Virus record (IMG/VR): IMGVR_UViG_3300010373_000403
Location: 1 to 43,617 of that record
Direction: 5' to 3' (one strand)
Source of the DNA: a virus
Length of the DNA: 43,617 nt
Both the position numbers and the translations under genes were made by a program. Below the pieces are notes generated by a model. That model searched no databases and had not been told where the DNA came from. It saw only the letters and a program-made list of their open reading frames with translations. This document shows positions 1 to 43,617 of the stretch, in pieces (the first letter of the stretch is position 1; each line of letters opens with the position of its first letter).

Positions 1-360
1 GCGCCGCGCACTGCGCCGCCCACTGCGTCGCCCACTGCGCCGTACACTGCGTCGCGCACTGCGCCGCGCACTGCGCCGCCCACTGCGCCGCGCACTGCGT
101 CGCCCACTGCGCCGTCCACTGCGCCGCGCACTGCGCCGCCCACTGCGTCGCCCACTGCGCCGTCCACTGCGTCGCCCACTGCGCCGTACACTGCGCCGTA
201 CACTGCGCCGCCCACTGCGCCGCGCACTGCGTCGCCCACTGCGTCGCGCACTGCGCCGCGCACTGCGCCGCCCACTGCGCCGTACACTGCGCCGTACACT
301 GCGTCGCGCACTGCGCCGCGCACTGCGCCGCCCACTGCGCCGCGCACTGCGCCGCCCACT
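1..360. repeat. 12-bp tandem repeat, 30 exact-length units
   Basis: The unit on the plus strand is GCGYCGNNCACT. All 30 units are exactly 12 bp with no indels, and a partial 31st follows at 361-369. Only three positions vary: base 4 (C/T) and bases 7-8 (CG, CC, TA or TC). Read on the minus strand, base 4 switches Gly/Asp and bases 7-8 switch Arg/Gly/Tyr/Asp. Ala (GCA) and Val (GTG) codons never vary. Higher-order blocks recur, such as the triplet at units 5-7, 21-23 and 26-28. The repeat is coding (minus strand) and reaches the window edge. Confidence 0.97.
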
Positions 361-623
361 GCGCCGCCCGAATTACGTATCTGCCGGATCAGAAAATCGG
401 CGATCGGGGCTGCGAAAGAACCGACAATCGGCGACGGAACCCGGATCACGACACCGGGCCACGGCACACCCGCGAACTCGTAGCATTTCCGCGCCCCGGC
501 CTCCCAGACGGCCCACTCTTCTTCGGTTAGTGGTTGTGTGCGCCAGCCGTATTGGATCCATTCCTGGGCGAATGAGGCCATGCGGTCGCGTTGCTGCGGG
601 GTGAGTTCGGTGAGTTTTTTCAT
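1..623 (-). CDS. Gly-Ala-Val-X tetrapeptide-repeat protein, N-terminal part only (cut by the window edge)
   Basis: The start ATG (623-621) overlaps the TGA of the upstream gene in an ATGA junction, so the frame is translationally coupled and real. The first ~87 residues are unique sequence (starts MKKLTELTPQQRDRMASF, Trp-rich, including EWIQYGW). From position 360 to the window edge the frame is nothing but tetrapeptides [G/D]-A-V-[R/G/Y/D], encoded by 30 exact 12-bp units. No stop occurs before the edge, so the C-terminus is missing. I recall actinobacterial and actinophage proteins with a similar N-terminus and Gly-Ala-Val repeats followed by a conserved domain, but I cannot verify the family from here. 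Function unknown. It is the last visible gene of the early operon, next to the exonuclease pair. Confidence 0.8.
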   Translation of the reverse strand, partial: MKKLTELTPQQRDRMASFAQEWIQYGWRTQPLTEEEWAVWEAGARKCYEFAGVPWPGVVIRVPSPIVGSFAAPIADFLIRQIRNSGGAVGGAVRGAVGGAVRGAVRDAVYGAVYGAVGGAVRGAVRDAVGDAVRGAVGGAVYGAVYGAVGDAVDGAVGDAVGGAVRGAVDGAVGDAVRGAVGGAVRGAVRDAVYGAVGDAVGGAVRG

Positions 624-1225
624 GATGTGGCCTCGTCTTTGTTTTCGTCGTGAGAGTGGATTTCTGCGCGTCGTGCGGCCCAGGCTTCCTGTAGCCGTTT
701 GCGGTGTGTGCCGAGGTTGCTGGTTTTGAGGTCTGATGCGATCTGGTCGAGTTCGGTGAGTGTGGCTGATTCGGCGATGTCGCGTGCGAAGTCTGCCGCA
801 GTGTCATCGCTGATGCGCTCGGGCTGTGCGGGTTCGTCTGGGAGAGGTTCAACAGAGAACGGAGCGCGCTTTCCGCGGGTCATGGTCAGCGCCAGCGTGA
901 GACGCTTGTCGATGTGGCTCAGATGGCTGATGCGTATCCCGCCAACCTCTTGGCCCCCGAATTTCACTGCGGCTTCGCGGTAGAGGGTCATGCGCCGGCC
1001 GACGTACATGGAAGCTTCCGGACCCCACGCCGCCACCAGGACACGCCTCATTGACTTACATGGCTTAAATGGTCTGGCGTCACCGAACTCGGCCGTGGCG
1101 ATGTTCACTGGCTGATCCGCGTCACCGCTACTCACGCCAGTGATGGTGACCGTGGCTGGTCCACTTATCAGATCATCAGCGTTGAGCTGGTCCGACTTTG
1201 GAGCGATGGTGGTTGAGATGTCCAT
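620..1225 (-). CDS. Conserved phage protein paired with the exonuclease (possible recombination partner)
   Basis: 201 residues. It lies one base downstream of the exonuclease gene and overlaps the next start by ATGA. The body has a compact beta-rich core (about residues 15-125, with KPCKSMRRVLVAAWG and EVGGIRISHLSHID) and a charged helical C-terminal third. I recognise this as a type of conserved hypothetical protein commonly found beside phage exonucleases, but I know no proven activity. By position it could be a single-strand annealing or DNA-binding partner of the nuclease; that is inference. It is not obviously RecT (too short) and shows no catalytic motif. Confidence 0.75.
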   Translation of the reverse strand: MDISTTIAPKSDQLNADDLISGPATVTITGVSSGDADQPVNIATAEFGDARPFKPCKSMRRVLVAAWGPEASMYVGRRMTLYREAAVKFGGQEVGGIRISHLSHIDKRLTLALTMTRGKRAPFSVEPLPDEPAQPERISDDTAADFARDIAESATLTELDQIASDLKTSNLGTHRKRLQEAWAARRAEIHSHDENKDEATS

Positions 1226-1226
1226 G

Positions 1227-2063
1227 TCAGACCGCTTTCATTTCGATATCGTCTTCCGAGTAGGCCCACGGCGATACTGAAATCACTTGAATCCCCGTGG
1301 GATAGCCGGGCCACACGCCAGTCTCGATGCAGCGGGCGTAGGTTTCGATCGCTTGTCGTTTGAGTAGGCGCCCTTCCGCGATGGCGATGTCGTCGAACCG
1401 CATCACCGACGACAGGAAGGGTGGAGTCTTCTCTTGTGCGACCAGGACGAAGACTGGATTGTTGTGCAGCTCAATAGCTATCGCGAGGTCTCGGTACCAG
1501 ACGGCTTGCAGATAGTACTTGTACTTGGTCGATGCGCGCTCGAATGTATCTGGGTCGGCGCTCGTTGTTGTCTTGTAGTCCACGATGAGGAGTTCGCCGT
1601 CGCCGTAGGTGAGCCAGTCCGCGCGCCCACGCAACCGAACGCCACTCTCTGTGTCTGTTGCATACATTGCGCGTTCAGCGACGCCAGATTTAAACAGTGC
1701 TGCGGCATCAGGGTTGGCATGTAAGGCATCTACCATTGCGAGTGCCTTGTCGAATTCTGCGCGAAGGAGTGGCACTTTTCCTTCATCGCGCGCGGACTCG
1801 GCTTGTTCCTTCGCCGCTTTGGTTCGCCAGTCGTCGGCGTCCACAGGGACGATCTCCTCGCCTTCGCCGAGGAGGAATCGGTGGGCGGCATGGCCGAAGT
1901 CGTAGTGCCGTTTAGGTGGGGATGGGTTGTCGAGCTGGTATTTGAAGTGTGCTGGTGTGGATGGCGGCAAAAGTAGTTTCGCGCCTGAGTAGGAGAGAGT
2001 GGTTGTGTCGGCGTGGTATTCGGCGCTGGTGATGTTCGAGTGGATGCCGTCCGGTCTATTCAT
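1227..2063 (-). CDS. PD-(D/E)XK (Cas4/RecE-like) phage exonuclease
   Basis: 278 residues. The motif order fits a lambda-exonuclease/RecE-like restriction-endonuclease fold: GHAAH near residue 57-61, E130, RGRADWL with D149, then LLIVDYKTT giving D162-x-K164, and a downstream helix YYLQAVWYRDL with the usual Gln. Such nucleases resect double-stranded ends for phage recombination and work with an annealing protein. The ATG at 2063 lies inside the end of the 42-residue upstream gene (8-bp overlap). The neighbour downstream (620-1225) is the likely partner. Confidence in the fold is high; the exact substrate is inferred from the family. Confidence 0.88.
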   Translation of the reverse strand: MNRPDGIHSNITSAEYHADTTTLSYSGAKLLLPPSTPAHFKYQLDNPSPPKRHYDFGHAAHRFLLGEGEEIVPVDADDWRTKAAKEQAESARDEGKVPLLRAEFDKALAMVDALHANPDAAALFKSGVAERAMYATDTESGVRLRGRADWLTYGDGELLIVDYKTTTSADPDTFERASTKYKYYLQAVWYRDLAIAIELHNNPVFVLVAQEKTPPFLSSVMRFDDIAIAEGRLLKRQAIETYARCIETGVWPGYPTGIQVISVSPWAYSEDDIEMKAV

Positions 2064-2184
2064 TCCGCGCGTCGTCCTTATCTCCGCACATGCCCATGCT
2101 GTGTCGTATCTCTAGTTCTGTTGTGTGGCGTTGGGTTTCGGTCATGTCGTTGACGGCGTGGCGCCATTCGTCGTAGTCGCTCAT
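2056..2184 (-). CDS. 42-residue early microprotein
   Basis: Small gene found by following stop/start overlaps. Its ATG (2184-2182) overlaps the upstream TGA (ATGA) and its TAG (2058-2056) lies 8 bp inside the exonuclease gene. The product begins MSDYDEWRHAVNDM, is charged and probably helical (TELEIRH), and has one Cys near the end. No domain recognised. Gap-free coupling at both ends is the main evidence that it is translated. Confidence 0.7.
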   Translation of the reverse strand: MSDYDEWRHAVNDMTETQRHTTELEIRHSMGMCGDKDDARNE

Positions 2185-2456
2185 GCCGGCTCCATATCCG
2201 TGAAACTCCCCGAACAGTCAGCATCAGATTCCGGCGCGCACAATGCTTCCTGTGCTTGACGCACAAGAGCTGTCAGTGTGGCGTGTGAGCAGTCGATGTT
2301 TCCGTGCTGAAACTTGAGGTCGTACAAGGGTTGGCTGTTATGCCAGGCTGAGTATTTGCGGATGGTGATGAGTGCGCCGAGGTTGATGCTGGCGTAGACG
2401 TGGTAGTCGTTGCCGACGACGCGGGTTGCGTGGTTTTGGGTGGGCTGGCTGTTCAT
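2181..2456 (-). CDS. Hypothetical early protein (91 residues)
   Basis: No family recognised. The ATG at 2456 is preceded by GAGG about 11 bases upstream. A TTG at 2477 would add seven residues but lacks a better ribosome site, so I prefer 2456. The product starts MNSQPTQNHATRVVGNDYHV, has a predicted beta strand (ASINLGALITIRKY), a helical stretch (ATLTALVRQAQEALC) and an acidic tail. Its TGA overlaps the next ATG. Confidence 0.7.
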   Translation of the reverse strand: MNSQPTQNHATRVVGNDYHVYASINLGALITIRKYSAWHNSQPLYDLKFQHGNIDCSHATLTALVRQAQEALCAPESDADCSGSFTDMEPA

Positions 2457-2469
2457 GCGACCACGGTCC

Positions 2470-2853
2470 TCATGCAACTTCCTCGCCGCTCATCCACCGT
2501 TCAAGTTCCAGATCAAAACGCCACATGGTGATCAGGTGCGCGGCGTGGTCGATCGGCCAGTCACCGAACTCGTTCCAAAAGCGCTGCGACTCCACGGGTA
2601 TCGCCAACGCTGCCGCCAACGGTCGTGCGATCTCCGTGCAAAACCAGTCTGGGTCTTCGTATTTCGCTTGGGTGCATTCCTGCTTGATCGCGTCCGCCAA
2701 CTCCTCCATGTAGCGGAGGTCGCTGTAGAACTCGATTTCGTCGTCGGTGTCGAGCGGCTTGTGACGAAGTGCTGGTGTGCACTTGAACATTTGAGGCCAG
2801 GGCAGATAGCGCTTGACGGTTTGGTGGAGACGGTCGGCCCAGGTGTCGCTCAT
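2470..2853 (-). CDS. Hypothetical early protein (127 residues)
   Basis: The start at 2853 (MSDTWADRLHQTVKRYLPW) overlaps the upstream TGA as ATGA. An in-frame extension upstream exists but runs through another gene and is rejected. The protein is acidic and rich in Trp and Tyr (DPDWFCTEIARPL, FWNEFGDWPIDHAAH), with a mostly helical appearance. No catalytic motif or known family seen. It ends 13 bp before the next gene. Confidence 0.72.
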   Translation of the reverse strand: MSDTWADRLHQTVKRYLPWPQMFKCTPALRHKPLDTDDEIEFYSDLRYMEELADAIKQECTQAKYEDPDWFCTEIARPLAAALAIPVESQRFWNEFGDWPIDHAAHLITMWRFDLELERWMSGEEVA

Positions 2854-3083
2854 GATGCGGGCCATTCGGAAGGGGTGACGATGCTGAACATGTACGCTGC
2901 GTGGTCCCCGTCGTGATCTTTTAGTTTGCGGCAGGAGAGGTTGGAAACGGCTGGATTCTTGCTCCCGCACTCTGACTGGAAAATGAAGTATCGGTATGGT
3001 TCCCAGCACGGATCGTCGGGACGGCTCGCATTGCAATAGTGGTTCACGTCATGCTTTGGACACTTGACGACCTGGACGCTCAT
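2850..3083 (-). CDS. Cys/His-rich small protein (77 residues), possible zinc binder
   Basis: The start at 3083 overlaps the upstream TGA (ATGA). It begins MSVQVVKCPKHDVNHYC and has five Cys and several His spaced along the chain: CPKHDVNHYC, then single Cys residues near 27, 40 and 51, followed by KLKDHDGDHAAY. The His-x-x-Gly-Asp-His ending resembles small metal-binding folds of phages. Metal binding is inference. A longer in-frame form starting at 3188 would overlap the upstream gene and is rejected. Confidence 0.72.
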   Translation of the reverse strand: MSVQVVKCPKHDVNHYCNASRPDDPCWEPYRYFIFQSECGSKNPAVSNLSCRKLKDHDGDHAAYMFSIVTPSEWPAS

Positions 3084-3286
3084 GCGACTGCCACCGTCTC
3101 GTCGATCGCGGCCTGGACAACCTCGGCGAGCACCCGCCAGTCTTTGACGCTCATCGAGATCAGCGCGCCTTTGCTTCCCGTGGGCCAAATACGCAGGCTT
3201 CGTCCGCCGTCGAGGGCGGAGACTGTGGGGGCTCCTGGTTGGCTCGCGGCGGCGACTGTGAGGGTGATAAATTGTTGCTGGCTCAC
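3080..3286 (-). CDS. Hypothetical early protein (68 residues), GTG start
   Basis: The GTG at 3286 is preceded by a good ribosome site (GGAAGG, about 7 bases upstream). The product has a beta-rich N-terminal two-thirds (QQFITLTVAAASQPG, SLRIWPTGSKGALISMS) and a C-terminal helix (WRVLAEVVQAAIDETV). No family recognised. Its TGA overlaps the next ATG. The 63-bp gap upstream (3287-3349) holds only this ribosome site. Confidence 0.72.
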   Translation of the reverse strand: MSQQQFITLTVAAASQPGAPTVSALDGGRSLRIWPTGSKGALISMSVKDWRVLAEVVQAAIDETVAVA

Positions 3287-3349
3287 TGCATTTCCTTCCG
3301 GGTTGGTGGTGGGCTCGGCCTCGGTCTGCTCAATCAGTCCGGGGCCGCT

Positions 3350-3841
3350 TTACTGCTGTCTGTCTACGTATTCGAGTTGCGCGCGAAACTCATCACGCTG
3401 CGCACGGGCGATATCGCGTTGCGCTAACGCCTGATTCAGTTCGCTACGCAGCCGAAGGTTCTCCCGCTGCAGCCGCTCAACCTCGTCTTGCAGGATGTCG
3501 ATGCGGTCGGCTACTTCGGCCATGGATTGGAATCCCAGCGGCGGCTCAACATCCTGGGGGGAGGACGGAGCCGCCGCTGGGTCGTCGCCCGCGGAGCCGT
3601 GGGCAGGCGACGAAGTTTCGTCGTCGCGTTCGTCGTACCAGATAGAGCAGTAGGCGCTGTGTTTATCTAAGTCGTCCATGTCGTCGGACAACTCGCAATC
3701 ACACTGCGGCTTCTTGGGCTTGCTGGCGCGAGTTTCAGCCCAGAGTTCATCGGCGATGTCATCGAACGGGGACAGGTAGATGAGGGCTTCGAGGGCCTCA
3801 ATAGCGAGGCGGGTGAGGGCGCGGAAGGCGCAGAGGTTCAT
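3350..3841 (-). CDS. Coiled-coil early protein with Cys cluster (163 residues)
   Basis: The start at 3841 (MNLCAFRALTRLAIEALEAL) overlaps the upstream TGA as ATGA. Layout: N-terminal helix; a Cys/His cluster (CDCELSDDMDDLDKHSAYC, residues ~48-66) that could bind metal; an acidic Ser/Pro linker; and a C-terminal coiled coil from about residue 108 with heptad Leu (DILQDEVERLQRENLRLRSE). The coiled coil suggests a dimeric or scaffold-type protein. No known family. A TAA ends it at 3350. Confidence 0.72.
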   Translation of the reverse strand: MNLCAFRALTRLAIEALEALIYLSPFDDIADELWAETRASKPKKPQCDCELSDDMDDLDKHSAYCSIWYDERDDETSSPAHGSAGDDPAAAPSSPQDVEPPLGFQSMAEVADRIDILQDEVERLQRENLRLRSELNQALAQRDIARAQRDEFRAQLEYVDRQQ

Positions 3842-4104
3842 GCCATGCCCCGATATATATGCTTGACGTGACCCCACATCGCAGCGTCGGCTCGGAGCGT
3901 CTCGTTTTCTGCGCGTGTGGCTTTTAGTGCAACGCGCACGTCTGCGAGGGCTTCATCTCGGTCGGAAACTTCTGCGCGTGTGGCCGTCAAAGCGGCAATC
4001 AGGTCCGTGATGATGCTGCCATAGATGCGGGCAACCGAAGAGGCGCTGTTACCGGAGTGGCGACCTGACAGCACCGCCTCCGCGCGTTCGATGATGTCGC
4101 TCAT
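3838..4104 (-). CDS. Helical early protein (88 residues)
   Basis: The ATG at 4104 overlaps the TGA of the 46-residue gene upstream. The chain is almost all helix (IIERAEAVLSG; LIAALTATRAEVSDRDEALA; VALKATRAENETLRADAA), with a coiled-coil-like second half like that of the following gene. The two may form a hetero-oligomer, which is inference. No catalytic motif. Confidence 0.7.
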   Translation of the reverse strand: MSDIIERAEAVLSGRHSGNSASSVARIYGSIITDLIAALTATRAEVSDRDEALADVRVALKATRAENETLRADAAMWGHVKHIYRGMA

Positions 4105-4241
4105 CGCGCACCAGCCAGCAACGCAGCCACCCGATCAACCGCCGACAGCGAGCCGAGTAAGCATGGCCTGCAAACGGCTTCGTTAGGGAAGCGGGGCGAA
4201 CGGTAGAGCGAATCGCATCGATCGCAGAACGCAGCCATCAT
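4101..4241 (-). CDS. 46-residue zinc-ribbon-like microprotein
   Basis: Linked at both ends: the ATG at 4241 overlaps the upstream TGA (4240-4238) and its own TGA overlaps the next ATG. The product has two Cys pairs, FCDRCDS (residues 5-11) and VCRPCLLG (23-30), the CxxC-x14-CxxC spacing of a rubredoxin/zinc-ribbon knuckle, then a short helix. Too short for most gene callers. The exact role is unknown; nucleic-acid or protein binding would be typical of the fold. Confidence 0.75.
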   Translation of the reverse strand: MMAAFCDRCDSLYRSPRFPNEAVCRPCLLGSLSAVDRVAALLAGAR

Positions 4242-4549
4242 GATGCGTTCCTTCGTGCGGCGCGGCGACGGAGATGAGCTTCCGTCTCAGCCTTCTTACA
4301 TGCGGCGCATGGATGCTCGCCACGGCGCCGGTGGGCCATTGCTTGCGCTTCGGAACCGCCGCGAGCGCAGATCGCCCAATCCAGTTCCGGGAGTTGGATT
4401 TCGCCCCGTTTTACGCGTTCACGCCACCGTCGATGATTCTCACGGCGCCTCTCAGGGTTCCGTTCACGCCATCCCCGGGCACGCTCTCTCATAATCTCCC
4501 GGTTGCGCAGGTAATAGGCACGCGAGTACTCACTGCGGTCGACGCTCAT
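4238..4549 (-). CDS. Arg-rich early protein with C-terminal CxxC (103 residues)
   Basis: The ATG at 4549 has GAGGG about 7 bases upstream and overlaps the stop of the membrane microprotein. The N-terminal half is very basic and Tyr/Arg-rich (YSRAYYLRNREIMRERARGW), a module I associate with small phage HNH or DNA-binding proteins. The C-terminus has HPCAACKKAETEAHLRRRAA. No HNH catalytic core is visible, so I call it only a probable DNA-binding protein. Confidence 0.68.
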   Translation of the reverse strand: MSVDRSEYSRAYYLRNREIMRERARGWRERNPERRRENHRRWRERVKRGEIQLPELDWAICARGGSEAQAMAHRRRGEHPCAACKKAETEAHLRRRAARRNAS

Positions 4550-4626
4550 GGGCAGACCCTCAGCAATCCGATCGCCAAGAGGAAATGGGTGAAGATCACC
4601 ACGGCGGTGTAGGCGTCGGGGATCAT
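4546..4626 (-). CDS. 26-residue single-pass membrane microprotein
   Basis: This ORF fits exactly between two genes. Its ATG (4626-4624) overlaps the antirepressor TGA, and its TGA (4548-4546) overlaps the next gene's ATG. The product is mostly one hydrophobic stretch (YTAVVIFTHFLLAIGLL) with a short Cys-containing tail. Coupling at both ends and the coherent membrane helix argue for real translation. It might be a small membrane effector or only a coupling peptide. Confidence 0.6.
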   Translation of the reverse strand: MIPDAYTAVVIFTHFLLAIGLLRVCP

Positions 4627-5465
4627 GATGCAGCCACCAGCGCGAGTTGCCCGGTGCCGCCAAGCCTCTTGTGTAGCTCAGCCAAGCCCTTCGGTGTGAT
4701 CCGCACAGTGGGTTCGCCCGCGACCATCTCGCCTCGGCCTTGATGCCAAAATGGCCGACCAACCTTCTCGGCCAGGCGTCCGGTGTCGAGCTGTGTCCGG
4801 TATGCCTTCCACCGACCTTCGCGGCGGAACACCCAGCCGAGCCCGGACATGAACTGGAACAGCTTGCGTTCCTTGATGTCGATCGCCGGATCCCGTGAGA
4901 GCACCTTCGCGGCGTCCGAGACGGCGTAGTCACCCGTAGACTCAGCCAGCTCGTTCCACGCCGACGCTGGCGGTGTCAGTTCAACCACTGCGGCTTTGAG
5001 CGCCTCGATGCGATTGGCGCTGATTGTGAGTGCTCGGTGGATCAGCTCGTCATCTGACATTGGTATTTCCAGCGGATTGACCTCCGCCTCGCGCGTCTTG
5101 ACCGCGAAGTAATGCTGCGCGGCGGATACCTCCGCTTTACGCGGGTCGCCGTTCATCGCGATTAGGTACGCGGCGTATCGGGTGACGAGGTAGTCGGTTC
5201 CCGGTCGACCGCCAGGGTTTTTATCGGCGCCGATAAAAACCTGCGCAGCACCCGATTTCGCAGTGATCCGGAAAAGGATGCGAACGTTGAAGCCCTCATT
5301 GTGTGCAGTGTTCTTCGCGCGTTCGATGACACCCTCGAACTTCTGCCACGACTCGTAGCCGAGCTGTCCCATGAGCCAGCGCGCCGACCAGCGGTCTTCG
5401 CCGCCCTGGGGGCACGGGACACGGCCGGCGTCGAATGGAGAGGCGGCGGGGGTGATGTCGCTCAT
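4623..5465 (-). CDS. Phage antirepressor (N-terminal phage regulatory domain plus KilA-C type C-terminus)
   Basis: 280 residues starting MSDITPAASPFD at 5465, ATGA-coupled to the HTH gene. The N-terminal ~130 residues (EDRWSARWLMGQLGYESWQK, then GGRPGTDYLVTRYAAYLIAM) match the DinD/BRO-like N-terminal domain of phage antirepressors. The C-terminal ~110 residues (ELTPPASAWNELAE, AKVLSRDPAIDIKERKLFQF, VRITPKGLAELHKRL) match the KilAC/ANT domain. In the family these bind DNA or repressor and promote lytic growth. A 26-bp perfect palindrome lies inside the gene at 5216-5241. Confidence 0.88.
   Translation of the reverse strand: MSDITPAASPFDAGRVPCPQGGEDRWSARWLMGQLGYESWQKFEGVIERAKNTAHNEGFNVRILFRITAKSGAAQVFIGADKNPGGRPGTDYLVTRYAAYLIAMNGDPRKAEVSAAQHYFAVKTREAEVNPLEIPMSDDELIHRALTISANRIEALKAAVVELTPPASAWNELAESTGDYAVSDAAKVLSRDPAIDIKERKLFQFMSGLGWVFRREGRWKAYRTQLDTGRLAEKVGRPFWHQGRGEMVAGEPTVRITPKGLAELHKRLGGTGQLALVAAS
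5216..5241. repeat. 26-bp perfect palindrome inside the antirepressor gene
   Basis: The left half is GGTTTTTATCGGC and the right half its exact reverse complement, with no spacer. Its centre half-site TTATCGGC is the same octamer that recurs before the small plus-strand genes. It encodes part of QVFIGADKNP, so some symmetry may be chance, but 26 perfect bases is unlikely. Possible operator or cruciform. Confidence 0.6.
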
Positions 5466-5647
5466 GACGCCGCCGCACGCTGGGCTTCGAATGCTTCTAT
5501 GTCTGCTGCGGCGAAGCGGTAGTGTCCACCTGGGGTGGTGATAGTTGGCTTGAGGCGGTCTTCGGACACCCATCGACGCACGGCTGAAGAATCAACTCGG
5601 AATCTTTTTGCGACCTCGGATGTCGTGAGTAGCACGACTTCTGGCAT
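5462..5647 (-). CDS. Excisionase / Cro-like MerR-type HTH protein (61 residues)
   Basis: Begins MPEVVLLTTSEVAKRFRVD and contains a winged-helix excisionase-type HTH: TSEVAKRFRVDSSAVRRWV followed by the wing GGHYRFAAADIEAF. First gene of the early operon, divergent from the repressor. In comparable mycobacteriophages this position holds cro and/or xis. The start at 5647 is preferred over an upstream ATG (5692) because the latter would include the likely operator and promoter. It is probably repressed through the operator at 5675-5689. Confidence 0.82.
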   Translation of the reverse strand: MPEVVLLTTSEVAKRFRVDSSAVRRWVSEDRLKPTITTPGGHYRFAAADIEAFEAQRAAAS

Positions 5648-5654
5648 GCGAGCT

Positions 5655-5692
5655 AGGTTGCCATGATACATATATCGTGTCAAGCACGACAT
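5655..5692 (-). promoter_or_regulatory. Putative early promoter, leftward
   Basis: A TATCAT hexamer on the minus strand (5668-5663) fits an actinobacterial -10 box (TANNNT). The start point would fall near 5656, about ten bases before the HTH start codon. The -35 region overlaps the inverted repeat at 5675-5689. A consensus TTGACA (5683-5678) is also present but badly spaced for this -10. Motif evidence only. Confidence 0.45.
5675..5689. promoter_or_regulatory. Putative repressor operator O1
   Basis: Perfect inverted repeat TCGTG-N5-CACGA (plus strand) between the divergent repressor and early genes. It recurs with the same half-sites and spacer length at 6107-6121, and the spacers are near complements (TCAAG versus CTTGT). 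It overlaps the early promoter, as expected for an immunity repressor site. Confidence 0.6.
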
Positions 5693-5731
5693 GACGTGTG
5701 AATCGCGTAGGTCACGGTTTTCTCACACGGC

Positions 5732-5767
5732 TTGCGCGATACGCACGACTTATGCACAATCTGACTA
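5732..5767 (+). promoter_or_regulatory. Putative repressor promoter, leaderless
   Basis: TTGCGC (5732-5737) and CACAAT (5755-5760) are separated by 17 bases. The start would fall at about 5767, the A of the repressor ATG, giving a leaderless mRNA. That fits the absence of a ribosome site. Consensus match is only moderate. Confidence 0.4.
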
Positions 5768-6093
5768 TGACGACACACGCGACCCACTGGGTGCCGGATA
5801 CTGACAATTTCAGCGTCCGGCTCGTTCTCGTCCGTCACGCGATGGGCTGGAACGCCAAAGAAGCCGCCTTGGCCTGCGGGATCAGCCCGCAGTCATGGCG
5901 CGAATGGGAACTGTCGGGGCGTCGGCCCCGCGACTACGAGGGCGTCTGCAAACAGATCGCGGTGCGCACAGGCTGCAACCTGATCTGGCTAATGGCGGGC
6001 GACCCTAACCCCATCGGCGGGGCTCCCGCATTCGGTGCGCTCCCCCGGGAGGACTCGAACCTCCAACCCTTCGATCACAAATTTGCGGCGTGA
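5767..6093 (+). CDS. rep: Immunity repressor with attP inside its 3' end
   Basis: 108 residues starting MTTHATHWVPDTDNF. An XRE-type HTH spans about residues 15-75 (FSVRLVLVRHAMGWNAKEAA, CGISPQSWREWE, then NLIWLMAGDPNP). An alternative start at 5698 or 5752 would lengthen it. The last ~20 codons run antisense through a tRNA 3'-half sequence and end DHKFAA. The Ala-Ala terminus resembles ssrA-type ClpXP tags. In BPs-type phages the viral form of the repressor is degraded and integration replaces the tail with a stable one. Divergent from the HTH gene and upstream of the integrase, exactly as in that system. Confidence 0.85.
   Translation: MTTHATHWVPDTDNFSVRLVLVRHAMGWNAKEAALACGISPQSWREWELSGRRPRDYEGVCKQIAVRTGCNLIWLMAGDPNPIGGAPAFGALPREDSNLQPFDHKFAA
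6039..6081. other. Putative attP core (tRNA 3'-half sequence, antisense to rep)
   Basis: Read on the minus strand the segment is a tRNA 3' portion: anticodon-loop-like 6081-6075, stem 6074-6070, variable loop 6069-6065, a perfect T-arm GGAGG-TTCGAGT-CCTCC (6064-6048) and a 7-base acceptor strand (6047-6041). No 5' half is present, so it is not a tRNA gene but the usual identity segment of a phage integrating into a tRNA 3' end. The isoacceptor cannot be told. It lies in the last codons of rep. Confidence 0.8.
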
Positions 6094-6104
6094 CTGGCTC
6101 GGCG

Positions 6105-6126
6105 AGTCGTGCTTGTCACGACTTTT
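6105..6126 (+). terminator. Inverted repeat after rep: operator O2 and/or terminator
   Basis: AGTCGTG-CTTGT-CACGACT (6105-6123) followed by a TTTT run can fold as a 7-bp hairpin terminator for rep. Its core is identical in half-sites to O1, so it may instead, or also, bind the repressor upstream of int. Confidence 0.55.
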
Positions 6127-6131
6127 AACCG

Positions 6132-6147
6132 CTAATCTGATGATTAG
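6132..6147. repeat. Perfect 6-bp inverted repeat in the rep-int gap
   Basis: CTAATC-TGAT-GATTAG. It lies in the 176-bp non-coding stretch 6094-6269, which otherwise holds O2 and the int ribosome site. It could be an integrase arm or excisionase site; nothing more can be said. Confidence 0.4.
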
Positions 6148-6269
6148 AGGTCGACTTGAAAGGGCGGCACTCTACCCGTCATGTCCGTCCTATTTGTCAT
6201 ACCTGCTAATTTCCCCAGCCTTTCGCTAAACCCCCTCGCGATCCCGCCAGAGGAGTAGGACTAACCGCC

Positions 6270-7133
6270 ATGAGCCAATTACTACACACCCTTTCGTATA
6301 AACTTCCCCGCGAATGGGAAGACGCGCTCGACGGTTGGCTAACACGGTTGATGGCCGCAGGCACCTCACCAGCGACGCGACGCACCCGCCGGGCACACAT
6401 CCGCTCCATCGCCCGGCAGATCGGCGCCCAAAGCCCACGGGACGTGACGACCGAAGAACTGCTTGTGATTCTCGGTCGACCACAGCTGTCTATTGAACAC
6501 CGCCGCGGACTACGCGCCAGCCTGGGATCGTTCTACCGTTACTGCATCGACTCGGGAGCTATCCACTCCGATCCCACCCTGACGTTGCCCAACGTGCGCG
6601 CCGCCTCCGCCGCCCCCAAACCGGCCACCGATGCGATCTGGCGGCAAATCCTCGACACAGCCGATCAACGCACTCGACTAATGGCGCGCCTAGCCTGCGA
6701 GGCGGGACTGCGCCGCGCCGAAGTCGCCTGTGTGCACTCTGATGACCTTGTCAACGGGATTGACGGCGCCGAACTCATCGTGCACGGCAAAGGAAACAAA
6801 CAACGTGTTGTGCCAATCACCGTGACACTCGCAACCGAGATCGCCAAAGCCTCCCCATTCGGTGGATACCTGTTCCCCGGGAAAATCGACGGTCACATCA
6901 GCCCGGATCGCGTCGGGCATCTCGTCAGCAAAGTCATGCCCAAAGGGTGGTCCATGCACAAACTGCGTCACCGCTTCGCGACGCGCGGTTACGCCGGAAC
7001 TGGCAACCTGCGCGCGGTCCAGGAAGCACTCGGCCATGCTTCAGTCGCGACGACGCAACGCTACACAGCGGTTGCCTCCCGGGAAGTCCGAGCGGTCACC
7101 GAAGCTGCCGCCCAGCCGGTTGGCGCTGCGTAA
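6270..7133 (+). CDS. int: Tyrosine integrase
   Basis: 287 residues. SAM-like core-binding domain about 15-100. The catalytic domain has R148 (GLRRAE), K174 (HGKGNKQR), H230-xx-R233 (HKLRHR), H256 (LGH) and the Tyr nucleophile Y265 (TTQRYTAV). Short relative to lambda Int, so an N-terminal arm-binding domain is small or absent. The chain ends QPVGAA: an Ala-Ala terminus like the ssrA-type tag reported for integrases of integration-dependent immunity phages. ATG at 6270, with AGGA about 9 bases upstream. Downstream of rep and attP on the same strand. Confidence 0.95.
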   Translation: MSQLLHTLSYKLPREWEDALDGWLTRLMAAGTSPATRRTRRAHIRSIARQIGAQSPRDVTTEELLVILGRPQLSIEHRRGLRASLGSFYRYCIDSGAIHSDPTLTLPNVRAASAAPKPATDAIWRQILDTADQRTRLMARLACEAGLRRAEVACVHSDDLVNGIDGAELIVHGKGNKQRVVPITVTLATEIAKASPFGGYLFPGKIDGHISPDRVGHLVSKVMPKGWSMHKLRHRFATRGYAGTGNLRAVQEALGHASVATTQRYTAVASREVRAVTEAAAQPVGAA

Positions 7134-7185
7134 GAAAAGGAATCGTCATTGTTGAAGAGATCAACACGGGGACCGGAGGGATACT

Positions 7186-7482
7186 GTGCCAATGCAACTA
7201 GGTGATCACATCAGTTTCGAGAAGGACGGCGTCGTGCGCACCGTCCGTGTCGAGTCGGTTCGCTACGCCAGCGGTTCACCGGCCGTCTACCGGCAGCTGA
7301 ATCGCTGGCAGTCATTCATTCGGCGCCTGACACCACGTCGCTGGCGTCCGACGCTGATGGTGCGCGAGGCCCAGCCGTCATCAATCACGATCAACGGCGA
7401 CGGGGATCAGTTCGGCAAGACCATCGCCCAACTCGAGCAGATGAAGGGCGGCTGGAACCGGATATTGGACAACCGGACATGA
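7186..7482 (+). CDS. Hypothetical protein after int (98 residues)
   Basis: GTG start with GGAGGG 5 bases upstream; an ATG six bases later has worse spacing. The N-terminus looks like a small beta domain (GDHISFEKDGVVRTVRVESV), followed by a basic Trp-rich middle (RRLTPRRWRPTL) and a helical end. No family recognised. It overlaps the DUF732 gene by ATGA, so the two are probably made together and may act together at the membrane. Confidence 0.7.
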   Translation: MPMQLGDHISFEKDGVVRTVRVESVRYASGSPAVYRQLNRWQSFIRRLTPRRWRPTLMVREAQPSSITINGDGDQFGKTIAQLEQMKGGWNRILDNRT

Positions 7483-8141
7483 CCGATGACACCGTTGCTG
7501 GTCCGGCGAATGATGCGACGGAGTTTCTGCCGCCGGTGACTCAGGCGGTTCCGGAGTTGGCGTGGTCTCAGGATGAGACCGTGGAGGTCCTCTATCCGTC
7601 GTGGCGGGAGACATACGGGACCGCGGCGGTGATCACGGTGTGCTGTCTGGTGGCGGCGTTCGTGATCGCGATCGTCGGCTGGGTGCTGCTGCGGGAGGAT
7701 GATCCGGTGCCGCCACTGTCGCCGGGCGACGCGACTCCTGTGCTCGCCCCGGCGCCGACATCGTCGCCGCTTCCACGCCCCACGCAGGAGCCGGACGTGT
7801 CGCGGCCGGTGAAGACGATGGCGCCGAACCCCGTAGCCGCTCCCCCGCCCGCGCCGACGGTGACCGTGACACCCACGCCGATCGCCGCGGCACCGTCTCG
7901 CCCGTCGGCGGCCGATCTCGACGAACGCTACCTCTCGGCCATGACCGCCGGCGGGTTGCGCATCACCGACGTGCAGACCGTCATCACCGGCGCGCACAAC
8001 GTGTGTCGATTCCTCGCGACCGGCCACACCGAACCGCAGGCTGTGTCGGTGGCGATGGGCAACAACGCAAGCCTGACCGAGGCGAACGCGCACACCCTCG
8101 TCGACTCGGCCATCCAGGTGTATTGCCCGGACGCGGGCTGA
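7479..8141 (+). CDS. Single-pass membrane protein with C-terminal DUF732 domain
   Basis: 220 residues. Cytoplasmic N-terminus, one transmembrane helix at about 49-72 (TAAVITVCCLVAAFVIAIVG), a long Pro/Ala/Thr-rich external linker (~75-142), then a DUF732-like domain (DERYLSAMTAGGLRI, HNVCRFLATGH, HTLVDSAIQVYCP) with the two conserved Cys expected to form a disulfide. DUF732 is a mycobacterial exported domain, which points to the host. Its position after int and rep suggests expression in lysogens (lysogenic conversion); that is inference. Confidence 0.82.
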   Translation: MTDDTVAGPANDATEFLPPVTQAVPELAWSQDETVEVLYPSWRETYGTAAVITVCCLVAAFVIAIVGWVLLREDDPVPPLSPGDATPVLAPAPTSSPLPRPTQEPDVSRPVKTMAPNPVAAPPPAPTVTVTPTPIAAAPSRPSAADLDERYLSAMTAGGLRITDVQTVITGAHNVCRFLATGHTEPQAVSVAMGNNASLTEANAHTLVDSAIQVYCPDAG

Positions 8142-8144
8142 CGA

Positions 8145-8152
8145 TTATCGGC
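8145..8152 (+). repeat. Start-associated element (core TTATCGGC), copy 1
   Basis: Core octamer just after the DUF732 stop and before the ribosome site (GGAGGG) of the next small gene. The flanks are less conserved than in later copies. Confidence 0.6.
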
Positions 8153-8166
8153 GCTTGGAGGGATGG

Positions 8167-8355
8167 ATGGACGTGATACCTGACGAAGTGTGGCGAAACG
8201 CGGTCGCCGGACCGACGCAGCCCGTTACGTCACCAGCGGAATGCTGGCATTCCGGACCAGTCCGAACAGACATCGCGCGGATCGGAGACGCCGTTATCGC
8301 CAGTACATCATGCGTGATGTGCGGCCGCATTCTCGGCACTGGCAGCGATGGTTAG
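8167..8355 (+). CDS. Small hypothetical protein (62 residues)
   Basis: ATG at 8167 with GGAGGG close upstream. The product (begins MDVIPDEVWRNAVAG) has a Cys-Trp-His in the middle (AECWHSG) and a CVMCG pair near the end, suggesting metal or redox chemistry. An upstream TTG would add four residues. No family recognised. First of a run of tiny genes separated by the TTATCGGC element. Confidence 0.6.
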   Translation: MDVIPDEVWRNAVAGPTQPVTSPAECWHSGPVRTDIARIGDAVIASTSCVMCGRILGTGSDG

Positions 8356-8375
8356 GCCAACGTAAGACGAGAGGA

Positions 8376-8383
8376 TTATCAGC
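8376..8383 (+). repeat. Variant element TTATCAGC directly before an ATG
   Basis: Sits between GAGG and the start codon at 8384, preceded by the ACGTAAGAC string seen at other junctions. One-base variant of the core. Confidence 0.45.
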
Positions 8384-8530
8384 ATGAGCGTTACGGACGA
8401 GTTCGGCAACACCGAGCAGGAGATTCGTCTCGTCGCTATCGCGGCTCATGCGCGCGGCGACTATGTGGCGGAACGAATCGCTCTCGACCGGCTGGCGCTG
8501 ATGGAACGCGACGCCGAGCGGCTTACATAA
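8384..8530 (+). CDS. 48-residue helical microprotein
   Basis: ATG with GAGG nine bases upstream. The product is charged and helical (QEIRLVAIAAHARGDYVAER, then ALMERDAERLT). It ends Leu-Thr-stop, like several neighbours, because the 3' end of each gene belongs to the repeated junction. Below usual gene-calling size. Confidence 0.65.
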   Translation: MSVTDEFGNTEQEIRLVAIAAHARGDYVAERIALDRLALMERDAERLT

Positions 8531-8549
8531 ATCCTCAGGTTATCGGCAA
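8530..8549 (+). repeat. Start-associated element, type B copy
   Basis: Starts at the last base of the preceding TAA; core at 8540-8547. The left flank CCTCAGG matches the CCCCAGG of the other type B copies. A degenerate ATATCGGTA follows at 8561-8569 before the AGGGAG ribosome site. Confidence 0.75.
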
Positions 8550-8581
8550 GCAGCGCCGCTATATCGGTAGAGGGAGCAAAC

Positions 8582-8800
8582 ATGGATGAGCAATTAGACC
8601 AGATCGGTGCGGTACTTCGGCACCGCGAGAAGCACGGGCGGCATCTGCATCACCGGAACTGCATCCACAACCTGCCACCCGAAAAACAGGTGGCCATGCG
8701 CGGTCGAAGCGTCGAATGGTGGACGACGGTTATCGGCCCGTTGCCCGAGCAGATCACGCCTGATCAGTGGGAGTGCGAGCCCCCGATTTGCGATTCGTAG
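8582..8800 (+). CDS. His-rich small protein (72 residues)
   Basis: ATG preceded by AGGGAG at good spacing. The N-terminal half is rich in His and Arg (LRHREKHGRHLHHRNCIHNL), followed by a Trp pair (VEWWTTVIG) and a short C-terminal segment with two Cys (WECEPPICDS). The His/Cys content suggests metal binding, but no known motif fits. Function unknown. Confidence 0.68.
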   Translation: MDEQLDQIGAVLRHREKHGRHLHHRNCIHNLPPEKQVAMRGRSVEWWTTVIGPLPEQITPDQWECEPPICDS

Positions 8801-8807
8801 CGCCCAC

Positions 8808-8815
8808 TTATCGGC
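8808..8815 (+). repeat. Start-associated element core
   Basis: TTATCGGC directly before AGGAG and the start at 8826. Left flank only partly like the others (CGCCCAC). Confidence 0.6.
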
Positions 8816-8825
8816 ACTTAGGAGA

Positions 8826-9032
8826 ATGGTGAAAGTTCTACTGCGGCACGTGCCGAGCACGGGCACGGAGTACGTCGATCTTGCTGGCATCCCACAGGTT
8901 GACGATGAGATCCACTGGCCCGACCGCATTCTCCGCGTGCATTCAGTGAAATGGTTTCCGCTGCCAGGTGGTACGCCATTAGTCGGCGACGATTCGCCCG
9001 TGGCTTGCCTCTACGTGTCGAACCTGACGTAA
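8826..9032 (+). CDS. Small hypothetical protein (68 residues)
   Basis: The ATG lies one base after AGGAG, which is tight; the GTG at 8829 has better spacing and may be the true start. The product looks all-beta (KVLLRHVPSTGTEYVDLAG, RILRVHSVKWFPL, VACLYVSNLT). It ends -NLT at an ACGTAAGAC junction. No family recognised. Confidence 0.65.
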   Translation: MVKVLLRHVPSTGTEYVDLAGIPQVDDEIHWPDRILRVHSVKWFPLPGGTPLVGDDSPVACLYVSNLT

Positions 9033-9037
9033 GACAA

Positions 9038-9160
9038 ATGATGGCGATGTGCTCGAACCCGTCGAACGCCGTGACCTGCACTAATAGATACAAGCATTCG
9101 GATAACCGCAGGTCAGGACCGGCGATGTGCTCGAACCCGTCGCCGACGTCCTGCACCTGA
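9038..9160 (+). CDS. Possible 40-residue protein with internal duplication
   Basis: Opens MMAMCSNPSNAVTC and repeats AMCSNPS near its end (AMCSNPSPTSCT). At DNA level a 22-bp sequence is identical at 9043-9064 and 9121-9142. No ribosome site is visible and only six bases separate it from the upstream stop, so it may be a relic made by duplication, or two minigenes each starting MCSNPS. Confidence 0.4.
   Translation: MMAMCSNPSNAVTCTNRYKHSDNRRSGPAMCSNPSPTSCT
9043..9142 (+). repeat. Two identical 22-bp direct repeats
   Basis: Copies at 9043-9064 and 9121-9142, 78 bp apart, both reading Met-Cys-Ser-Asn-Pro in the same frame. This suggests a local duplication within the small-gene cluster. Confidence 0.85.
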
Positions 9161-9165
9161 CGTAA

Positions 9166-9185
9166 AGCCCCCAGGTTATCGGCAA
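9166..9185 (+). repeat. Start-associated element, type B copy
   Basis: Left flank AGCCCCCAGG then the core TTATCGGC (9176-9183) then AA. Identical over 20 bases to the copy at 10230-10249. Confidence 0.85.
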
Positions 9186-9187
9186 AG

Positions 9188-9208
9188 CACCGCAACGTTA
9201 TCGGCGAA
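9188..9208 (+). repeat. Start-associated element, type A copy
   Basis: Flank CACCGCAACG then core (9198-9205) then GAA, four bases after a type B copy. The tandem pair precedes the gene at 9218. Confidence 0.85.
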
Positions 9209-9217
9209 GGAGAAACG

Positions 9218-9400
9218 ATGGACGAGCCATATTGGCGCAGACTTGGACTAGTTCGTGGACTGCGCTGGCTACCGCAGCGGATGGCGTTGAACTACCTGCA
9301 CAAGCACATGGGCGCACACCTAGATGACAACTGTTCGATGTCAGGCAAGGTGCTCGTGCGCGATGGCGTTCGACTACGGGTAGAGGTTACTCACGCCTGA
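9218..9400 (+). CDS. Basic small protein (60 residues)
   Basis: ATG preceded by AAGGAG with good spacing. The chain is Arg/Leu/His-rich (EPYWRRLGLVRGLRWLPQRM, NYLHKHMGAHL) with one Cys and a beta C-terminus (KVLVRDGVRLRVEV). Could bind nucleic acid or membrane; no family recognised. Confidence 0.68.
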   Translation: MDEPYWRRLGLVRGLRWLPQRMALNYLHKHMGAHLDDNCSMSGKVLVRDGVRLRVEVTHA

Positions 9401-9415
9401 CAGATGTGATTGGAG

Positions 9416-9423
9416 TTATCAAC
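9416..9423 (+). repeat. Variant element TTATCAAC before an ATG
   Basis: Lies between GGAG and the start at 9425, in the same arrangement as the variant at 8376. Confidence 0.4.
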
Positions 9424-9424
9424 C

Positions 9425-9661
9425 ATGAGCGAGCTTGCAGAGCGCATAGCCGCGATCATCAGCCGCGCACAGCAGTTCGGGGGCATGGAATCGACCAGCC
9501 CAGAATTCATCGCGGACGACATCGTGAGCGAACTTGGCCTAGACCGTGTCGCGTATCAGTTATCCGTCATGGATAAGCGGCACAGGGGCACCAAAAGCAG
9601 TCCTCATTGCTTGATCTGCGCGCGCAAAAACTGCTACCACATGGGCGCTGGGTTGACGTAA
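9425..9661 (+). CDS. Small protein with C-terminal Cys/His cluster (78 residues)
   Basis: ATG with GGAG nine bases upstream. The helical N-terminal part (ELAERIAAIISRAQQFGG, FIADDIVSELGL) is followed by a C-terminal metal-site-like cluster (PHCLICARKNCYHMG). It ends -GLT at a type A junction. The helical part resembles the reconstructed product of the gene at 9848, so the two may be paralogues (weak). Confidence 0.68.
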   Translation: MSELAERIAAIISRAQQFGGMESTSPEFIADDIVSELGLDRVAYQLSVMDKRHRGTKSSPHCLICARKNCYHMGAGLT

Positions 9662-9682
9662 GACCGCAACCTTATCGGCGAA
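9662..9682 (+). repeat. Start-associated element, type A copy
   Basis: GACCGCAACC then core (9672-9679) then GAA, directly after an ACGTAA stop. One base different in the left flank from the copy at 9974. Confidence 0.85.
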
Positions 9683-9691
9683 AGAGAATGG

Positions 9692-9826
9692 ATGAGAATC
9701 GACTGGGAGAAGTGGGATCAACCCACGTGGCCGATGCTGATCGGCCTGGTGATCGGCATGTCGCCTGCGGTGGCGCTGATCGTTTGGGCCGCCACGTTCC
9801 TGCCCGCAACGGGCTGCTCGGGTTGA
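9692..9826 (+). CDS. 44-residue membrane microprotein
   Basis: ATG with AAAGAG five bases upstream. The product (begins MRIDWEKWDQPTW) has a clear transmembrane helix (MLIGLVIGMSPAVALIVWAA) and ends with a Cys. An overlapping frame starting at 9688 gives a less coherent hydrophilic product, so this frame is preferred. Its TGA is part of the TGACGTAAG junction string. Confidence 0.65.
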   Translation: MRIDWEKWDQPTWPMLIGLVIGMSPAVALIVWAATFLPATGCSG

Positions 9827-9847
9827 CGTAAGGCAGGAAAGAGCGAC

Positions 9848-9973
9848 ATGGAAAAGCTGAATGCCATCGAAGTACTGTGCCGCCACGCGCTCGACATGCT
9901 CGAAAACGACGGCTAATACCACGCCGAGGACTTGGCCGACTAGATACTCGTCATCATCCATGGCCTTACATAA
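9848..9973 (+). pseudogene. Small gene with two in-frame stop codons
   Basis: ATG at 9848 with AGGAAAGAG upstream encodes 22 residues (MEKLNAIEVLCRHALDMLEN, then Asp-Gly) to TAA at 9914-9916. The same frame continues as coherent protein (YHAEDLAD) to TAG at 9941-9943, then ILVIIHGLT to TAA at 9971-9973, the usual Leu-Thr-stop junction. Each internal stop is one base from a Glu codon. Either a recently broken 41-residue gene, a 22-residue microprotein, or readthrough. I favour decay. Confidence 0.6.
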
Positions 9974-9994
9974 GACCGCAACGTTATCGGCGAA
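9974..9994 (+). repeat. Start-associated element, type A copy
   Basis: GACCGCAACG then core (9984-9991) then GAA, immediately after the terminal TAA of the broken gene. This supports 9973 as the ancestral gene end. Confidence 0.85.
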
Positions 9995-10007
9995 CAAGAG
10001 GAGCGAG

Positions 10008-10229
10008 ATGGGTGTCTTTGGTCCCGTCAACACTTGCTGCGGTGTGACCGCATCCGTAGGGCACGACTTGTATTGCGAAAACCATCAAGAGTTACCACCG
10101 ATGACCGACCAGAGCAGCCAGCAGCACTACATGCTGCCCGGCAGTCACGAGCGCGCGGGCGGCCCAGAATGCCGCTGCGGGTGGGGCTGGGACAGGTGGA
10201 ACGACCGATGCCTGTCACAGGCGACATAA
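10008..10229 (+). CDS. Cys-rich small protein (73 residues)
   Basis: ATG preceded by AGAGGAGC. The product has Cys at two clusters: NTCCGVTAS with a Cys/His pair (LYCENHQE), and a C-terminal PECRCGWGWDRWNDRC. The CxC plus Trp-rich tail suggests a small metal-binding or disulfide-rich domain. It ends -QAT at an ACATAA junction with a type B element. Function unknown. Confidence 0.68.
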   Translation: MGVFGPVNTCCGVTASVGHDLYCENHQELPPMTDQSSQQHYMLPGSHERAGGPECRCGWGWDRWNDRCLSQAT

Positions 10230-10249
10230 AGCCCCCAGGTTATCGGCAA
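10230..10249 (+). repeat. Start-associated element, type B copy
   Basis: Same 20 bases as the copy at 9166-9185 (core 10240-10247), located between the stop at 10229 and the ribosome site of the next gene. Confidence 0.85.
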
Positions 10250-10265
10250 GAAAGAGAGGACGGCC

Positions 10266-10460
10266 ATGCGTGATTGGCAACTGCGCGACCAGCTAGTGCT
10301 CTGGGGCACGGATCGTGAGATACCGGGCCAACGAGCCGTCATTAAGCAGTACGGACGCGACTACCACGTGGAGCACTTCGTTGGGCAGACCCACTATCGC
10401 AAGGAATCTCGTCCGACCCTCGTCGGTGCGATCCGGCTTGCCGAAAAATGGCTTACGTAA
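10266..10460 (+). CDS. Small hypothetical protein (64 residues)
   Basis: ATG with GAGAGGA upstream. Begins MRDWQLRDQLVLWGTDREIP; the middle resembles a small beta domain (AVIKQYGRDYHVEHFVG) with a C-terminal helix (TLVGAIRLAEKWLT). It ends -WLT at a TTACGTAA junction. The following 79 bp (10461-10539) contain a degenerate copy of the element (CTCGGCGA) and the next ribosome site. Confidence 0.68.
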   Translation: MRDWQLRDQLVLWGTDREIPGQRAVIKQYGRDYHVEHFVGQTHYRKESRPTLVGAIRLAEKWLT

Positions 10461-10539
10461 GGCGATCTTCTCGGCGATTTCGTTACGCGTCCGCTTCCAC
10501 CGTCCTACGCTCGAAGTCATCTTGGGGATTGGAGTCGAA

Positions 10540-10656
10540 ATGTCTGCTCTTGCCGCGCGTATCAGCCTAATCGTTGTTTTGGCCGGGTCCGCGTTCATGG
10601 CTGCTGGTTGCACAGTGCCCGGCGGCTGTTATGGGCAGCTCGGGTGCGGTTTCTGA
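10540..10656 (+). CDS. Tiny putative lipoprotein (38 residues)
   Basis: ATG with GGAG five bases upstream. The N-terminal signal sequence (MSALAARISLIVVLAGSAFM) ends in AAGC, a lipobox-like site, leaving a mature peptide of about 15 residues with two further Cys (CTVPGGCYGQLGCGF). It resembles phage or prophage surface lipopeptides that can affect entry of other phages, but this is inference. Last plus-strand gene, facing the late operon. Confidence 0.65.
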   Translation: MSALAARISLIVVLAGSAFMAAGCTVPGGCYGQLGCGF

Positions 10657-10685
10657 CCTGACTGACGGCTCGGCGTACTCGACTG

Positions 10686-11273
10686 TCAGTGTGGGTTGAC
10701 GGTTGCGTCGGGGTTGGGGTTGTCCGGGTTGATGATCGGCCCGGTCGGTGCGCCTGGTGTGGGCGCTGGCGGCAGCGGTGGCATGACGGGCTCAGGCACA
10801 TCTGGTAGCGGCGGTGCCCCTGGCGGTGGTGCTGGCATCTCATCGGCACCGATCGGTACCGGCCGCGGCGCCAACGTTTTACACGGACGCGGATGGATCT
10901 CGTTCTTCCACGCCCCCGGCGGATTCGGCGCTTCGGCCATCGAGAAGTCCGGGCACGCCCAGTAGGAGATGCCGCGCAGCACACCCGCAGGTATCCCCAC
11001 AGAGAGGGAGGCGTTGAACATCATGAACGTCACCCCGGCGGTTGCGGTGACCTGCCACATGCCGCCGCCGTAGAGGGTGGTGTGTCGGGATCCGTTGATT
11101 TCGATGGGGAATTGGCAGGCGTAGTCGTATTCGCCCATCGCGGCGCCGAACGTTCCGACAGCCGGATAGTCGCAGCCGCCGGGGCCAGGGACCTCTCCAC
11201 CAATGTCAGCATGCGCGAGCGGCGCACAGAACAGCGCTGCCACGGTGAACGCGAGGATGATGACGTGTTTCAT
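10686..11273 (-). CDS. Secreted proline-rich protein at the end of the late operon
   Basis: 195 residues, ATGA-coupled to the upstream gene. A clear signal peptide (MKHVIILAFTVAALFCAPLAHA, cleavage after AHA) is followed by a Cys-containing globular part (DIGGEVPGPGGCDYPAVG, SRHTTLYGGGMWQV, ISYWACPDF) and a Pro-rich tail (~145-195). It resembles mycobacterial exported proteins. Placement with lysis genes suggests expression late, or leakage in lysogens. A longer reading to 11483 runs through the upstream gene and is rejected. Confidence 0.75.
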   Translation of the reverse strand: MKHVIILAFTVAALFCAPLAHADIGGEVPGPGGCDYPAVGTFGAAMGEYDYACQFPIEINGSRHTTLYGGGMWQVTATAGVTFMMFNASLSVGIPAGVLRGISYWACPDFSMAEAPNPPGAWKNEIHPRPCKTLAPRPVPIGADEMPAPPPGAPPLPDVPEPVMPPLPPAPTPGAPTGPIINPDNPNPDATVNPH

Positions 11274-11503
11274 GTGTTCTCGTCTTCGACTGCCGCCGCG
11301 AGGACGGACAGAAGGTCGTATCGCTTCGGCCAGATGTGGATGAGATGCCCGGCGATGTAGACGACCGTGCCGCCCCACAGCAACGGATGGCTTTTGGTGT
11401 AGCGGGCTGAGGCATCGGACAGCATTTCGCCGCGCGGGCAGGCGATGTCCCATGCGATGATTCCGCCGGCCATCGCTAGCCACGCGCGATCCGCTGCTCT
11501 CAT
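11270..11503 (-). CDS. Membrane protein of the lysis region (77 residues)
   Basis: ATG at 11503 (a GTG lies immediately before at 11506). It has two hydrophobic segments (AWLAMAGGIIAWDIA and PLLWGGTVVYIAGHLIHIW) around a conserved-looking CPRGEMLSDAS loop. I recognise this type from mycobacteriophage lysis cassettes, where it is a conserved membrane protein of unknown role. Possible accessory holin. Confidence 0.72.
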   Translation of the reverse strand: MRAADRAWLAMAGGIIAWDIACPRGEMLSDASARYTKSHPLLWGGTVVYIAGHLIHIWPKRYDLLSVLAAAVEDENT

Positions 11504-11515
11504 CACAGCACCTAT

Positions 11516-12001
11516 CTACAGGTCAGCCACTAACTCGGGCGGCGCTTCAGGGCAGTCGTTGCCGGGCCAGTTGTCGTTGACCCAACGGATCACGCGGCGC
11601 AGATATGCGATCGCGACGCGATAATTCTTCTCGGATTCGGCGACCTTGAGTTCGGCGGCGGCGTTGCGGATCTCGGCGTCATCCAAGCGCTTCTCGACGT
11701 CGCCAAGTCGGTCGGATAGGTGCTCGTTCCACTTCTGCATTCCCTGGGTGATCTTCGCCCATTCGCTGCTGGCCTGTTCACGCTCGGCGACGACCGCCTT
11801 GTGCATCTCTGCTCGGGCGCCTTCCTCGGCGGCCTCTGCGGAATCCACGGCAGCGCTCGCCGCTGTGGCTTGCGCGTCGGCGGCTTTGTCTGCGGCGGCG
11901 GCGGTGCGGTGCTTGGCGCGGCGATCGACCAGAGCCGCCCACACGACGGCGACGGCACCCGCGACCGGTCCCAGGTAGGGACCGGCATTCCCCCAGTTCA
12001 C
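11516..12001 (-). CDS. Membrane-anchored coiled-coil protein (161 residues), DUF2746-like
   Basis: GTG start overlapping the holin-like TGA (GTGA). One N-terminal transmembrane helix (GPVAGAVAVVWAALVD), then a long Ala/Glu-rich coiled coil to about residue 130 (DRLGDVEKRLDDAEIRNAAA), ending with a Trp/Pro acidic tail. Mycobacteriophages often encode such a protein next to the holin. A spanin-like or holin-regulator role is inferred, not shown. Confidence 0.72.
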   Translation of the reverse strand: MNWGNAGPYLGPVAGAVAVVWAALVDRRAKHRTAAAADKAADAQATAASAAVDSAEAAEEGARAEMHKAVVAEREQASSEWAKITQGMQKWNEHLSDRLGDVEKRLDDAEIRNAAAELKVAESEKNYRVAIAYLRRVIRWVNDNWPGNDCPEAPPELVADL

Positions 12002-12282
12002 GTCACCGGGGTCGACTTAGGGGACGCCCTGCGCTTGGCAGCCACTCGCGGCAGAAATGATGCGGTGCCGTTGTTCTGCCGCAGCGACATCACCGCCAAC
12101 AGGACGGCGTAGACCGCTGCGTAGCCAGCCGAGGACAGCACGCACGTCCAGGACACGTCCTGCAGGGTTTTCGTCGCGCTGCCGGTGAGGACACTCATCG
12201 CCGCGGTGGCTGCGGCGATCGCAGCGTTCTCCCCGGCGTGTTCAGCCCAGACGATGCCCGGCATATGCCAATTGATGTGCAC
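11998..12282 (-). CDS. Putative holin (94 residues)
   Basis: The GTG at 12282 has AAAGGG six bases upstream and is preferred to the GTG at 12297. It has two hydrophobic helices (NAAIAAATAAMSVLTG and AGYAAVYAVLLAVMSL) separated by a polar turn, and a basic C-terminal tail (RVAAKRRA). This is the class II/III layout of r1t-like phage holins. Position just after lysin A and lysin B supports the call. Confidence 0.75.
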   Translation of the reverse strand: MHINWHMPGIVWAEHAGENAAIAAATAAMSVLTGSATKTLQDVSWTCVLSSAGYAAVYAVLLAVMSLRQNNGTASFLPRVAAKRRASPKSTPVT

Positions 12283-12321
12283 GATAATCCCTTTCACGGG
12301 GAAACGAGCGGCACGAAACGT

Positions 12322-12531
12322 TTAGACGGCGTTCAGCGCGTTCTGCAACACATGCAACGCCTTGTCGGCCTCGTCGATCGCTTTGACCGCGGCCTGCACT
12401 TCAGCGCCGGCGCCGGGGATCGCGCCACCGAACCTCGCTGCGAAGTCGGCGTACTTGGTCACGAGGTCGGCCAGGTGCACGGCTTCGTTGACTGCGGCAT
12501 CGACCTCGGCCCTGATTGCTGAGATGTCCAT
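12322..12531 (-). CDS. Small helical protein between lysin B and holin (69 residues)
   Basis: ATG with AAAGGA upstream. The chain is almost entirely amphipathic helix (ISAIRAEVDAAVNEAVHLAD, VQAAVKAIDEADKALHVLQN) with a Gly/Pro hinge (GGAIPGAGAE). No family recognised; likely a helical hairpin that oligomerises. Confidence 0.68.
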   Translation of the reverse strand: MDISAIRAEVDAAVNEAVHLADLVTKYADFAARFGGAIPGAGAEVQAAVKAIDEADKALHVLQNALNAV

Positions 12532-12544
12532 GGTGATTCCTTTC

Positions 12545-13492
12545 CTAGATGCCTAACTGGTGAGGTAGTGAGTTGCCGAGCGCGAGGGCGTCGCTGATCG
12601 CGGCGATCATCCCGTCTTGGTACTGAAAATGGCCCGCATTTTGGCCCGCGCCGAAGAACTCAGCAGTGTTCACGAGTGCCTCGACGTCGCCGATCGGTTT
12701 ACCCAGGAGTGTCGCCAGTTCGATGATGTCGACGAAATTGGGCTGCATGATGATGCGGAAGAACAGGTACTCGACGCTGCCTACCGATGGCAGTGACGTC
12801 CAGGGTGAGCTGCCCACGGGTGCGTCGGCGTAGAGGTCGTTGGGGTTGACGAATGAGTAAATCAGGAACTTTCCGTCTGGCGCCTTGAGGTTCGCCTGCT
12901 CGACGGTGTAATCCAGTGGTCCACCTATACCCCCGGTGATCTGACCGTCGACCTTGCCGGGCATCGGCATCCCCGCGAGTTCGTTGCCGTGGGCGATGCC
13001 TGGGCAGCGGAACGGATCGCCGAACGCGTAGATCCGGTAGATGTATGGCAGCAGATAGTGGAAGGGCGCGCCGTCCGGCAGGACATCGAGGAAGAAGAAC
13101 TGCAGCGCCGCCATCACGCCTTGCGACCACGCCGAAATGATCTGCGCCAAACCTTCATACGTGCCGTGTTGCTTGTAGTAGCGCATGGCATGTGCGCCCG
13201 TCTGGATGCCGAGGTTGGCTCGGCCGGTCTGCACGCTCGGCCACATCGGCACCGTCTTGGCCGGGTAGCCGACACCTGGGGATTCCCACAGACCGTCAGC
13301 AACGTTGGCCAGGCCGCCCACAACGCCGGAAGCAAAGCCGCACCAGTAGCCGTTGCCGTCGTCGGTGATGAAGCTTGGTGGATTCGGTGCTCCCGGATAG
13401 ACGGTGCCTTCGACGGCGAAGATCGCGCCAGCCGGGCTATAGACCTTCCCGTTTGCTTGCGCGCGGACGTTGACGAATAGGCTACTTGTCAC
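12545..13492 (-). CDS. lysB: Lysin B (mycolyl-arabinogalactan esterase)
   Basis: 315 residues, alpha/beta hydrolase. The nucleophile elbow is AWSQG with S123. The acid is likely D219 in NPNDLYADAP and the histidine H288 in AGHFQYQ. Other family-like strings are YAFGDPFRCPG and GYPAKTVPMWPSVQTG. Lysin B cuts the ester bond joining mycolic acids to arabinogalactan at the end of lysis. The GTG start overlaps the upstream gene by 11 bp. Not a PE/PPE protein, because the gene context is a phage lysis cassette. Confidence 0.9.
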   Translation of the reverse strand: MTSSLFVNVRAQANGKVYSPAGAIFAVEGTVYPGAPNPPSFITDDGNGYWCGFASGVVGGLANVADGLWESPGVGYPAKTVPMWPSVQTGRANLGIQTGAHAMRYYKQHGTYEGLAQIISAWSQGVMAALQFFFLDVLPDGAPFHYLLPYIYRIYAFGDPFRCPGIAHGNELAGMPMPGKVDGQITGGIGGPLDYTVEQANLKAPDGKFLIYSFVNPNDLYADAPVGSSPWTSLPSVGSVEYLFFRIIMQPNFVDIIELATLLGKPIGDVEALVNTAEFFGAGQNAGHFQYQDGMIAAISDALALGNSLPHQLGI

Positions 13493-13865
13493 GGTGCGCT
13501 TCTAGCGCCTGCTGCGTCGCACTGGGCTTCGGAGGCTCACCCTTGTAGTTGACGCTCAGTGGCTCGTCGTCATTGATGTGAATGTTCTGGGACAGCACCC
13601 ATTTCGTGCATGTACGCAACATGTCGAGAGCGTCGTAGTCGTTGCCGTCCTGCAGCTTTGCCGTGCGATCCAGGTTCTTGTCGAGGCTGGTGATGGAGTC
13701 CCAGCGTGAGGACGTGACGTTGCTGACCTCTGGATAGGCGTAGTCGATTGAACGCCCGAACATGTGGGAGTCATAGAAGCGCGCGACCAGCGCCTCGGGG
13801 AGGGCTGGCGTTCCGGGGCCGCTGTTGCCGTTGGCGAGATTGTTGACGTCCTGATCTGCGGTCAC
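13482..13865 (-). CDS. Hypothetical protein between lysin A and lysin B (127 residues)
   Basis: GTG start overlapping the lysin A TGA (GTGA). Hydrophilic, Asn/Asp-rich (DQDVNNLANGNSGPGT, TSLDKNLDRTAKLQDGNDYD). A central segment has RFYDSHMFGRSIDYAYPEVS, and the C-terminus is a short basic helix. No domain recognised. Coupling to lysin A suggests a lysis-related or regulatory part. Confidence 0.7.
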   Translation of the reverse strand: MTADQDVNNLANGNSGPGTPALPEALVARFYDSHMFGRSIDYAYPEVSNVTSSRWDSITSLDKNLDRTAKLQDGNDYDALDMLRTCTKWVLSQNIHINDDEPLSVNYKGEPPKPSATQQALEAHRDK

Positions 13866-15235
13866 GATTTGCTCCCTTGAATGAAAGACTCAACCTCACG
13901 CTTAAACGCCGCCAACCCGTCACGCACGGTGAGTTCCTGGCCTTGCGAGTTGGTGCCCATGGAGGATTCCGGCCCCCAAATGTCGGGTCCTAGCTGAGTC
14001 AGGATGTTAACCACGGCTGCGGCGATGCCCATGACCGCGTTGTACATATCTGCTTGCTGTTGATCGGTGAGCGCCATGAATGCGCCTCCTCCTGAAGGTG
14101 GTTGCGGTGGTGCGGGCTGGTATTGTCCGTAGTCGTCGGTGTGTGCTTCGTTGATGTCGCATTGGACGCCGTCGATGGTTTGGTAGCCAAGGTTGTTGCG
14201 CTGCATGATATTTACGGCGCTCGTGATGGAATTCCCAGACCAAGCTTCTGTCTGCCAGATGTATTTGACGCCGACGGCGCCCTGGGCGCGGGTGCAGATC
14301 CAGTAGTCGCCGTAGAGCCCGACGTAGTCCATCCCGCCGAGCACTGATGCCGCGCCCTGTAGGTATTGCTCGACGGGAGTGTCTTGGTTGGGCGCTTCGT
14401 CGAAGTCGCAGGAGAAGTAGATGGCGGGGTTGTGTGGTGCGCCGGGAAGGCTGCGCACGTAGTTGAGTGCGACCTGGGCGTCGGCCACGCCTGCGCTGTA
14501 GCCGCCGAGCATGAAGTCGGCGGTGGTCTCCCAGTTGAAGACGACCGCGATCCCATTGGCTGTCAAGTCAGCGAATTCGTCTGGGAGCAACTGCTTTCCC
14601 GGCAGACTTGAGCCTCCATCGCTCAAGTATCGGCAGACGAATGCTGCGCCCGCGGCTTTGAGTGATGCACCGCTGATCCTGCCGCCCGCATAGTCATAGC
14701 CGCGCGGGTAACCCATCGCTTGCCTCCGTGGTGTGTCTTCGATGATCGGGCCGTCGTAGACGTACCAGTCGTTCCAGTACGTGCTGCTGATGCCGGTGAT
14801 TTCGGGCGGTTCAGTACACACGCCGTAGTCTCCGTTGGATTCCATGTCCCAGCCGTCGATCTGGCAGGCCATGTGGCTGTTGGGTCCGCCGCCGCCGTGC
14901 ATGATGCACACCTTCAGCGGGTAGTCACCGTTGACCAGATCGTCTTTGGTGGTGCGCCGGAAACCTGGCAGCGGGCCGGGGAATGTCTCGGTGGAGAACA
15001 GACGCGACCACGACATGCCCGGGCCGTTGATCGCTGCGCCCAAGACGATGCCGCACAGGCCGGAGCAGTCGGCGCCGACACCAAAGTTGTAGGGGTCGAA
15101 CACGCCTGCGTACTCGTATTCGTCGCCGGGGCCTTCGTCGATGTCGGCCGATTGTAGGAGCGGTTGGGCGTCGGTGGTGAGGCGGTCGAGAAAGACGCGC
15201 TGAGCGAAATTTATGTTGGAACGCAGGAGGGTCAC
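13862..15235 (-). CDS. lysA: Lysin A endolysin: cysteine peptidase plus DUF1906 glycosidase-like domain
   Basis: 457 residues, GTG start with GAGG upstream. The N-terminal domain (~1-165) is NlpC/P60-like: catalytic Cys57 in GADCSGLCG, His121 in NSHMACQ and a further polar residue in DMESNGDYGV. The central domain (~177-385) matches DUF1906 (Rv2525c-like glycoside hydrolase): RGYDYAGGRISGASLKAAG, AIYFSCDFDEAP, GLYGDYWIC. The C-terminal ~65 residues are helical. Cleaves peptidoglycan at lysis. Domain order is typical of modular mycobacteriophage LysA. Confidence 0.88.
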   Translation of the reverse strand: MTLLRSNINFAQRVFLDRLTTDAQPLLQSADIDEGPGDEYEYAGVFDPYNFGVGADCSGLCGIVLGAAINGPGMSWSRLFSTETFPGPLPGFRRTTKDDLVNGDYPLKVCIMHGGGGPNSHMACQIDGWDMESNGDYGVCTEPPEITGISSTYWNDWYVYDGPIIEDTPRRQAMGYPRGYDYAGGRISGASLKAAGAAFVCRYLSDGGSSLPGKQLLPDEFADLTANGIAVVFNWETTADFMLGGYSAGVADAQVALNYVRSLPGAPHNPAIYFSCDFDEAPNQDTPVEQYLQGAASVLGGMDYVGLYGDYWICTRAQGAVGVKYIWQTEAWSGNSITSAVNIMQRNNLGYQTIDGVQCDINEAHTDDYGQYQPAPPQPPSGGGAFMALTDQQQADMYNAVMGIAAAVVNILTQLGPDIWGPESSMGTNSQGQELTVRDGLAAFKREVESFIQGSKS

Positions 15236-15245
15236 CGCAACGTCC

Positions 15246-15425
15246 TCATATCCCCGCGTACATGAATGCGATAAATCCCAAGCATCCCAACACGATCAAC
15301 GTCGGAACATCCCAGAAGAACCAGACGACTTCGGCAATGATGACGGCGGCCGCCGCTGCAATGACCCAGCCGCATATCGTGCTCAGCCGGTTGTAGTAGG
15401 CGGCGTCTTTGACCTTGATGCTCAC
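15246..15425 (-). CDS. Two-helix membrane protein upstream of lysin A (59 residues)
   Basis: GTG start overlapping the upstream TGA (GTGA). Two strong transmembrane helices (TICGWVIAAAAAVIIAEVVW and PTLIVLGCLGFIAFMYAG) joined by a short FWDV turn, and a basic N-terminus (VSIKVKDAAYYNR). Small size and position make it a second holin/antiholin candidate. The usual mycobacteriophage pattern has one or two such proteins here. Confidence 0.72.
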   Translation of the reverse strand: MSIKVKDAAYYNRLSTICGWVIAAAAAVIIAEVVWFFWDVPTLIVLGCLGFIAFMYAGI

Positions 15426-15592
15426 CAGCCGCCTCGCGTCGCTCGGACATAGGCACCTTGACGCATCCACGCGGGAACCGACGCCATCTTTGGACGTCCT
15501 GGCGGCAGGAACCGACGCTTCATTTCCGCGAAGACGGCGGCGAGTTCGGCCTTGGTTTCATCGGAGAGTTCGTCGGTGAGAGGGTTGGACAT
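15422..15592 (-). CDS. Small hypothetical protein (56 residues)
   Basis: ATG at 15592 with GAGG eight bases upstream. Acidic helical N-terminal half (LTDELSDETKAELAAVFAEM) then a basic Pro/Trp C-terminal half (KRRFLPPGRPK, PAWMRQGAYVRATRGGW). No family recognised. Coupled to neighbours at both ends. Confidence 0.7.
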   Translation of the reverse strand: MSNPLTDELSDETKAELAAVFAEMKRRFLPPGRPKMASVPAWMRQGAYVRATRGGW

Positions 15593-15708
15593 CAGAGAAT
15601 CCTCGGCACTTCGATGACGACACTTTTGCCGCACCCTGGGCACCAGAAGGCCAACCCATCGGCGAATGCCGGAAGCGCGCAGCCAAGGCACGTGATATCG
15701 GTGATCAC
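15592..15708 (-). CDS. 38-residue zinc-ribbon microprotein
   Basis: The GTG at 15708 overlaps the upstream TGA (GTGA), and its TGA overlaps the next ATG (TGATG). Two Cys pairs, TCLGCALP (residues 6-13) and WCPGCGKS (22-29), give CxxC-x12-CxxC, a compact zinc ribbon. Double coupling and the motif make it convincing despite its size. It follows the HNH-like gene, so nucleic-acid work is plausible. Confidence 0.75.
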   Translation of the reverse strand: MITDITCLGCALPAFADGLAFWCPGCGKSVVIEVPRIL

Positions 15709-16121
15709 TCGATCAGCCCCCTAACATATCTGGCAGCCTCGAAGTCGCTGGCGCTCGCCACGTGAACGCCGCCGTGGCCTCGATGATGAAACTCACACAG
15801 CCACATCAGATTTGAACCTGACTCGACCCAGGAGCCGATCGAGTTGGGATCAGAGATGCCGGGATAGTCGACCTCTAGCCATGCAAGGTCGACACCGTTC
15901 TGTAACGCGAACTCGACGTGTGCGTGATGGAGCTCGAGTCCGCCGTGGCATTCGCTGAAGTCGTTGCGGTGTTCCCCGATGGCGCATTTCGCGGTAGCTT
16001 GTGTGCGCCGCCGGTAGTGGTTGAAGTCGGCGTAGTGGGGATCCGATTTGCGTTCGGGATGCGCCGGGTAGTGCAGCCTGTAGTGGTGACTGACGTTGGC
16101 GTCATGGGAGGGGGTGCTCAC
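15705..16121 (-). CDS. HNH-endonuclease-like protein (138 residues)
   Basis: GTG at 16121 with AAGGA eight bases upstream; it overlaps the previous gene by 20 bp. The core has C46/C58 (KCAIGEHRNDFSECHGG), then LELHHAHVEFALQNGVD (H65, H66), then NLMWLCEFHHRGHGGVHVAS (C109, H112, H113). This is the beta-beta-alpha metal layout of HNH nucleases with extra Cys for structural zinc. Located late, beside lysis genes, rather than next to terminase, so it may be a homing-type or packaging-related nuclease. Confidence 0.78.
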   Translation of the reverse strand: MSTPSHDANVSHHYRLHYPAHPERKSDPHYADFNHYRRRTQATAKCAIGEHRNDFSECHGGLELHHAHVEFALQNGVDLAWLEVDYPGISDPNSIGSWVESGSNLMWLCEFHHRGHGGVHVASASDFEAARYVRGLIE

Positions 16122-16935
16122 CCAACCATTCCTTCGATGCGTCCGAGCGACGCTTGCGTGGAGCCTTCTCCATGACCGGCCCCGTGTTGAACAGGTTGAG
16201 GTCGGCCGCCAACTTCTCGCGGTCGATTCCCTCGGGGCTCTTGTCCGCGGTGAACAGTTCCTCGGTGAGTGCGACGACGGCGACGGTTGAATACGTCTCG
16301 TAGAAGCCGCGGGTGATGCCCTGCTGCGCGCCCCACGTGTAGAGCTGAGCAGTGTTCTTGTCCGTGGCGCCGACGATCGGTACGTAATGCTGTCCCTCAA
16401 TTTTGTGGCGCCCGTGCACGAGGTGCCAGGGTTCGCCGTTCTCGAATTGGGCGTCGCAGAAGTCCGGCACCTTGATTCCGATGCCAACCATGTCGAAAAG
16501 GGACAGCGCGACCAGGAGCTCGTCAAAGTCGCCGACCGTCAGACCCGCGTAGGCGACGACCTTGTGGTAATTCCCATCAGCGTCAACGATCCCGGTGGCC
16601 TTGCGGTACTCGTAGAGCTCGTGGACGTCCGTGCCGTTGTCGGTGCTGGGGTCGCCGTTATAGCCCGCGATGTCGGCGTAGTTTTGGATGGCGGTGTCGT
16701 CGTTGAAGTTGACCGTCACCCCACGCAACGCGTTGGCGAGGCGGACTTCCTCGATGCTGCCGGCGATCGCGCAATCGCCGAGTGCCTGGTTCATGAACAT
16801 CTCGGGTTGGATCGCGTCCGGATGCCCGAGAGGGAAGGTCAACGAGTCAACGTCGGGGAGGTCGCTGGTGTAGTAGGCGCAGAGAGAGACGCGCGGTTGG
16901 GCGACTACGGGTTTGAGGCCAAGACGATACTTCAC
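16102..16935 (-). CDS. Papain-like cysteine peptidase-like protein (277 residues)
   Basis: The GTG at 16935 has AGGAG five bases upstream; the longer in-frame reading to 17502 is a shadow. The likely catalytic Cys55 is in QALGDCAIAGSIEE, His183 in KIEGQHYVPIVGA, and an Asp/Thr-Trp follows (TDKNTAQLYTWG), matching C1/C39-type peptidase folds. The C-terminal tail is basic (EKAPRKRRSD). It lies between tail accessory genes and lysin A, so it may be a virion or cell-wall peptidase. Assignment rests on motifs only. Confidence 0.62.
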   Translation of the reverse strand: MKYRLGLKPVVAQPRVSLCAYYTSDLPDVDSLTFPLGHPDAIQPEMFMNQALGDCAIAGSIEEVRLANALRGVTVNFNDDTAIQNYADIAGYNGDPSTDNGTDVHELYEYRKATGIVDADGNYHKVVAYAGLTVGDFDELLVALSLFDMVGIGIKVPDFCDAQFENGEPWHLVHGRHKIEGQHYVPIVGATDKNTAQLYTWGAQQGITRGFYETYSTVAVVALTEELFTADKSPEGIDREKLAADLNLFNTGPVMEKAPRKRRSDASKEWLGEHPLP

Positions 16936-16943
16936 TAGATCTC

Positions 16944-17546
16944 CTACTGTTCTGCGGTGAAAGTAAATTCGGCCGATGTTGCTTCGGCGCCGGGGTATTG
17001 GGTGTCGCAGGTGATGGTGCCGGTGTAGCTGGCGGCGGCCAGGGCGTCGATGGTCCAGGTGAGTTGTCCGTTGGTGAGCGTGGGTTGTTCGGTGATCTCG
17101 GTGGCGTCTCCGCTGGTGTCGACCAGGCGTATGGAGAATGTCCATGGCCCGTTGGCTGAGGTGGGGGCTGGGCAGGTGATGTGGACTGTGCCGCCGCTTT
17201 GTGGTGCTGCGTCGGGGGGGTTGGTGGTGGCCGACCATTCGAGTGGGGTGTTGGTGGTGTAGGTGGTGGTGAAGTCGGTGTTGGTGAGGATGTCGACGTG
17301 GACTCCGTCTGAGACGATCCAGGATCCGTTGGTGCCTTTGAGGTCTGGGTAGCCGGTGCGGGTGAGGGTGATGTTCCAGACGACGTAGGGGGGGTTGGTG
17401 TTGGGTTGGACGGATGTGGTGACGGTGCCGTGCCAGCCGAGGGGGGCGATGGTGTTGAGCGCGGTGACGACGTCGGCGGCGGTGGCGGTGGAGATCAGCC
17501 ATGCGGTGATGGGTTGGGGGGTGATGGGGTTGACGGTGAGGCTCAC
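16944..17546 (-). CDS. Tail-accessory beta protein (200 residues)
   Basis: The ATG overlaps the upstream TGA. The chain is Thr-rich beta sandwich in style (PPYVVWNITLTRTGYPDLKG, GTVHITCPAPTSANGPWTFS, ASYTGTITCDTQYPGAEATS) with two or three Cys, probably one or two Ig-like domains. Likely a minor virion component. The C-terminal half could be a separate Ig-like domain. Confidence 0.66.
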   Translation of the reverse strand: MSLTVNPITPQPITAWLISTATAADVVTALNTIAPLGWHGTVTTSVQPNTNPPYVVWNITLTRTGYPDLKGTNGSWIVSDGVHVDILTNTDFTTTYTTNTPLEWSATTNPPDAAPQSGGTVHITCPAPTSANGPWTFSIRLVDTSGDATEITEQPTLTNGQLTWTIDALAAASYTGTITCDTQYPGAEATSAEFTFTAEQ

Positions 17547-17860
17547 GGTTCGTCCCGTAGTTGGATGATGGTTTCGCCGTCGGAGGCGACGCGGGCGGGG
17601 ACGTGGACTTCGATGCCTTCGTGTGGCAGTACTTCGAACGCGAAGCCGATCATGGCGTCGATCGCTGCGGCGCGGGTGTCGTCGGTCTCAACAACACGGT
17701 CTTCGGTATCAGCGCCGTGAGCTACCAGCGTCCAGGTGGTGCCGTTTTCGGGGCGTTTGGCTTCGATGACGCCGACGCCGGTGCGTGAGCAGGTGAGGAC
17801 CATGCGGTCGGGGCCGTGGGGGACGATGCGGTGCGGGTTTGATCCGCCGTGTGCGCGCAC
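17543..17860 (-). CDS. Hypothetical tail-region protein (105 residues)
   Basis: GTG start with AAGGGA upstream. Alternating beta strands (DRMVLTCSRTGVGVIEAKR, GTTWTLVAHGADTED) then a helix (AAAIDAMIGFAFEVL) and a final strand. No family recognised. Coupled to the following Ig-like gene. Confidence 0.66.
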   Translation of the reverse strand: MRAHGGSNPHRIVPHGPDRMVLTCSRTGVGVIEAKRPENGTTWTLVAHGADTEDRVVETDDTRAAAIDAMIGFAFEVLPHEGIEVHVPARVASDGETIIQLRDEP

Positions 17861-17873
17861 GATGATTTCCCTT

Positions 17874-18596
17874 CTAGCCGCTGACGGAGGTGGCGGGTTC
17901 GACGTTGATGGAGCAGTTGGTGCCGACGGCGGTGATGGTGCCGCCGTCGAAGCTGTTGTAGCCGCAGAAGCTCAGCGCCCCGTTGGTGCCGGGTGGTGTG
18001 CCTGCGACGCCTGCGGCGCCGGTATCGGTGAAGGTGGTTGCGGTGGCGGCGACGGTGCCGATGAGGACGTTGTGGGTGCCGCTGGTGGTGCCGCGGTAGA
18101 TGTCGTAGAAGGCGTCGGCTTGGGCTCGGGTGGCGAGGTCGTAGATACCGGCGACGTGGGACCAGTTGATGGCCACTGAAGAGGTGGTTCCGGTGGTGGT
18201 GGCGGAGACTTCGGCGCTGGCGGTGGTAGAGCCCGCGATGTTTCTGGCGCAGACCACGTAGTAGTAGGTGGCAGCGTTGAGGGTTCCCCCGGTGCCGGAT
18301 CCGGTGGCGGAAACCCCGGACGGCACCGAGAGGGTGCTGCCCGTCTGGGTTGACCATGCGCTACAGCCGGTGTAGTTAGTTCCGGCGCCCCCGTAGCAGG
18401 GGATGTTGACGGTGACGAAGTTGTTGTCGCCGAGGCTGTCTGGCGTGTTGCCGGAGGACTGTTGCCGGGCGTAGGGGGATACGGATGCTTCGTTGGCTCC
18501 GGTGGTTCCTCCGTCGGCGGTGTTGAGGCCGAACCAGTTGCCGTAGGCGGCCATGGTGTTGGAGAGGCCTTGGAGGATGTAGGCGGGTACGCCCAT
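17874..18596 (-). CDS. Minor tail protein with fibronectin-III-like domain (240 residues)
   Basis: ATG at 18596 with AAAGGG upstream. The N-terminus (GVPAYILQGLSNTMAAYGN) resembles short phage tail-surface proteins. Residues ~105-200 read as an Fn3-like sandwich (GTLNAATYYYVVCARNIAGS, SSVAINWSHVAGIYDLATRA, FYDIYRGTTSGTHNVLIGT). Probably exposed on the tail and involved in surface contact. Confidence 0.68.
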   Translation of the reverse strand: MGVPAYILQGLSNTMAAYGNWFGLNTADGGTTGANEASVSPYARQQSSGNTPDSLGDNNFVTVNIPCYGGAGTNYTGCSAWSTQTGSTLSVPSGVSATGSGTGGTLNAATYYYVVCARNIAGSTTASAEVSATTTGTTSSVAINWSHVAGIYDLATRAQADAFYDIYRGTTSGTHNVLIGTVAATATTFTDTGAAGVAGTPPGTNGALSFCGYNSFDGGTITAVGTNCSINVEPATSVSG

Positions 18597-18636
18597 GGGT
18601 TGCCCTTTCGTGAGCAGTAAGATGGCGAGATGGCGC

Positions 18637-18768
18637 TCAGATAAGCTGTTGTTTCGGCCGCCAGGCCCAACCACGTTCCCGCCGGGTAAAGGCGTTGACC
18701 TCAGTGATGAGGCGATGCAACGCCGCGTCGAGAAGCACTTCCGCGACGAAGCCGAGAAGAAATGGCAT
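18637..18768 (-). CDS. Possible 43-residue membrane-associated protein
   Basis: ATG at 18768 in the 188-bp gap between two tail genes. Product: hydrophobic helix (MPFLLGFVAEVLLDAALHRL) then a basic Trp-rich tail (RRERGWAWRPKQQLI). No clear ribosome site, so translation is uncertain. If not coding, the gap holds only the leader of the next gene. Confidence 0.4.
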   Translation of the reverse strand: MPFLLGFVAEVLLDAALHRLITEVNAFTRRERGWAWRPKQQLI

Positions 18769-18784
18769 CAATAGGCGCGGCCCG

Positions 18785-19411
18785 CTATATAGGCGCGAGA
18801 GAAACTGCAACGCCGGTCCATGCAAAGTTGGCGCCCGATGTCGCAGTGAAACTGCCGTTTCCGTAGCCGACGATGATGGGGTCATTTCTGCTACCGACGC
18901 CCACCACGTAGTCGATTTGTGTCTGGTTGTAGGCGGTGATGGTGGATGCGCCACCTGTAACCCCGAACGATTGCAAGACAGTCCCTTTGGCCATCGGTGG
19001 CGACGCGGACTGAGAAAGCGCCAGGCCAGTCCCTGTCGTGGTCGCTACCGTGCCAATGGGTCCCGCGTTGACGAGGGACACTGAGATGGCCGAGACCGGC
19101 GTGCTGGCGCTCACGGTGAAAGACACGGTTTGCGACCCGGTGGGGGGGTTGTAAAGTACCCACGCCCAGCAGGCCGCCGTGTTGGCTATTTGCGTCATCG
19201 ACGTGGCGCCGATCTTGCATGTTAGCGTCACTGACGCGCTTGCTGGGTTAATAAACACGAAGATCGCGTTGGCATTCGAGCCGATGGTGTGCGTCCAACT
19301 TCCGCTACTCACCAGTCCGCTAAAGTGCGCGTTCGCATCGACTTGCGGAGCCACGCTCGGCGGTATTCTCAACAGCGCGTTGTTGGGGAAGCCCCGCCCA
19401 AGCCTCGACAA
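18785..19411 (-). CDS. Tail surface protein: third copy of a repeated beta domain (208 residues)
   Basis: TTG start one base after the upstream stop, with GGAG nine bases before. From residue ~37 the sequence follows the same order as two domains in the 1569-residue tail protein: GSWTHTIGSNANAIFVFI, CKIGATSMTQI, TGSQTVSFTVSAS, TGTGLALSQSAS, and an end of the type SGANFAWTGVAVSLAPI. A shared carbohydrate- or receptor-binding role is inferred. Confidence 0.7.
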   Translation of the reverse strand: MSRLGRGFPNNALLRIPPSVAPQVDANAHFSGLVSSGSWTHTIGSNANAIFVFINPASASVTLTCKIGATSMTQIANTAACWAWVLYNPPTGSQTVSFTVSASTPVSAISVSLVNAGPIGTVATTTGTGLALSQSASPPMAKGTVLQSFGVTGGASTITAYNQTQIDYVVGVGSRNDPIIVGYGNGSFTATSGANFAWTGVAVSLAPI

Positions 19412-19412
19412 T

Positions 19413-19916
19413 TTAGCCGATCTCCCAAATGACCTTGGTGATCACCGACGCTGTCCCGGAGCCTGCGATCGCCCGAATGCGCAGGCATTCCCCCGCGCCC
19501 AGCACGCATTCGCGTCCGAGCGGGAACTGCGAATCCCAATCGGCGGGGTAGGCGCGGTGATCGAACAGGCGCGTCGCGGTGATCGTGCCCTCGCTAGTGG
19601 CAGGGCCGAATCCCGTCGCGGTCGTGCTCAGCGTGGCTTGGCTGGCCGGGCCGGTCGGGTCGCCCCATTTACCAACAGTTCCCGCAGTGGGCATTGTCGC
19701 GAACACTGTTCCGGTACACAGCAATTCAAACCGGACGGGAACTGTCGGCAGGGAGCTTCCGACGAACTCGTAACCCCACTGGATGAGCGTCACCGGATAG
19801 TTCGGGTCGGCCAACACCTGATGGATGGTCGTCGCTGTCGTCGTGACGCCGACCCCGGCCAGTGGTGATGTGAGAGCGTGCGTGTCGCCGCTCCATGAGA
19901 TGTAGCGATGTCCCAC
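19413..19916 (-). CDS. Tail-accessory protein (167 residues)
   Basis: GTG start with AAGGAG seven bases upstream. Beta-rich with the look of a jelly-roll (TIHQVLADPNYPVTLIQWGY, VPVRFELLCTGTVFATM, GECLRIRAIAGSGTASVI). The conserved-looking HRAYPADWDSQFPLG segment suggests a phage surface or fibre-associated protein. No family named. Confidence 0.66.
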   Translation of the reverse strand: MGHRYISWSGDTHALTSPLAGVGVTTTATTIHQVLADPNYPVTLIQWGYEFVGSSLPTVPVRFELLCTGTVFATMPTAGTVGKWGDPTGPASQATLSTTATGFGPATSEGTITATRLFDHRAYPADWDSQFPLGRECVLGAGECLRIRAIAGSGTASVITKVIWEIG

Positions 19917-19927
19917 AGGGATTCTCC

Positions 19928-20341
19928 TTAGATGGTGGCTGCGCGGGTAACCGCGACATTCTGTGAAGCGGGTGGCACGGGCGGCGGCTGGACTTCAGTG
20001 CCGGCGAACGTGTACGCGGCGGTGACCGCGTACATGGCGGATGCCTGCGGGACCACACTGGCCCCGAACTCCGCAGTCGCCGGGAAAGTCACTTCGGCGG
20101 AACTGAAGGTGCCTGCGTTCATCTCGTAGCGTGCAGACACCCGGAACGCGACGGTTTGCGGCGGGCGCACATGGTATCGGGCGTGGGCGTGGAAATGCAC
20201 CCTACCCTTCGGCAGGTCGTGGATCGCCCACTGCGCTGATGCCTCAAAGGTGGCCTGCGCATAAATGACCGCCTGAACATACACTCCCGCCGCAGGAGGT
20301 TGGGCGGTCGTTAAAATGCCCTGCGCGGCAGGCAATGTCAT
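19928..20341 (-). CDS. Minor tail protein, beta-rich (137 residues)
   Basis: Repeating short strands with Ala and His (YVQAVIYAQATFEASAQWAI, GRVHFHAHARYHVRPP, VAFRVSARYEMNAGTFSSAE). The pattern looks like internally repeated beta hairpins. It follows the large tail protein by 10 bp and is probably part of the tail tip. No catalytic motif. Confidence 0.66.
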   Translation of the reverse strand: MTLPAAQGILTTAQPPAAGVYVQAVIYAQATFEASAQWAIHDLPKGRVHFHAHARYHVRPPQTVAFRVSARYEMNAGTFSSAEVTFPATAEFGASVVPQASAMYAVTAAYTFAGTEVQPPPVPPASQNVAVTRAATI

Positions 20342-20351
20342 AAAATATCCT

Positions 20352-23300
20352 TTATGAGGAAGGCAGCAGAACGCCGCCGACCGCGCCCCAGCTATAGGAG
20401 GTCGACTGCGTCGCCGTGAAATTCACGGTCGAACCACCCGCGACATCACCAATCACCATCGGAATACTCGCCGTATTGGCCTGGTTCCAGCGGCTAGTCT
20501 GATTGAACGAACTCAATACATACGGTGCTCCCGCGAAACCACCAACAACCAACTGCCCAGCAGTCGACCCGATCCCCGACAGCGACAACGCGGTACCCGT
20601 ACCGGAATTGTCGTAGAAGTCCCCGAACGAACCCACGTTCTGATACGACATCGTGTTGCCCGCCAACTGACTGATGGTCGCGCCGCTCACACCGATGCTG
20701 ACGGTCTGCGTCCCCGAAGGGGGTCCGATGATCCCGAACGCGACTATCCCGAATGCGTGACCGCTGGCGTTGTAGTAAGTCAGCTCGCCCAACTCGTAAA
20801 TGAACTGCGACGTCCCGTACGTGCAAACAACAGTGGGGGTGCCGGCCGAGTATTCGACGGCGCCTATCAGCACTACCGCGCAGTTAGATCCGCCGCCGGA
20901 GGTGTGGGTCCAGGACAGCGAGTTCGTTCCGGTGTTCTCGCCGCCCGTACCGGTCGCTTCGTAGACCACGGACAGTTCGCTACCGCCGCCGATACCACCA
21001 CCGGTGCCGACAGTGCCCGCCGTCGAAGAACCCTGCCGGGCAGTCAAATACACGGCACCCGCCCCGCCAGCGAACTGGCGTCCAACAGGCTCGGTGGCCT
21101 GATTACCGCCCGACGCCGCCCCGCCGGGCGCATTACCCGGATACGCCAAAGCAGCAGTCGTGGCCCCCCCGACATAGGTGCGGCCAGCCCACGTTTTGTT
21201 ACCAGGACCCGGACCCATGCCGGTGGTGGCCTGGTTGGTGCTGGCCGGGTTGTAGTTCGCAGTGCCGCCGGGGCCGCCCGCCTGACCGCCGTCCGCGGAA
21301 AACAGGACCGTGCCGGCCGGATTCAACACAATCGACAGAGCACCCCAACTGTCGGCGACAGTCGAGGTTGCAGTGAACGTTGTCGGCGCGGTCGCATAAC
21401 TGAGCGACAACCCCACCGAATAGTAGTTCCCGTTGGGAACGTATCCGTAGAAGCGGCGCGTTCCACCGGTGAAGCTACCCAACTGGCCGTAGCCTTGGTT
21501 GGCAAACGCCTGCACCACAAGCTGATTGGCGCCGCAGTCCACCGTCTGGGATAGCGCGGTCCCTTTTCCGTAGGCCTCGGTGACCAGCCCGGCGCAGGAC
21601 ACGTTGGTGAATGAGATTGACTCACCGGTGAAATAGGCAGCTTTATCGGTGGTGACGGTGATGGTGCCCGTACCAGCTGGGGCGTCCTCCATGCCGTACA
21701 CGGCCAACGCCGCCACACCGCCAGTGTTGTTGAGATAAACCAAACCCAGCGGGATCATCGGCGTCGAACCGTATTTGACGTCGAATGTGCCCCAGGTCGT
21801 GTTCAAGCCGGCCAGCACATAGGCGCCCCCGGCTGCGGTGTGAGACCAAGATAGGGTTGTTCCGTTTCCGTGTGCACCCACGCCGACGGAATCGAATTGG
21901 GGTGGGCTGTCAAATCCGTAACCGACGATGGTTTTGGATCCCGAGCCGCTGGGGGCGTTACCCCCGGCCCCGACGAACACCGTCAGATCGGTTGTCCCCG
22001 ACGGTATGTCGGTGCCGTACACAACGGTCTTGGACGCCCATTTGCCCGGCTCGCCGCCCTGTCCGAGATTCAACGTCCCGTACGGGATGCCCAGGAATGA
22101 GCAATAGTTGCCATCTGCCCACCCGGCCGCACCGCCAGCGCCGCAGCCGGCAATGTCAAGCAAGTCACCGGGCAGCATTGTCGTCGGCAACGTGTACGTC
22201 GACATGCCCGCGGACTCGAAGGGCTTCTGATTCGGCGGCCAATACACCGGCGGAATATCAGACACGCTCATGCACACAAACGGGCGGCTGCCGCCGTAGC
22301 CGAGCTGCGCCGGTGTCAGCGACGCCGGGGAGGCGCCCCCGGTACTGGCCGTGGTACGTGCGGCACCTAGATTCGGGGGAACCTGGTACGCCTTGTTCGG
22401 AGCCCCCGAAGTTTGGGCGACCACGCTGATCGCAGTAGCGGCGACGATCTCCCAGGCGATCAACTGCCCCAACGGCACCGACGGCTGATCCGCAGTCGGA
22501 ATGCTGACCGGAGTCCATTCATAGTCACCGGTGGAGATCCCCGACGACAGATCGCTAGACGACCACAAGTTCGTCAAATCCCCCGTGACCGAATCCATGC
22601 TGTAGAGGTTCAGGTAAACACCCGAGGGCGTTCCGGAGGATTTCGCCATGAACTCCACAAACCCGACGGTGATCGCCGGGTTGGTGTTCATGAACCCGAT
22701 GAGCGTGGTTCCCGCGGCGATAGTGACCGTCGGCAGCGTCCCGTCGGGCAACGGAAAAGTGACCTGCCCGGTTGGCTGATTTCCCTGCGAAAGAGGTTGC
22801 ACCGAAACGTTACTCAAAATCTGGTGGTTAATAACCCCAAGCCCATAGGCGACCGCGAGATCGTTCGCGGATTTCCCTTGCGATTGCAGCATCTGAGCCA
22901 ACGTGGTTCCCGACACCGACGTGCCGCCAGTCGCGGAGTTGAACCCGTCGAACATGTTCTGAAACGCCGTCGCCACATCCGCGATGCCCTGCGGGCCAGA
23001 CACCTGTTCCCCAGCGAGTTTCGACAGGGTGGTGGCATCGATCAACGCCCCGTCCACCAGATTCGTTGGGGCGAACACCATCCCGTCGAGGTCGACCCAG
23101 ACGATGCCGGTGACCATCGCGTCCGACGACACGTTGACGAACTGCCGCGCGCTCGCGGTGCCCGGAGGCATGACGAAGTCGGCCTGCAGGGTGACGTAGT
23201 TCCAGTGACTGGACGGCTCGGGGTCGCTGATCGTGGCCTCGTCGGCAAGGATCTCGGCCAGCAAGTTCCCGGCAGAGTCGTAGGCGTTGATACCCGCTTC

Positions 23301-25061
23301 AATCGCCGCACCCGACGCGGTCACGTTCACCCACATCACCGGCGCCGCGGCCGTGATGACCTCACCCTCCGACACCGCGAACGGTTCACGCAGGAACTGG
23401 TGTTGAATCCCATTAGGAGACGGATGAATCAGTCCATCGCGTTTAGCCTGCGCCGCAATGTTGGTCAATTCATCCAAGGCGATCTGAGGGAAGGTCCGCT
23501 CGTCCCCCTTCGCCAGGAACGGTTGCGCCTTGTAGTACATGTTGTGCGGGCTCGTCGCGCCGCCAAGCGCAGTGATCTGCGCCATCACCTGGCCGAGATA
23601 ATCCTCAAGGATCCCGATCAGGCCACCCAGTCCGTACTTGGAGTCCCAGGCGATGATGTTCTCGAGGATCGTGCCAGCGCCCGTGTAGGACTGGTTGATG
23701 AAGGCGTAGAACTGGCGCAGCGACAGGCCGGGGATGCCCGCGATGTCACCGACGTTCCCGCACACCGCGTCCGCAGGCGGGATGACGGTCACACCACTGA
23801 TCGGGGTGCACGCGTAGTAGTCACCCGGCGCGCAGAAGTCCCACCACAAATCCTCGGTACCGACGAGGTTTCCGATCTTCGGGTTGGACGGATTGGCGCT
23901 GCCCGCATACGGTCCCGTCGTCATCAACGACACACAGCACATGCCCGCTGTCCCCGGCGCCGGATCCGCATAACCCGGGAAGGTGTGGCCTTCTTCGCGT
24001 CTCAGGTTTCCGAACGCGAACCCGCCCAGGAAATCCTTGCGCCGGCTCTGCATGGTACCGAACCGCAGCTCATCGTAGACAGCCGCGCCGACCTGACAGC
24101 CTTGACTGTCCATGATGAACACGAACGGCCCCGGCGTCGCGTTGATCTGATTTATCAACCAGGTGGCACCCGACTGCACCGACGGACCCATCGGATACTC
24201 AGCCGCAGGATACGGGACGTTGATCCACTCGAAATACGTTTGGTCGGTCCCCGTCAACGCCCAATCAACGACATACCCCAGATACGCCAACACGGAATCG
24301 TCTGGGTTGCCGGAGGCCTGACGCAGATACTCAAGAATGATGCCGCTCTCCGTGGTAATCGGAGAGAACAAGCTGATTCCCTGGCTCGTGCCGACGATGT
24401 TATAGATGACAATCCGGCCCGGACGAATCGTCCGCACCGCACCCGATGGCGTGTTACCCAGCCATCCGTCCCAACACCACAAACCCTGACCCTGAATCCC
24501 CGCACCCATGTTGAAACCGGGGTTGTGTAGGGCGTTCTTCGTGGTGCCGGAGGGTGCGAGCGCTTTGAACAGGTTGGCGGGGATCGCGGTGTTGGCGGCT
24601 AGAAGCGTGCCGAGCTGCTGCAACGCCTGATCCGGCGTCAGCTGCGGCACGGTGGGCGTCGTGGAGCTGGTGCCCCCGCCGCCCTGCCCGAAGAAGCTGA
24701 GTAGCCACTGGATCAGGTTGAAGTTGTTGGTGGAGGTGGTCTGCGCGCTGGACGCCGTCTGCAGCGCCGTGGTCGCGGTTCCCTGCGCGCTCGTCGCGGT
24801 GGTCTGCGCACCCGTTGCCACCCCGAGCGCCTGCTGGGCCTGCTGCTCAAGCGCTTGGCCCCACGCAGTCAGGAAGGCGAACGGCTTGACCCCGAGGATG
24901 CTGATGCCACCCAGGGCCATCGCGACCTGACCCAGGATGCCATCGAGGAACGCCTCACCGTACGCCGCCTGCTGTCCCGGGCTGAACGGCTGCTGATTAA
25001 GTCCGCTGGACGGCGCCTGATGGACCGAGGGGTCCGGCGTGGACGCTAACGGGTAGCTCAT
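20352..25061 (-). CDS. Large minor tail protein (1569 residues) with a lysin-B-like esterase domain
   Basis: Layout: N-terminal region with a Thr/Ala heptad stretch (ATGAQTTATSAQGTATTALQ, ~80-115). At ~215-530 is an alpha/beta hydrolase resembling lysin B, with nucleophile S319 in MDSQGCQVGA, acidic EDLWWDFCAPGDYY (~400) and SPHNMYYK (~505). The string YPMGPSVQSG parallels PMWPSVQTG in this phage's own lysin B. A middle adhesin-like region follows, then Gly-rich segments and two copies of a ~185-residue beta domain (~1068-1252 and ~1382-1569). Probably the tail-tip protein that digests the mycolate layer on entry and binds the receptor. Confidence 0.82.
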   Translation of the reverse strand: MSYPLASTPDPSVHQAPSSGLNQQPFSPGQQAAYGEAFLDGILGQVAMALGGISILGVKPFAFLTAWGQALEQQAQQALGVATGAQTTATSAQGTATTALQTASSAQTTSTNNFNLIQWLLSFFGQGGGGTSSTTPTVPQLTPDQALQQLGTLLAANTAIPANLFKALAPSGTTKNALHNPGFNMGAGIQGQGLWCWDGWLGNTPSGAVRTIRPGRIVIYNIVGTSQGISLFSPITTESGIILEYLRQASGNPDDSVLAYLGYVVDWALTGTDQTYFEWINVPYPAAEYPMGPSVQSGATWLINQINATPGPFVFIMDSQGCQVGAAVYDELRFGTMQSRRKDFLGGFAFGNLRREEGHTFPGYADPAPGTAGMCCVSLMTTGPYAGSANPSNPKIGNLVGTEDLWWDFCAPGDYYACTPISGVTVIPPADAVCGNVGDIAGIPGLSLRQFYAFINQSYTGAGTILENIIAWDSKYGLGGLIGILEDYLGQVMAQITALGGATSPHNMYYKAQPFLAKGDERTFPQIALDELTNIAAQAKRDGLIHPSPNGIQHQFLREPFAVSEGEVITAAAPVMWVNVTASGAAIEAGINAYDSAGNLLAEILADEATISDPEPSSHWNYVTLQADFVMPPGTASARQFVNVSSDAMVTGIVWVDLDGMVFAPTNLVDGALIDATTLSKLAGEQVSGPQGIADVATAFQNMFDGFNSATGGTSVSGTTLAQMLQSQGKSANDLAVAYGLGVINHQILSNVSVQPLSQGNQPTGQVTFPLPDGTLPTVTIAAGTTLIGFMNTNPAITVGFVEFMAKSSGTPSGVYLNLYSMDSVTGDLTNLWSSSDLSSGISTGDYEWTPVSIPTADQPSVPLGQLIAWEIVAATAISVVAQTSGAPNKAYQVPPNLGAARTTASTGGASPASLTPAQLGYGGSRPFVCMSVSDIPPVYWPPNQKPFESAGMSTYTLPTTMLPGDLLDIAGCGAGGAAGWADGNYCSFLGIPYGTLNLGQGGEPGKWASKTVVYGTDIPSGTTDLTVFVGAGGNAPSGSGSKTIVGYGFDSPPQFDSVGVGAHGNGTTLSWSHTAAGGAYVLAGLNTTWGTFDVKYGSTPMIPLGLVYLNNTGGVAALAVYGMEDAPAGTGTITVTTDKAAYFTGESISFTNVSCAGLVTEAYGKGTALSQTVDCGANQLVVQAFANQGYGQLGSFTGGTRRFYGYVPNGNYYSVGLSLSYATAPTTFTATSTVADSWGALSIVLNPAGTVLFSADGGQAGGPGGTANYNPASTNQATTGMGPGPGNKTWAGRTYVGGATTAALAYPGNAPGGAASGGNQATEPVGRQFAGGAGAVYLTARQGSSTAGTVGTGGGIGGGSELSVVYEATGTGGENTGTNSLSWTHTSGGGSNCAVVLIGAVEYSAGTPTVVCTYGTSQFIYELGELTYYNASGHAFGIVAFGIIGPPSGTQTVSIGVSGATISQLAGNTMSYQNVGSFGDFYDNSGTGTALSLSGIGSTAGQLVVGGFAGAPYVLSSFNQTSRWNQANTASIPMVIGDVAGGSTVNFTATQSTSYSWGAVGGVLLPSS

Positions 25062-25064
25062 GGC

Positions 25065-26180
25065 TTAGAGCGGCACGCCCGCGAAGCCGACTGTAAACGA
25101 CGTCGTCCCCGTCGAATACTTATCGGCCGTTGAAGCCTGCTGCTCGCAATTCAGGTAGATCGTGATGCCCGTGTTGGCGCCGACCTGCGCGTAATTACTC
25201 GTCAGGAGGCCCGCGTACTCGGGGATGGCGTGCACGCTCCACGGGTTGGTGCCGATAACCGAACCTGGGGGGCCGCCGCCGCGGGCGATCTGCAGGCCAT
25301 TGGTCTGGTTGATCGCTCCGCCTAGCCTGGCCACCACGTCCACCTGTGTGTTGGCGGTGCCGGTGATGACGCTGCGCGCGAACGCGAATGGTGTCACCGC
25401 GATCGGAAAGCCGCCGGTGATCGACAGGGTCGCGAGGGTGCGGACCTGGCCGCCCGTGGTCCCGGTGGTGGGGATGTTGGTGATGTTGTACCAGGCAACA
25501 ATTGGAACGGGCTGCCATTGCGCCTCATTGGTGCCCGCGCTGTAGCCGATCATGTAGTGGGCTTGCGGTGTGCCGATGAGGTCGGTGGGTTGCGGGCTGA
25601 TCAGCGTGTTCGCCGCGTCGGCGCCCGTAAGCCCTTGAGGGATGTCCATGTCGACCCGATAGACCGACGCCTCGCCCGGTCCGCCGGGCGCGGTCTGGGT
25701 GAGGGTGAAATCAGCCGGCTCACCGGGTCCGACTGTGGTCGCAGTCCCCTTGGTCAGCTGCGGAGACTCTCCCGGCAGCCCATCGAACACCGGAGGAATG
25801 TTGACCACCGCGCCGCCCGGGCCGAAAACCGCGACAGCTGTTTGGGTTTGAGACGGATTGATACCCGCCGGAAACAACGTCGGCCCGTTATAGAGCGCCG
25901 CCCCTTCGCCGTAACCTTCGGGGTTGAACGTCCACACCCCTTGCGGATAGTTCGTTCCGCCCGCGGTGATGTCGTAGTCCACCAACAGGACCGCACCCGA
26001 CGACGGGGCAGCAGCCAACGTCAACGTCGATGCAGCGGATTCAGTGTAGTCGACGCCCAAATCCAGGCGTGCACCGTTCTTGAAAACCCTTGTGGTGCCA
26101 GTAACATACGGCTGCGCGGTCGTGAACACCCTGTTGGTGCCGTTAACCGAACCGCCCGGCGTCTCACCGTAGATACTCAA
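25065..26180 (-). CDS. Minor tail protein (371 residues)
   Basis: The N-terminal ~90 residues (NGTNRVFTTAQPYVTGTTRV, KNGARLDLGVDYTESAAS) match the structural repeat found in phage tail and baseplate proteins. A central Gly/Pro-rich linker (VNIPPVFDGLPGESPQ) leads to a C-terminal beta domain typical of surface decoration. It lies between the Gp37-like protein and the giant tail protein. Confidence 0.78.
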   Translation of the reverse strand: MSIYGETPGGSVNGTNRVFTTAQPYVTGTTRVFKNGARLDLGVDYTESAASTLTLAAAPSSGAVLLVDYDITAGGTNYPQGVWTFNPEGYGEGAALYNGPTLFPAGINPSQTQTAVAVFGPGGAVVNIPPVFDGLPGESPQLTKGTATTVGPGEPADFTLTQTAPGGPGEASVYRVDMDIPQGLTGADAANTLISPQPTDLIGTPQAHYMIGYSAGTNEAQWQPVPIVAWYNITNIPTTGTTGGQVRTLATLSITGGFPIAVTPFAFARSVITGTANTQVDVVARLGGAINQTNGLQIARGGGPPGSVIGTNPWSVHAIPEYAGLLTSNYAQVGANTGITIYLNCEQQASTADKYSTGTTSFTVGFAGVPL

Positions 26181-26196
26181 CGATTCTCCTAAGCTG

Positions 26197-27903
26197 CTAG
26201 CCGCTCGGCGGGGCGAGCAACATGAGGTTGACGTCTTCTTCGAGACCGACGAGCTTGCGCTGGAAGATCGCCATCGGGGACTCTTCGCGCCGGCCGTCGC
26301 CGACCTGGACTTCGACCTTGCCGCGGTTGTTCACGTCGTCGGTCACGGTGATCACGTCCACGTAGTCGGTGAACACGATGCCCCGCTTGATCACCGACGC
26401 CATCGCGCCGGGGAAGATGTCGCGGCCGACCTGGTAGCCCTGGCCGTTGGTGAACGAGAATTGCGCCGACGGGTAGCCCCTTGTGTCCCACATGGCCTTG
26501 ATGGCGTCCATGAGGGTGTCGACGTTGTAGGTGGACTGCGACGGGAAGAACTTTTCCGGAGGCCCATACGGCCCCATCTGCACGCGCCGGTCGAACGCCT
26601 CGAAAATCTCGAACGCCAGGAACGCGTTATCCAGGATCCCGTCCAACAGCGAGTTCGAGATTCCGGTGATGCCGATGAACATCATGAACATGTCCACGAG
26701 CCACTCGAGGGTTGCATTCAGGAGGTCGTTCAGCCACTGGGGTGAGCGTCCCCCTAGCACCAGGGACCATGCCAACGGTGCGTGGAAGGCGACATCCAAC
26801 GCGGTGATGCCGGAGTCGTCGACGTCGGCGTTGAAGATCACCCACGGCGGGGTGAAGTTCACGCCCAACGTGGGGGCGATGACGATGTTCGAGCCCGGCG
26901 GCACGTACTCGTTGTTCGGGTTGAGGAACGGCGCCAACACTCCACCCAGCAGGCCGTCTTCGGCGTCCAGGCCGAGCTCGAGCAGACCGTCGAACGGGGT
27001 GTCCGTCGGCCCGGTGACACCCATGTAGTCCTTGATGTTGAACACATAGGTGGGGACTTGCAGCGGGAACAGCACACCTGCGGGTTGCGGATCACCGGGC
27101 ATCCACAAATCCAGTGACGGGTAGAGGCCGTTGTCTTTGATCTGCTGGGTGATGAGTTTCCAGCAGGTGTCCATGCGGCCGTGGAACGCCGTCCAGATGG
27201 AAGTGTCGGCCAGCACGTCGTATTGGGCCACGCACACTGGTGTGGTGACCATCTCCATCAAATCGTTGAGGGACAAAGACTGTTGGGTGAGTAGCGTCCC
27301 GAACCAGGTCCGCCAATCCAAGTCCAGCGACCCGAGATGGTTGACCAGATCCCACAACCCGAGCTGCAGACGCAAGTTGTTTTCGGCCACCATCGTTTTC
27401 AGACAGGTGATCGAAGGGCCGATGAAAATCGCTTCGCTGGGCTGAATCTCTATCGGCAGGAACGGGTGCGGCCACACGAGCACACGGTCGAGGTACGTCA
27501 TGATGCCAACCAGCTGGCATTCAACGACTTTCGTGCCGTCTTCGAGCATCTTGTCGTGCGCCGTCTCCACCCAGAACGCGCGGCGCAGCGCACCGTTGGA
27601 GAAGGCGATGGTGACCGGGACCAACTCTTGCCAGCATTTGAGCATCGCCGGTGCGAGGGGATCGTTCGCGTCGACGACGATCTGTGCTTCGTCCAATTTC
27701 AGGCGGGCGATGGTGGCTTTGAGGCTGATGCAGTTGTTCAGCTCACCTTGGACGCGGTAGTACTTGTCGTAGACGACCACGTCCATGTCGGTGGGGACGG
27801 CGGCATCTGGTGCGCCGGCGGCGATGGCGGCTCCCGACGCTGCGACGGCGTCTCCGCCGTTGAGTTGTGTGATCCACGCCTGCTGTTGGGCCGGGCTGGT
27901 CAC
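26197..27903 (-). CDS. Gp37-like minor tail protein (tail hub / Tal-like), 568 residues
   Basis: GTGA-coupled to the Dit-like gene. The sequence is Trp/Leu-rich with DMDVVVYDKYYRVQGELNN, MLEDGTKVVECQLVGIMTYL, WPHPFLPIEIQPSEAIFIGP and a C-terminal RGIVFTDYVDVITVTDDVNN. This pattern is that of the Gp37-like/siphovirus ReqiPepy6 family of mycobacteriophage minor tail proteins, which sit below Dit at the tail tip. No enzymatic motif seen. Confidence 0.82.
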   Translation of the reverse strand: MTSPAQQQAWITQLNGGDAVAASGAAIAAGAPDAAVPTDMDVVVYDKYYRVQGELNNCISLKATIARLKLDEAQIVVDANDPLAPAMLKCWQELVPVTIAFSNGALRRAFWVETAHDKMLEDGTKVVECQLVGIMTYLDRVLVWPHPFLPIEIQPSEAIFIGPSITCLKTMVAENNLRLQLGLWDLVNHLGSLDLDWRTWFGTLLTQQSLSLNDLMEMVTTPVCVAQYDVLADTSIWTAFHGRMDTCWKLITQQIKDNGLYPSLDLWMPGDPQPAGVLFPLQVPTYVFNIKDYMGVTGPTDTPFDGLLELGLDAEDGLLGGVLAPFLNPNNEYVPPGSNIVIAPTLGVNFTPPWVIFNADVDDSGITALDVAFHAPLAWSLVLGGRSPQWLNDLLNATLEWLVDMFMMFIGITGISNSLLDGILDNAFLAFEIFEAFDRRVQMGPYGPPEKFFPSQSTYNVDTLMDAIKAMWDTRGYPSAQFSFTNGQGYQVGRDIFPGAMASVIKRGIVFTDYVDVITVTDDVNNRGKVEVQVGDGRREESPMAIFQRKLVGLEEDVNLMLLAPPSG

Positions 27904-28955
27904 TCAGGCCACCGCCGTTGCGGGTCGATCCGTCCTACGATCTTGCTGCTGCTGTTGCCGCCGGTGATCTTCACGGCGAGGTATTGCGGTGTCGCCCACT
28001 GCGGTTGCCGCACACCCGGGAACGGGATGCTGTAGCGGCCGTTCAGCAGCGAATACAGCGGACCTTGCGGTGGCAGGATCCCAAACAACGACTCGAACCA
28101 CTGGATCAGCGGCGGAATGTTGTTGTTGTACACGAAGTTAACGATGGCTTCGATCAGCTCCTGCACACCGTTGAGGGACTGCGTCGGCGCGGACGTCAAA
28201 TCCGTCAACGTCCGCAACCGGGGCAGTGTGCGCATCAACACGATCTGCCCGGCTTTGAGCGGTCCGAAGTCGATCCACACCTTCGAGTTCTGCCCGTTGC
28301 CGAACGAGAACGTGCCCGGCCCGTAGAACAGCAGGGTCGGCCAACCGAACTGGTCACCGATGTTGAGGAACTTCAAAAACCCTGAACCGCTTGCGGATTG
28401 AAACTCGTCCACCGACGGGAACCCATACCAGAAACCGCTATCGCAGCGGATCGTCTGGGTGAAGGCCTTAGCCCGCAACAGCCGGGGCATCTTCTTCATG
28501 GTGTCCGGCCACGGCTTCGACAACCGGGCGGGGAAATACCAGTAGCCGCGATCCTGCGTCCAATACTCGAACGTGTTGAGCTGGGTGGGATCCCACATGG
28601 ACACCCATTCCGACACCAGCTTCGACAAGCCCTTCGGGGTGTTGGCATGTGCCTGCAGCATCATGTCCATTTCGAGGACGTCATAGGTGGTGCCGGTCCA
28701 CGTCACACCGGGCTGCCGCGCGGCCTTCAAATCGATGTGCTTGAAACCCGGTGTGAGCCCCTTGATCCCGTCCGACAGGATGATGCCGTCCTGGATCCCG
28801 GGCCACGGCTTACCGGCGCCCGCGATTGTGCACTGCGTCAACCCGTCCTGGCTGGTGACCATGATGTTCTCTTCATCACCGGCCAACAGATCGGCCGCGC
28901 CCTGCGGGAGGATCGTCGCATCCGAGGTGGCGCCGATCAGCGGGTAAACCGTCAC
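27900..28955 (-). CDS. Distal tail protein-like minor tail protein (351 residues)
   Basis: GTG start overlapping the tape measure TGA (GTGA). First gene after the tape measure, the usual place for Dit. The sequence shows GFKHIDLKAARQPGVTWTGT, MWDPTQLNTFEYWTQDRGYW and a conserved-looking GWPTLLFYGPGTFSFGNGQ, typical of actinophage Dit-like proteins. Forms the hub joining tail tube and tip. Confidence 0.83.
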   Translation of the reverse strand: MTVYPLIGATSDATILPQGAADLLAGDEENIMVTSQDGLTQCTIAGAGKPWPGIQDGIILSDGIKGLTPGFKHIDLKAARQPGVTWTGTTYDVLEMDMMLQAHANTPKGLSKLVSEWVSMWDPTQLNTFEYWTQDRGYWYFPARLSKPWPDTMKKMPRLLRAKAFTQTIRCDSGFWYGFPSVDEFQSASGSGFLKFLNIGDQFGWPTLLFYGPGTFSFGNGQNSKVWIDFGPLKAGQIVLMRTLPRLRTLTDLTSAPTQSLNGVQELIEAIVNFVYNNNIPPLIQWFESLFGILPPQGPLYSLLNGRYSIPFPGVRQPQWATPQYLAVKITGGNSSSKIVGRIDPQRRWPE

Positions 28956-31900
28956 GGCGTCCTCATCGGATACGAGGCCTGCGCCCCGGAGTAGGTGCGC
29001 TGCAGGTCTTGGTGGAACTGGTCGGCGTTGTTGGCGTGGATGTGTTGATCGCCGTTGATCTGCATCCCGATCTGTGTTCCCGCCATTGCGTTTTCGTCTT
29101 TGTCGCCGGGGGTGCCGGACAAAGGTGCCTGCGTCTGTCCTGCCGTGTTGGGGGCGGCCGGGCGCACACCCGCAACACCAGCAAGAACCTTGCCGGGCAG
29201 CGTGTTCGCGAAGTTCGACAACGGACTATCGGCGGGCAGGAAAGTTTCCAACAATCCCTCGACGCCGATGCCGACGGCTTGGGCGCCGTAGGCGGCGGTG
29301 CGGTTGATTAACTGGAACGCCATGTCCATTGCGGAGCTGGCCGCCCCGCCCGCGGCGCCGAATGTGCCCGCGCTGGCGGCCATGCCAGCGGCCTGGGATG
29401 CGGCGCCTTCCGCCGCGCCGAGGAGGCCGCCCCCGAATCCGATACCCGAAGATGCGGGGAGTTCCTGGCCGAACGTCTCCTGCGACGAACCGGGCTGATT
29501 CAAGCCTTTTCGGGTCTTCGCGTCTTGCGGGTCGCCGCCGGGAAGGGCTTGTGCGCCTTTCGCCGCGATGTCGAGCGGCTTCGGGACACCCTCGTCCGGC
29601 CCGGGCTGCTCCCCAGGTTTTTGCCCTGGTGTGCCGGGCTGCTGCGGCCCGGGCGGTCCTGGCGGTTGACTCGGCCCGGGCTTGACGGCCTGATTCGATT
29701 GGTTCGCAGGCTTGGGCGCCGGGGTTGCCGTCTTAGGCGTCTGTGGAGGCGGTGCGACGCCACCGGGGCTGCCTTCGTCGTAGTACCGCACCGACGACGG
29801 ATCGATCCGACCCTGATTGAGGGAGTCCATGAACGCCGAGCCGTACCGGTCGACGGCCGACTTGTTCTCGACATACTCGCCGGGGCTGAGCCAGGCGGGG
29901 ACGGTATCCGTGCCAGACGGTCCACCGGTGGCGTGGCGCTGCGCATTGAGGAATGGGTTCTGCGACGGGTCGAAGATTCCCATTGGCGTCTGCGGCGGCG
30001 TCGGGTGTGCAAACGCTCCCTTCATCGCGCCCTTCATCGCGGCGTCGCCCAGGGGGCCGGTGGGGCTGTTTGACGTTCCCGACAAGGGACCGAGCATCGG
30101 ACCGAACACGCCCAGAATTCCTGGCGCTTGCGAGCCGCTGATGGGTGGGTTGGCCCACGCTTCCGGGTTGGTCGGCAGCGGGAATGGCTGCCCGATGTTG
30201 CCGGGGGCGCCCGCAGCCGCCGGTGCTCCAGGAGTTCCTGGCCGCGGGATAGACGCCCCTGGTGTAGATGGCGAACCCACAAATCCGAGAAGACCACCGC
30301 CCATGGATGCTCCGGCGCCACCGGCCGACGGGACAGCGATTTTGGGCATTCCCCCGCCTCCGCCACCCGACGGTCCGGCTGTATCGGGACCGTGACCGCC
30401 CCCCATGTCGGGTCCGCCGAGAGGCCCACCGGTCAGCGGACCCAACGCGCCAGCACCGCCGCCGCCCTGCATGAGGTTCTGCGCGATCCCGATCAGACCA
30501 GTCCCAGTGCTACCCGGCGCAGGCAAACCCATGTTCTGCATGGCCGCGCTGATGCCCGTCTCCATGGGGCCGAGCACGAGGTCTTCGAGATAGCCGACGG
30601 TCCACTCTGCAAGTCCGGGAAGACCTTTACCAAGGCCGAAGCGTTCGGGCAGCGCGACGGGAAGGTTCACACCGCCGCCGCCGCTTCGACCGCCGCGACC
30701 CGCGTGGAACGTGCCCCGCTCAGCCTCGCTCAGCTTCTGCTGCGCCTGCGTGCGTTCCTCTTTGAGGTGCCGAATCTCTTCGTCGAGCCGATCCCGAGTC
30801 GATTGCGACGCATCAGCTTTAAGCTCGGACTTACGTTTCTCCGCCGTTGCGATCTCAGCGTCAAGGTGGCGCAGCCGCTCAGTCGCGGAGGCAACCCTCT
30901 GAGGATTTGGGGTGTAATAACCGGGGATTCCGCCCGGGCCGGTGCCGGCCGTAGCGCCTGCGGGGATACCGCCGCCGCCCATTCCGCCGCCGAAACCACC
31001 CATGCCGCCCATCCGTCCACCTGCACCGCCGCCCATCGCGGGGCCTTCGCCGTAGATGTTCGGCAGGAACATGTGATGGTCGAACTCAGGATTCGACGCG
31101 CCAGCTGCGCCGGCGCCGATCAGGAAGTTTCCGTGCGACCCACCAGATTCGGCGTTCTCCCCATCCGACAACGTCATCGCGGTGTGGCCGTCGTTCGGTG
31201 CCGATCCGTGGTTGTACCAGCCCACCGAGATCGTCCCAGGGCCACCGATACCGGGCTGGAAACCGCGCGCCGCGAGCCATTCCCCCATATTTTGGGTGGT
31301 CGGCAAACCGCCCCCGGGAATGCCGAGCGCGGCATTGACTACGCGGCCGACCATGCCGGAGCAGTCGTTGCGCGCCCCTTGGCTGTAGGCGGTGCCGACC
31401 ATCTGCTCGGCCGCCATGACATCCGGGCCGACCCCGCCGCCGTACTGGCGGTGCAACGCATTCCGGAACGCGTACACCCCGGAGTGGCCGCCCATCTTCG
31501 CCACATCGTGGTGGGTGAGGACATGCTCACCGGGCGCCAACCACGCTGGGACGGAGTCGATCCCGTTCGGACCGGAGCCGTGGATGGCACCGCCAGCGGC
31601 GTGGCGACCGGTCGCCAGGTTGAACAAGCCGTACGCCGAGATCGGGCTGTGTCGGAAAGCGTCGCCGATGTGAGAAAGAATCGGATTCTTGCTGTCCTCA
31701 GCCTGCTTGGAGACTTGGTCGGCAGCAACCGTAGCGGCGACAACCGGACCGGCTGCCCCCGCGATCCCGGCGAGCGCACCACGTAGACCACCTGCCGAGG
31801 CTGCTGCTGCGTCTTCTGCGACCGCCATCCCCCCCAGGCTGGTGCTGATGCCGGTGACCATCCCGACGATGTTCATCACCTTGATCGCGGCCCACGCCGC

Positions 31901-33700
31901 ACCGACTGCGCCGAGTGCGTCAATGACGAGGTGCATGATGGCCGGGTGCTTGGCCATCTCGTCGCCGACAGATTTGGCGACGTTAGCGGCGGACGTCATG
32001 AACGGTACGAAGGCGTTGCCGATCTCAATCGCCGCAGCCCCGAACGCTGCCTTGGCGTCAGCCATTTTCGCGTTCAGTGTCTGTTGGGTTTCATTGAACC
32101 CCTTGACCGTTCCATCGGCCTCGGCGGTAGTGTTCTTAACCGCCGCGATCTTGTCGTTCGTGGCTTGCGCGTTATCCCCGACCAGCTGCAGGACTGTCTT
32201 CAACGCATCCTGGCCGCCGGTCATCAACGCGAGAGCCTGCTCGTAGGTTTGGATGTCGCCTTGACCGGTTTTCAGCGCCTGCGAGTATCCGGTGACCTTG
32301 TTGTTGAGGTTGTTCCACTGGTTGATCTCGTTGGCCTGCTCAACGTCCAGGCCGCCGCGGGTCTTGCGGAATTCCTTGTAGGACAAGGTGCCGTCTTTGA
32401 TGGACTGCGCGACCGCTTTCGCCGCAGGCGGCAGATTGTTGAAAATCTGGGTCGCCGCGTCGGTGGCCTGCTGACTCTTGAACATGGTGTCGATGACGAC
32501 CTGGCCGGCCGGTGTCATGTGCTGGCGGATCGTGTCGGACAGCATCTGCACGGTTCCGGCGAACCCGCGGTCGCCGAGGTGGGCTTGGACGTCGCGGGCG
32601 TCGATGCCGAGCTGGCCCATCTCGTCGCGCATCTGCTGCGTGGGCTTCATCAGCTGCGTGATGGAGTGCGCCATGTTCTGGGCGCCCTGTTCCGGCGATG
32701 TTCCCGACTGGGTGATCTGGGCGAGCGAGCCGTAGACGTCTTCGAGTTTCAAATGGGCGGCGGCGGCGATCGGCTCCACTGCGTGCAATGCGCCCGAGAA
32801 GTCCTGCAGGTTCGTTTTCGCCATGCCCACAGCGGTGTTCATCTTCGATGCGACGGTCGCGGCCTGGTCGGTGCCGTAGCCGAAGTCGTGCATCGACGTG
32901 GTGAGCCCGTTCAGCACGTCACCGAGGTCGGCGTTTTCGGCTTTGGCGAGCTGGGCGGCCGACTTCAGGACGTTCACACCGTCGGCGCCGCGATATCCGG
33001 CCTTCTCCACCGTGTACATGCCGTTGGAGAGTTCCTGCGCGGAGTAGCCGACCTGCCCGGCCAGCTGCAGGATGCCGTCTGAGACGGTCTTCAACCCCTG
33101 CGCCGTTTCTCCGGCTGAAGACACCAGGCGTTGCTGGGATTGCTGGAAATCGCCGGCCTTCTTGGTGGTTTCGACCATCGCGGCGCTGAAACCTGCCACG
33201 GACGCGATACCAACGCCATTGAACACACGGCTGGCCGCTGCTGTCGCGGTCGCCGCGTTAGTGGCCGATTTGGCCATGCTTTGATGGGCACCCTCGGTGG
33301 CAACCATCGCGTCGGCATAGTCGCGCTGCGCCTTGGAGGCGCGGGCCTGTGAATCAACCAGGGCTGCGTTCGCCGCGATCGCCTTGTTGCTGCTCGCACC
33401 GTGCGCCTCGGTGAGTTCACTCAGCCGCGCCTGGGCGGCCTCCATGCGGCCCATCGACGCGACCATCCGGGCAGCTGCGGCTTCCTCGGCATCCGCCAAC
33501 GCCCGGTAGTCGTTCTGAAGACCGAGGATCTTCGCCCGCACACCACGGGTATCGAATCCGGAGAACGCCTGCGACATGTGGCGGCCGAGGCCGCTGGAAA
33601 CGTCGCGGCCCAACGCGTCGAACACCGAACGGATTTCGCGGGCGGTCGCATCAAGCGCGCCCCGCGAAAGCCGCGACTCTACGTCGAGAAATACGGGCAC
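28952..33700 (-). CDS. Tape measure protein with embedded NlpC/P60-like peptidase motif (1582 residues)
   Basis: GTG start right after the chaperone T stop. The N-terminal ~600 residues are coiled-coil and PhageMin_Tail-like (AAQLAKAENADLGDVLNGLT, MNTAVGMAKTNLQDFSGALH). A hydrophobic segment follows near 610-640. At ~770-870 is an NlpC/P60-type site: Cys in RNDCSGMVG, His in NDGHTAMTLS, and ESGGSHGNF. Two copies of the tail motif GxDSVPAWLAPGE occur (~718 and ~1270, second as GTDTVPAWLSPGE). The C-terminal half is Gly/Pro-rich. Sets tail length; the peptidase may cut peptidoglycan during entry. Confidence 0.92.
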   Translation of the reverse strand: MPVFLDVESRLSRGALDATAREIRSVFDALGRDVSSGLGRHMSQAFSGFDTRGVRAKILGLQNDYRALADAEEAAAARMVASMGRMEAAQARLSELTEAHGASSNKAIAANAALVDSQARASKAQRDYADAMVATEGAHQSMAKSATNAATATAAASRVFNGVGIASVAGFSAAMVETTKKAGDFQQSQQRLVSSAGETAQGLKTVSDGILQLAGQVGYSAQELSNGMYTVEKAGYRGADGVNVLKSAAQLAKAENADLGDVLNGLTTSMHDFGYGTDQAATVASKMNTAVGMAKTNLQDFSGALHAVEPIAAAAHLKLEDVYGSLAQITQSGTSPEQGAQNMAHSITQLMKPTQQMRDEMGQLGIDARDVQAHLGDRGFAGTVQMLSDTIRQHMTPAGQVVIDTMFKSQQATDAATQIFNNLPPAAKAVAQSIKDGTLSYKEFRKTRGGLDVEQANEINQWNNLNNKVTGYSQALKTGQGDIQTYEQALALMTGGQDALKTVLQLVGDNAQATNDKIAAVKNTTAEADGTVKGFNETQQTLNAKMADAKAAFGAAAIEIGNAFVPFMTSAANVAKSVGDEMAKHPAIMHLVIDALGAVGAAWAAIKVMNIVGMVTGISTSLGGMAVAEDAAAASAGGLRGALAGIAGAAGPVVAATVAADQVSKQAEDSKNPILSHIGDAFRHSPISAYGLFNLATGRHAAGGAIHGSGPNGIDSVPAWLAPGEHVLTHHDVAKMGGHSGVYAFRNALHRQYGGGVGPDVMAAEQMVGTAYSQGARNDCSGMVGRVVNAALGIPGGGLPTTQNMGEWLAARGFQPGIGGPGTISVGWYNHGSAPNDGHTAMTLSDGENAESGGSHGNFLIGAGAAGASNPEFDHHMFLPNIYGEGPAMGGGAGGRMGGMGGFGGGMGGGGIPAGATAGTGPGGIPGYYTPNPQRVASATERLRHLDAEIATAEKRKSELKADASQSTRDRLDEEIRHLKEERTQAQQKLSEAERGTFHAGRGGRSGGGGVNLPVALPERFGLGKGLPGLAEWTVGYLEDLVLGPMETGISAAMQNMGLPAPGSTGTGLIGIAQNLMQGGGGAGALGPLTGGPLGGPDMGGGHGPDTAGPSGGGGGGMPKIAVPSAGGAGASMGGGLLGFVGSPSTPGASIPRPGTPGAPAAAGAPGNIGQPFPLPTNPEAWANPPISGSQAPGILGVFGPMLGPLSGTSNSPTGPLGDAAMKGAMKGAFAHPTPPQTPMGIFDPSQNPFLNAQRHATGGPSGTDTVPAWLSPGEYVENKSAVDRYGSAFMDSLNQGRIDPSSVRYYDEGSPGGVAPPPQTPKTATPAPKPANQSNQAVKPGPSQPPGPPGPQQPGTPGQKPGEQPGPDEGVPKPLDIAAKGAQALPGGDPQDAKTRKGLNQPGSSQETFGQELPASSGIGFGGGLLGAAEGAASQAAGMAASAGTFGAAGGAASSAMDMAFQLINRTAAYGAQAVGIGVEGLLETFLPADSPLSNFANTLPGKVLAGVAGVRPAAPNTAGQTQAPLSGTPGDKDENAMAGTQIGMQINGDQHIHANNADQFHQDLQRTYSGAQASYPMRTP

Positions 33701-34198
33701 TTAGGTACCGCCTTTCTCGTATCCGTAGAGGCCCGAATGGATTTGACTCCTGCCGAGATCGACCCGGGCCGCGTCCTTGCGGGCTTGCCGGTCGGCCATG
33801 ATCGCCTCGACCGGCTCCGTCAGGTTGGAGAAGTCACCACCACCGCGCAGCGCGATCAACTCCCGAACCGTGCGAGCGGCCAGCTTGCGGTCATACGTCC
33901 AATCGACGTATGTGGCAACGAGTTTGGTGTCGGACGGTGGTTTACGTCCGATCGCCGCGATCTGCAGCAGCTTGCCCTTGAGGTCGGCGTCGTCGCCCTG
34001 GTATTCGACGACCCAGAAAGTCCGCTCCGCGGCCTCTTTGAACTTCGAGTCCTCAGGCAGCTCGTCGAGCAGATCGAGTAGCTCTCCGCTGGACATCTCG
34101 CCGCGATGCCACTCGCCGATCGAACGGTGATGATAGAGACTGAGACCGCCCCTAATCTGCGTCGGGAACAACCGCCACAGTTTGAGCGCTTCCACCAC
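33701..34198 (-). CDS. Tail assembly chaperone, downstream frame (T part)
   Basis: Open frame overlapping the 3' end of the upstream chaperone gene and lacking a ribosome site or ATG (first possible start is a GTG pair at 34198). Contents (SGELLDLLDELPEDSKFKEA, then TKLVATYVDWTYDRKLAART) are typical of the C-terminal extension of mycobacteriophage tail assembly chaperones. Expected product is a fusion made by programmed frameshifting. It ends one base before the tape measure start. Confidence 0.85.
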   Translation of the reverse strand: MVEALKLWRLFPTQIRGGLSLYHHRSIGEWHRGEMSSGELLDLLDELPEDSKFKEAAERTFWVVEYQGDDADLKGKLLQIAAIGRKPPSDTKLVATYVDWTYDRKLAARTVRELIALRGGGDFSNLTEPVEAIMADRQARKDAARVDLGRSQIHSGLYGYEKGGT

Positions 34199-34613
34199 TT
34201 TTCGAGTCGTCTTCGCGGCGCTTTGCCAACTCCCGGTTCATCTTCGACCAGATCAGCTGAACGTCGGACGAGCGCCCACCGGCGGCCTTGAAGTCCTCGT
34301 AACGGTCACCGAAGATCGCCTGCGCCAACCGGACGTTGTAGTTCATCGGCTGACCAGCCTTGCGGTGCGGCACCTTCAACAGGCCGCGTCTCTCCACCGA
34401 CCCGTCATCGTTGGTGACGTCGGCGTGGCGATCCCACTCCTCGTCCATCTCGATGTCGAGGGCATCCACCCGGGCCTGCTGATCATCATCCAACAGACTT
34501 GGGTTGGGGATCTCGAAAACCTTGCCCGAAACCTCGATGCGCTCACTCGCTGCGAACCCGAGATAGTCGGCGGCCTGCTCGCGGGCCGCCTCAAAAGAAC
34601 CATGCGTGGCCAT
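34152..34613 (-). CDS. Tail assembly chaperone, upstream frame (G part), 153 residues
   Basis: ATG at 34613 with AAGGA upstream (an in-frame extension to 34649 is rejected). The product (EAAREQAADYLGFAASERIE, QPMNYNVRLAQAIFGDRYED, FKAAGGRSSDVQLIW) is a typical actinophage chaperone. It ends in TAG at 34152 after overlapping the T frame by 47 bp. Keeps the tape measure soluble and recruits major tail protein. Confidence 0.88.
   Translation of the reverse strand: MATHGSFEAAREQAADYLGFAASERIEVSGKVFEIPNPSLLDDDQQARVDALDIEMDEEWDRHADVTNDDGSVERRGLLKVPHRKAGQPMNYNVRLAQAIFGDRYEDFKAAGGRSSDVQLIWSKMNRELAKRREDDSKSGGSAQTVAVVPDAD
34196..34205 (-). other. Putative programmed ribosomal frameshift site (+1)
   Basis: Minus-strand TCG-AAA-A-GTG: the G frame reads TCG AAA AGT. 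Slipping the Lys anticodon one base forward within AAAA (34202-34199) re-pairs perfectly and gives GTG GTG GAA, the T frame. The T frame is offset by +1 (or -2) from G, not the commoner -1. Confidence 0.55.
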
Positions 34614-34625
34614 AACCGTTTCCTT

Positions 34626-34674
34626 GCTTGCGTGGCGAATGCGTGGCACCGCCGGGATGCCCGGCCACGCAAGC
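34626..34674 (-). terminator. Long hairpin between major tail protein and chaperone genes
   Basis: An 11-bp perfect inverted repeat (GCTTGCGTGGC at 34626-34636 and its complement at 34664-34674) encloses a second small hairpin (CCGGG-CAT-CCCGG on the minus strand). No U tract follows. Probably a partial terminator or mRNA-stabilising hairpin that raises major tail protein over downstream genes. Confidence 0.6.
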
Positions 34675-34695
34675 GGGCACCCCGGCGATGTTCTG

Positions 34696-35712
34696 CTATG
34701 ACGCCAGAGAGGTGAACGAGTTCGACACCAGCGACGTCGCGGTGACGTTGCTGCCCGTCGCGGTCACCTGCACGCCGTCGTACAGCGTCGAGGCGGTCAG
34801 GCCCGTTAGCTGAATGGTGGTGAAAGCACCCGACACGGTCGGCGACGCGGCCACCGTTCCCGCCGAAAACGCCCCGGCCTGGCTGATCTGCGCCGTGTAG
34901 ACGGGGCTCGTCACGTCGATCGGGGTCGGGAACTGCACGTTAGCCTTCAGGCCGCTCACCGGGGTCGCCACCGGGGCGGTCGTCTCGAACGCCAGATCAC
35001 CCGATGCCAGCCACTGCGCACCCGCCCGGCAGATCCACATCGACTTCTTGCTGTACGGGTCTGGCAGCACCGAATAGGTCAGCTCGAGCGACTCGGGGTT
35101 CTTGCGCTGCAGCTCGGTCTTGCCCTTCTTGTCGGTCACGACGCGGGGGTAGACCTTGGCCAGCAGTTGGCCGTCGGTGTCGACGCCGAGTAGCACCACG
35201 ACGCGCTCTTGGAGCATGTCGGCGTTGTCGCGGGCGTTCTGGTAGCCGGGGGTTCCGACCGCGGGCACGTTTTGCAGCGGCTTCTCGAAGTTCAGGAAGT
35301 CCACCAGGGGGCTGGCTTCGATCGGGGTGAAGTTCAGTTTGTCGTCCAGCTTCGTCAACACGTTGCGCACCGTGCGCAGGATCTGCGCCGACGGGGTTTC
35401 CTGGATCGTCTGATCCGGGGTCGACGCCGTCGTGTCCTCCTTGAGCAGCCCCATGTGCAGGAAACCCAGGTTGGTGCCCGGCGCGGACAGCAGCAGATCC
35501 TTGCGGATCGTCAGGTTGTCCGCCGCGAACGGCGTGAACAAGCCTTCGCTTCCCAAACCGACCGACGGATCGGCCAGGTTGAACACCGTGCCGTCGGCGT
35601 TGAAGTAGTCGCGGATCAGGACATCGGTGACCTGCCAGTAGCGCACGGCCAACGGGTTGAGGCTCGGTTCGAGAACGGTCGCCCAGGTGGCACCAGTTGT
35701 AGGCAGGGCCAT
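34696..35712 (-). CDS. Major tail protein with C-terminal Ig-like domain (338 residues)
   Basis: The N-terminal ~250 residues form the tube domain (VRYWQVTDVLIRDYFNADGT, NLTIRKDLLLSAPGTNLGFL, PESLELTYSVLPDPYSKK). The last ~85 residues are a Ser/Thr-rich Ig-like extension (PTPIDVTSPVYTAQISQAGA, LTASTLYDGVQVTATGSNVT). Position between tail terminator and chaperones supports the call. A hairpin lies just downstream. Confidence 0.88.
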   Translation of the reverse strand: MALPTTGATWATVLEPSLNPLAVRYWQVTDVLIRDYFNADGTVFNLADPSVGLGSEGLFTPFAADNLTIRKDLLLSAPGTNLGFLHMGLLKEDTTASTPDQTIQETPSAQILRTVRNVLTKLDDKLNFTPIEASPLVDFLNFEKPLQNVPAVGTPGYQNARDNADMLQERVVVLLGVDTDGQLLAKVYPRVVTDKKGKTELQRKNPESLELTYSVLPDPYSKKSMWICRAGAQWLASGDLAFETTAPVATPVSGLKANVQFPTPIDVTSPVYTAQISQAGAFSAGTVAASPTVSGAFTTIQLTGLTASTLYDGVQVTATGSNVTATSLVSNSFTSLAS

Positions 35713-35739
35713 GGTTTATCCCTTCTTAGCGGGTTGATT

Positions 35740-36165
35740 TCAGCTTTGCGTGGCGGTAAATCGGAGGAGCACGTCGTAACGTGCGACGTAACGTTTGATG
35801 AATGGGTCGCGGTAGTCCGCCCACGCCGGTGGCATGTGCGGGCAAATCCAGGCGCCGGCCGGTCGTCCGTCGGACATGTTGATCACATCCCCTGGCGTCT
35901 GCGACATCAGCAATCCGTCTGCGTCCCATGCGGCTTGACTGGCCGCCGCGCGGCCGCGCGCCGAGGTCGTGTCTTTGGCGTAGGAGTGCACCGACACGGT
36001 GGCGTCGAGCAGGTACCGGTCGGACTTATTGGTCACTGACGTGACCACGTAGCACGGCAGCGGGGTTTCTTCATCCCGCTCCGGCTCGACAGGCAGGCCG
36101 AGTGGGATGAGCTTGGCGATGATGAACTCTTCAGGGTTGGCGGGGCGCCCGTAATCCAGGCTCAT
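35740..36165 (-). CDS. Tail terminator (141 residues)
   Basis: Sequence order (EEFIIAKLIPLGLPVEPERD, LPCYVVTSVTNKSDRYLLDA, VARYDVLLRFTA) matches small alpha/beta tail terminator proteins that cap the tube and join it to the head. The start overlaps the neck gene's stop by 4 bp. Fits the conserved order connector-neck-terminator-tail tube. Confidence 0.78.
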   Translation of the reverse strand: MSLDYGRPANPEEFIIAKLIPLGLPVEPERDEETPLPCYVVTSVTNKSDRYLLDATVSVHSYAKDTTSARGRAAASQAAWDADGLLMSQTPGDVINMSDGRPAGAWICPHMPPAWADYRDPFIKRYVARYDVLLRFTATQS

Positions 36166-36689
36166 CGCCGCCGTCCCCGACGTCTGGGACGGACAGCGTT
36201 GAACGCTGCCGAGCGTGCTGCGCGTGCTTGGTCTACGGATCGGCGTTGCGCGGTGATCCGCTGGCCGGCACCTTCTGCGATGAGCTTGTCGAGCTTCTCG
36301 AGCTCGCCGCGTAGATGGGATTGCGCGCGCTGCACACCCTCGTCGATGATCGGACCGGTGCCGCCGAAGTATTTGGCGGTCTTGCTGAACACCGCATACT
36401 CGGGCATGTGCCGGGTTCCTACTTCGATCCAGATCGCTTTGAAGTCATCGGATCCCACGCGTCGATGGCCTGGCTTTCGGTGGCCGGGGAGCTGGCGGAT
36501 CGAGTTCTTGTAGTCCCCGGGATCACCGATGCTGGGTTCGCCACGCTTGGGCGGCAGGTCGCCGAAGACGGGTGCGATGCCCTTGGCGTATTCGATGACT
36601 TTGTCGCAGAACTTATCCAGTTCGTGCTCGATCTCCACGGCGTGCAATCCGGCGGAGATTTCGTCCTCGATGCTCACCCGCCCTGCCAT
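36162..36689 (-). CDS. HK97 gp10-like neck protein (175 residues)
   Basis: The central motif SDDFKAIWIEVGTRHMPEYA and the N-terminal helix with KVIEYAKGIAPVFGDLPPKR are the hallmarks of the HK97 gp10 / neck-1 family. The C-terminus is strongly basic (QARAARSAAFNAVRPRRRGR). Overlaps the upstream gene by 16 bp. Confidence 0.82.
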   Translation of the reverse strand: MAGRVSIEDEISAGLHAVEIEHELDKFCDKVIEYAKGIAPVFGDLPPKRGEPSIGDPGDYKNSIRQLPGHRKPGHRRVGSDDFKAIWIEVGTRHMPEYAVFSKTAKYFGGTGPIIDEGVQRAQSHLRGELEKLDKLIAEGAGQRITAQRRSVDQARAARSAAFNAVRPRRRGRRR

Positions 36690-37075
36690 TCACACAGCAC
36701 GAACACGTGATCGGGTCGGCCGTCGATGTCGTACTGCACCACTGCGCGGCCGGTCACCTTGTAATCACGCTGCGCATTGACGTCCGGCCGCTGCGGGCGG
36801 ATCCAGTTGCCGTTGTCGATCGCCGCGGTCGTGGAGCTGTACGGGAAGAACGCCCACGCCTTCTCGAACGCGGCGATGGTGTCCGTTTGATGCTCGTCGA
36901 TCTCGTATTCGAGTGTTTCGAGCACGCAACCATAGATCCATTCCACCGAGTCCGTGGTGATGGCCTGGTTCAGTGAATCCTTTTGACCTGTAGCAATTTT
37001 GGCGACAATACCGAGGGTGTCACCGCCTGGATATGTCACGGAAACCACGTCGTACCGCACCATCCCGACCGCCAT
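36674..37075 (-). CDS. Head closure protein (133 residues)
   Basis: Beta-barrel style sequence (VVSVTYPGGDTLGIVAKIAT, VEWIYGCVLETLEYEIDEHQ, RAVVQYDIDGRPDHVFVLCE). By order this is the head-closure (Hc) connector. It overlaps the upstream gene by 40 bp; an alternative ATG at 37063 would shorten the overlap. Neither start has a strong ribosome site. Confidence 0.72.
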   Translation of the reverse strand: MAVGMVRYDVVSVTYPGGDTLGIVAKIATGQKDSLNQAITTDSVEWIYGCVLETLEYEIDEHQTDTIAAFEKAWAFFPYSSTTAAIDNGNWIRPQRPDVNAQRDYKVTGRAVVQYDIDGRPDHVFVLCEWQGG

Positions 37076-37461
37076 CCCGGACGTGTCGGGTCGGTGAAGT
37101 CATCCTCGTAGAACTGGCCCACCGGTGCGACCCGCAGCGGAATTCCCAGCAGCTGCTTGTGCCGGTCGGTGAAGTCGAGCGCGCTCGCAGGATCTCCGAG
37201 CGCGCCCGCCTCGATCCGATGCCCGGTTTGGCGGGACCAGTTCTGCAGCGGCGCGTATTTGCCGTAGCGCAGAGCGTTGGCCACCACCTCGTAGGTGACG
37301 AGCTTGCCCGCCGCGTCGTCGGACGGAATGCCGGGTTTGTTGGCGTAGATCCAATCCGACGTCACCGTGAGCAGCAGTGAGGCCACCGACTCCTGAGCGG
37401 AATTGAGCGGCGGCCCATCCCACATGCCCTCAAACGTTCCGAGGTCGAGAAAGTCCGCCAC
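37036..37461 (-). CDS. Head-tail adaptor (141 residues)
   Basis: The helical N-terminus (NSAQESVASLLLTVTSDWIY) and the middle GKLVTYEVVANALRYGKY are typical of the gp6/Ad-type connector that attaches below the portal. The C-terminal loop is acidic and Gly/Trp-rich. Follows the small gene after the capsid gene. Confidence 0.76.
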   Translation of the reverse strand: MADFLDLGTFEGMWDGPPLNSAQESVASLLLTVTSDWIYANKPGIPSDDAAGKLVTYEVVANALRYGKYAPLQNWSRQTGHRIEAGALGDPASALDFTDRHKQLLGIPLRVAPVGQFYEDDFTDPTRPGWRSGWCGTTWFP

Positions 37462-37467
37462 GGCGGC

Positions 37468-37764
37468 CTACTTGTCGCCGTAGAGCTCGATCAGTTCCTC
37501 ACGAGTGGCCGCATCCGCCTCGGCCCGGTCCGCGCCTTGGGAGACGGCGTAGTCGGCCCATGCCTTCTGGGTGGCGGTCTTCTTGGGCCTGTCGCCGCCT
37601 TGCGGAATGTCGGCCGCGTCGGCCTCCACAACAAGCCCCTCGGCCAGGAACCGCTCGCGCTGATCATCAGACAGCCACGGAATGAACCACCCTTGGTAAT
37701 GGTAATCCACCTGTCCCGACTGGTTTTTGACCAGCACCAGCGGAGCGACAGCCTGGTACGTCAT
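37468..37764 (-). CDS. Small head-region protein with HeH/LEM-like C-terminus (98 residues)
   Basis: The ATG at 37764 overlaps the capsid TGA. The N-terminal part (VAPLVLVKNQSGQVDYHYQG, PWLSDDQRERFLAEGLVVEA) is followed by a helix-turn-helix ending AWADYAVSQGADRAEADAAT, a layout common in actinophage head assembly genes just after the capsid. Function unknown; likely head-tail junction. Confidence 0.74.
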   Translation of the reverse strand: MTYQAVAPLVLVKNQSGQVDYHYQGWFIPWLSDDQRERFLAEGLVVEADAADIPQGGDRPKKTATQKAWADYAVSQGADRAEADAATREELIELYGDK

Positions 37765-38717
37765 GCGTCGACTCCGGTGATCTTCCACGCCGCGGCCGGC
37801 TCCTGGACGATCGGGACCACGATTCGTCGGGCGCGGATGCGCCAACCGTCGTTCTTGTCCTCGCGGATCGTCTTGACCTGCAGACGGTTCGCGTCGTCGG
37901 GGCCGCCGACATAGCCGGGTGCGGGCAGCGTCTCGTCCACGAACGAGCCGAGCACCGTCGAGTCCAGCAGTGTCGCAACACCAGAAGTGGGCAGGTTGGG
38001 GCTCGCGATGAAGGTGAACCCGCCGATGCGGCGCATGAGGGAGCTGTTCAGGCCTTCGGCCACCGGCGCGGTCTGCACGCCCGGGTATTCGCGCGGCAGC
38101 AGCAGCTGCAGCGTCGGGTCGCTGACCACGTTGGCGAATGTGGTCAACCCCACCAGTACCGTGTCGGGCATGTAGCCCTGTTTCAGACCAACGATGTTGG
38201 CGTGAGCGCGCATCAAATCCCGCAGAATCGACGGCGCGGTTCCACTGCCAGACCACGGCTGGATGCACGCGGTGCTCTGCGTGACCGCCGAGTTGATGGC
38301 CGACAGCGCCACCGAGTCGATCTGCTGCACATGCGAGTTGGCCAGCTTGCGGAACGCGCGCTGCACCACTGGATACTTCTGACGGGAGATCGACTCGTCA
38401 GAAAGCTCGGCGTCGTTGCCCCACTTCACCGTGTTGGCGGTGTTCGCCGGGCCGGTGCCGATCGAGGTGACGGGGTATTCCGACATCGGGGCCACAGCTT
38501 GCGGCGCCCGGTCGGCGAAGATCGACTCGTTCTGCTCGTAAATCACCGAGCCGGAGTCGGTCTGGATGGTACCGGTCAGGATCTTGTCCGCGATGAACAT
38601 CTGGTCGGTGACCGTGCGCAGCGCGCGCAGCACAAGCGGCGGGTTGTTCAGAAACCGGCTGATGCTGAGGATGTCGCCCGAAAGTGTTGGCGCAGCGGGC
38701 GGGAACTCAATAGGCAT
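37761..38717 (-). CDS. Major capsid protein, HK97 fold (318 residues)
   Basis: Recognised by order and sequence: N-terminal arm (ILSISRFLNNPPLVLRALRT), E-loop-like part (GSVIYEQNESIFADRAPQAV), spine-helix region (QKYPVVQRAFRKLANSHVQQ) and P-domain (TVLVGLTTFANVVSDPTLQL). AAAGGTAGGCGCC upstream gives the ribosome site. The preceding 55-bp gap contains only this leader. Confidence 0.9.
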   Translation of the reverse strand: MPIEFPPAAPTLSGDILSISRFLNNPPLVLRALRTVTDQMFIADKILTGTIQTDSGSVIYEQNESIFADRAPQAVAPMSEYPVTSIGTGPANTANTVKWGNDAELSDESISRQKYPVVQRAFRKLANSHVQQIDSVALSAINSAVTQSTACIQPWSGSGTAPSILRDLMRAHANIVGLKQGYMPDTVLVGLTTFANVVSDPTLQLLLPREYPGVQTAPVAEGLNSSLMRRIGGFTFIASPNLPTSGVATLLDSTVLGSFVDETLPAPGYVGGPDDANRLQVKTIREDKNDGWRIRARRIVVPIVQEPAAAWKITGVDA

Positions 38718-38772
38718 GGCGCCTACCTTTCTGTTTCTGCTGCCTGCGCAGCTTCGGGTGCGTGTCTGCGAT

Positions 38773-39141
38773 TCATCGGATAAGAACGGTCACGAGGTTG
38801 TTGGCCGCCGCGGTGAGCGCGACCCCTACAACCTGCGGATCGTTACCGGCCGAAGGTGTGCTCTGGTCTGCGACAGCGCCGGATGCGGCTGCAATGACGT
38901 TGGCGCCGGCTGCGATCGAGCCGGAGGCAGCCAGGGTGTGGACACCTTCGGTCATTACCGTCACCAGAGAACCGCTGGCGGCGTCTTGCGCTGCCACGCC
39001 CACCCATGCGATGGTGGCCGCGCTGGTCGGCGACACGGTGTTCGCGGCCGAGATGTACACGACCTGCCCGGCGGTGATCGCCGCGCCGGCCGTGAAGCTG
39101 AGCCGGTCGGCGGGGAAGTTGTTGGGTGCGTAAACGGCCAT
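38773..39141 (-). CDS. Capsid decoration protein, DUF2190-like (122 residues)
   Basis: Ala/Val-rich beta protein (AGAAITAGQVVYISAANTVS, AASGSIAAGANVIAAASGAV, DPQVVGVALTAAANNLVTVL), matching the DUF2190 / small capsid decoration type that lies between protease-scaffold and capsid genes. Stabilises the shell. Confidence 0.8.
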   Translation of the reverse strand: MAVYAPNNFPADRLSFTAGAAITAGQVVYISAANTVSPTSAATIAWVGVAAQDAASGSLVTVMTEGVHTLAASGSIAAGANVIAAASGAVADQSTPSAGNDPQVVGVALTAAANNLVTVLIR

Positions 39142-39144
39142 GGG

Positions 39145-39663
39145 TCAGGCGTCCTTTCCGACGATGGTGCCGGTGACCTTGGCGTAAACGCTGGCCATTT
39201 CGGCGTCCAGGTGGTCCTCTTCGCTGCCCATTCCGTGGCCCATCTCGGCCACCGGGATCAGGCCCGCGGGCAGCTGCGCCAGGGTGGCGCGGATACCCAC
39301 GCGGTCCTTGTCCATCAGGGCCAGCCAGTTGGATTTGTTGGCGGGAGCCAATTTTCCGGCCTTGATGGCGTCATCGATCAGGCGTTCGTCGTCGGCCTTG
39401 ACCTGCGCGTCGCGGACCGACTGCAGCTCGCGCACCGCTGCGGTGGTCTGCTCATACTGGGCCTTGTCGACCAGCGCCAGGCCCAACTTCGCGGCGGCGG
39501 CGGTGATCTGTTCAGTGCTGGGCTCGACAACCGGAGCCGCGTCGCTAGCATCTTCCGGTTCGGCAGGCTCGAGCTTTGCCTCGAAAGCTTTCACGATCGC
39601 CTCGTCGTCGGCGTCGGCGTCGAGGCCGAGCTTCTCCACGAGGCTCTCTTTGAGGGTCGCCAC
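39145..39663 (-). CDS. Nested in-frame scaffold protein (172 residues)
   Basis: GTG at 39663 (residue 241 of the long form) with a strong AAGGAAAGGAG site (39680-39670) six bases upstream, in the linker between protease and scaffold. The product begins ATLKESLVEKLGLDADADDE after the start. The arrangement mirrors the lambda C/Nu3 and Mu I/Z pairs. The strong internal ribosome site is the evidence. Confidence 0.65.
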   Translation of the reverse strand: MATLKESLVEKLGLDADADDEAIVKAFEAKLEPAEPEDASDAAPVVEPSTEQITAAAAKLGLALVDKAQYEQTTAAVRELQSVRDAQVKADDERLIDDAIKAGKLAPANKSNWLALMDKDRVGIRATLAQLPAGLIPVAEMGHGMGSEEDHLDAEMASVYAKVTGTIVGKDA

Positions 39664-40383
39664 AGTGGGCTCCTTTCCTTGGGGTTCCTCGGCCTCGACA
39701 GGCGGAGGGGTTTGTGCGCGAATCGCGATCACCGGCGCCGGGGCGCAGTCACGACCGGCGTGCTTGAACTTCGATAGGTCAAATGCCTTGGGACCGGCCG
39801 CCAACGCGACCGCAGCTAGCCCGGGACGCGTGTCAGAAACCCGGTCAGCCAGCCCGGCGGCCACGGCTTCATCTGCGGTGTACCAGGTTTCGGCGTCCAT
39901 GACGGCTTGCCAATCCGAAACGGCGCCGCCGGCGCGTTCGGCGTAGATCGACGCCAGGTTCGCCGAGAATTGACGCAGATTGTCGGCGGCCTTCTGCAAA
40001 TCGTCGGCGTTACCGATCACAACGTCCCACGCGTTATGCACCATGAGCTGGCTGTTTTTGTTCATCACGATCTCGTCGCCGCCCATGGCGATCACACTCG
40101 CGATCGAGGCCGCCAGACCGTCCACGACGGTGGTCACTTTCGCGTCATGGCCGCGCAACGCGTTCAGGATCGCGATGCCGTCGAACACCGCGCCGCCGGG
40201 CGAATTGATCCGCACCGTGATCTCCGGCGCATCGATCGCGGCGAGATCCTTGACGAAATCGGCTGCCGAGACACCAAATACCGGGTTGATCTCGTCATAA
40301 ATCAGGATTTCCGCCGGGCCATCATCGGTCGGCAGCGCGTTGCGGACGGTGTACCAGTTTCCGCGCGCAGAGTCGTTTACCAC
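39145..40383 (-). CDS. ClpP-like capsid maturation protease fused to scaffold (412 residues)
   Basis: Residues 1-190 are a ClpP-fold protease: INSPGGAVFDGIAILNALRG, nucleophile S93 in GLAASIAS, H116 in LMVHNAWD, probable acid D163 in VMDAETWYTADEA. Residues ~190-240 are a Pro-rich linker. Residues ~241-412 are acidic and helical (scaffold) with a Mu-I-like end (DDAIKAGKLAPANKSNWLAL, RATLAQLPAGLIPVAEMGHG). A second start inside the gene would make scaffold alone. Confidence 0.9.
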   Translation of the reverse strand: MVNDSARGNWYTVRNALPTDDGPAEILIYDEINPVFGVSAADFVKDLAAIDAPEITVRINSPGGAVFDGIAILNALRGHDAKVTTVVDGLAASIASVIAMGGDEIVMNKNSQLMVHNAWDVVIGNADDLQKAADNLRQFSANLASIYAERAGGAVSDWQAVMDAETWYTADEAVAAGLADRVSDTRPGLAAVALAAGPKAFDLSKFKHAGRDCAPAPVIAIRAQTPPPVEAEEPQGKEPTVATLKESLVEKLGLDADADDEAIVKAFEAKLEPAEPEDASDAAPVVEPSTEQITAAAAKLGLALVDKAQYEQTTAAVRELQSVRDAQVKADDERLIDDAIKAGKLAPANKSNWLALMDKDRVGIRATLAQLPAGLIPVAEMGHGMGSEEDHLDAEMASVYAKVTGTIVGKDA

Positions 40384-41798
40384 AGCGTCAGTGCCCCATC
40401 TGGTTGGATAGTGAGCCGCGCGGACCGATGCTTTGCGTTCGTCACGCCCTGCTCGAAAACGGGCGGTTCGGCGCCCTCCGGCGGATCGGTCTCGGTCGCC
40501 TCTTCGGGTGCCGGTGCGTCTGGGTCCACCTGCGGCAGCCCCAATGTTTGGCGTTCGAACGCCTCAAGCCGCGGATCCGGCGTCAACAAGCCGGCCGTGA
40601 CGAGCATTTGGAGCGCAGCGGCGGTCGCATCCTGCCGGGATCCGATCTCGTCGCACGTCAGCAGCGGAACACCCTCATCGATCCCATAATTGATGTCGAC
40701 CAGGTCCTCGACGACATGCGCCTGGGCGGTGTCGCGGATAATGTCGGCCACCGTCTGCACCGATTGGGTGAACGTGTCGGCCTGCACTGAGGCCAGCGCG
40801 TAACTGCCGCCCTTATCGAGGTTCAGGAAGTGCGCGAGCCCCGCCAACGCCATCTGTTTGTCGTGGTACTCGATCATCAACGGGATATCGGACGGCAGAT
40901 TCCCGTCGACGCCCTTGATTTCGAGTTTCGACCCGAACGGCATCGCCACACCGGACGAATTGCCGCCGCGGTATTGCGAGGCGATCTTCAGGTATGGCGC
41001 CAAGGCGGTCGGATCACCGACACCGGCCGCCGATTCCTGCTCGGTCGCATACGCCACCGGTACACCCATGCCGTTACGGCGGGCGATCACCGCCTGGATG
41101 CGGATCAGCTCATCCTTGAGTAGCCAGTGCTTGTATGCGGGACGCAGGATCGAATTTCCCACCCACACGCCGGGGTCGGGGTCGCGAACGTAGGCCACGA
41201 GCCGGCTGATCGGGATCAAGTTGTCGAATGCGTGGCCGGCGTAGATGACGTCGCCGCCGCCGCCGATGCTGCCCTCGGGATACTGCTGAATTCCATTGAG
41301 ACCACCGTCGCGGGCCACATCCCAGTAGGCGATCGTCTGCGCGGGCCGCGGGGCGAGCTTGCGCAACACCGCTTTGCCGCTGTCATCGATGCGATAAACC
41401 TGCTCGAAGATGCTATGTCCGAACGTGAGCATCAGCAACGCCTGCTGAAGATGCTGCGACCACGAAAACCGGTCCTTGGTCCGCTCCGTCGACGCGTCAT
41501 CCTCTTCGTTGCCGCGGATCGGCAGGCCCAGATTCTTGGCCACAAACTCGACGACCTCATCGCGCGCCCCGTTCGGGGCGATCCGCCACGTCGTGCGGCG
41601 CACCGGCAGCCCGATCGCCGCCAAAACACTGGCGATCCGGCCGTCTTCGCGGCTCATCCGCGTGAAAGTTCGAACCGAGTTCGGCCAAATCAGCTCCGGG
41701 ACCTGTTCAAACCAGTCCCACGACGCCCAACCGGACAACATGCCCGAATAGGGATTGACGAACCCTATTTCGGTGACCGGAGCGGCTATTTTCGTCAA
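40377..41798 (-). CDS. Portal protein, DUF935 (Mu gp29-like), 473 residues
   Basis: Typical DUF935 sequence: SREDGRIASVLAAIGLPVRR, LLMLTFGHSIFEQVYRID, SILRPAYKHWLLKDELIRIQ, GGSYALASVQADTFTQSVQT. C-terminal tail Pro/Glu-rich (PDAPAPEEATETDPPEGAE). Twelve copies form the DNA entry ring. Overlaps the protease gene by 7 bp. Portal before a ClpP/scaffold protease fits this family. Confidence 0.9.
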   Translation of the reverse strand: MTKIAAPVTEIGFVNPYSGMLSGWASWDWFEQVPELIWPNSVRTFTRMSREDGRIASVLAAIGLPVRRTTWRIAPNGARDEVVEFVAKNLGLPIRGNEEDDASTERTKDRFSWSQHLQQALLMLTFGHSIFEQVYRIDDSGKAVLRKLAPRPAQTIAYWDVARDGGLNGIQQYPEGSIGGGGDVIYAGHAFDNLIPISRLVAYVRDPDPGVWVGNSILRPAYKHWLLKDELIRIQAVIARRNGMGVPVAYATEQESAAGVGDPTALAPYLKIASQYRGGNSSGVAMPFGSKLEIKGVDGNLPSDIPLMIEYHDKQMALAGLAHFLNLDKGGSYALASVQADTFTQSVQTVADIIRDTAQAHVVEDLVDINYGIDEGVPLLTCDEIGSRQDATAAALQMLVTAGLLTPDPRLEAFERQTLGLPQVDPDAPAPEEATETDPPEGAEPPVFEQGVTNAKHRSARLTIQPDGALTLW

Positions 41799-41814
41799 AA
41801 CAGCCCTCCTCCTA

Positions 41815-43347
41815 TCAGAACGCGGCGGTTAACGCGTCGAATTCGCGACCAGCACCCGAATCGGGCGCCTTGTGCTGGTCCACAATTGGCGGCGCAGAGT
41901 GGGTTGGGGGCGACGAGTGGACCAATAGCCCCCAATGCGCGAGTGTGATCGCCATCAGCTGCACAATGGAGCCGCCACCGGCGCTGGCCCATACGAAACG
42001 ACCACCTGGTAGCTCTTTTTTGACTGCGGCAGCAACCGAATCGGTCAAAATTTCCTGACCGGAATGGGTTATTTGCGCCGCGAGTATCGCCTCAAGGGTT
42101 CCTTCGCACGCCACCGCCAGCTCCGGTTGGTTGGTCATCACCGGTTCGATACCAGCCTCGATGAGCAGCGGCTTCAAAACCGCGGCCGGTGATCGGGCAT
42201 CGATCACCAGCGCCGCCGGGTCGGCCTCACTCACAATGTCAAGTAGCTTCTCAACGATCTCGGTGGGCGATCCGGTCTGACTCAGGCCGATCTCGACGTG
42301 AACATCACCCGTGCTGGTGTACTGGGCGCCCGCGATCGCCCACACCCGCGAGACCGGGGCGCGATCGATACCGATCACCCGCGGCCACGGCCTGACGAGT
42401 GCCGGCGACGTGTCAGCCAATGCAGTCCACGTGTCGATGCTGATCGGCGGCTTGAGCGTGTCGGCCAATGTCGGCCAGTCACCGATACCCAGGCGCATGA
42501 CGTCGAACATCTTCGGCGTATGCCGCATCGCCTCGAACTCGTTGGCGACGTACTCTTCGGTCAGCCGATAAGGCATCCCAGGATTGACTTTCGTCCATAT
42601 CCGGCGATCCGCCCGATCATCACCGTCCGCCGGCGACCACTCGAGGTAGCACAGACGCGGCGACGTGCCCTCCATGCCGCGGTGACGCACCCCCGAGAAC
42701 ACGTAGCCTTTTGGGTGCATCTCCTGGTTGACCGAGCTGCCCGCATACCAAAGCTGAGGATTCGGCCGCGCCGCCATCGTCGGCATCAAGACACCGATCG
42801 CCTCCGGCGCCAACCACATCGCCTCATCCAGAATGATGCAGTCACCCGAAGTGCCCAGCCCGGCAGCTTTAGTTCGGGACTGAAACAGCACCCGCCTGCC
42901 GCGACGCTTCACCGTCCCCAACTCGAAACCCTCTTGACCGTGCGAGGTCGTCGGCATGAACTTCTCGCCCGAATTCAGCAACAGCCCCTCAAGACGGCGC
43001 ATGATTTCCATAGCCGTGCGGAACTCGTGGGCCGAGTAAGTGATCAGTTCCTCATCGAACAGCAGCAGACCGGCCAAAATACGCGCCTCGACGACAGCGG
43101 ACTTACCGTTCTGCCGCGGCACACACAAGCCGACCTCAAACGCCGACCACCTACCGTCCGGCTGCTCACCCAACGCATGATGCAAAACCAGACGTTGCCA
43201 GGGATCGAGATGCAAACCGCAGTGCGCGGCCAGCTCGATAGCCTCCGAGGCGGCGCTACTTACCGCCGGTGGCGCCAGAAGAATCCGCGGCGTCTGATTT
43301 TCCAGAAGCGGCTCGACGACGCTGGCTGCGTTTCTTGGCAAGATCAT
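41815..43347 (-). CDS. Terminase large subunit (510 residues)
   Basis: N-terminal ATPase: Walker A-like VPRQNGKS (residues 76-83) and Walker B CIILDE (170-175), plus a coupling region (YAGSSVNQEMHPKGYVFSG). C-terminal nuclease: RVIGIDRAPVSRVWAIAG and ALVIDARSPAAVL. Cuts and packages DNA. The ATG at 43347 sits directly after GAGGG and overlaps the small-subunit gene by 92 bp; a later start cannot be excluded. Confidence 0.93.
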   Translation of the reverse strand: MILPRNAASVVEPLLENQTPRILLAPPAVSSAASEAIELAAHCGLHLDPWQRLVLHHALGEQPDGRWSAFEVGLCVPRQNGKSAVVEARILAGLLLFDEELITYSAHEFRTAMEIMRRLEGLLLNSGEKFMPTTSHGQEGFELGTVKRRGRRVLFQSRTKAAGLGTSGDCIILDEAMWLAPEAIGVLMPTMAARPNPQLWYAGSSVNQEMHPKGYVFSGVRHRGMEGTSPRLCYLEWSPADGDDRADRRIWTKVNPGMPYRLTEEYVANEFEAMRHTPKMFDVMRLGIGDWPTLADTLKPPISIDTWTALADTSPALVRPWPRVIGIDRAPVSRVWAIAGAQYTSTGDVHVEIGLSQTGSPTEIVEKLLDIVSEADPAALVIDARSPAAVLKPLLIEAGIEPVMTNQPELAVACEGTLEAILAAQITHSGQEILTDSVAAAVKKELPGGRFVWASAGGGSIVQLMAITLAHWGLLVHSSPPTHSAPPIVDQHKAPDSGAGREFDALTAAF

Positions 43348-43564
43348 CCCTCACCGAGGTTTCAGCGGGCTTAACCGCGTTGATCTGCGCCAGGACATCC
43401 GTCAAACGGGCCGACAGCGCAGCAATATCACGCGGTTGCTCACACACATCAATTTCACGGGCCAAACGATCCCGCAGAGAGCACAAAGTCGCAGCGTAAT
43501 CACCCTTAGCCGCAACATCCGATAGCGTCTGTTCAATGTTTGCTGAGTTCGACTTTTCGGTCAT
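43256..43564 (-). CDS. Terminase small subunit-like protein (102 residues)
   Basis: Acidic to basic helical protein: SNSANIEQTLSDVAAKGDYA, ATLCSLRDRLAREIDVCEQP, DIAALSARLTDVLAQINAVK, with a Lys/Arg-rich end (AKKRSQRRRAASGK). The helical arrangement and position before the large subunit match small actinophage TerS proteins. First gene of the late operon. Confidence 0.78.
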   Translation of the reverse strand: MTEKSNSANIEQTLSDVAAKGDYAATLCSLRDRLAREIDVCEQPRDIAALSARLTDVLAQINAVKPAETSVRDDLAKKRSQRRRAASGKSDAADSSGATGGK

Positions 43565-43617
43565 CGTAAACCACCCCCGAAACGGGTTTTCGCAGGTCGG
43601 GGAGGGGGGAGGTCCCA
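43565..43617. other. Leader upstream of terminase, possibly near cos
   Basis: 53 non-coding bases including a G-rich run (GGGGAGGGGGGAGG) at the window end. cos sites of such phages usually lie just before the terminase genes, so the end may be near cos, but no overhang can be recognised here. Confidence 0.3.

Follow-up and report, generated by a model that had tools for sequence, protein, structure and literature searches.

What is the short sequence that recurs between the tiny genes of this phage, and what might it do for them? The DNA that we analysed, called the window below, is a 43.6-kb IMG/VR contig from a temperate actinophage. Its terminase, portal and protease genes run leftward, and its portal protein is about 59% identical to those of Gordonia phages and of mycobacteriophages such as Tortellini and BigNuz. 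Three further genes run rightward:

5698-6093, rightward: repressor
6270-7133, rightward: tyrosine integrase, about 49% identical to those of the nearest named phages
7479-8141, rightward: DUF732 gene

An array of tiny genes (8.1-10.5 kb) follows on the 3' side of the repressor, integrase and DUF732 genes and converges with the structural genes. None of the small array genes tested matched a Pfam family, and only one of those tested matched PHROGs.

Across the whole window we counted 14 copies of the octamer TTATCGGC, where 1.03 would be expected; 0 of 100 shuffles reached that count. The original prediction described eight exact copies within 2.1 kb, nearly all between a stop codon and the next ribosome site. 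The repeat is real and its placement was borne out, but the number of exact plus-strand copies is nine (8145, 8540, 8730, 8808, 9176, 9198, 9672, 9984 and 10240); eight of the nine, which span 8145-10247, lie at gene junctions, and the copy at 8730 falls within an ORF. Near copies are found at 8376 (TTATCAGC), at about 9416 (TTATCAAC) and at 10468 (TTCTCGGC). Two flanking subtypes had been proposed, and both exist: type A (ACCGCAAC-S-TTATCGGC-GAA) at 9198, 9672 and 9984, and type B (CCCCAGG-TTATCGGC-AA) at 9176 and 10240. The copy with its core at 8540, assigned to type B in the prediction (as 8530), is merely similar, with CCTCAGG in front of the core. A third class, D (GAGAGGATTATCRGCATG), places the core between the SD and the ATG, at 8376 in the window and also in contig G038. 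The features of the array are as follows:

8139-8169, plus strand: junction 1, with the DUF732 TGA stop, core TTATCGGC at 8145-8152, SD and ATG 8167 (62-aa ORF)
8360-8386, plus strand: junction 2, class D, with ACGTAAGAC, the SD GAGAGG, and TTATCAGC at 8376-8383 abutting ATG 8384
8525-8584, plus strand: junction 3, class B-like, with an ACATAA stop, CCTCAGG and core 8540-8547, then on the 3' side of the core a partial second copy (TATATCGGTA), SD and ATG 8582
8730-8737, plus strand: exact octamer match within the 72-aa ORF 8582-8800, probably not functional
8798-8831, plus strand: junction 4, canonical, with a TAG stop, CGC 8801-8803, core 8808-8815, SD and a start at 8826 or 8829
9025-9032, plus strand: stop-associated TGACGTAA closing a 68-aa ORF, with no core after it
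9158-9220, plus strand: junction 5, in which TGACGTAA is followed by the class B core 9176-9183 and next by a canonical copy (CGC 9191-9193, core 9198-9205), SD and ATG 9218
9412-9427, plus strand: degenerate junction, class D-like, with GGAG, TTATCAAC and ATG 9425
9654-9694, plus strand: junction 6, canonical, with the stop TTG ACG TAA, CGC 9665-9667, core 9672-9679 and a start at 9688 or 9692
9824-9831, plus strand: stop-associated TGACGTAA on the 3' side of a 44-aa ORF, a TGA-frame stop if the start is 9692, with no core
9966-10010, plus strand: junction 7, canonical, with ACATAA, CGC 9977-9979, core 9984-9991, SD and ATG 10008
10224-10268, plus strand: junction 8, class B, with an ACATAA stop, CCCCCAGG, core 10240-10247, SD and ATG 10266
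10454-10475, plus strand: terminal degenerate copy, in which TACGTAAGG is followed by TTCTCGGC and no gene in the same direction lies downstream

The octamer had been taken as the core of the element, and it is a genuine part, but only one half. In an alignment of 38 start-linked copies from 11 replicons, which excludes the copy in phage MooMoo, the full motif reads A-N-CGC-N4-TTATCGGY. The conserved blocks are CGC, at -7 to -5, and TTATCGGY, whose TTATCGG portion appears more conserved than it is because it was itself used as a search query; the 4-nt spacer between the blocks is nearly random (0.2-0.4 bits per base). Among copies that were not selected on CGC, 14 of 20 have it exactly at -7 (P = 9e-18), and CGC-N4-TTATCGG matches four times in the window against 0.03 expected. 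The motif as read gave 34 matches and its reversal gave 0, a comparison that counts copies used to find some of the records. Profiles trained without the record being tested still recovered clusters on one strand, with 11 matches in the window against 1.1 in shuffles and 10 in contig G035 against 0.2. Junction 7 is the window's best match to the cross-phage profile (25.4 bits, E = 9e-6, under a model that includes window copies) and has a leave-one-out score of 31.9. Integrase and repressor relatives without arrays yielded only background, with a best cmsearch match of E = 0.14 and 16 weak profile matches in 391 kb. Thus shuffles, reversed-motif controls and leave-one-out profiles rule out chance or composition as the source of the motif. 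Invariant blocks held at a fixed distance around a free spacer point to a recognised site rather than a recent copy. An RNA hairpin or known RNA family is also ruled out, as the predicted consensus fold contains 0 pairs and Rfam returned no relevant match.

The element initially appeared unique to the window, since exact and long patterns in IMG/VR returned only scattered single matches; looser, shorter patterns were needed to find relatives and overturned that impression. The carriers are the window, eight further IMG/VR contigs, the M. smegmatis phages MalagasyRose and MooMoo, and the M. intracellulare plasmid pM018, with one start-linked copy in MooMoo in addition to the 38. Contig G034 was among the first matches, and gapped and start-side patterns led to G027, G032, G035, G036, G037 and G038. 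G020 was found through its integrase (52% identical) and not through the element, yet it carries the element in the same place as the window, 3' of integrase and DUF732. BLAST matched 30 of 30 positions upstream of MalagasyRose gp79 and 35 of 36 in pM018, whose circular 51-kb record includes portal, capsid and tail genes. The MooMoo match is the gp36-gp35 junction, where the element comes after a stop and is followed by gp35, which has a TTGACGTAAGGC-type end. MalagasyRose and MooMoo have single copies, and contig L102/G039 also has one. A single-copy match in a deltaproteobacterial MAG, from a GTDB scan with a strict pattern, was judged to be chance. Wherever context was checked, copies lay outside the structural genes. 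The genes downstream of the element in the nine contigs are small and have no homology to one another at E<0.01.

All 38 copies are oriented with the start that they precede, and orientation follows the gene even in G034, which has copies on both strands. The core usually lies about 7 nt upstream of the SD (median gap 7 nt) and a median of 17 nt from the start codon, with a range of 0 to 37 nt. The zero distances are those of class D, represented by three copies between SD and ATG (window 8376, G038 29588 and G038 30824). For a few others (G020 10070, G032 10626 and window 10468), no gene start in the same direction lies downstream. Class D, these terminal copies and the variable distances argue against a purely translational role. 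Compared with 51 control starts, all from one phage, starts with an element show less structure and a more accessible SD; the difference in structure may simply reflect their lower G+C (0.53 vs 0.61).

We next compared the element with known repeats. In temperate mycobacteriophages of cluster K, the start-associated sequence (SAS) is an asymmetric, gene-oriented repeat that occurs in the non-structural half, upstream of genes unrelated to one another; it reads GGGATAGGAGCCC, has the SD within it, is located 3-7 bp before the start and is found almost exclusively in this one cluster (PMC3203893). The original prediction proposed a resemblance to it with a different sequence, and both points hold. 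Our element is likewise asymmetric, oriented with its gene, found in non-structural regions and placed just 5' of unrelated small genes, in other phages as well as in the window. Allowing up to two mismatches, however, GGGATAGGAGCCC occurs twice in the window against 0.92 expected and never in the array. The 38 co-oriented copies are close to starts, as cluster K SAS are, but sit farther upstream and mostly before the SD; the SD, whose core AGGAG is part of the SAS, is not inside the element but separate and after it, except in class D, where the SD precedes the core. Because GGGATAGGAGCCC shows no excess and the SD follows the motif rather than forming part of it, the element is not the cluster K SAS, from which it also differs in crossing phages of different gene content and in having a stop-associated partner. 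The closest system in placement is the 18-bp repeat TAGaCTCTaGGTgTaAgC of lytic Microbacterium cluster EC phages, which occurs in one orientation upstream of a putative ribosome site, 21-30 bp from the start codon (PMC7302621). Its sequence is unrelated, no stop-end partner was described for it (PMC7302621), and TAGaCTCTaGGTgTaAgC had 0 matches at up to three mismatches, a limit that covers close copies only, as the paper permits eight. SAS have also been described in Microbacterium cluster EF phages (PMC7302621), and for the K SAS, the EF SAS and the EC repeat alike, functions are not established (PMC3203893, PMC7302621). In a survey of Mycobacterium prophages with MalagasyRose among them (PMC10654092), none of the terms 'start-associated', 'repeated sequence' and 'conserved sequence' occurs. 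The element acts like a start-associated sequence yet belongs to no described family, and neither its stop-end partner nor its sharing across phages is described in the cited literature on start-associated repeats.

Each element could be a promoter that gives every small gene its own transcript, as is thought for the cluster K ESAS, which contain SigA-like hexamers (PMC11373665). The presence of one copy per gene would suit such an arrangement, and L036 has an ESAS-type repeat. Nevertheless, we consider this highly improbable. The stretch from -22 to -16, in which a -35 box would be expected, carries almost no information, the T that closes a TANNNT -10 box is absent from TTATCGG, and the intergenic gaps are too short. 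A single promoter-like site was found in 6.1 kb, equal to shuffles, and neither SigA promoters nor terminators exceeded shuffles, which rules both out as the identity of the element. The 17-bp imperfect inverted repeat with SigA-like hexamers just upstream that characterises ESAS was not found; the uninformative -22 to -16 stretch, the absence of a consensus fold and the lack of promoter excess all speak against membership in that family.

Alternatively, the element could be an operator in DNA. Cluster A stoperators are short asymmetric intergenic sites, oriented with transcription and bound by the phage's own repressor (PMC3203893, PMC4351075), and a repressor-bound asymmetric operator in each gap could halt transcription of the small genes. 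The element shares the asymmetry, the orientation with transcription and the position in short intergenic gaps of non-structural regions; its CGC and TTATCGG blocks may be centred about one helical turn apart, and class D and terminal copies are readily accommodated. The stoperators differ in sequence, though, and are not tied to starts, and such a role would not predict the tight link to the SD. The cluster A stoperator GGTGGMTGTCAAG is not enriched in the window (2 against 1.87 expected). A binding site for the window's own repressor is unlikely, since TTATCGGC is absent from a record whose repressor is 79% identical to that of the window. More broadly, no protein family was common to all carriers by blastp at E<1e-6, a search that could miss a small or diverged regulator; the best family, a structural protein, reached 8 of 11. 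This result argues against any phage-encoded partner, and we regard the operator explanation as unlikely. It also suggests that a factor supplied by the host may read the element, and the presence of the element in phages with no detected common gene likewise suggests recognition by the host.

The genes that carry the element at their 5' end also tend to share their 3' end. The prediction had noted common gene ends, ACGTAAG or ACATAA, and attributed to them a Leu-Thr tail. ACRTAA does recur at gene ends in the window, but the tail does not explain it: the stop-associated sequence, (Y)TGACRTAAGG, is used in two frames, so that in relatives the stop is TAA (ACR TAA) in one and TGA (TGA CRTAA) in another, and at 8360 ACRTAA lies just 3' of a TAG stop. 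It is therefore best taken as a nucleotide element, and a conserved Leu-Thr protein C-terminus is rejected as its basis, as identical DNA yields stops in both frames. Of 36 genes with a 5' element, 16 end in ACRTAA or TGACRTA, compared with 8 of 385 control ORFs (P = 1e-13). From this pairing we conclude that the conserved unit is the gene junction, made of a start half and a stop half. A bolder version, in which paired start and stop signals form a two-ended adapter that makes any small gene a plug-in cassette, with expression and exchange as one unit, read by a host factor and shared across unrelated mycobacterial temperate phages and a plasmid with phage genes, strikes us as possible but somewhat doubtful.

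Do genes come and go at these junctions, as the prediction suggested? The plasmid pM018 and contig G027 are largely colinear, with identities of about 79-99%. G027 has a 112-aa gene that pM018 lacks; two copies of TTATCGGTACTCAACAGGAG bound this gene exactly, and where it is missing pM018 retains a single copy. At another point, homology restarts directly 3' of TTATCGGCTCTC. At least six further breakpoints lie away from elements. One clean single-gene insertion or deletion and one breakpoint at elements, set against at least six elsewhere, indicate that exchange at junctions happens but is not the rule, so the suggestion of gene shuffling stands in part.

The junctions could nonetheless serve chiefly as boundaries for recombination, either as short homologies or as a recombinase site, and have spread because they aid the gain and loss of cassettes, with any effect on expression incidental. 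The two events at elements fit, as do the stop-associated ends that travel together with the element and the flanking junctions that the window retains around degenerate reading frames. Yet the six or more breakpoints elsewhere do not, orientation tracks the gene everywhere, and invariant blocks around a nearly random spacer speak for selected recognition over recent copying. On balance we think it fairly unlikely that recombination is the main role. In lambdoid phages, the borders between genes bear short conserved sequences that may assist the recombination of modules; unlike those, the element has a fixed place before the SD and a partner at the stop, around single small genes.

We hold with about even confidence that the element is a sequence-specific start-associated signal 5' of the SD of small accessory genes in some mycobacterial temperate phages and in a plasmid with phage genes, and that together with the stop sequence it forms the standard junction of swappable single-gene units. 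Under this start-associated reading, each gene and its two half-junctions would be a self-contained unit. The element would control expression locally, with translation initiation or the mRNA next to the SD as its most likely point of action, so that it would act on RNA or translation, with the signal read through a host-supplied factor. Recombination between copies would be able to add or remove single genes, given how alike the junctions are.

The role of start-associated repeats in actinophages has been a standing question since 2011 (PMC3203893, PMC11373665), and the repeats behind it are tied to single clusters. The element described here offers a practical means to locate small accessory genes and to test them, and the cultivated M. 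smegmatis phages MooMoo and MalagasyRose, with their single copies, lend themselves to simple reporter tests. The shared junction signals suggest a common way in which small genes may be switched on, added or lost singly.

Two stretches of the array of tiny genes appear to be units in decay:

Window 9033-9165: apparently decayed unit
Window 9848-9973: apparently decayed unit

The reading frame at 9848-9973 is interrupted by two stop codons (MEKLNAIEVLCRHALDMLENDG*YHAEDLAD*ILVIIHGLT*), and 9033-9165 contains a 22-bp duplication (GGCGATGTGCTCGAACCCGTCG). Both units retain the terminal stop-associated sequence ACRTAA, followed by the start-associated element. The small protein encoded at window 10008-10229 is about 60% identical over its C-terminal half to a protein found in many mycobacteriophages, such as Shauna1 gp91. 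The genes for this protein lie near the right end of those phage genomes and overlap their neighbors, leaving no gap with room for the element.

We also noted two features of the window at its end and within the antirepressor-like gene:

Window 1-369, contig end: 12-bp tandem repeat GCGCCGCCCACT, approximately 31 copies
Window 5216-5241, within the antirepressor-like gene: perfect 26-bp palindrome GGTTTTTATCGGCGCCGATAAAAACC

The tandem repeat may belong to a coding sequence, or may result from an end effect in assembly. The palindrome contains the octamer, the repeated core of the element, on both strands. TTATCGGC is absent from the phage whose repressor comes closest to that of the window and which also has an antirepressor match, and the palindrome is therefore not conserved there.

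Other contigs carry a variant of the element or repeats of their own:

L092 (contig G038) 4333, 4717, 5139 and 5733, minus strand: 32-bp class B variant TTGACGTAAATCCCCCAAGTTAACGGCAAGG, four near-identical copies
L032 (IMGVR_UViG_3300036790_000126) 12424-13680, minus strand: start-associated repeat AGTGGGTAGGNAAACRRTGAKS, five copies
L036 (IMGVR_UViG_3300050821_002954) 11007-14188: 53-nt repeat, five copies, plus a related copy at 8824

The G038 variant, of the subtype with CCCCAGG before the core, has TTAACGGC in place of TTATCGGC. The L032 contig encodes an integrase 82% identical to that of the window, and its repeat is distinct from the window's element, with four of five copies directly at the ATG or GTG of small genes. 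On the reverse strand, the L036 repeat reads TTGACATGTCCCCACAATGGGCGTACAGTCAGTGTTATG (TTGACA-N17-TACAGT), with an ATG shortly after; these copies look like repeated leaderless promoters with a putative operator within.

Among cultivated carriers of the element, the record for the M. smegmatis phage MalagasyRose has an annotated tRNA-Pyl (cta), a reader of the TAG stop codon (L100 445-529). The M. intracellulare carrier pM018 (L099, L101; NZ_AP024256.1), a close relative of contig G027, is a circular 51-kb plasmid with portal, capsid, tail, holin, recombinase and replication genes, and is probably a phage-plasmid.

Follow-up and report, generated by a model that had tools for sequence, protein, structure and literature searches.

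How mycobacteriophages pass through the mycolate outer layer of their hosts is poorly understood: the virion enzymes that are known act on peptidoglycan, and LysB, which cuts the ester between mycolate and arabinogalactan (PMC6116005; PMC6116114), is known from exit. The catalytic triad of the LysB from phage D29 consists of Ser82, Asp166, and His240 (PMC6116114). The tape measure protein of phage TM4 is an example of a virion-associated lysin (reviewed in PMC6116005; PMC6116114). In the central fibre protein (CFP) of phage Douge, gp20, an N-terminal arm of residues 1–164 precedes an NTD that binds mycobacterial glycans, both arabinan-containing glycans and alpha-glucan, and the fibre has been seen penetrating the outer membrane, with the resulting entry model based on static images (PMC13033339). 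The single components are not new: LysB enzymes and fibres that bind glycans are known, and so are tail proteins with hydrolases of other kinds (Tweety gp19, PMC2884959; PHROG 382). What is new here, within the open-access literature and the match lists that we inspected in part, is a LysB domain built into a tail fibre.

The window analysed is the complete 43,617-base record of an uncultured virus. An open reading frame on its minus strand (25061–20352) encodes a protein of 1569 residues with no internal stops. The features of this gene and its surroundings are:

25065–28955, minus strand: baseplate genes upstream of the fibre gene, predicted distal tail protein, hub, and minor tail protein (PHROGs, Pfam)
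20352–25061, minus strand: minor tail protein, predicted CFP, with a LysB domain (reading frame, PHROGs, Adephagia match, gene order)
24549–25061, minus strand: residues 1–171, N-terminal arm, predicted baseplate-hub anchor (length and position only)
24423–24548, minus strand: residues 172–213, glycan-binding NTD part 1 (GIQGQGLWCWDGW...GAVRT; gapless match to L085, which lacks the LysB insert)
23415–24422, minus strand: residues 214–549, LysB (cutinase-like alpha/beta-hydrolase) nested in the fibre NTD (PHROG 102; 3hc7 match)
24105–24113, minus strand: codons Met317-Asp318-Ser319 with the predicted nucleophile Ser319 (Met is non-canonical at GxSxG position 1)
23820–23822, minus strand: predicted catalytic Asp414 (aligns with the Asp in the GD(I/L)Y motif conserved among LysBs)
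23544–23546, minus strand: predicted catalytic His506 (aligns with the His in the PH-x-x-Y motif conserved among LysBs)
23061–23414, minus strand: residues 550–667, glycan-binding NTD part 2 (all-beta, pLDDT ~65–92; superposes on Douge gp20 up to residue 321)
20352–23060, minus strand: residues 668–1569, stem, tip, and glycine-rich C-terminal modules (PHROGs 346, 553, and 2106; Gly_rich_2)
12545–13492, minus strand: the phage's own free-standing LysB (PHROG 102, E 9.7e-14; 77% identical homologue in L075)

The large protein matches tail PHROGs 346, 553, and 2106, among others, while the Pfam Gly_rich_2 match in its C-terminal region lies below the Pfam cut-off. By BLAST, residues 639–1048 resemble gp27 of Adephagia, a cluster K tail protein, with 30% identity (E 3e-38). 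The gene follows, in order, the tape measure gene (33700–28952) and genes with family matches to a distal tail protein (PHROG 106), a hub (PHROG 110 and Pfam Sipho_Gp37), and a minor tail protein (PHROG 732). In Douge the tape measure gene is followed by those for two minor tail proteins and one small protein, with the gene for the CFP, gp20, coming next (roles from PMC13033339). No match at E<0.01 links the sequence of the window fibre to Douge gp20, with either the fibre or the hub as query phmmer found no solved structure at E<0.01, and the tail region had no megablast match among phage records. Anchoring of residues 1–171 to the baseplate hub is inferred only from their length and position relative to the Douge arm. 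A first-pass annotation of the window had placed the enzyme domain in a tail-tip protein, which synteny and homology with central fibre proteins support, with presence in the virion remaining an inference. It had also proposed that the domain complements a peptidase motif in the tape measure. This part is not supported, as neither the Pfam matches (E<0.01) nor the 25 best PHROG matches of the tape measure include a peptidase.

Residues 274–540 of the fibre match PHROG 102, the LysB endolysins, with E=9.5e-25. Exactly two places in the entire record match this family, the fibre domain and the phage's own LysB. Direct BLAST between these two is weak (E=0.34), and the fibre domain matches the LysB of phage Contagion with E=8e-19. 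Together, the PHROG 102 and Contagion matches place the similarity to LysB far beyond chance, and we therefore consider it real. An AlphaFold2 model of residues 172–667, calculated from a 25-sequence alignment drawn only from the window and related loci, has a mean pLDDT of 71, with ~80–96 in the LysB core and low values in residues 172–207 and in a lid. The model contains an alpha/beta-hydrolase domain for which the top solved match is D29 LysB (3hc7; Z 19.5, rmsd 3.3, 232 of 252 residues). Rv3802c ranks second (Z 19.1), and below it come MSMEG_6394, the relative of Rv3802c in M. smegmatis, as well as cutinases and acetylxylan esterases. A profile of the family alignment against the sequences of solved structures recovers 3hc7 at 1.8e-58, a value to which the other LysBs within the profile alignment contribute. 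Two features of the domain count against the enzyme reading proposed below: a large insert that separates its Ser region from its Asp region, and the low confidence of the lid.

Ser319, Asp414, and His506 occupy the conserved triad columns of LysB alignments in the same sequence order, equivalent to the D29 residues. The nucleophile lies in DSQG (residues 318–321), the acidic residue in PGDYYAC, and the histidine in SPHNMYY, and the triad is kept in the window and in two related loci described below, L062 and L015. Both the fold family and the triad columns are shown by these comparisons, and membership of the fibre domain in the LysB fold and sequence family is established; we do not claim that it is a canonical LysB enzyme. 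It also does not stand alone in a lysis cassette, being an internal domain of a tail gene. Most of what the first-pass annotation had said of the domain held. It had placed a LysB-like domain at residues ~215–530, which we correct to ~214–549. The segments that it named (DSQG with S319, SPHNMYY, and YPMGPSVQSG) are all present in the reading frame at 20352–25061, and the PMWPSVQTG that it compared with the last of these is present in the phage's own lysin B. It had stated beforehand that a model without an alpha/beta-hydrolase fold, or with the catalytic Ser, Asp, and His apart, would refute the idea: the fold was found, and the triad is supported by alignment columns alone. It had also called DSQG a nucleophile elbow; the motif is there, but without the canonical first glycine.

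This last point bears on whether the domain is an enzyme at all. The elbow of the window reads MDSQG, with Met317 at the first position, and does not fit the GxSxG pentapeptide; the nearest relative, L062, with a 65% identical domain, has GDSQG, and 52 of the 53 LysB-type loci examined have GYSQG. The first codon of the elbow is ATG in the window and GGG in L062. Two substitutions in the lineage of the window separate these codons, and a single read error therefore does not explain the methionine. The main alternative reading is that the LysB fold in the fibre is non-catalytic and acts in binding or as a spacer, for example as a receptor-binding module for mycolate lipids or arabinan, and the methionine favours it. 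Against it, Ser, Asp, His, and a GT motif of the oxyanion type are all intact in both the window and L062, and the phage's own LysB has an elbow (AWSQG) that also lacks the first glycine. A residue other than glycine at this position is found in active lipases, such as the threonine in Candida antarctica lipase B. Judged from sequence alone, without activity data, Met317 lowers the certainty of activity and does not exclude it.

Besides the hydrolase, the model has a second domain, which matches the NTD of the Douge fibre (8zdp_v residues 183–321) with a Z of 10.2 and an rmsd of 2.1–2.2 over 112 residues. The aligned range of the model extends from residue 40 or 31 to residue 496 and spans both sides of the LysB domain. 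Because the match to the Douge NTD begins before LysB and ends after it, LysB is nested inside the fibre NTD. The first part of the NTD is the less well covered, as the structural match, which starts at model residue 31–40, includes only the last ~12 of residues 172–213, and pLDDT is low in residues 172–207. An independent view of the insertion comes from another virus record (G004), in which a tail protein, L085, has the same glycan-binding domain without LysB. When residues 214–549 are removed from the window protein, the flanks align to L085 straight through the junction without a gap (E=4e-9), compared with 1.6 for the first flank alone and 9e-5 for the second. Adephagia gp27 aligns to the insert-less flanks in the same pattern, more weakly (0.003). 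The nested location and the empty sites are shown by these comparisons, and we regard the fold and the location of LysB within the fibre as well supported, with its tail-borne status resting on synteny and central-fibre homology. The free LysB of the G004 phage is 77% identical to the window's own LysB. About 3 kb upstream of that G004 gene lies a second, weak match to the LysB family (L079, G004:C1:15097–15603; E 4e-7) with one TAA inside, possibly a decayed copy.

Searches with the full window protein and with a two-sequence alignment as queries identified two relatives, L062 and L069. A domain-pattern search with the window protein alone, over genome contigs and viral collections, found no relative, and neither did a scan of the genome contigs with the pair of sequences. 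L062, on a contig of 46 kb that breaks off within the gene, is arranged likewise, and the region that aligns is 65% identical. Codon comparison with the window gives a dN of 0.30 and a dS of 1.75, which points to purifying selection but is only indicative with dS near saturation. The tape measure of the L062 phage (L062:1–3492) contains a transglycosylase SLT domain (Pfam E 3e-5) and a stretch, GYSGHSDHVHWA, that by eye resembles a D-Ala-D-Ala peptidase; at E<1e-3, BLAST does not connect this tape measure with that of the window.

L069 (L069:7323–13127, in a 78 kb record) is a full-length homologue of the fibre, with 1934 residues, in which the LysB triad is dead: the elbow reads GQGQG, with Ser replaced by Gly, and the His position holds Gln. 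Inside this dead domain lies a beta-lactamase-family domain (PF00144, E 1.3e-35), which also matches PHROG 382, 'minor tail protein with lysin activity', with E 3.4e-107. This makes three nested domains and an apparent in-place replacement of one serine hydrolase by another. L069 also favours the dead-domain reading, and is a point against our own, because it shows that within the same family a LysB domain can be retained without catalysis. The loss of its triad coincides, however, with the gain of another serine hydrolase; a dead LysB and a new hydrolase at the same spot suggest that hydrolysis is selected at this site of the virion. On balance we consider a purely binding or structural role for the window domain unlikely.

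Since the window is the record of an uncultured virus, one could also suspect that the fusion arose as a chimera during assembly or through a frameshift error. Independent contigs carry the same domain in the same place and in one frame in both L062 and L069, and such an artefact is practically ruled out. In a phylogenetic tree, the fibre LysB domains of the window, L062, and L069 form one clade with 99–100% support, from which the LysBs that the phages keep as free genes are separate. On this ground we reject a duplication of the phage's own LysB as the source of the domain.

A fourth tail-borne LysB occurs in a different architecture. In a 126 kb record, a baseplate-J gene adjoins a tail protein of 1964 residues (L015:5704–11598), unrelated to the window fibre, with a LysB domain near its N terminus (residues ~67–351; PHROG 102, E 1e-35; elbow GYSQG). 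Phrappuccino gp88 aligns only to the flanks of this domain, residues 23–66 of L015 pairing with 8–51 of gp88 and 352–645 with 59–340, and the LysB part of L015 is therefore also an insertion. Recurrence of tail-borne LysB is shown by these records. In the tree the L015 domain sits beside the fibre clade on a long branch with 75% support; the carrier tail proteins differ, and a common origin of the two domains remains possible. All four records with a tail-borne LysB also possess a free LysB. In the window this is a separate gene adjoining LysA (13862–15235, minus strand), which has an Rv2525c-like glycoside-hydrolase-like domain (PF08924, E 1.3e-20). The window's free LysB groups with 100% support with L066, the free LysB of the 126 kb baseplate-J phage, despite the different tail types; lysis genes may have been exchanged recently, or the two phages may have a group of hosts in common.

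We propose that the fibre LysB is a virion-borne mycolyl esterase used at entry, a reading that we consider likely (probability about 0.68), with incorporation into the virion, catalysis, substrate, and timing all inferred. The protein would be the central tail fibre of a siphovirus that infects a mycolate-containing actinobacterium, with LysB inserted in a surface loop of the NTD. By homology with Douge, three copies per virion would sit directly beneath the baseplate hub. The glycan-binding fold may hold the virion on arabinan or alpha-glucan while the nested serine esterase, with its predicted Ser319-Asp414-His506 triad, would hydrolyse mycolate esters, either of mycolyl-arabinogalactan or of trehalose mycolates, loosening the outer layer where the tail tube must pass and before it passes. 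The separate LysB would be kept for lysis. The first-pass annotation had already suggested a tail-borne mycolyl esterase acting at entry, and with a non-canonical elbow and no activity data this remains an inference; it had not seen the nesting in the fibre, the relatives, the dead copy with its replacement enzyme, or the second tail architecture.

Another substrate is also conceivable. An active esterase could instead remove acyl groups from surface glycolipids or acylated arabinan, or act on storage lipid or on trehalose mycolates not linked to the wall, and so expose a receptor without breaching the layer. The ranking of Rv3802c as the second-best structure, followed by cutinases and acetylxylan esterases, is consistent with this alternative, as is the activity of LysB enzymes on several lipid substrates (PMC6116005). 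Because the Z scores of 3hc7 and Rv3802c differ by less than 1, structure alone does not decide the substrate. However, LysB is the nearest family by sequence and also gives the top structural match, and the target on which LysB has been tested is the ester of mycolate and arabinogalactan (PMC6116005; PMC6116114); we consider the alternative less likely than not.

The mycolyl esterase reading makes the fibre LysB a concrete and testable enzyme candidate for the outer-layer step of entry, and the recurrence of the domain in two tail architectures together with the in-place swap in L069 suggests selection for hydrolysis at this spot on the virion. A bolder reading, towards which we lean only narrowly, is that some phages of mycolate-bearing bacteria have repeatedly taken free LysB into their receptor-binding tail proteins as a mycolate-layer esterase at the tail tip. 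One domain would then both bind the receptor and open the layer, and in one lineage the esterase would have been inactivated and replaced on the spot, leaving a glycan-binding domain, a dead LysB, and a new hydrolase nested in one protein. As to precedent, we found no report of a LysB domain in a tail protein or virion in the literature searched, which was limited to open access and left most subscription journals outside its scope, and no mention there of a virion enzyme for the mycolate layer. No named phage record matches the fibre and LysB together, and at no place does a match cover 80% of the protein. Nearly all of the phage-record matches that we inspected, from partial lists, are labelled lysin B or endolysin, with two labelled otherwise (e.g. 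DNA helicase), and the matches to L015 annotated as minor tail proteins cover only the part beyond LysB. Tail-borne LysB in named phages remains possible because the lists were only partly inspected.

Compared with known systems, the fibre domain shares with D29 LysB (D29 gp12, 3hc7, PHROG 102) the cutinase-like alpha/beta-hydrolase fold, the Ser-Asp-His columns, and the sequence family. In contrast with D29 LysB and with the annotated matches inspected, all of them free lysis enzymes for exit, it is nested in a tail fibre, contains an additional insert behind the FGN/PGY region, and has a methionine in its elbow. With Douge gp20 (8zdp/8zdq) the fibre shares its gene position (TMP-DTP-BHP-x-CFP) and the fold of the glycan-binding NTD, but at 1569 residues it is longer than gp20 (878), in which the NTD is uninterrupted (165–321) and contains no enzyme (PMC13033339). 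The tail lysins of PHROG 382, a domain type carried by L069 itself, and the tail carboxypeptidase Tweety gp19 (PMC2884959) likewise place an envelope-acting serine hydrolase in a tail protein; these have beta-lactamase or carboxypeptidase folds aimed by annotation at peptidoglycan, whereas the window domain has the LysB esterase fold. Finally, as with virion-associated lysins and tailspike depolymerases, the enzyme would be carried on the particle and act from outside at entry, which for the window is inferred from homology and synteny only; the targets of those enzymes are peptidoglycan or capsule, and the predicted target here is the mycolate layer.
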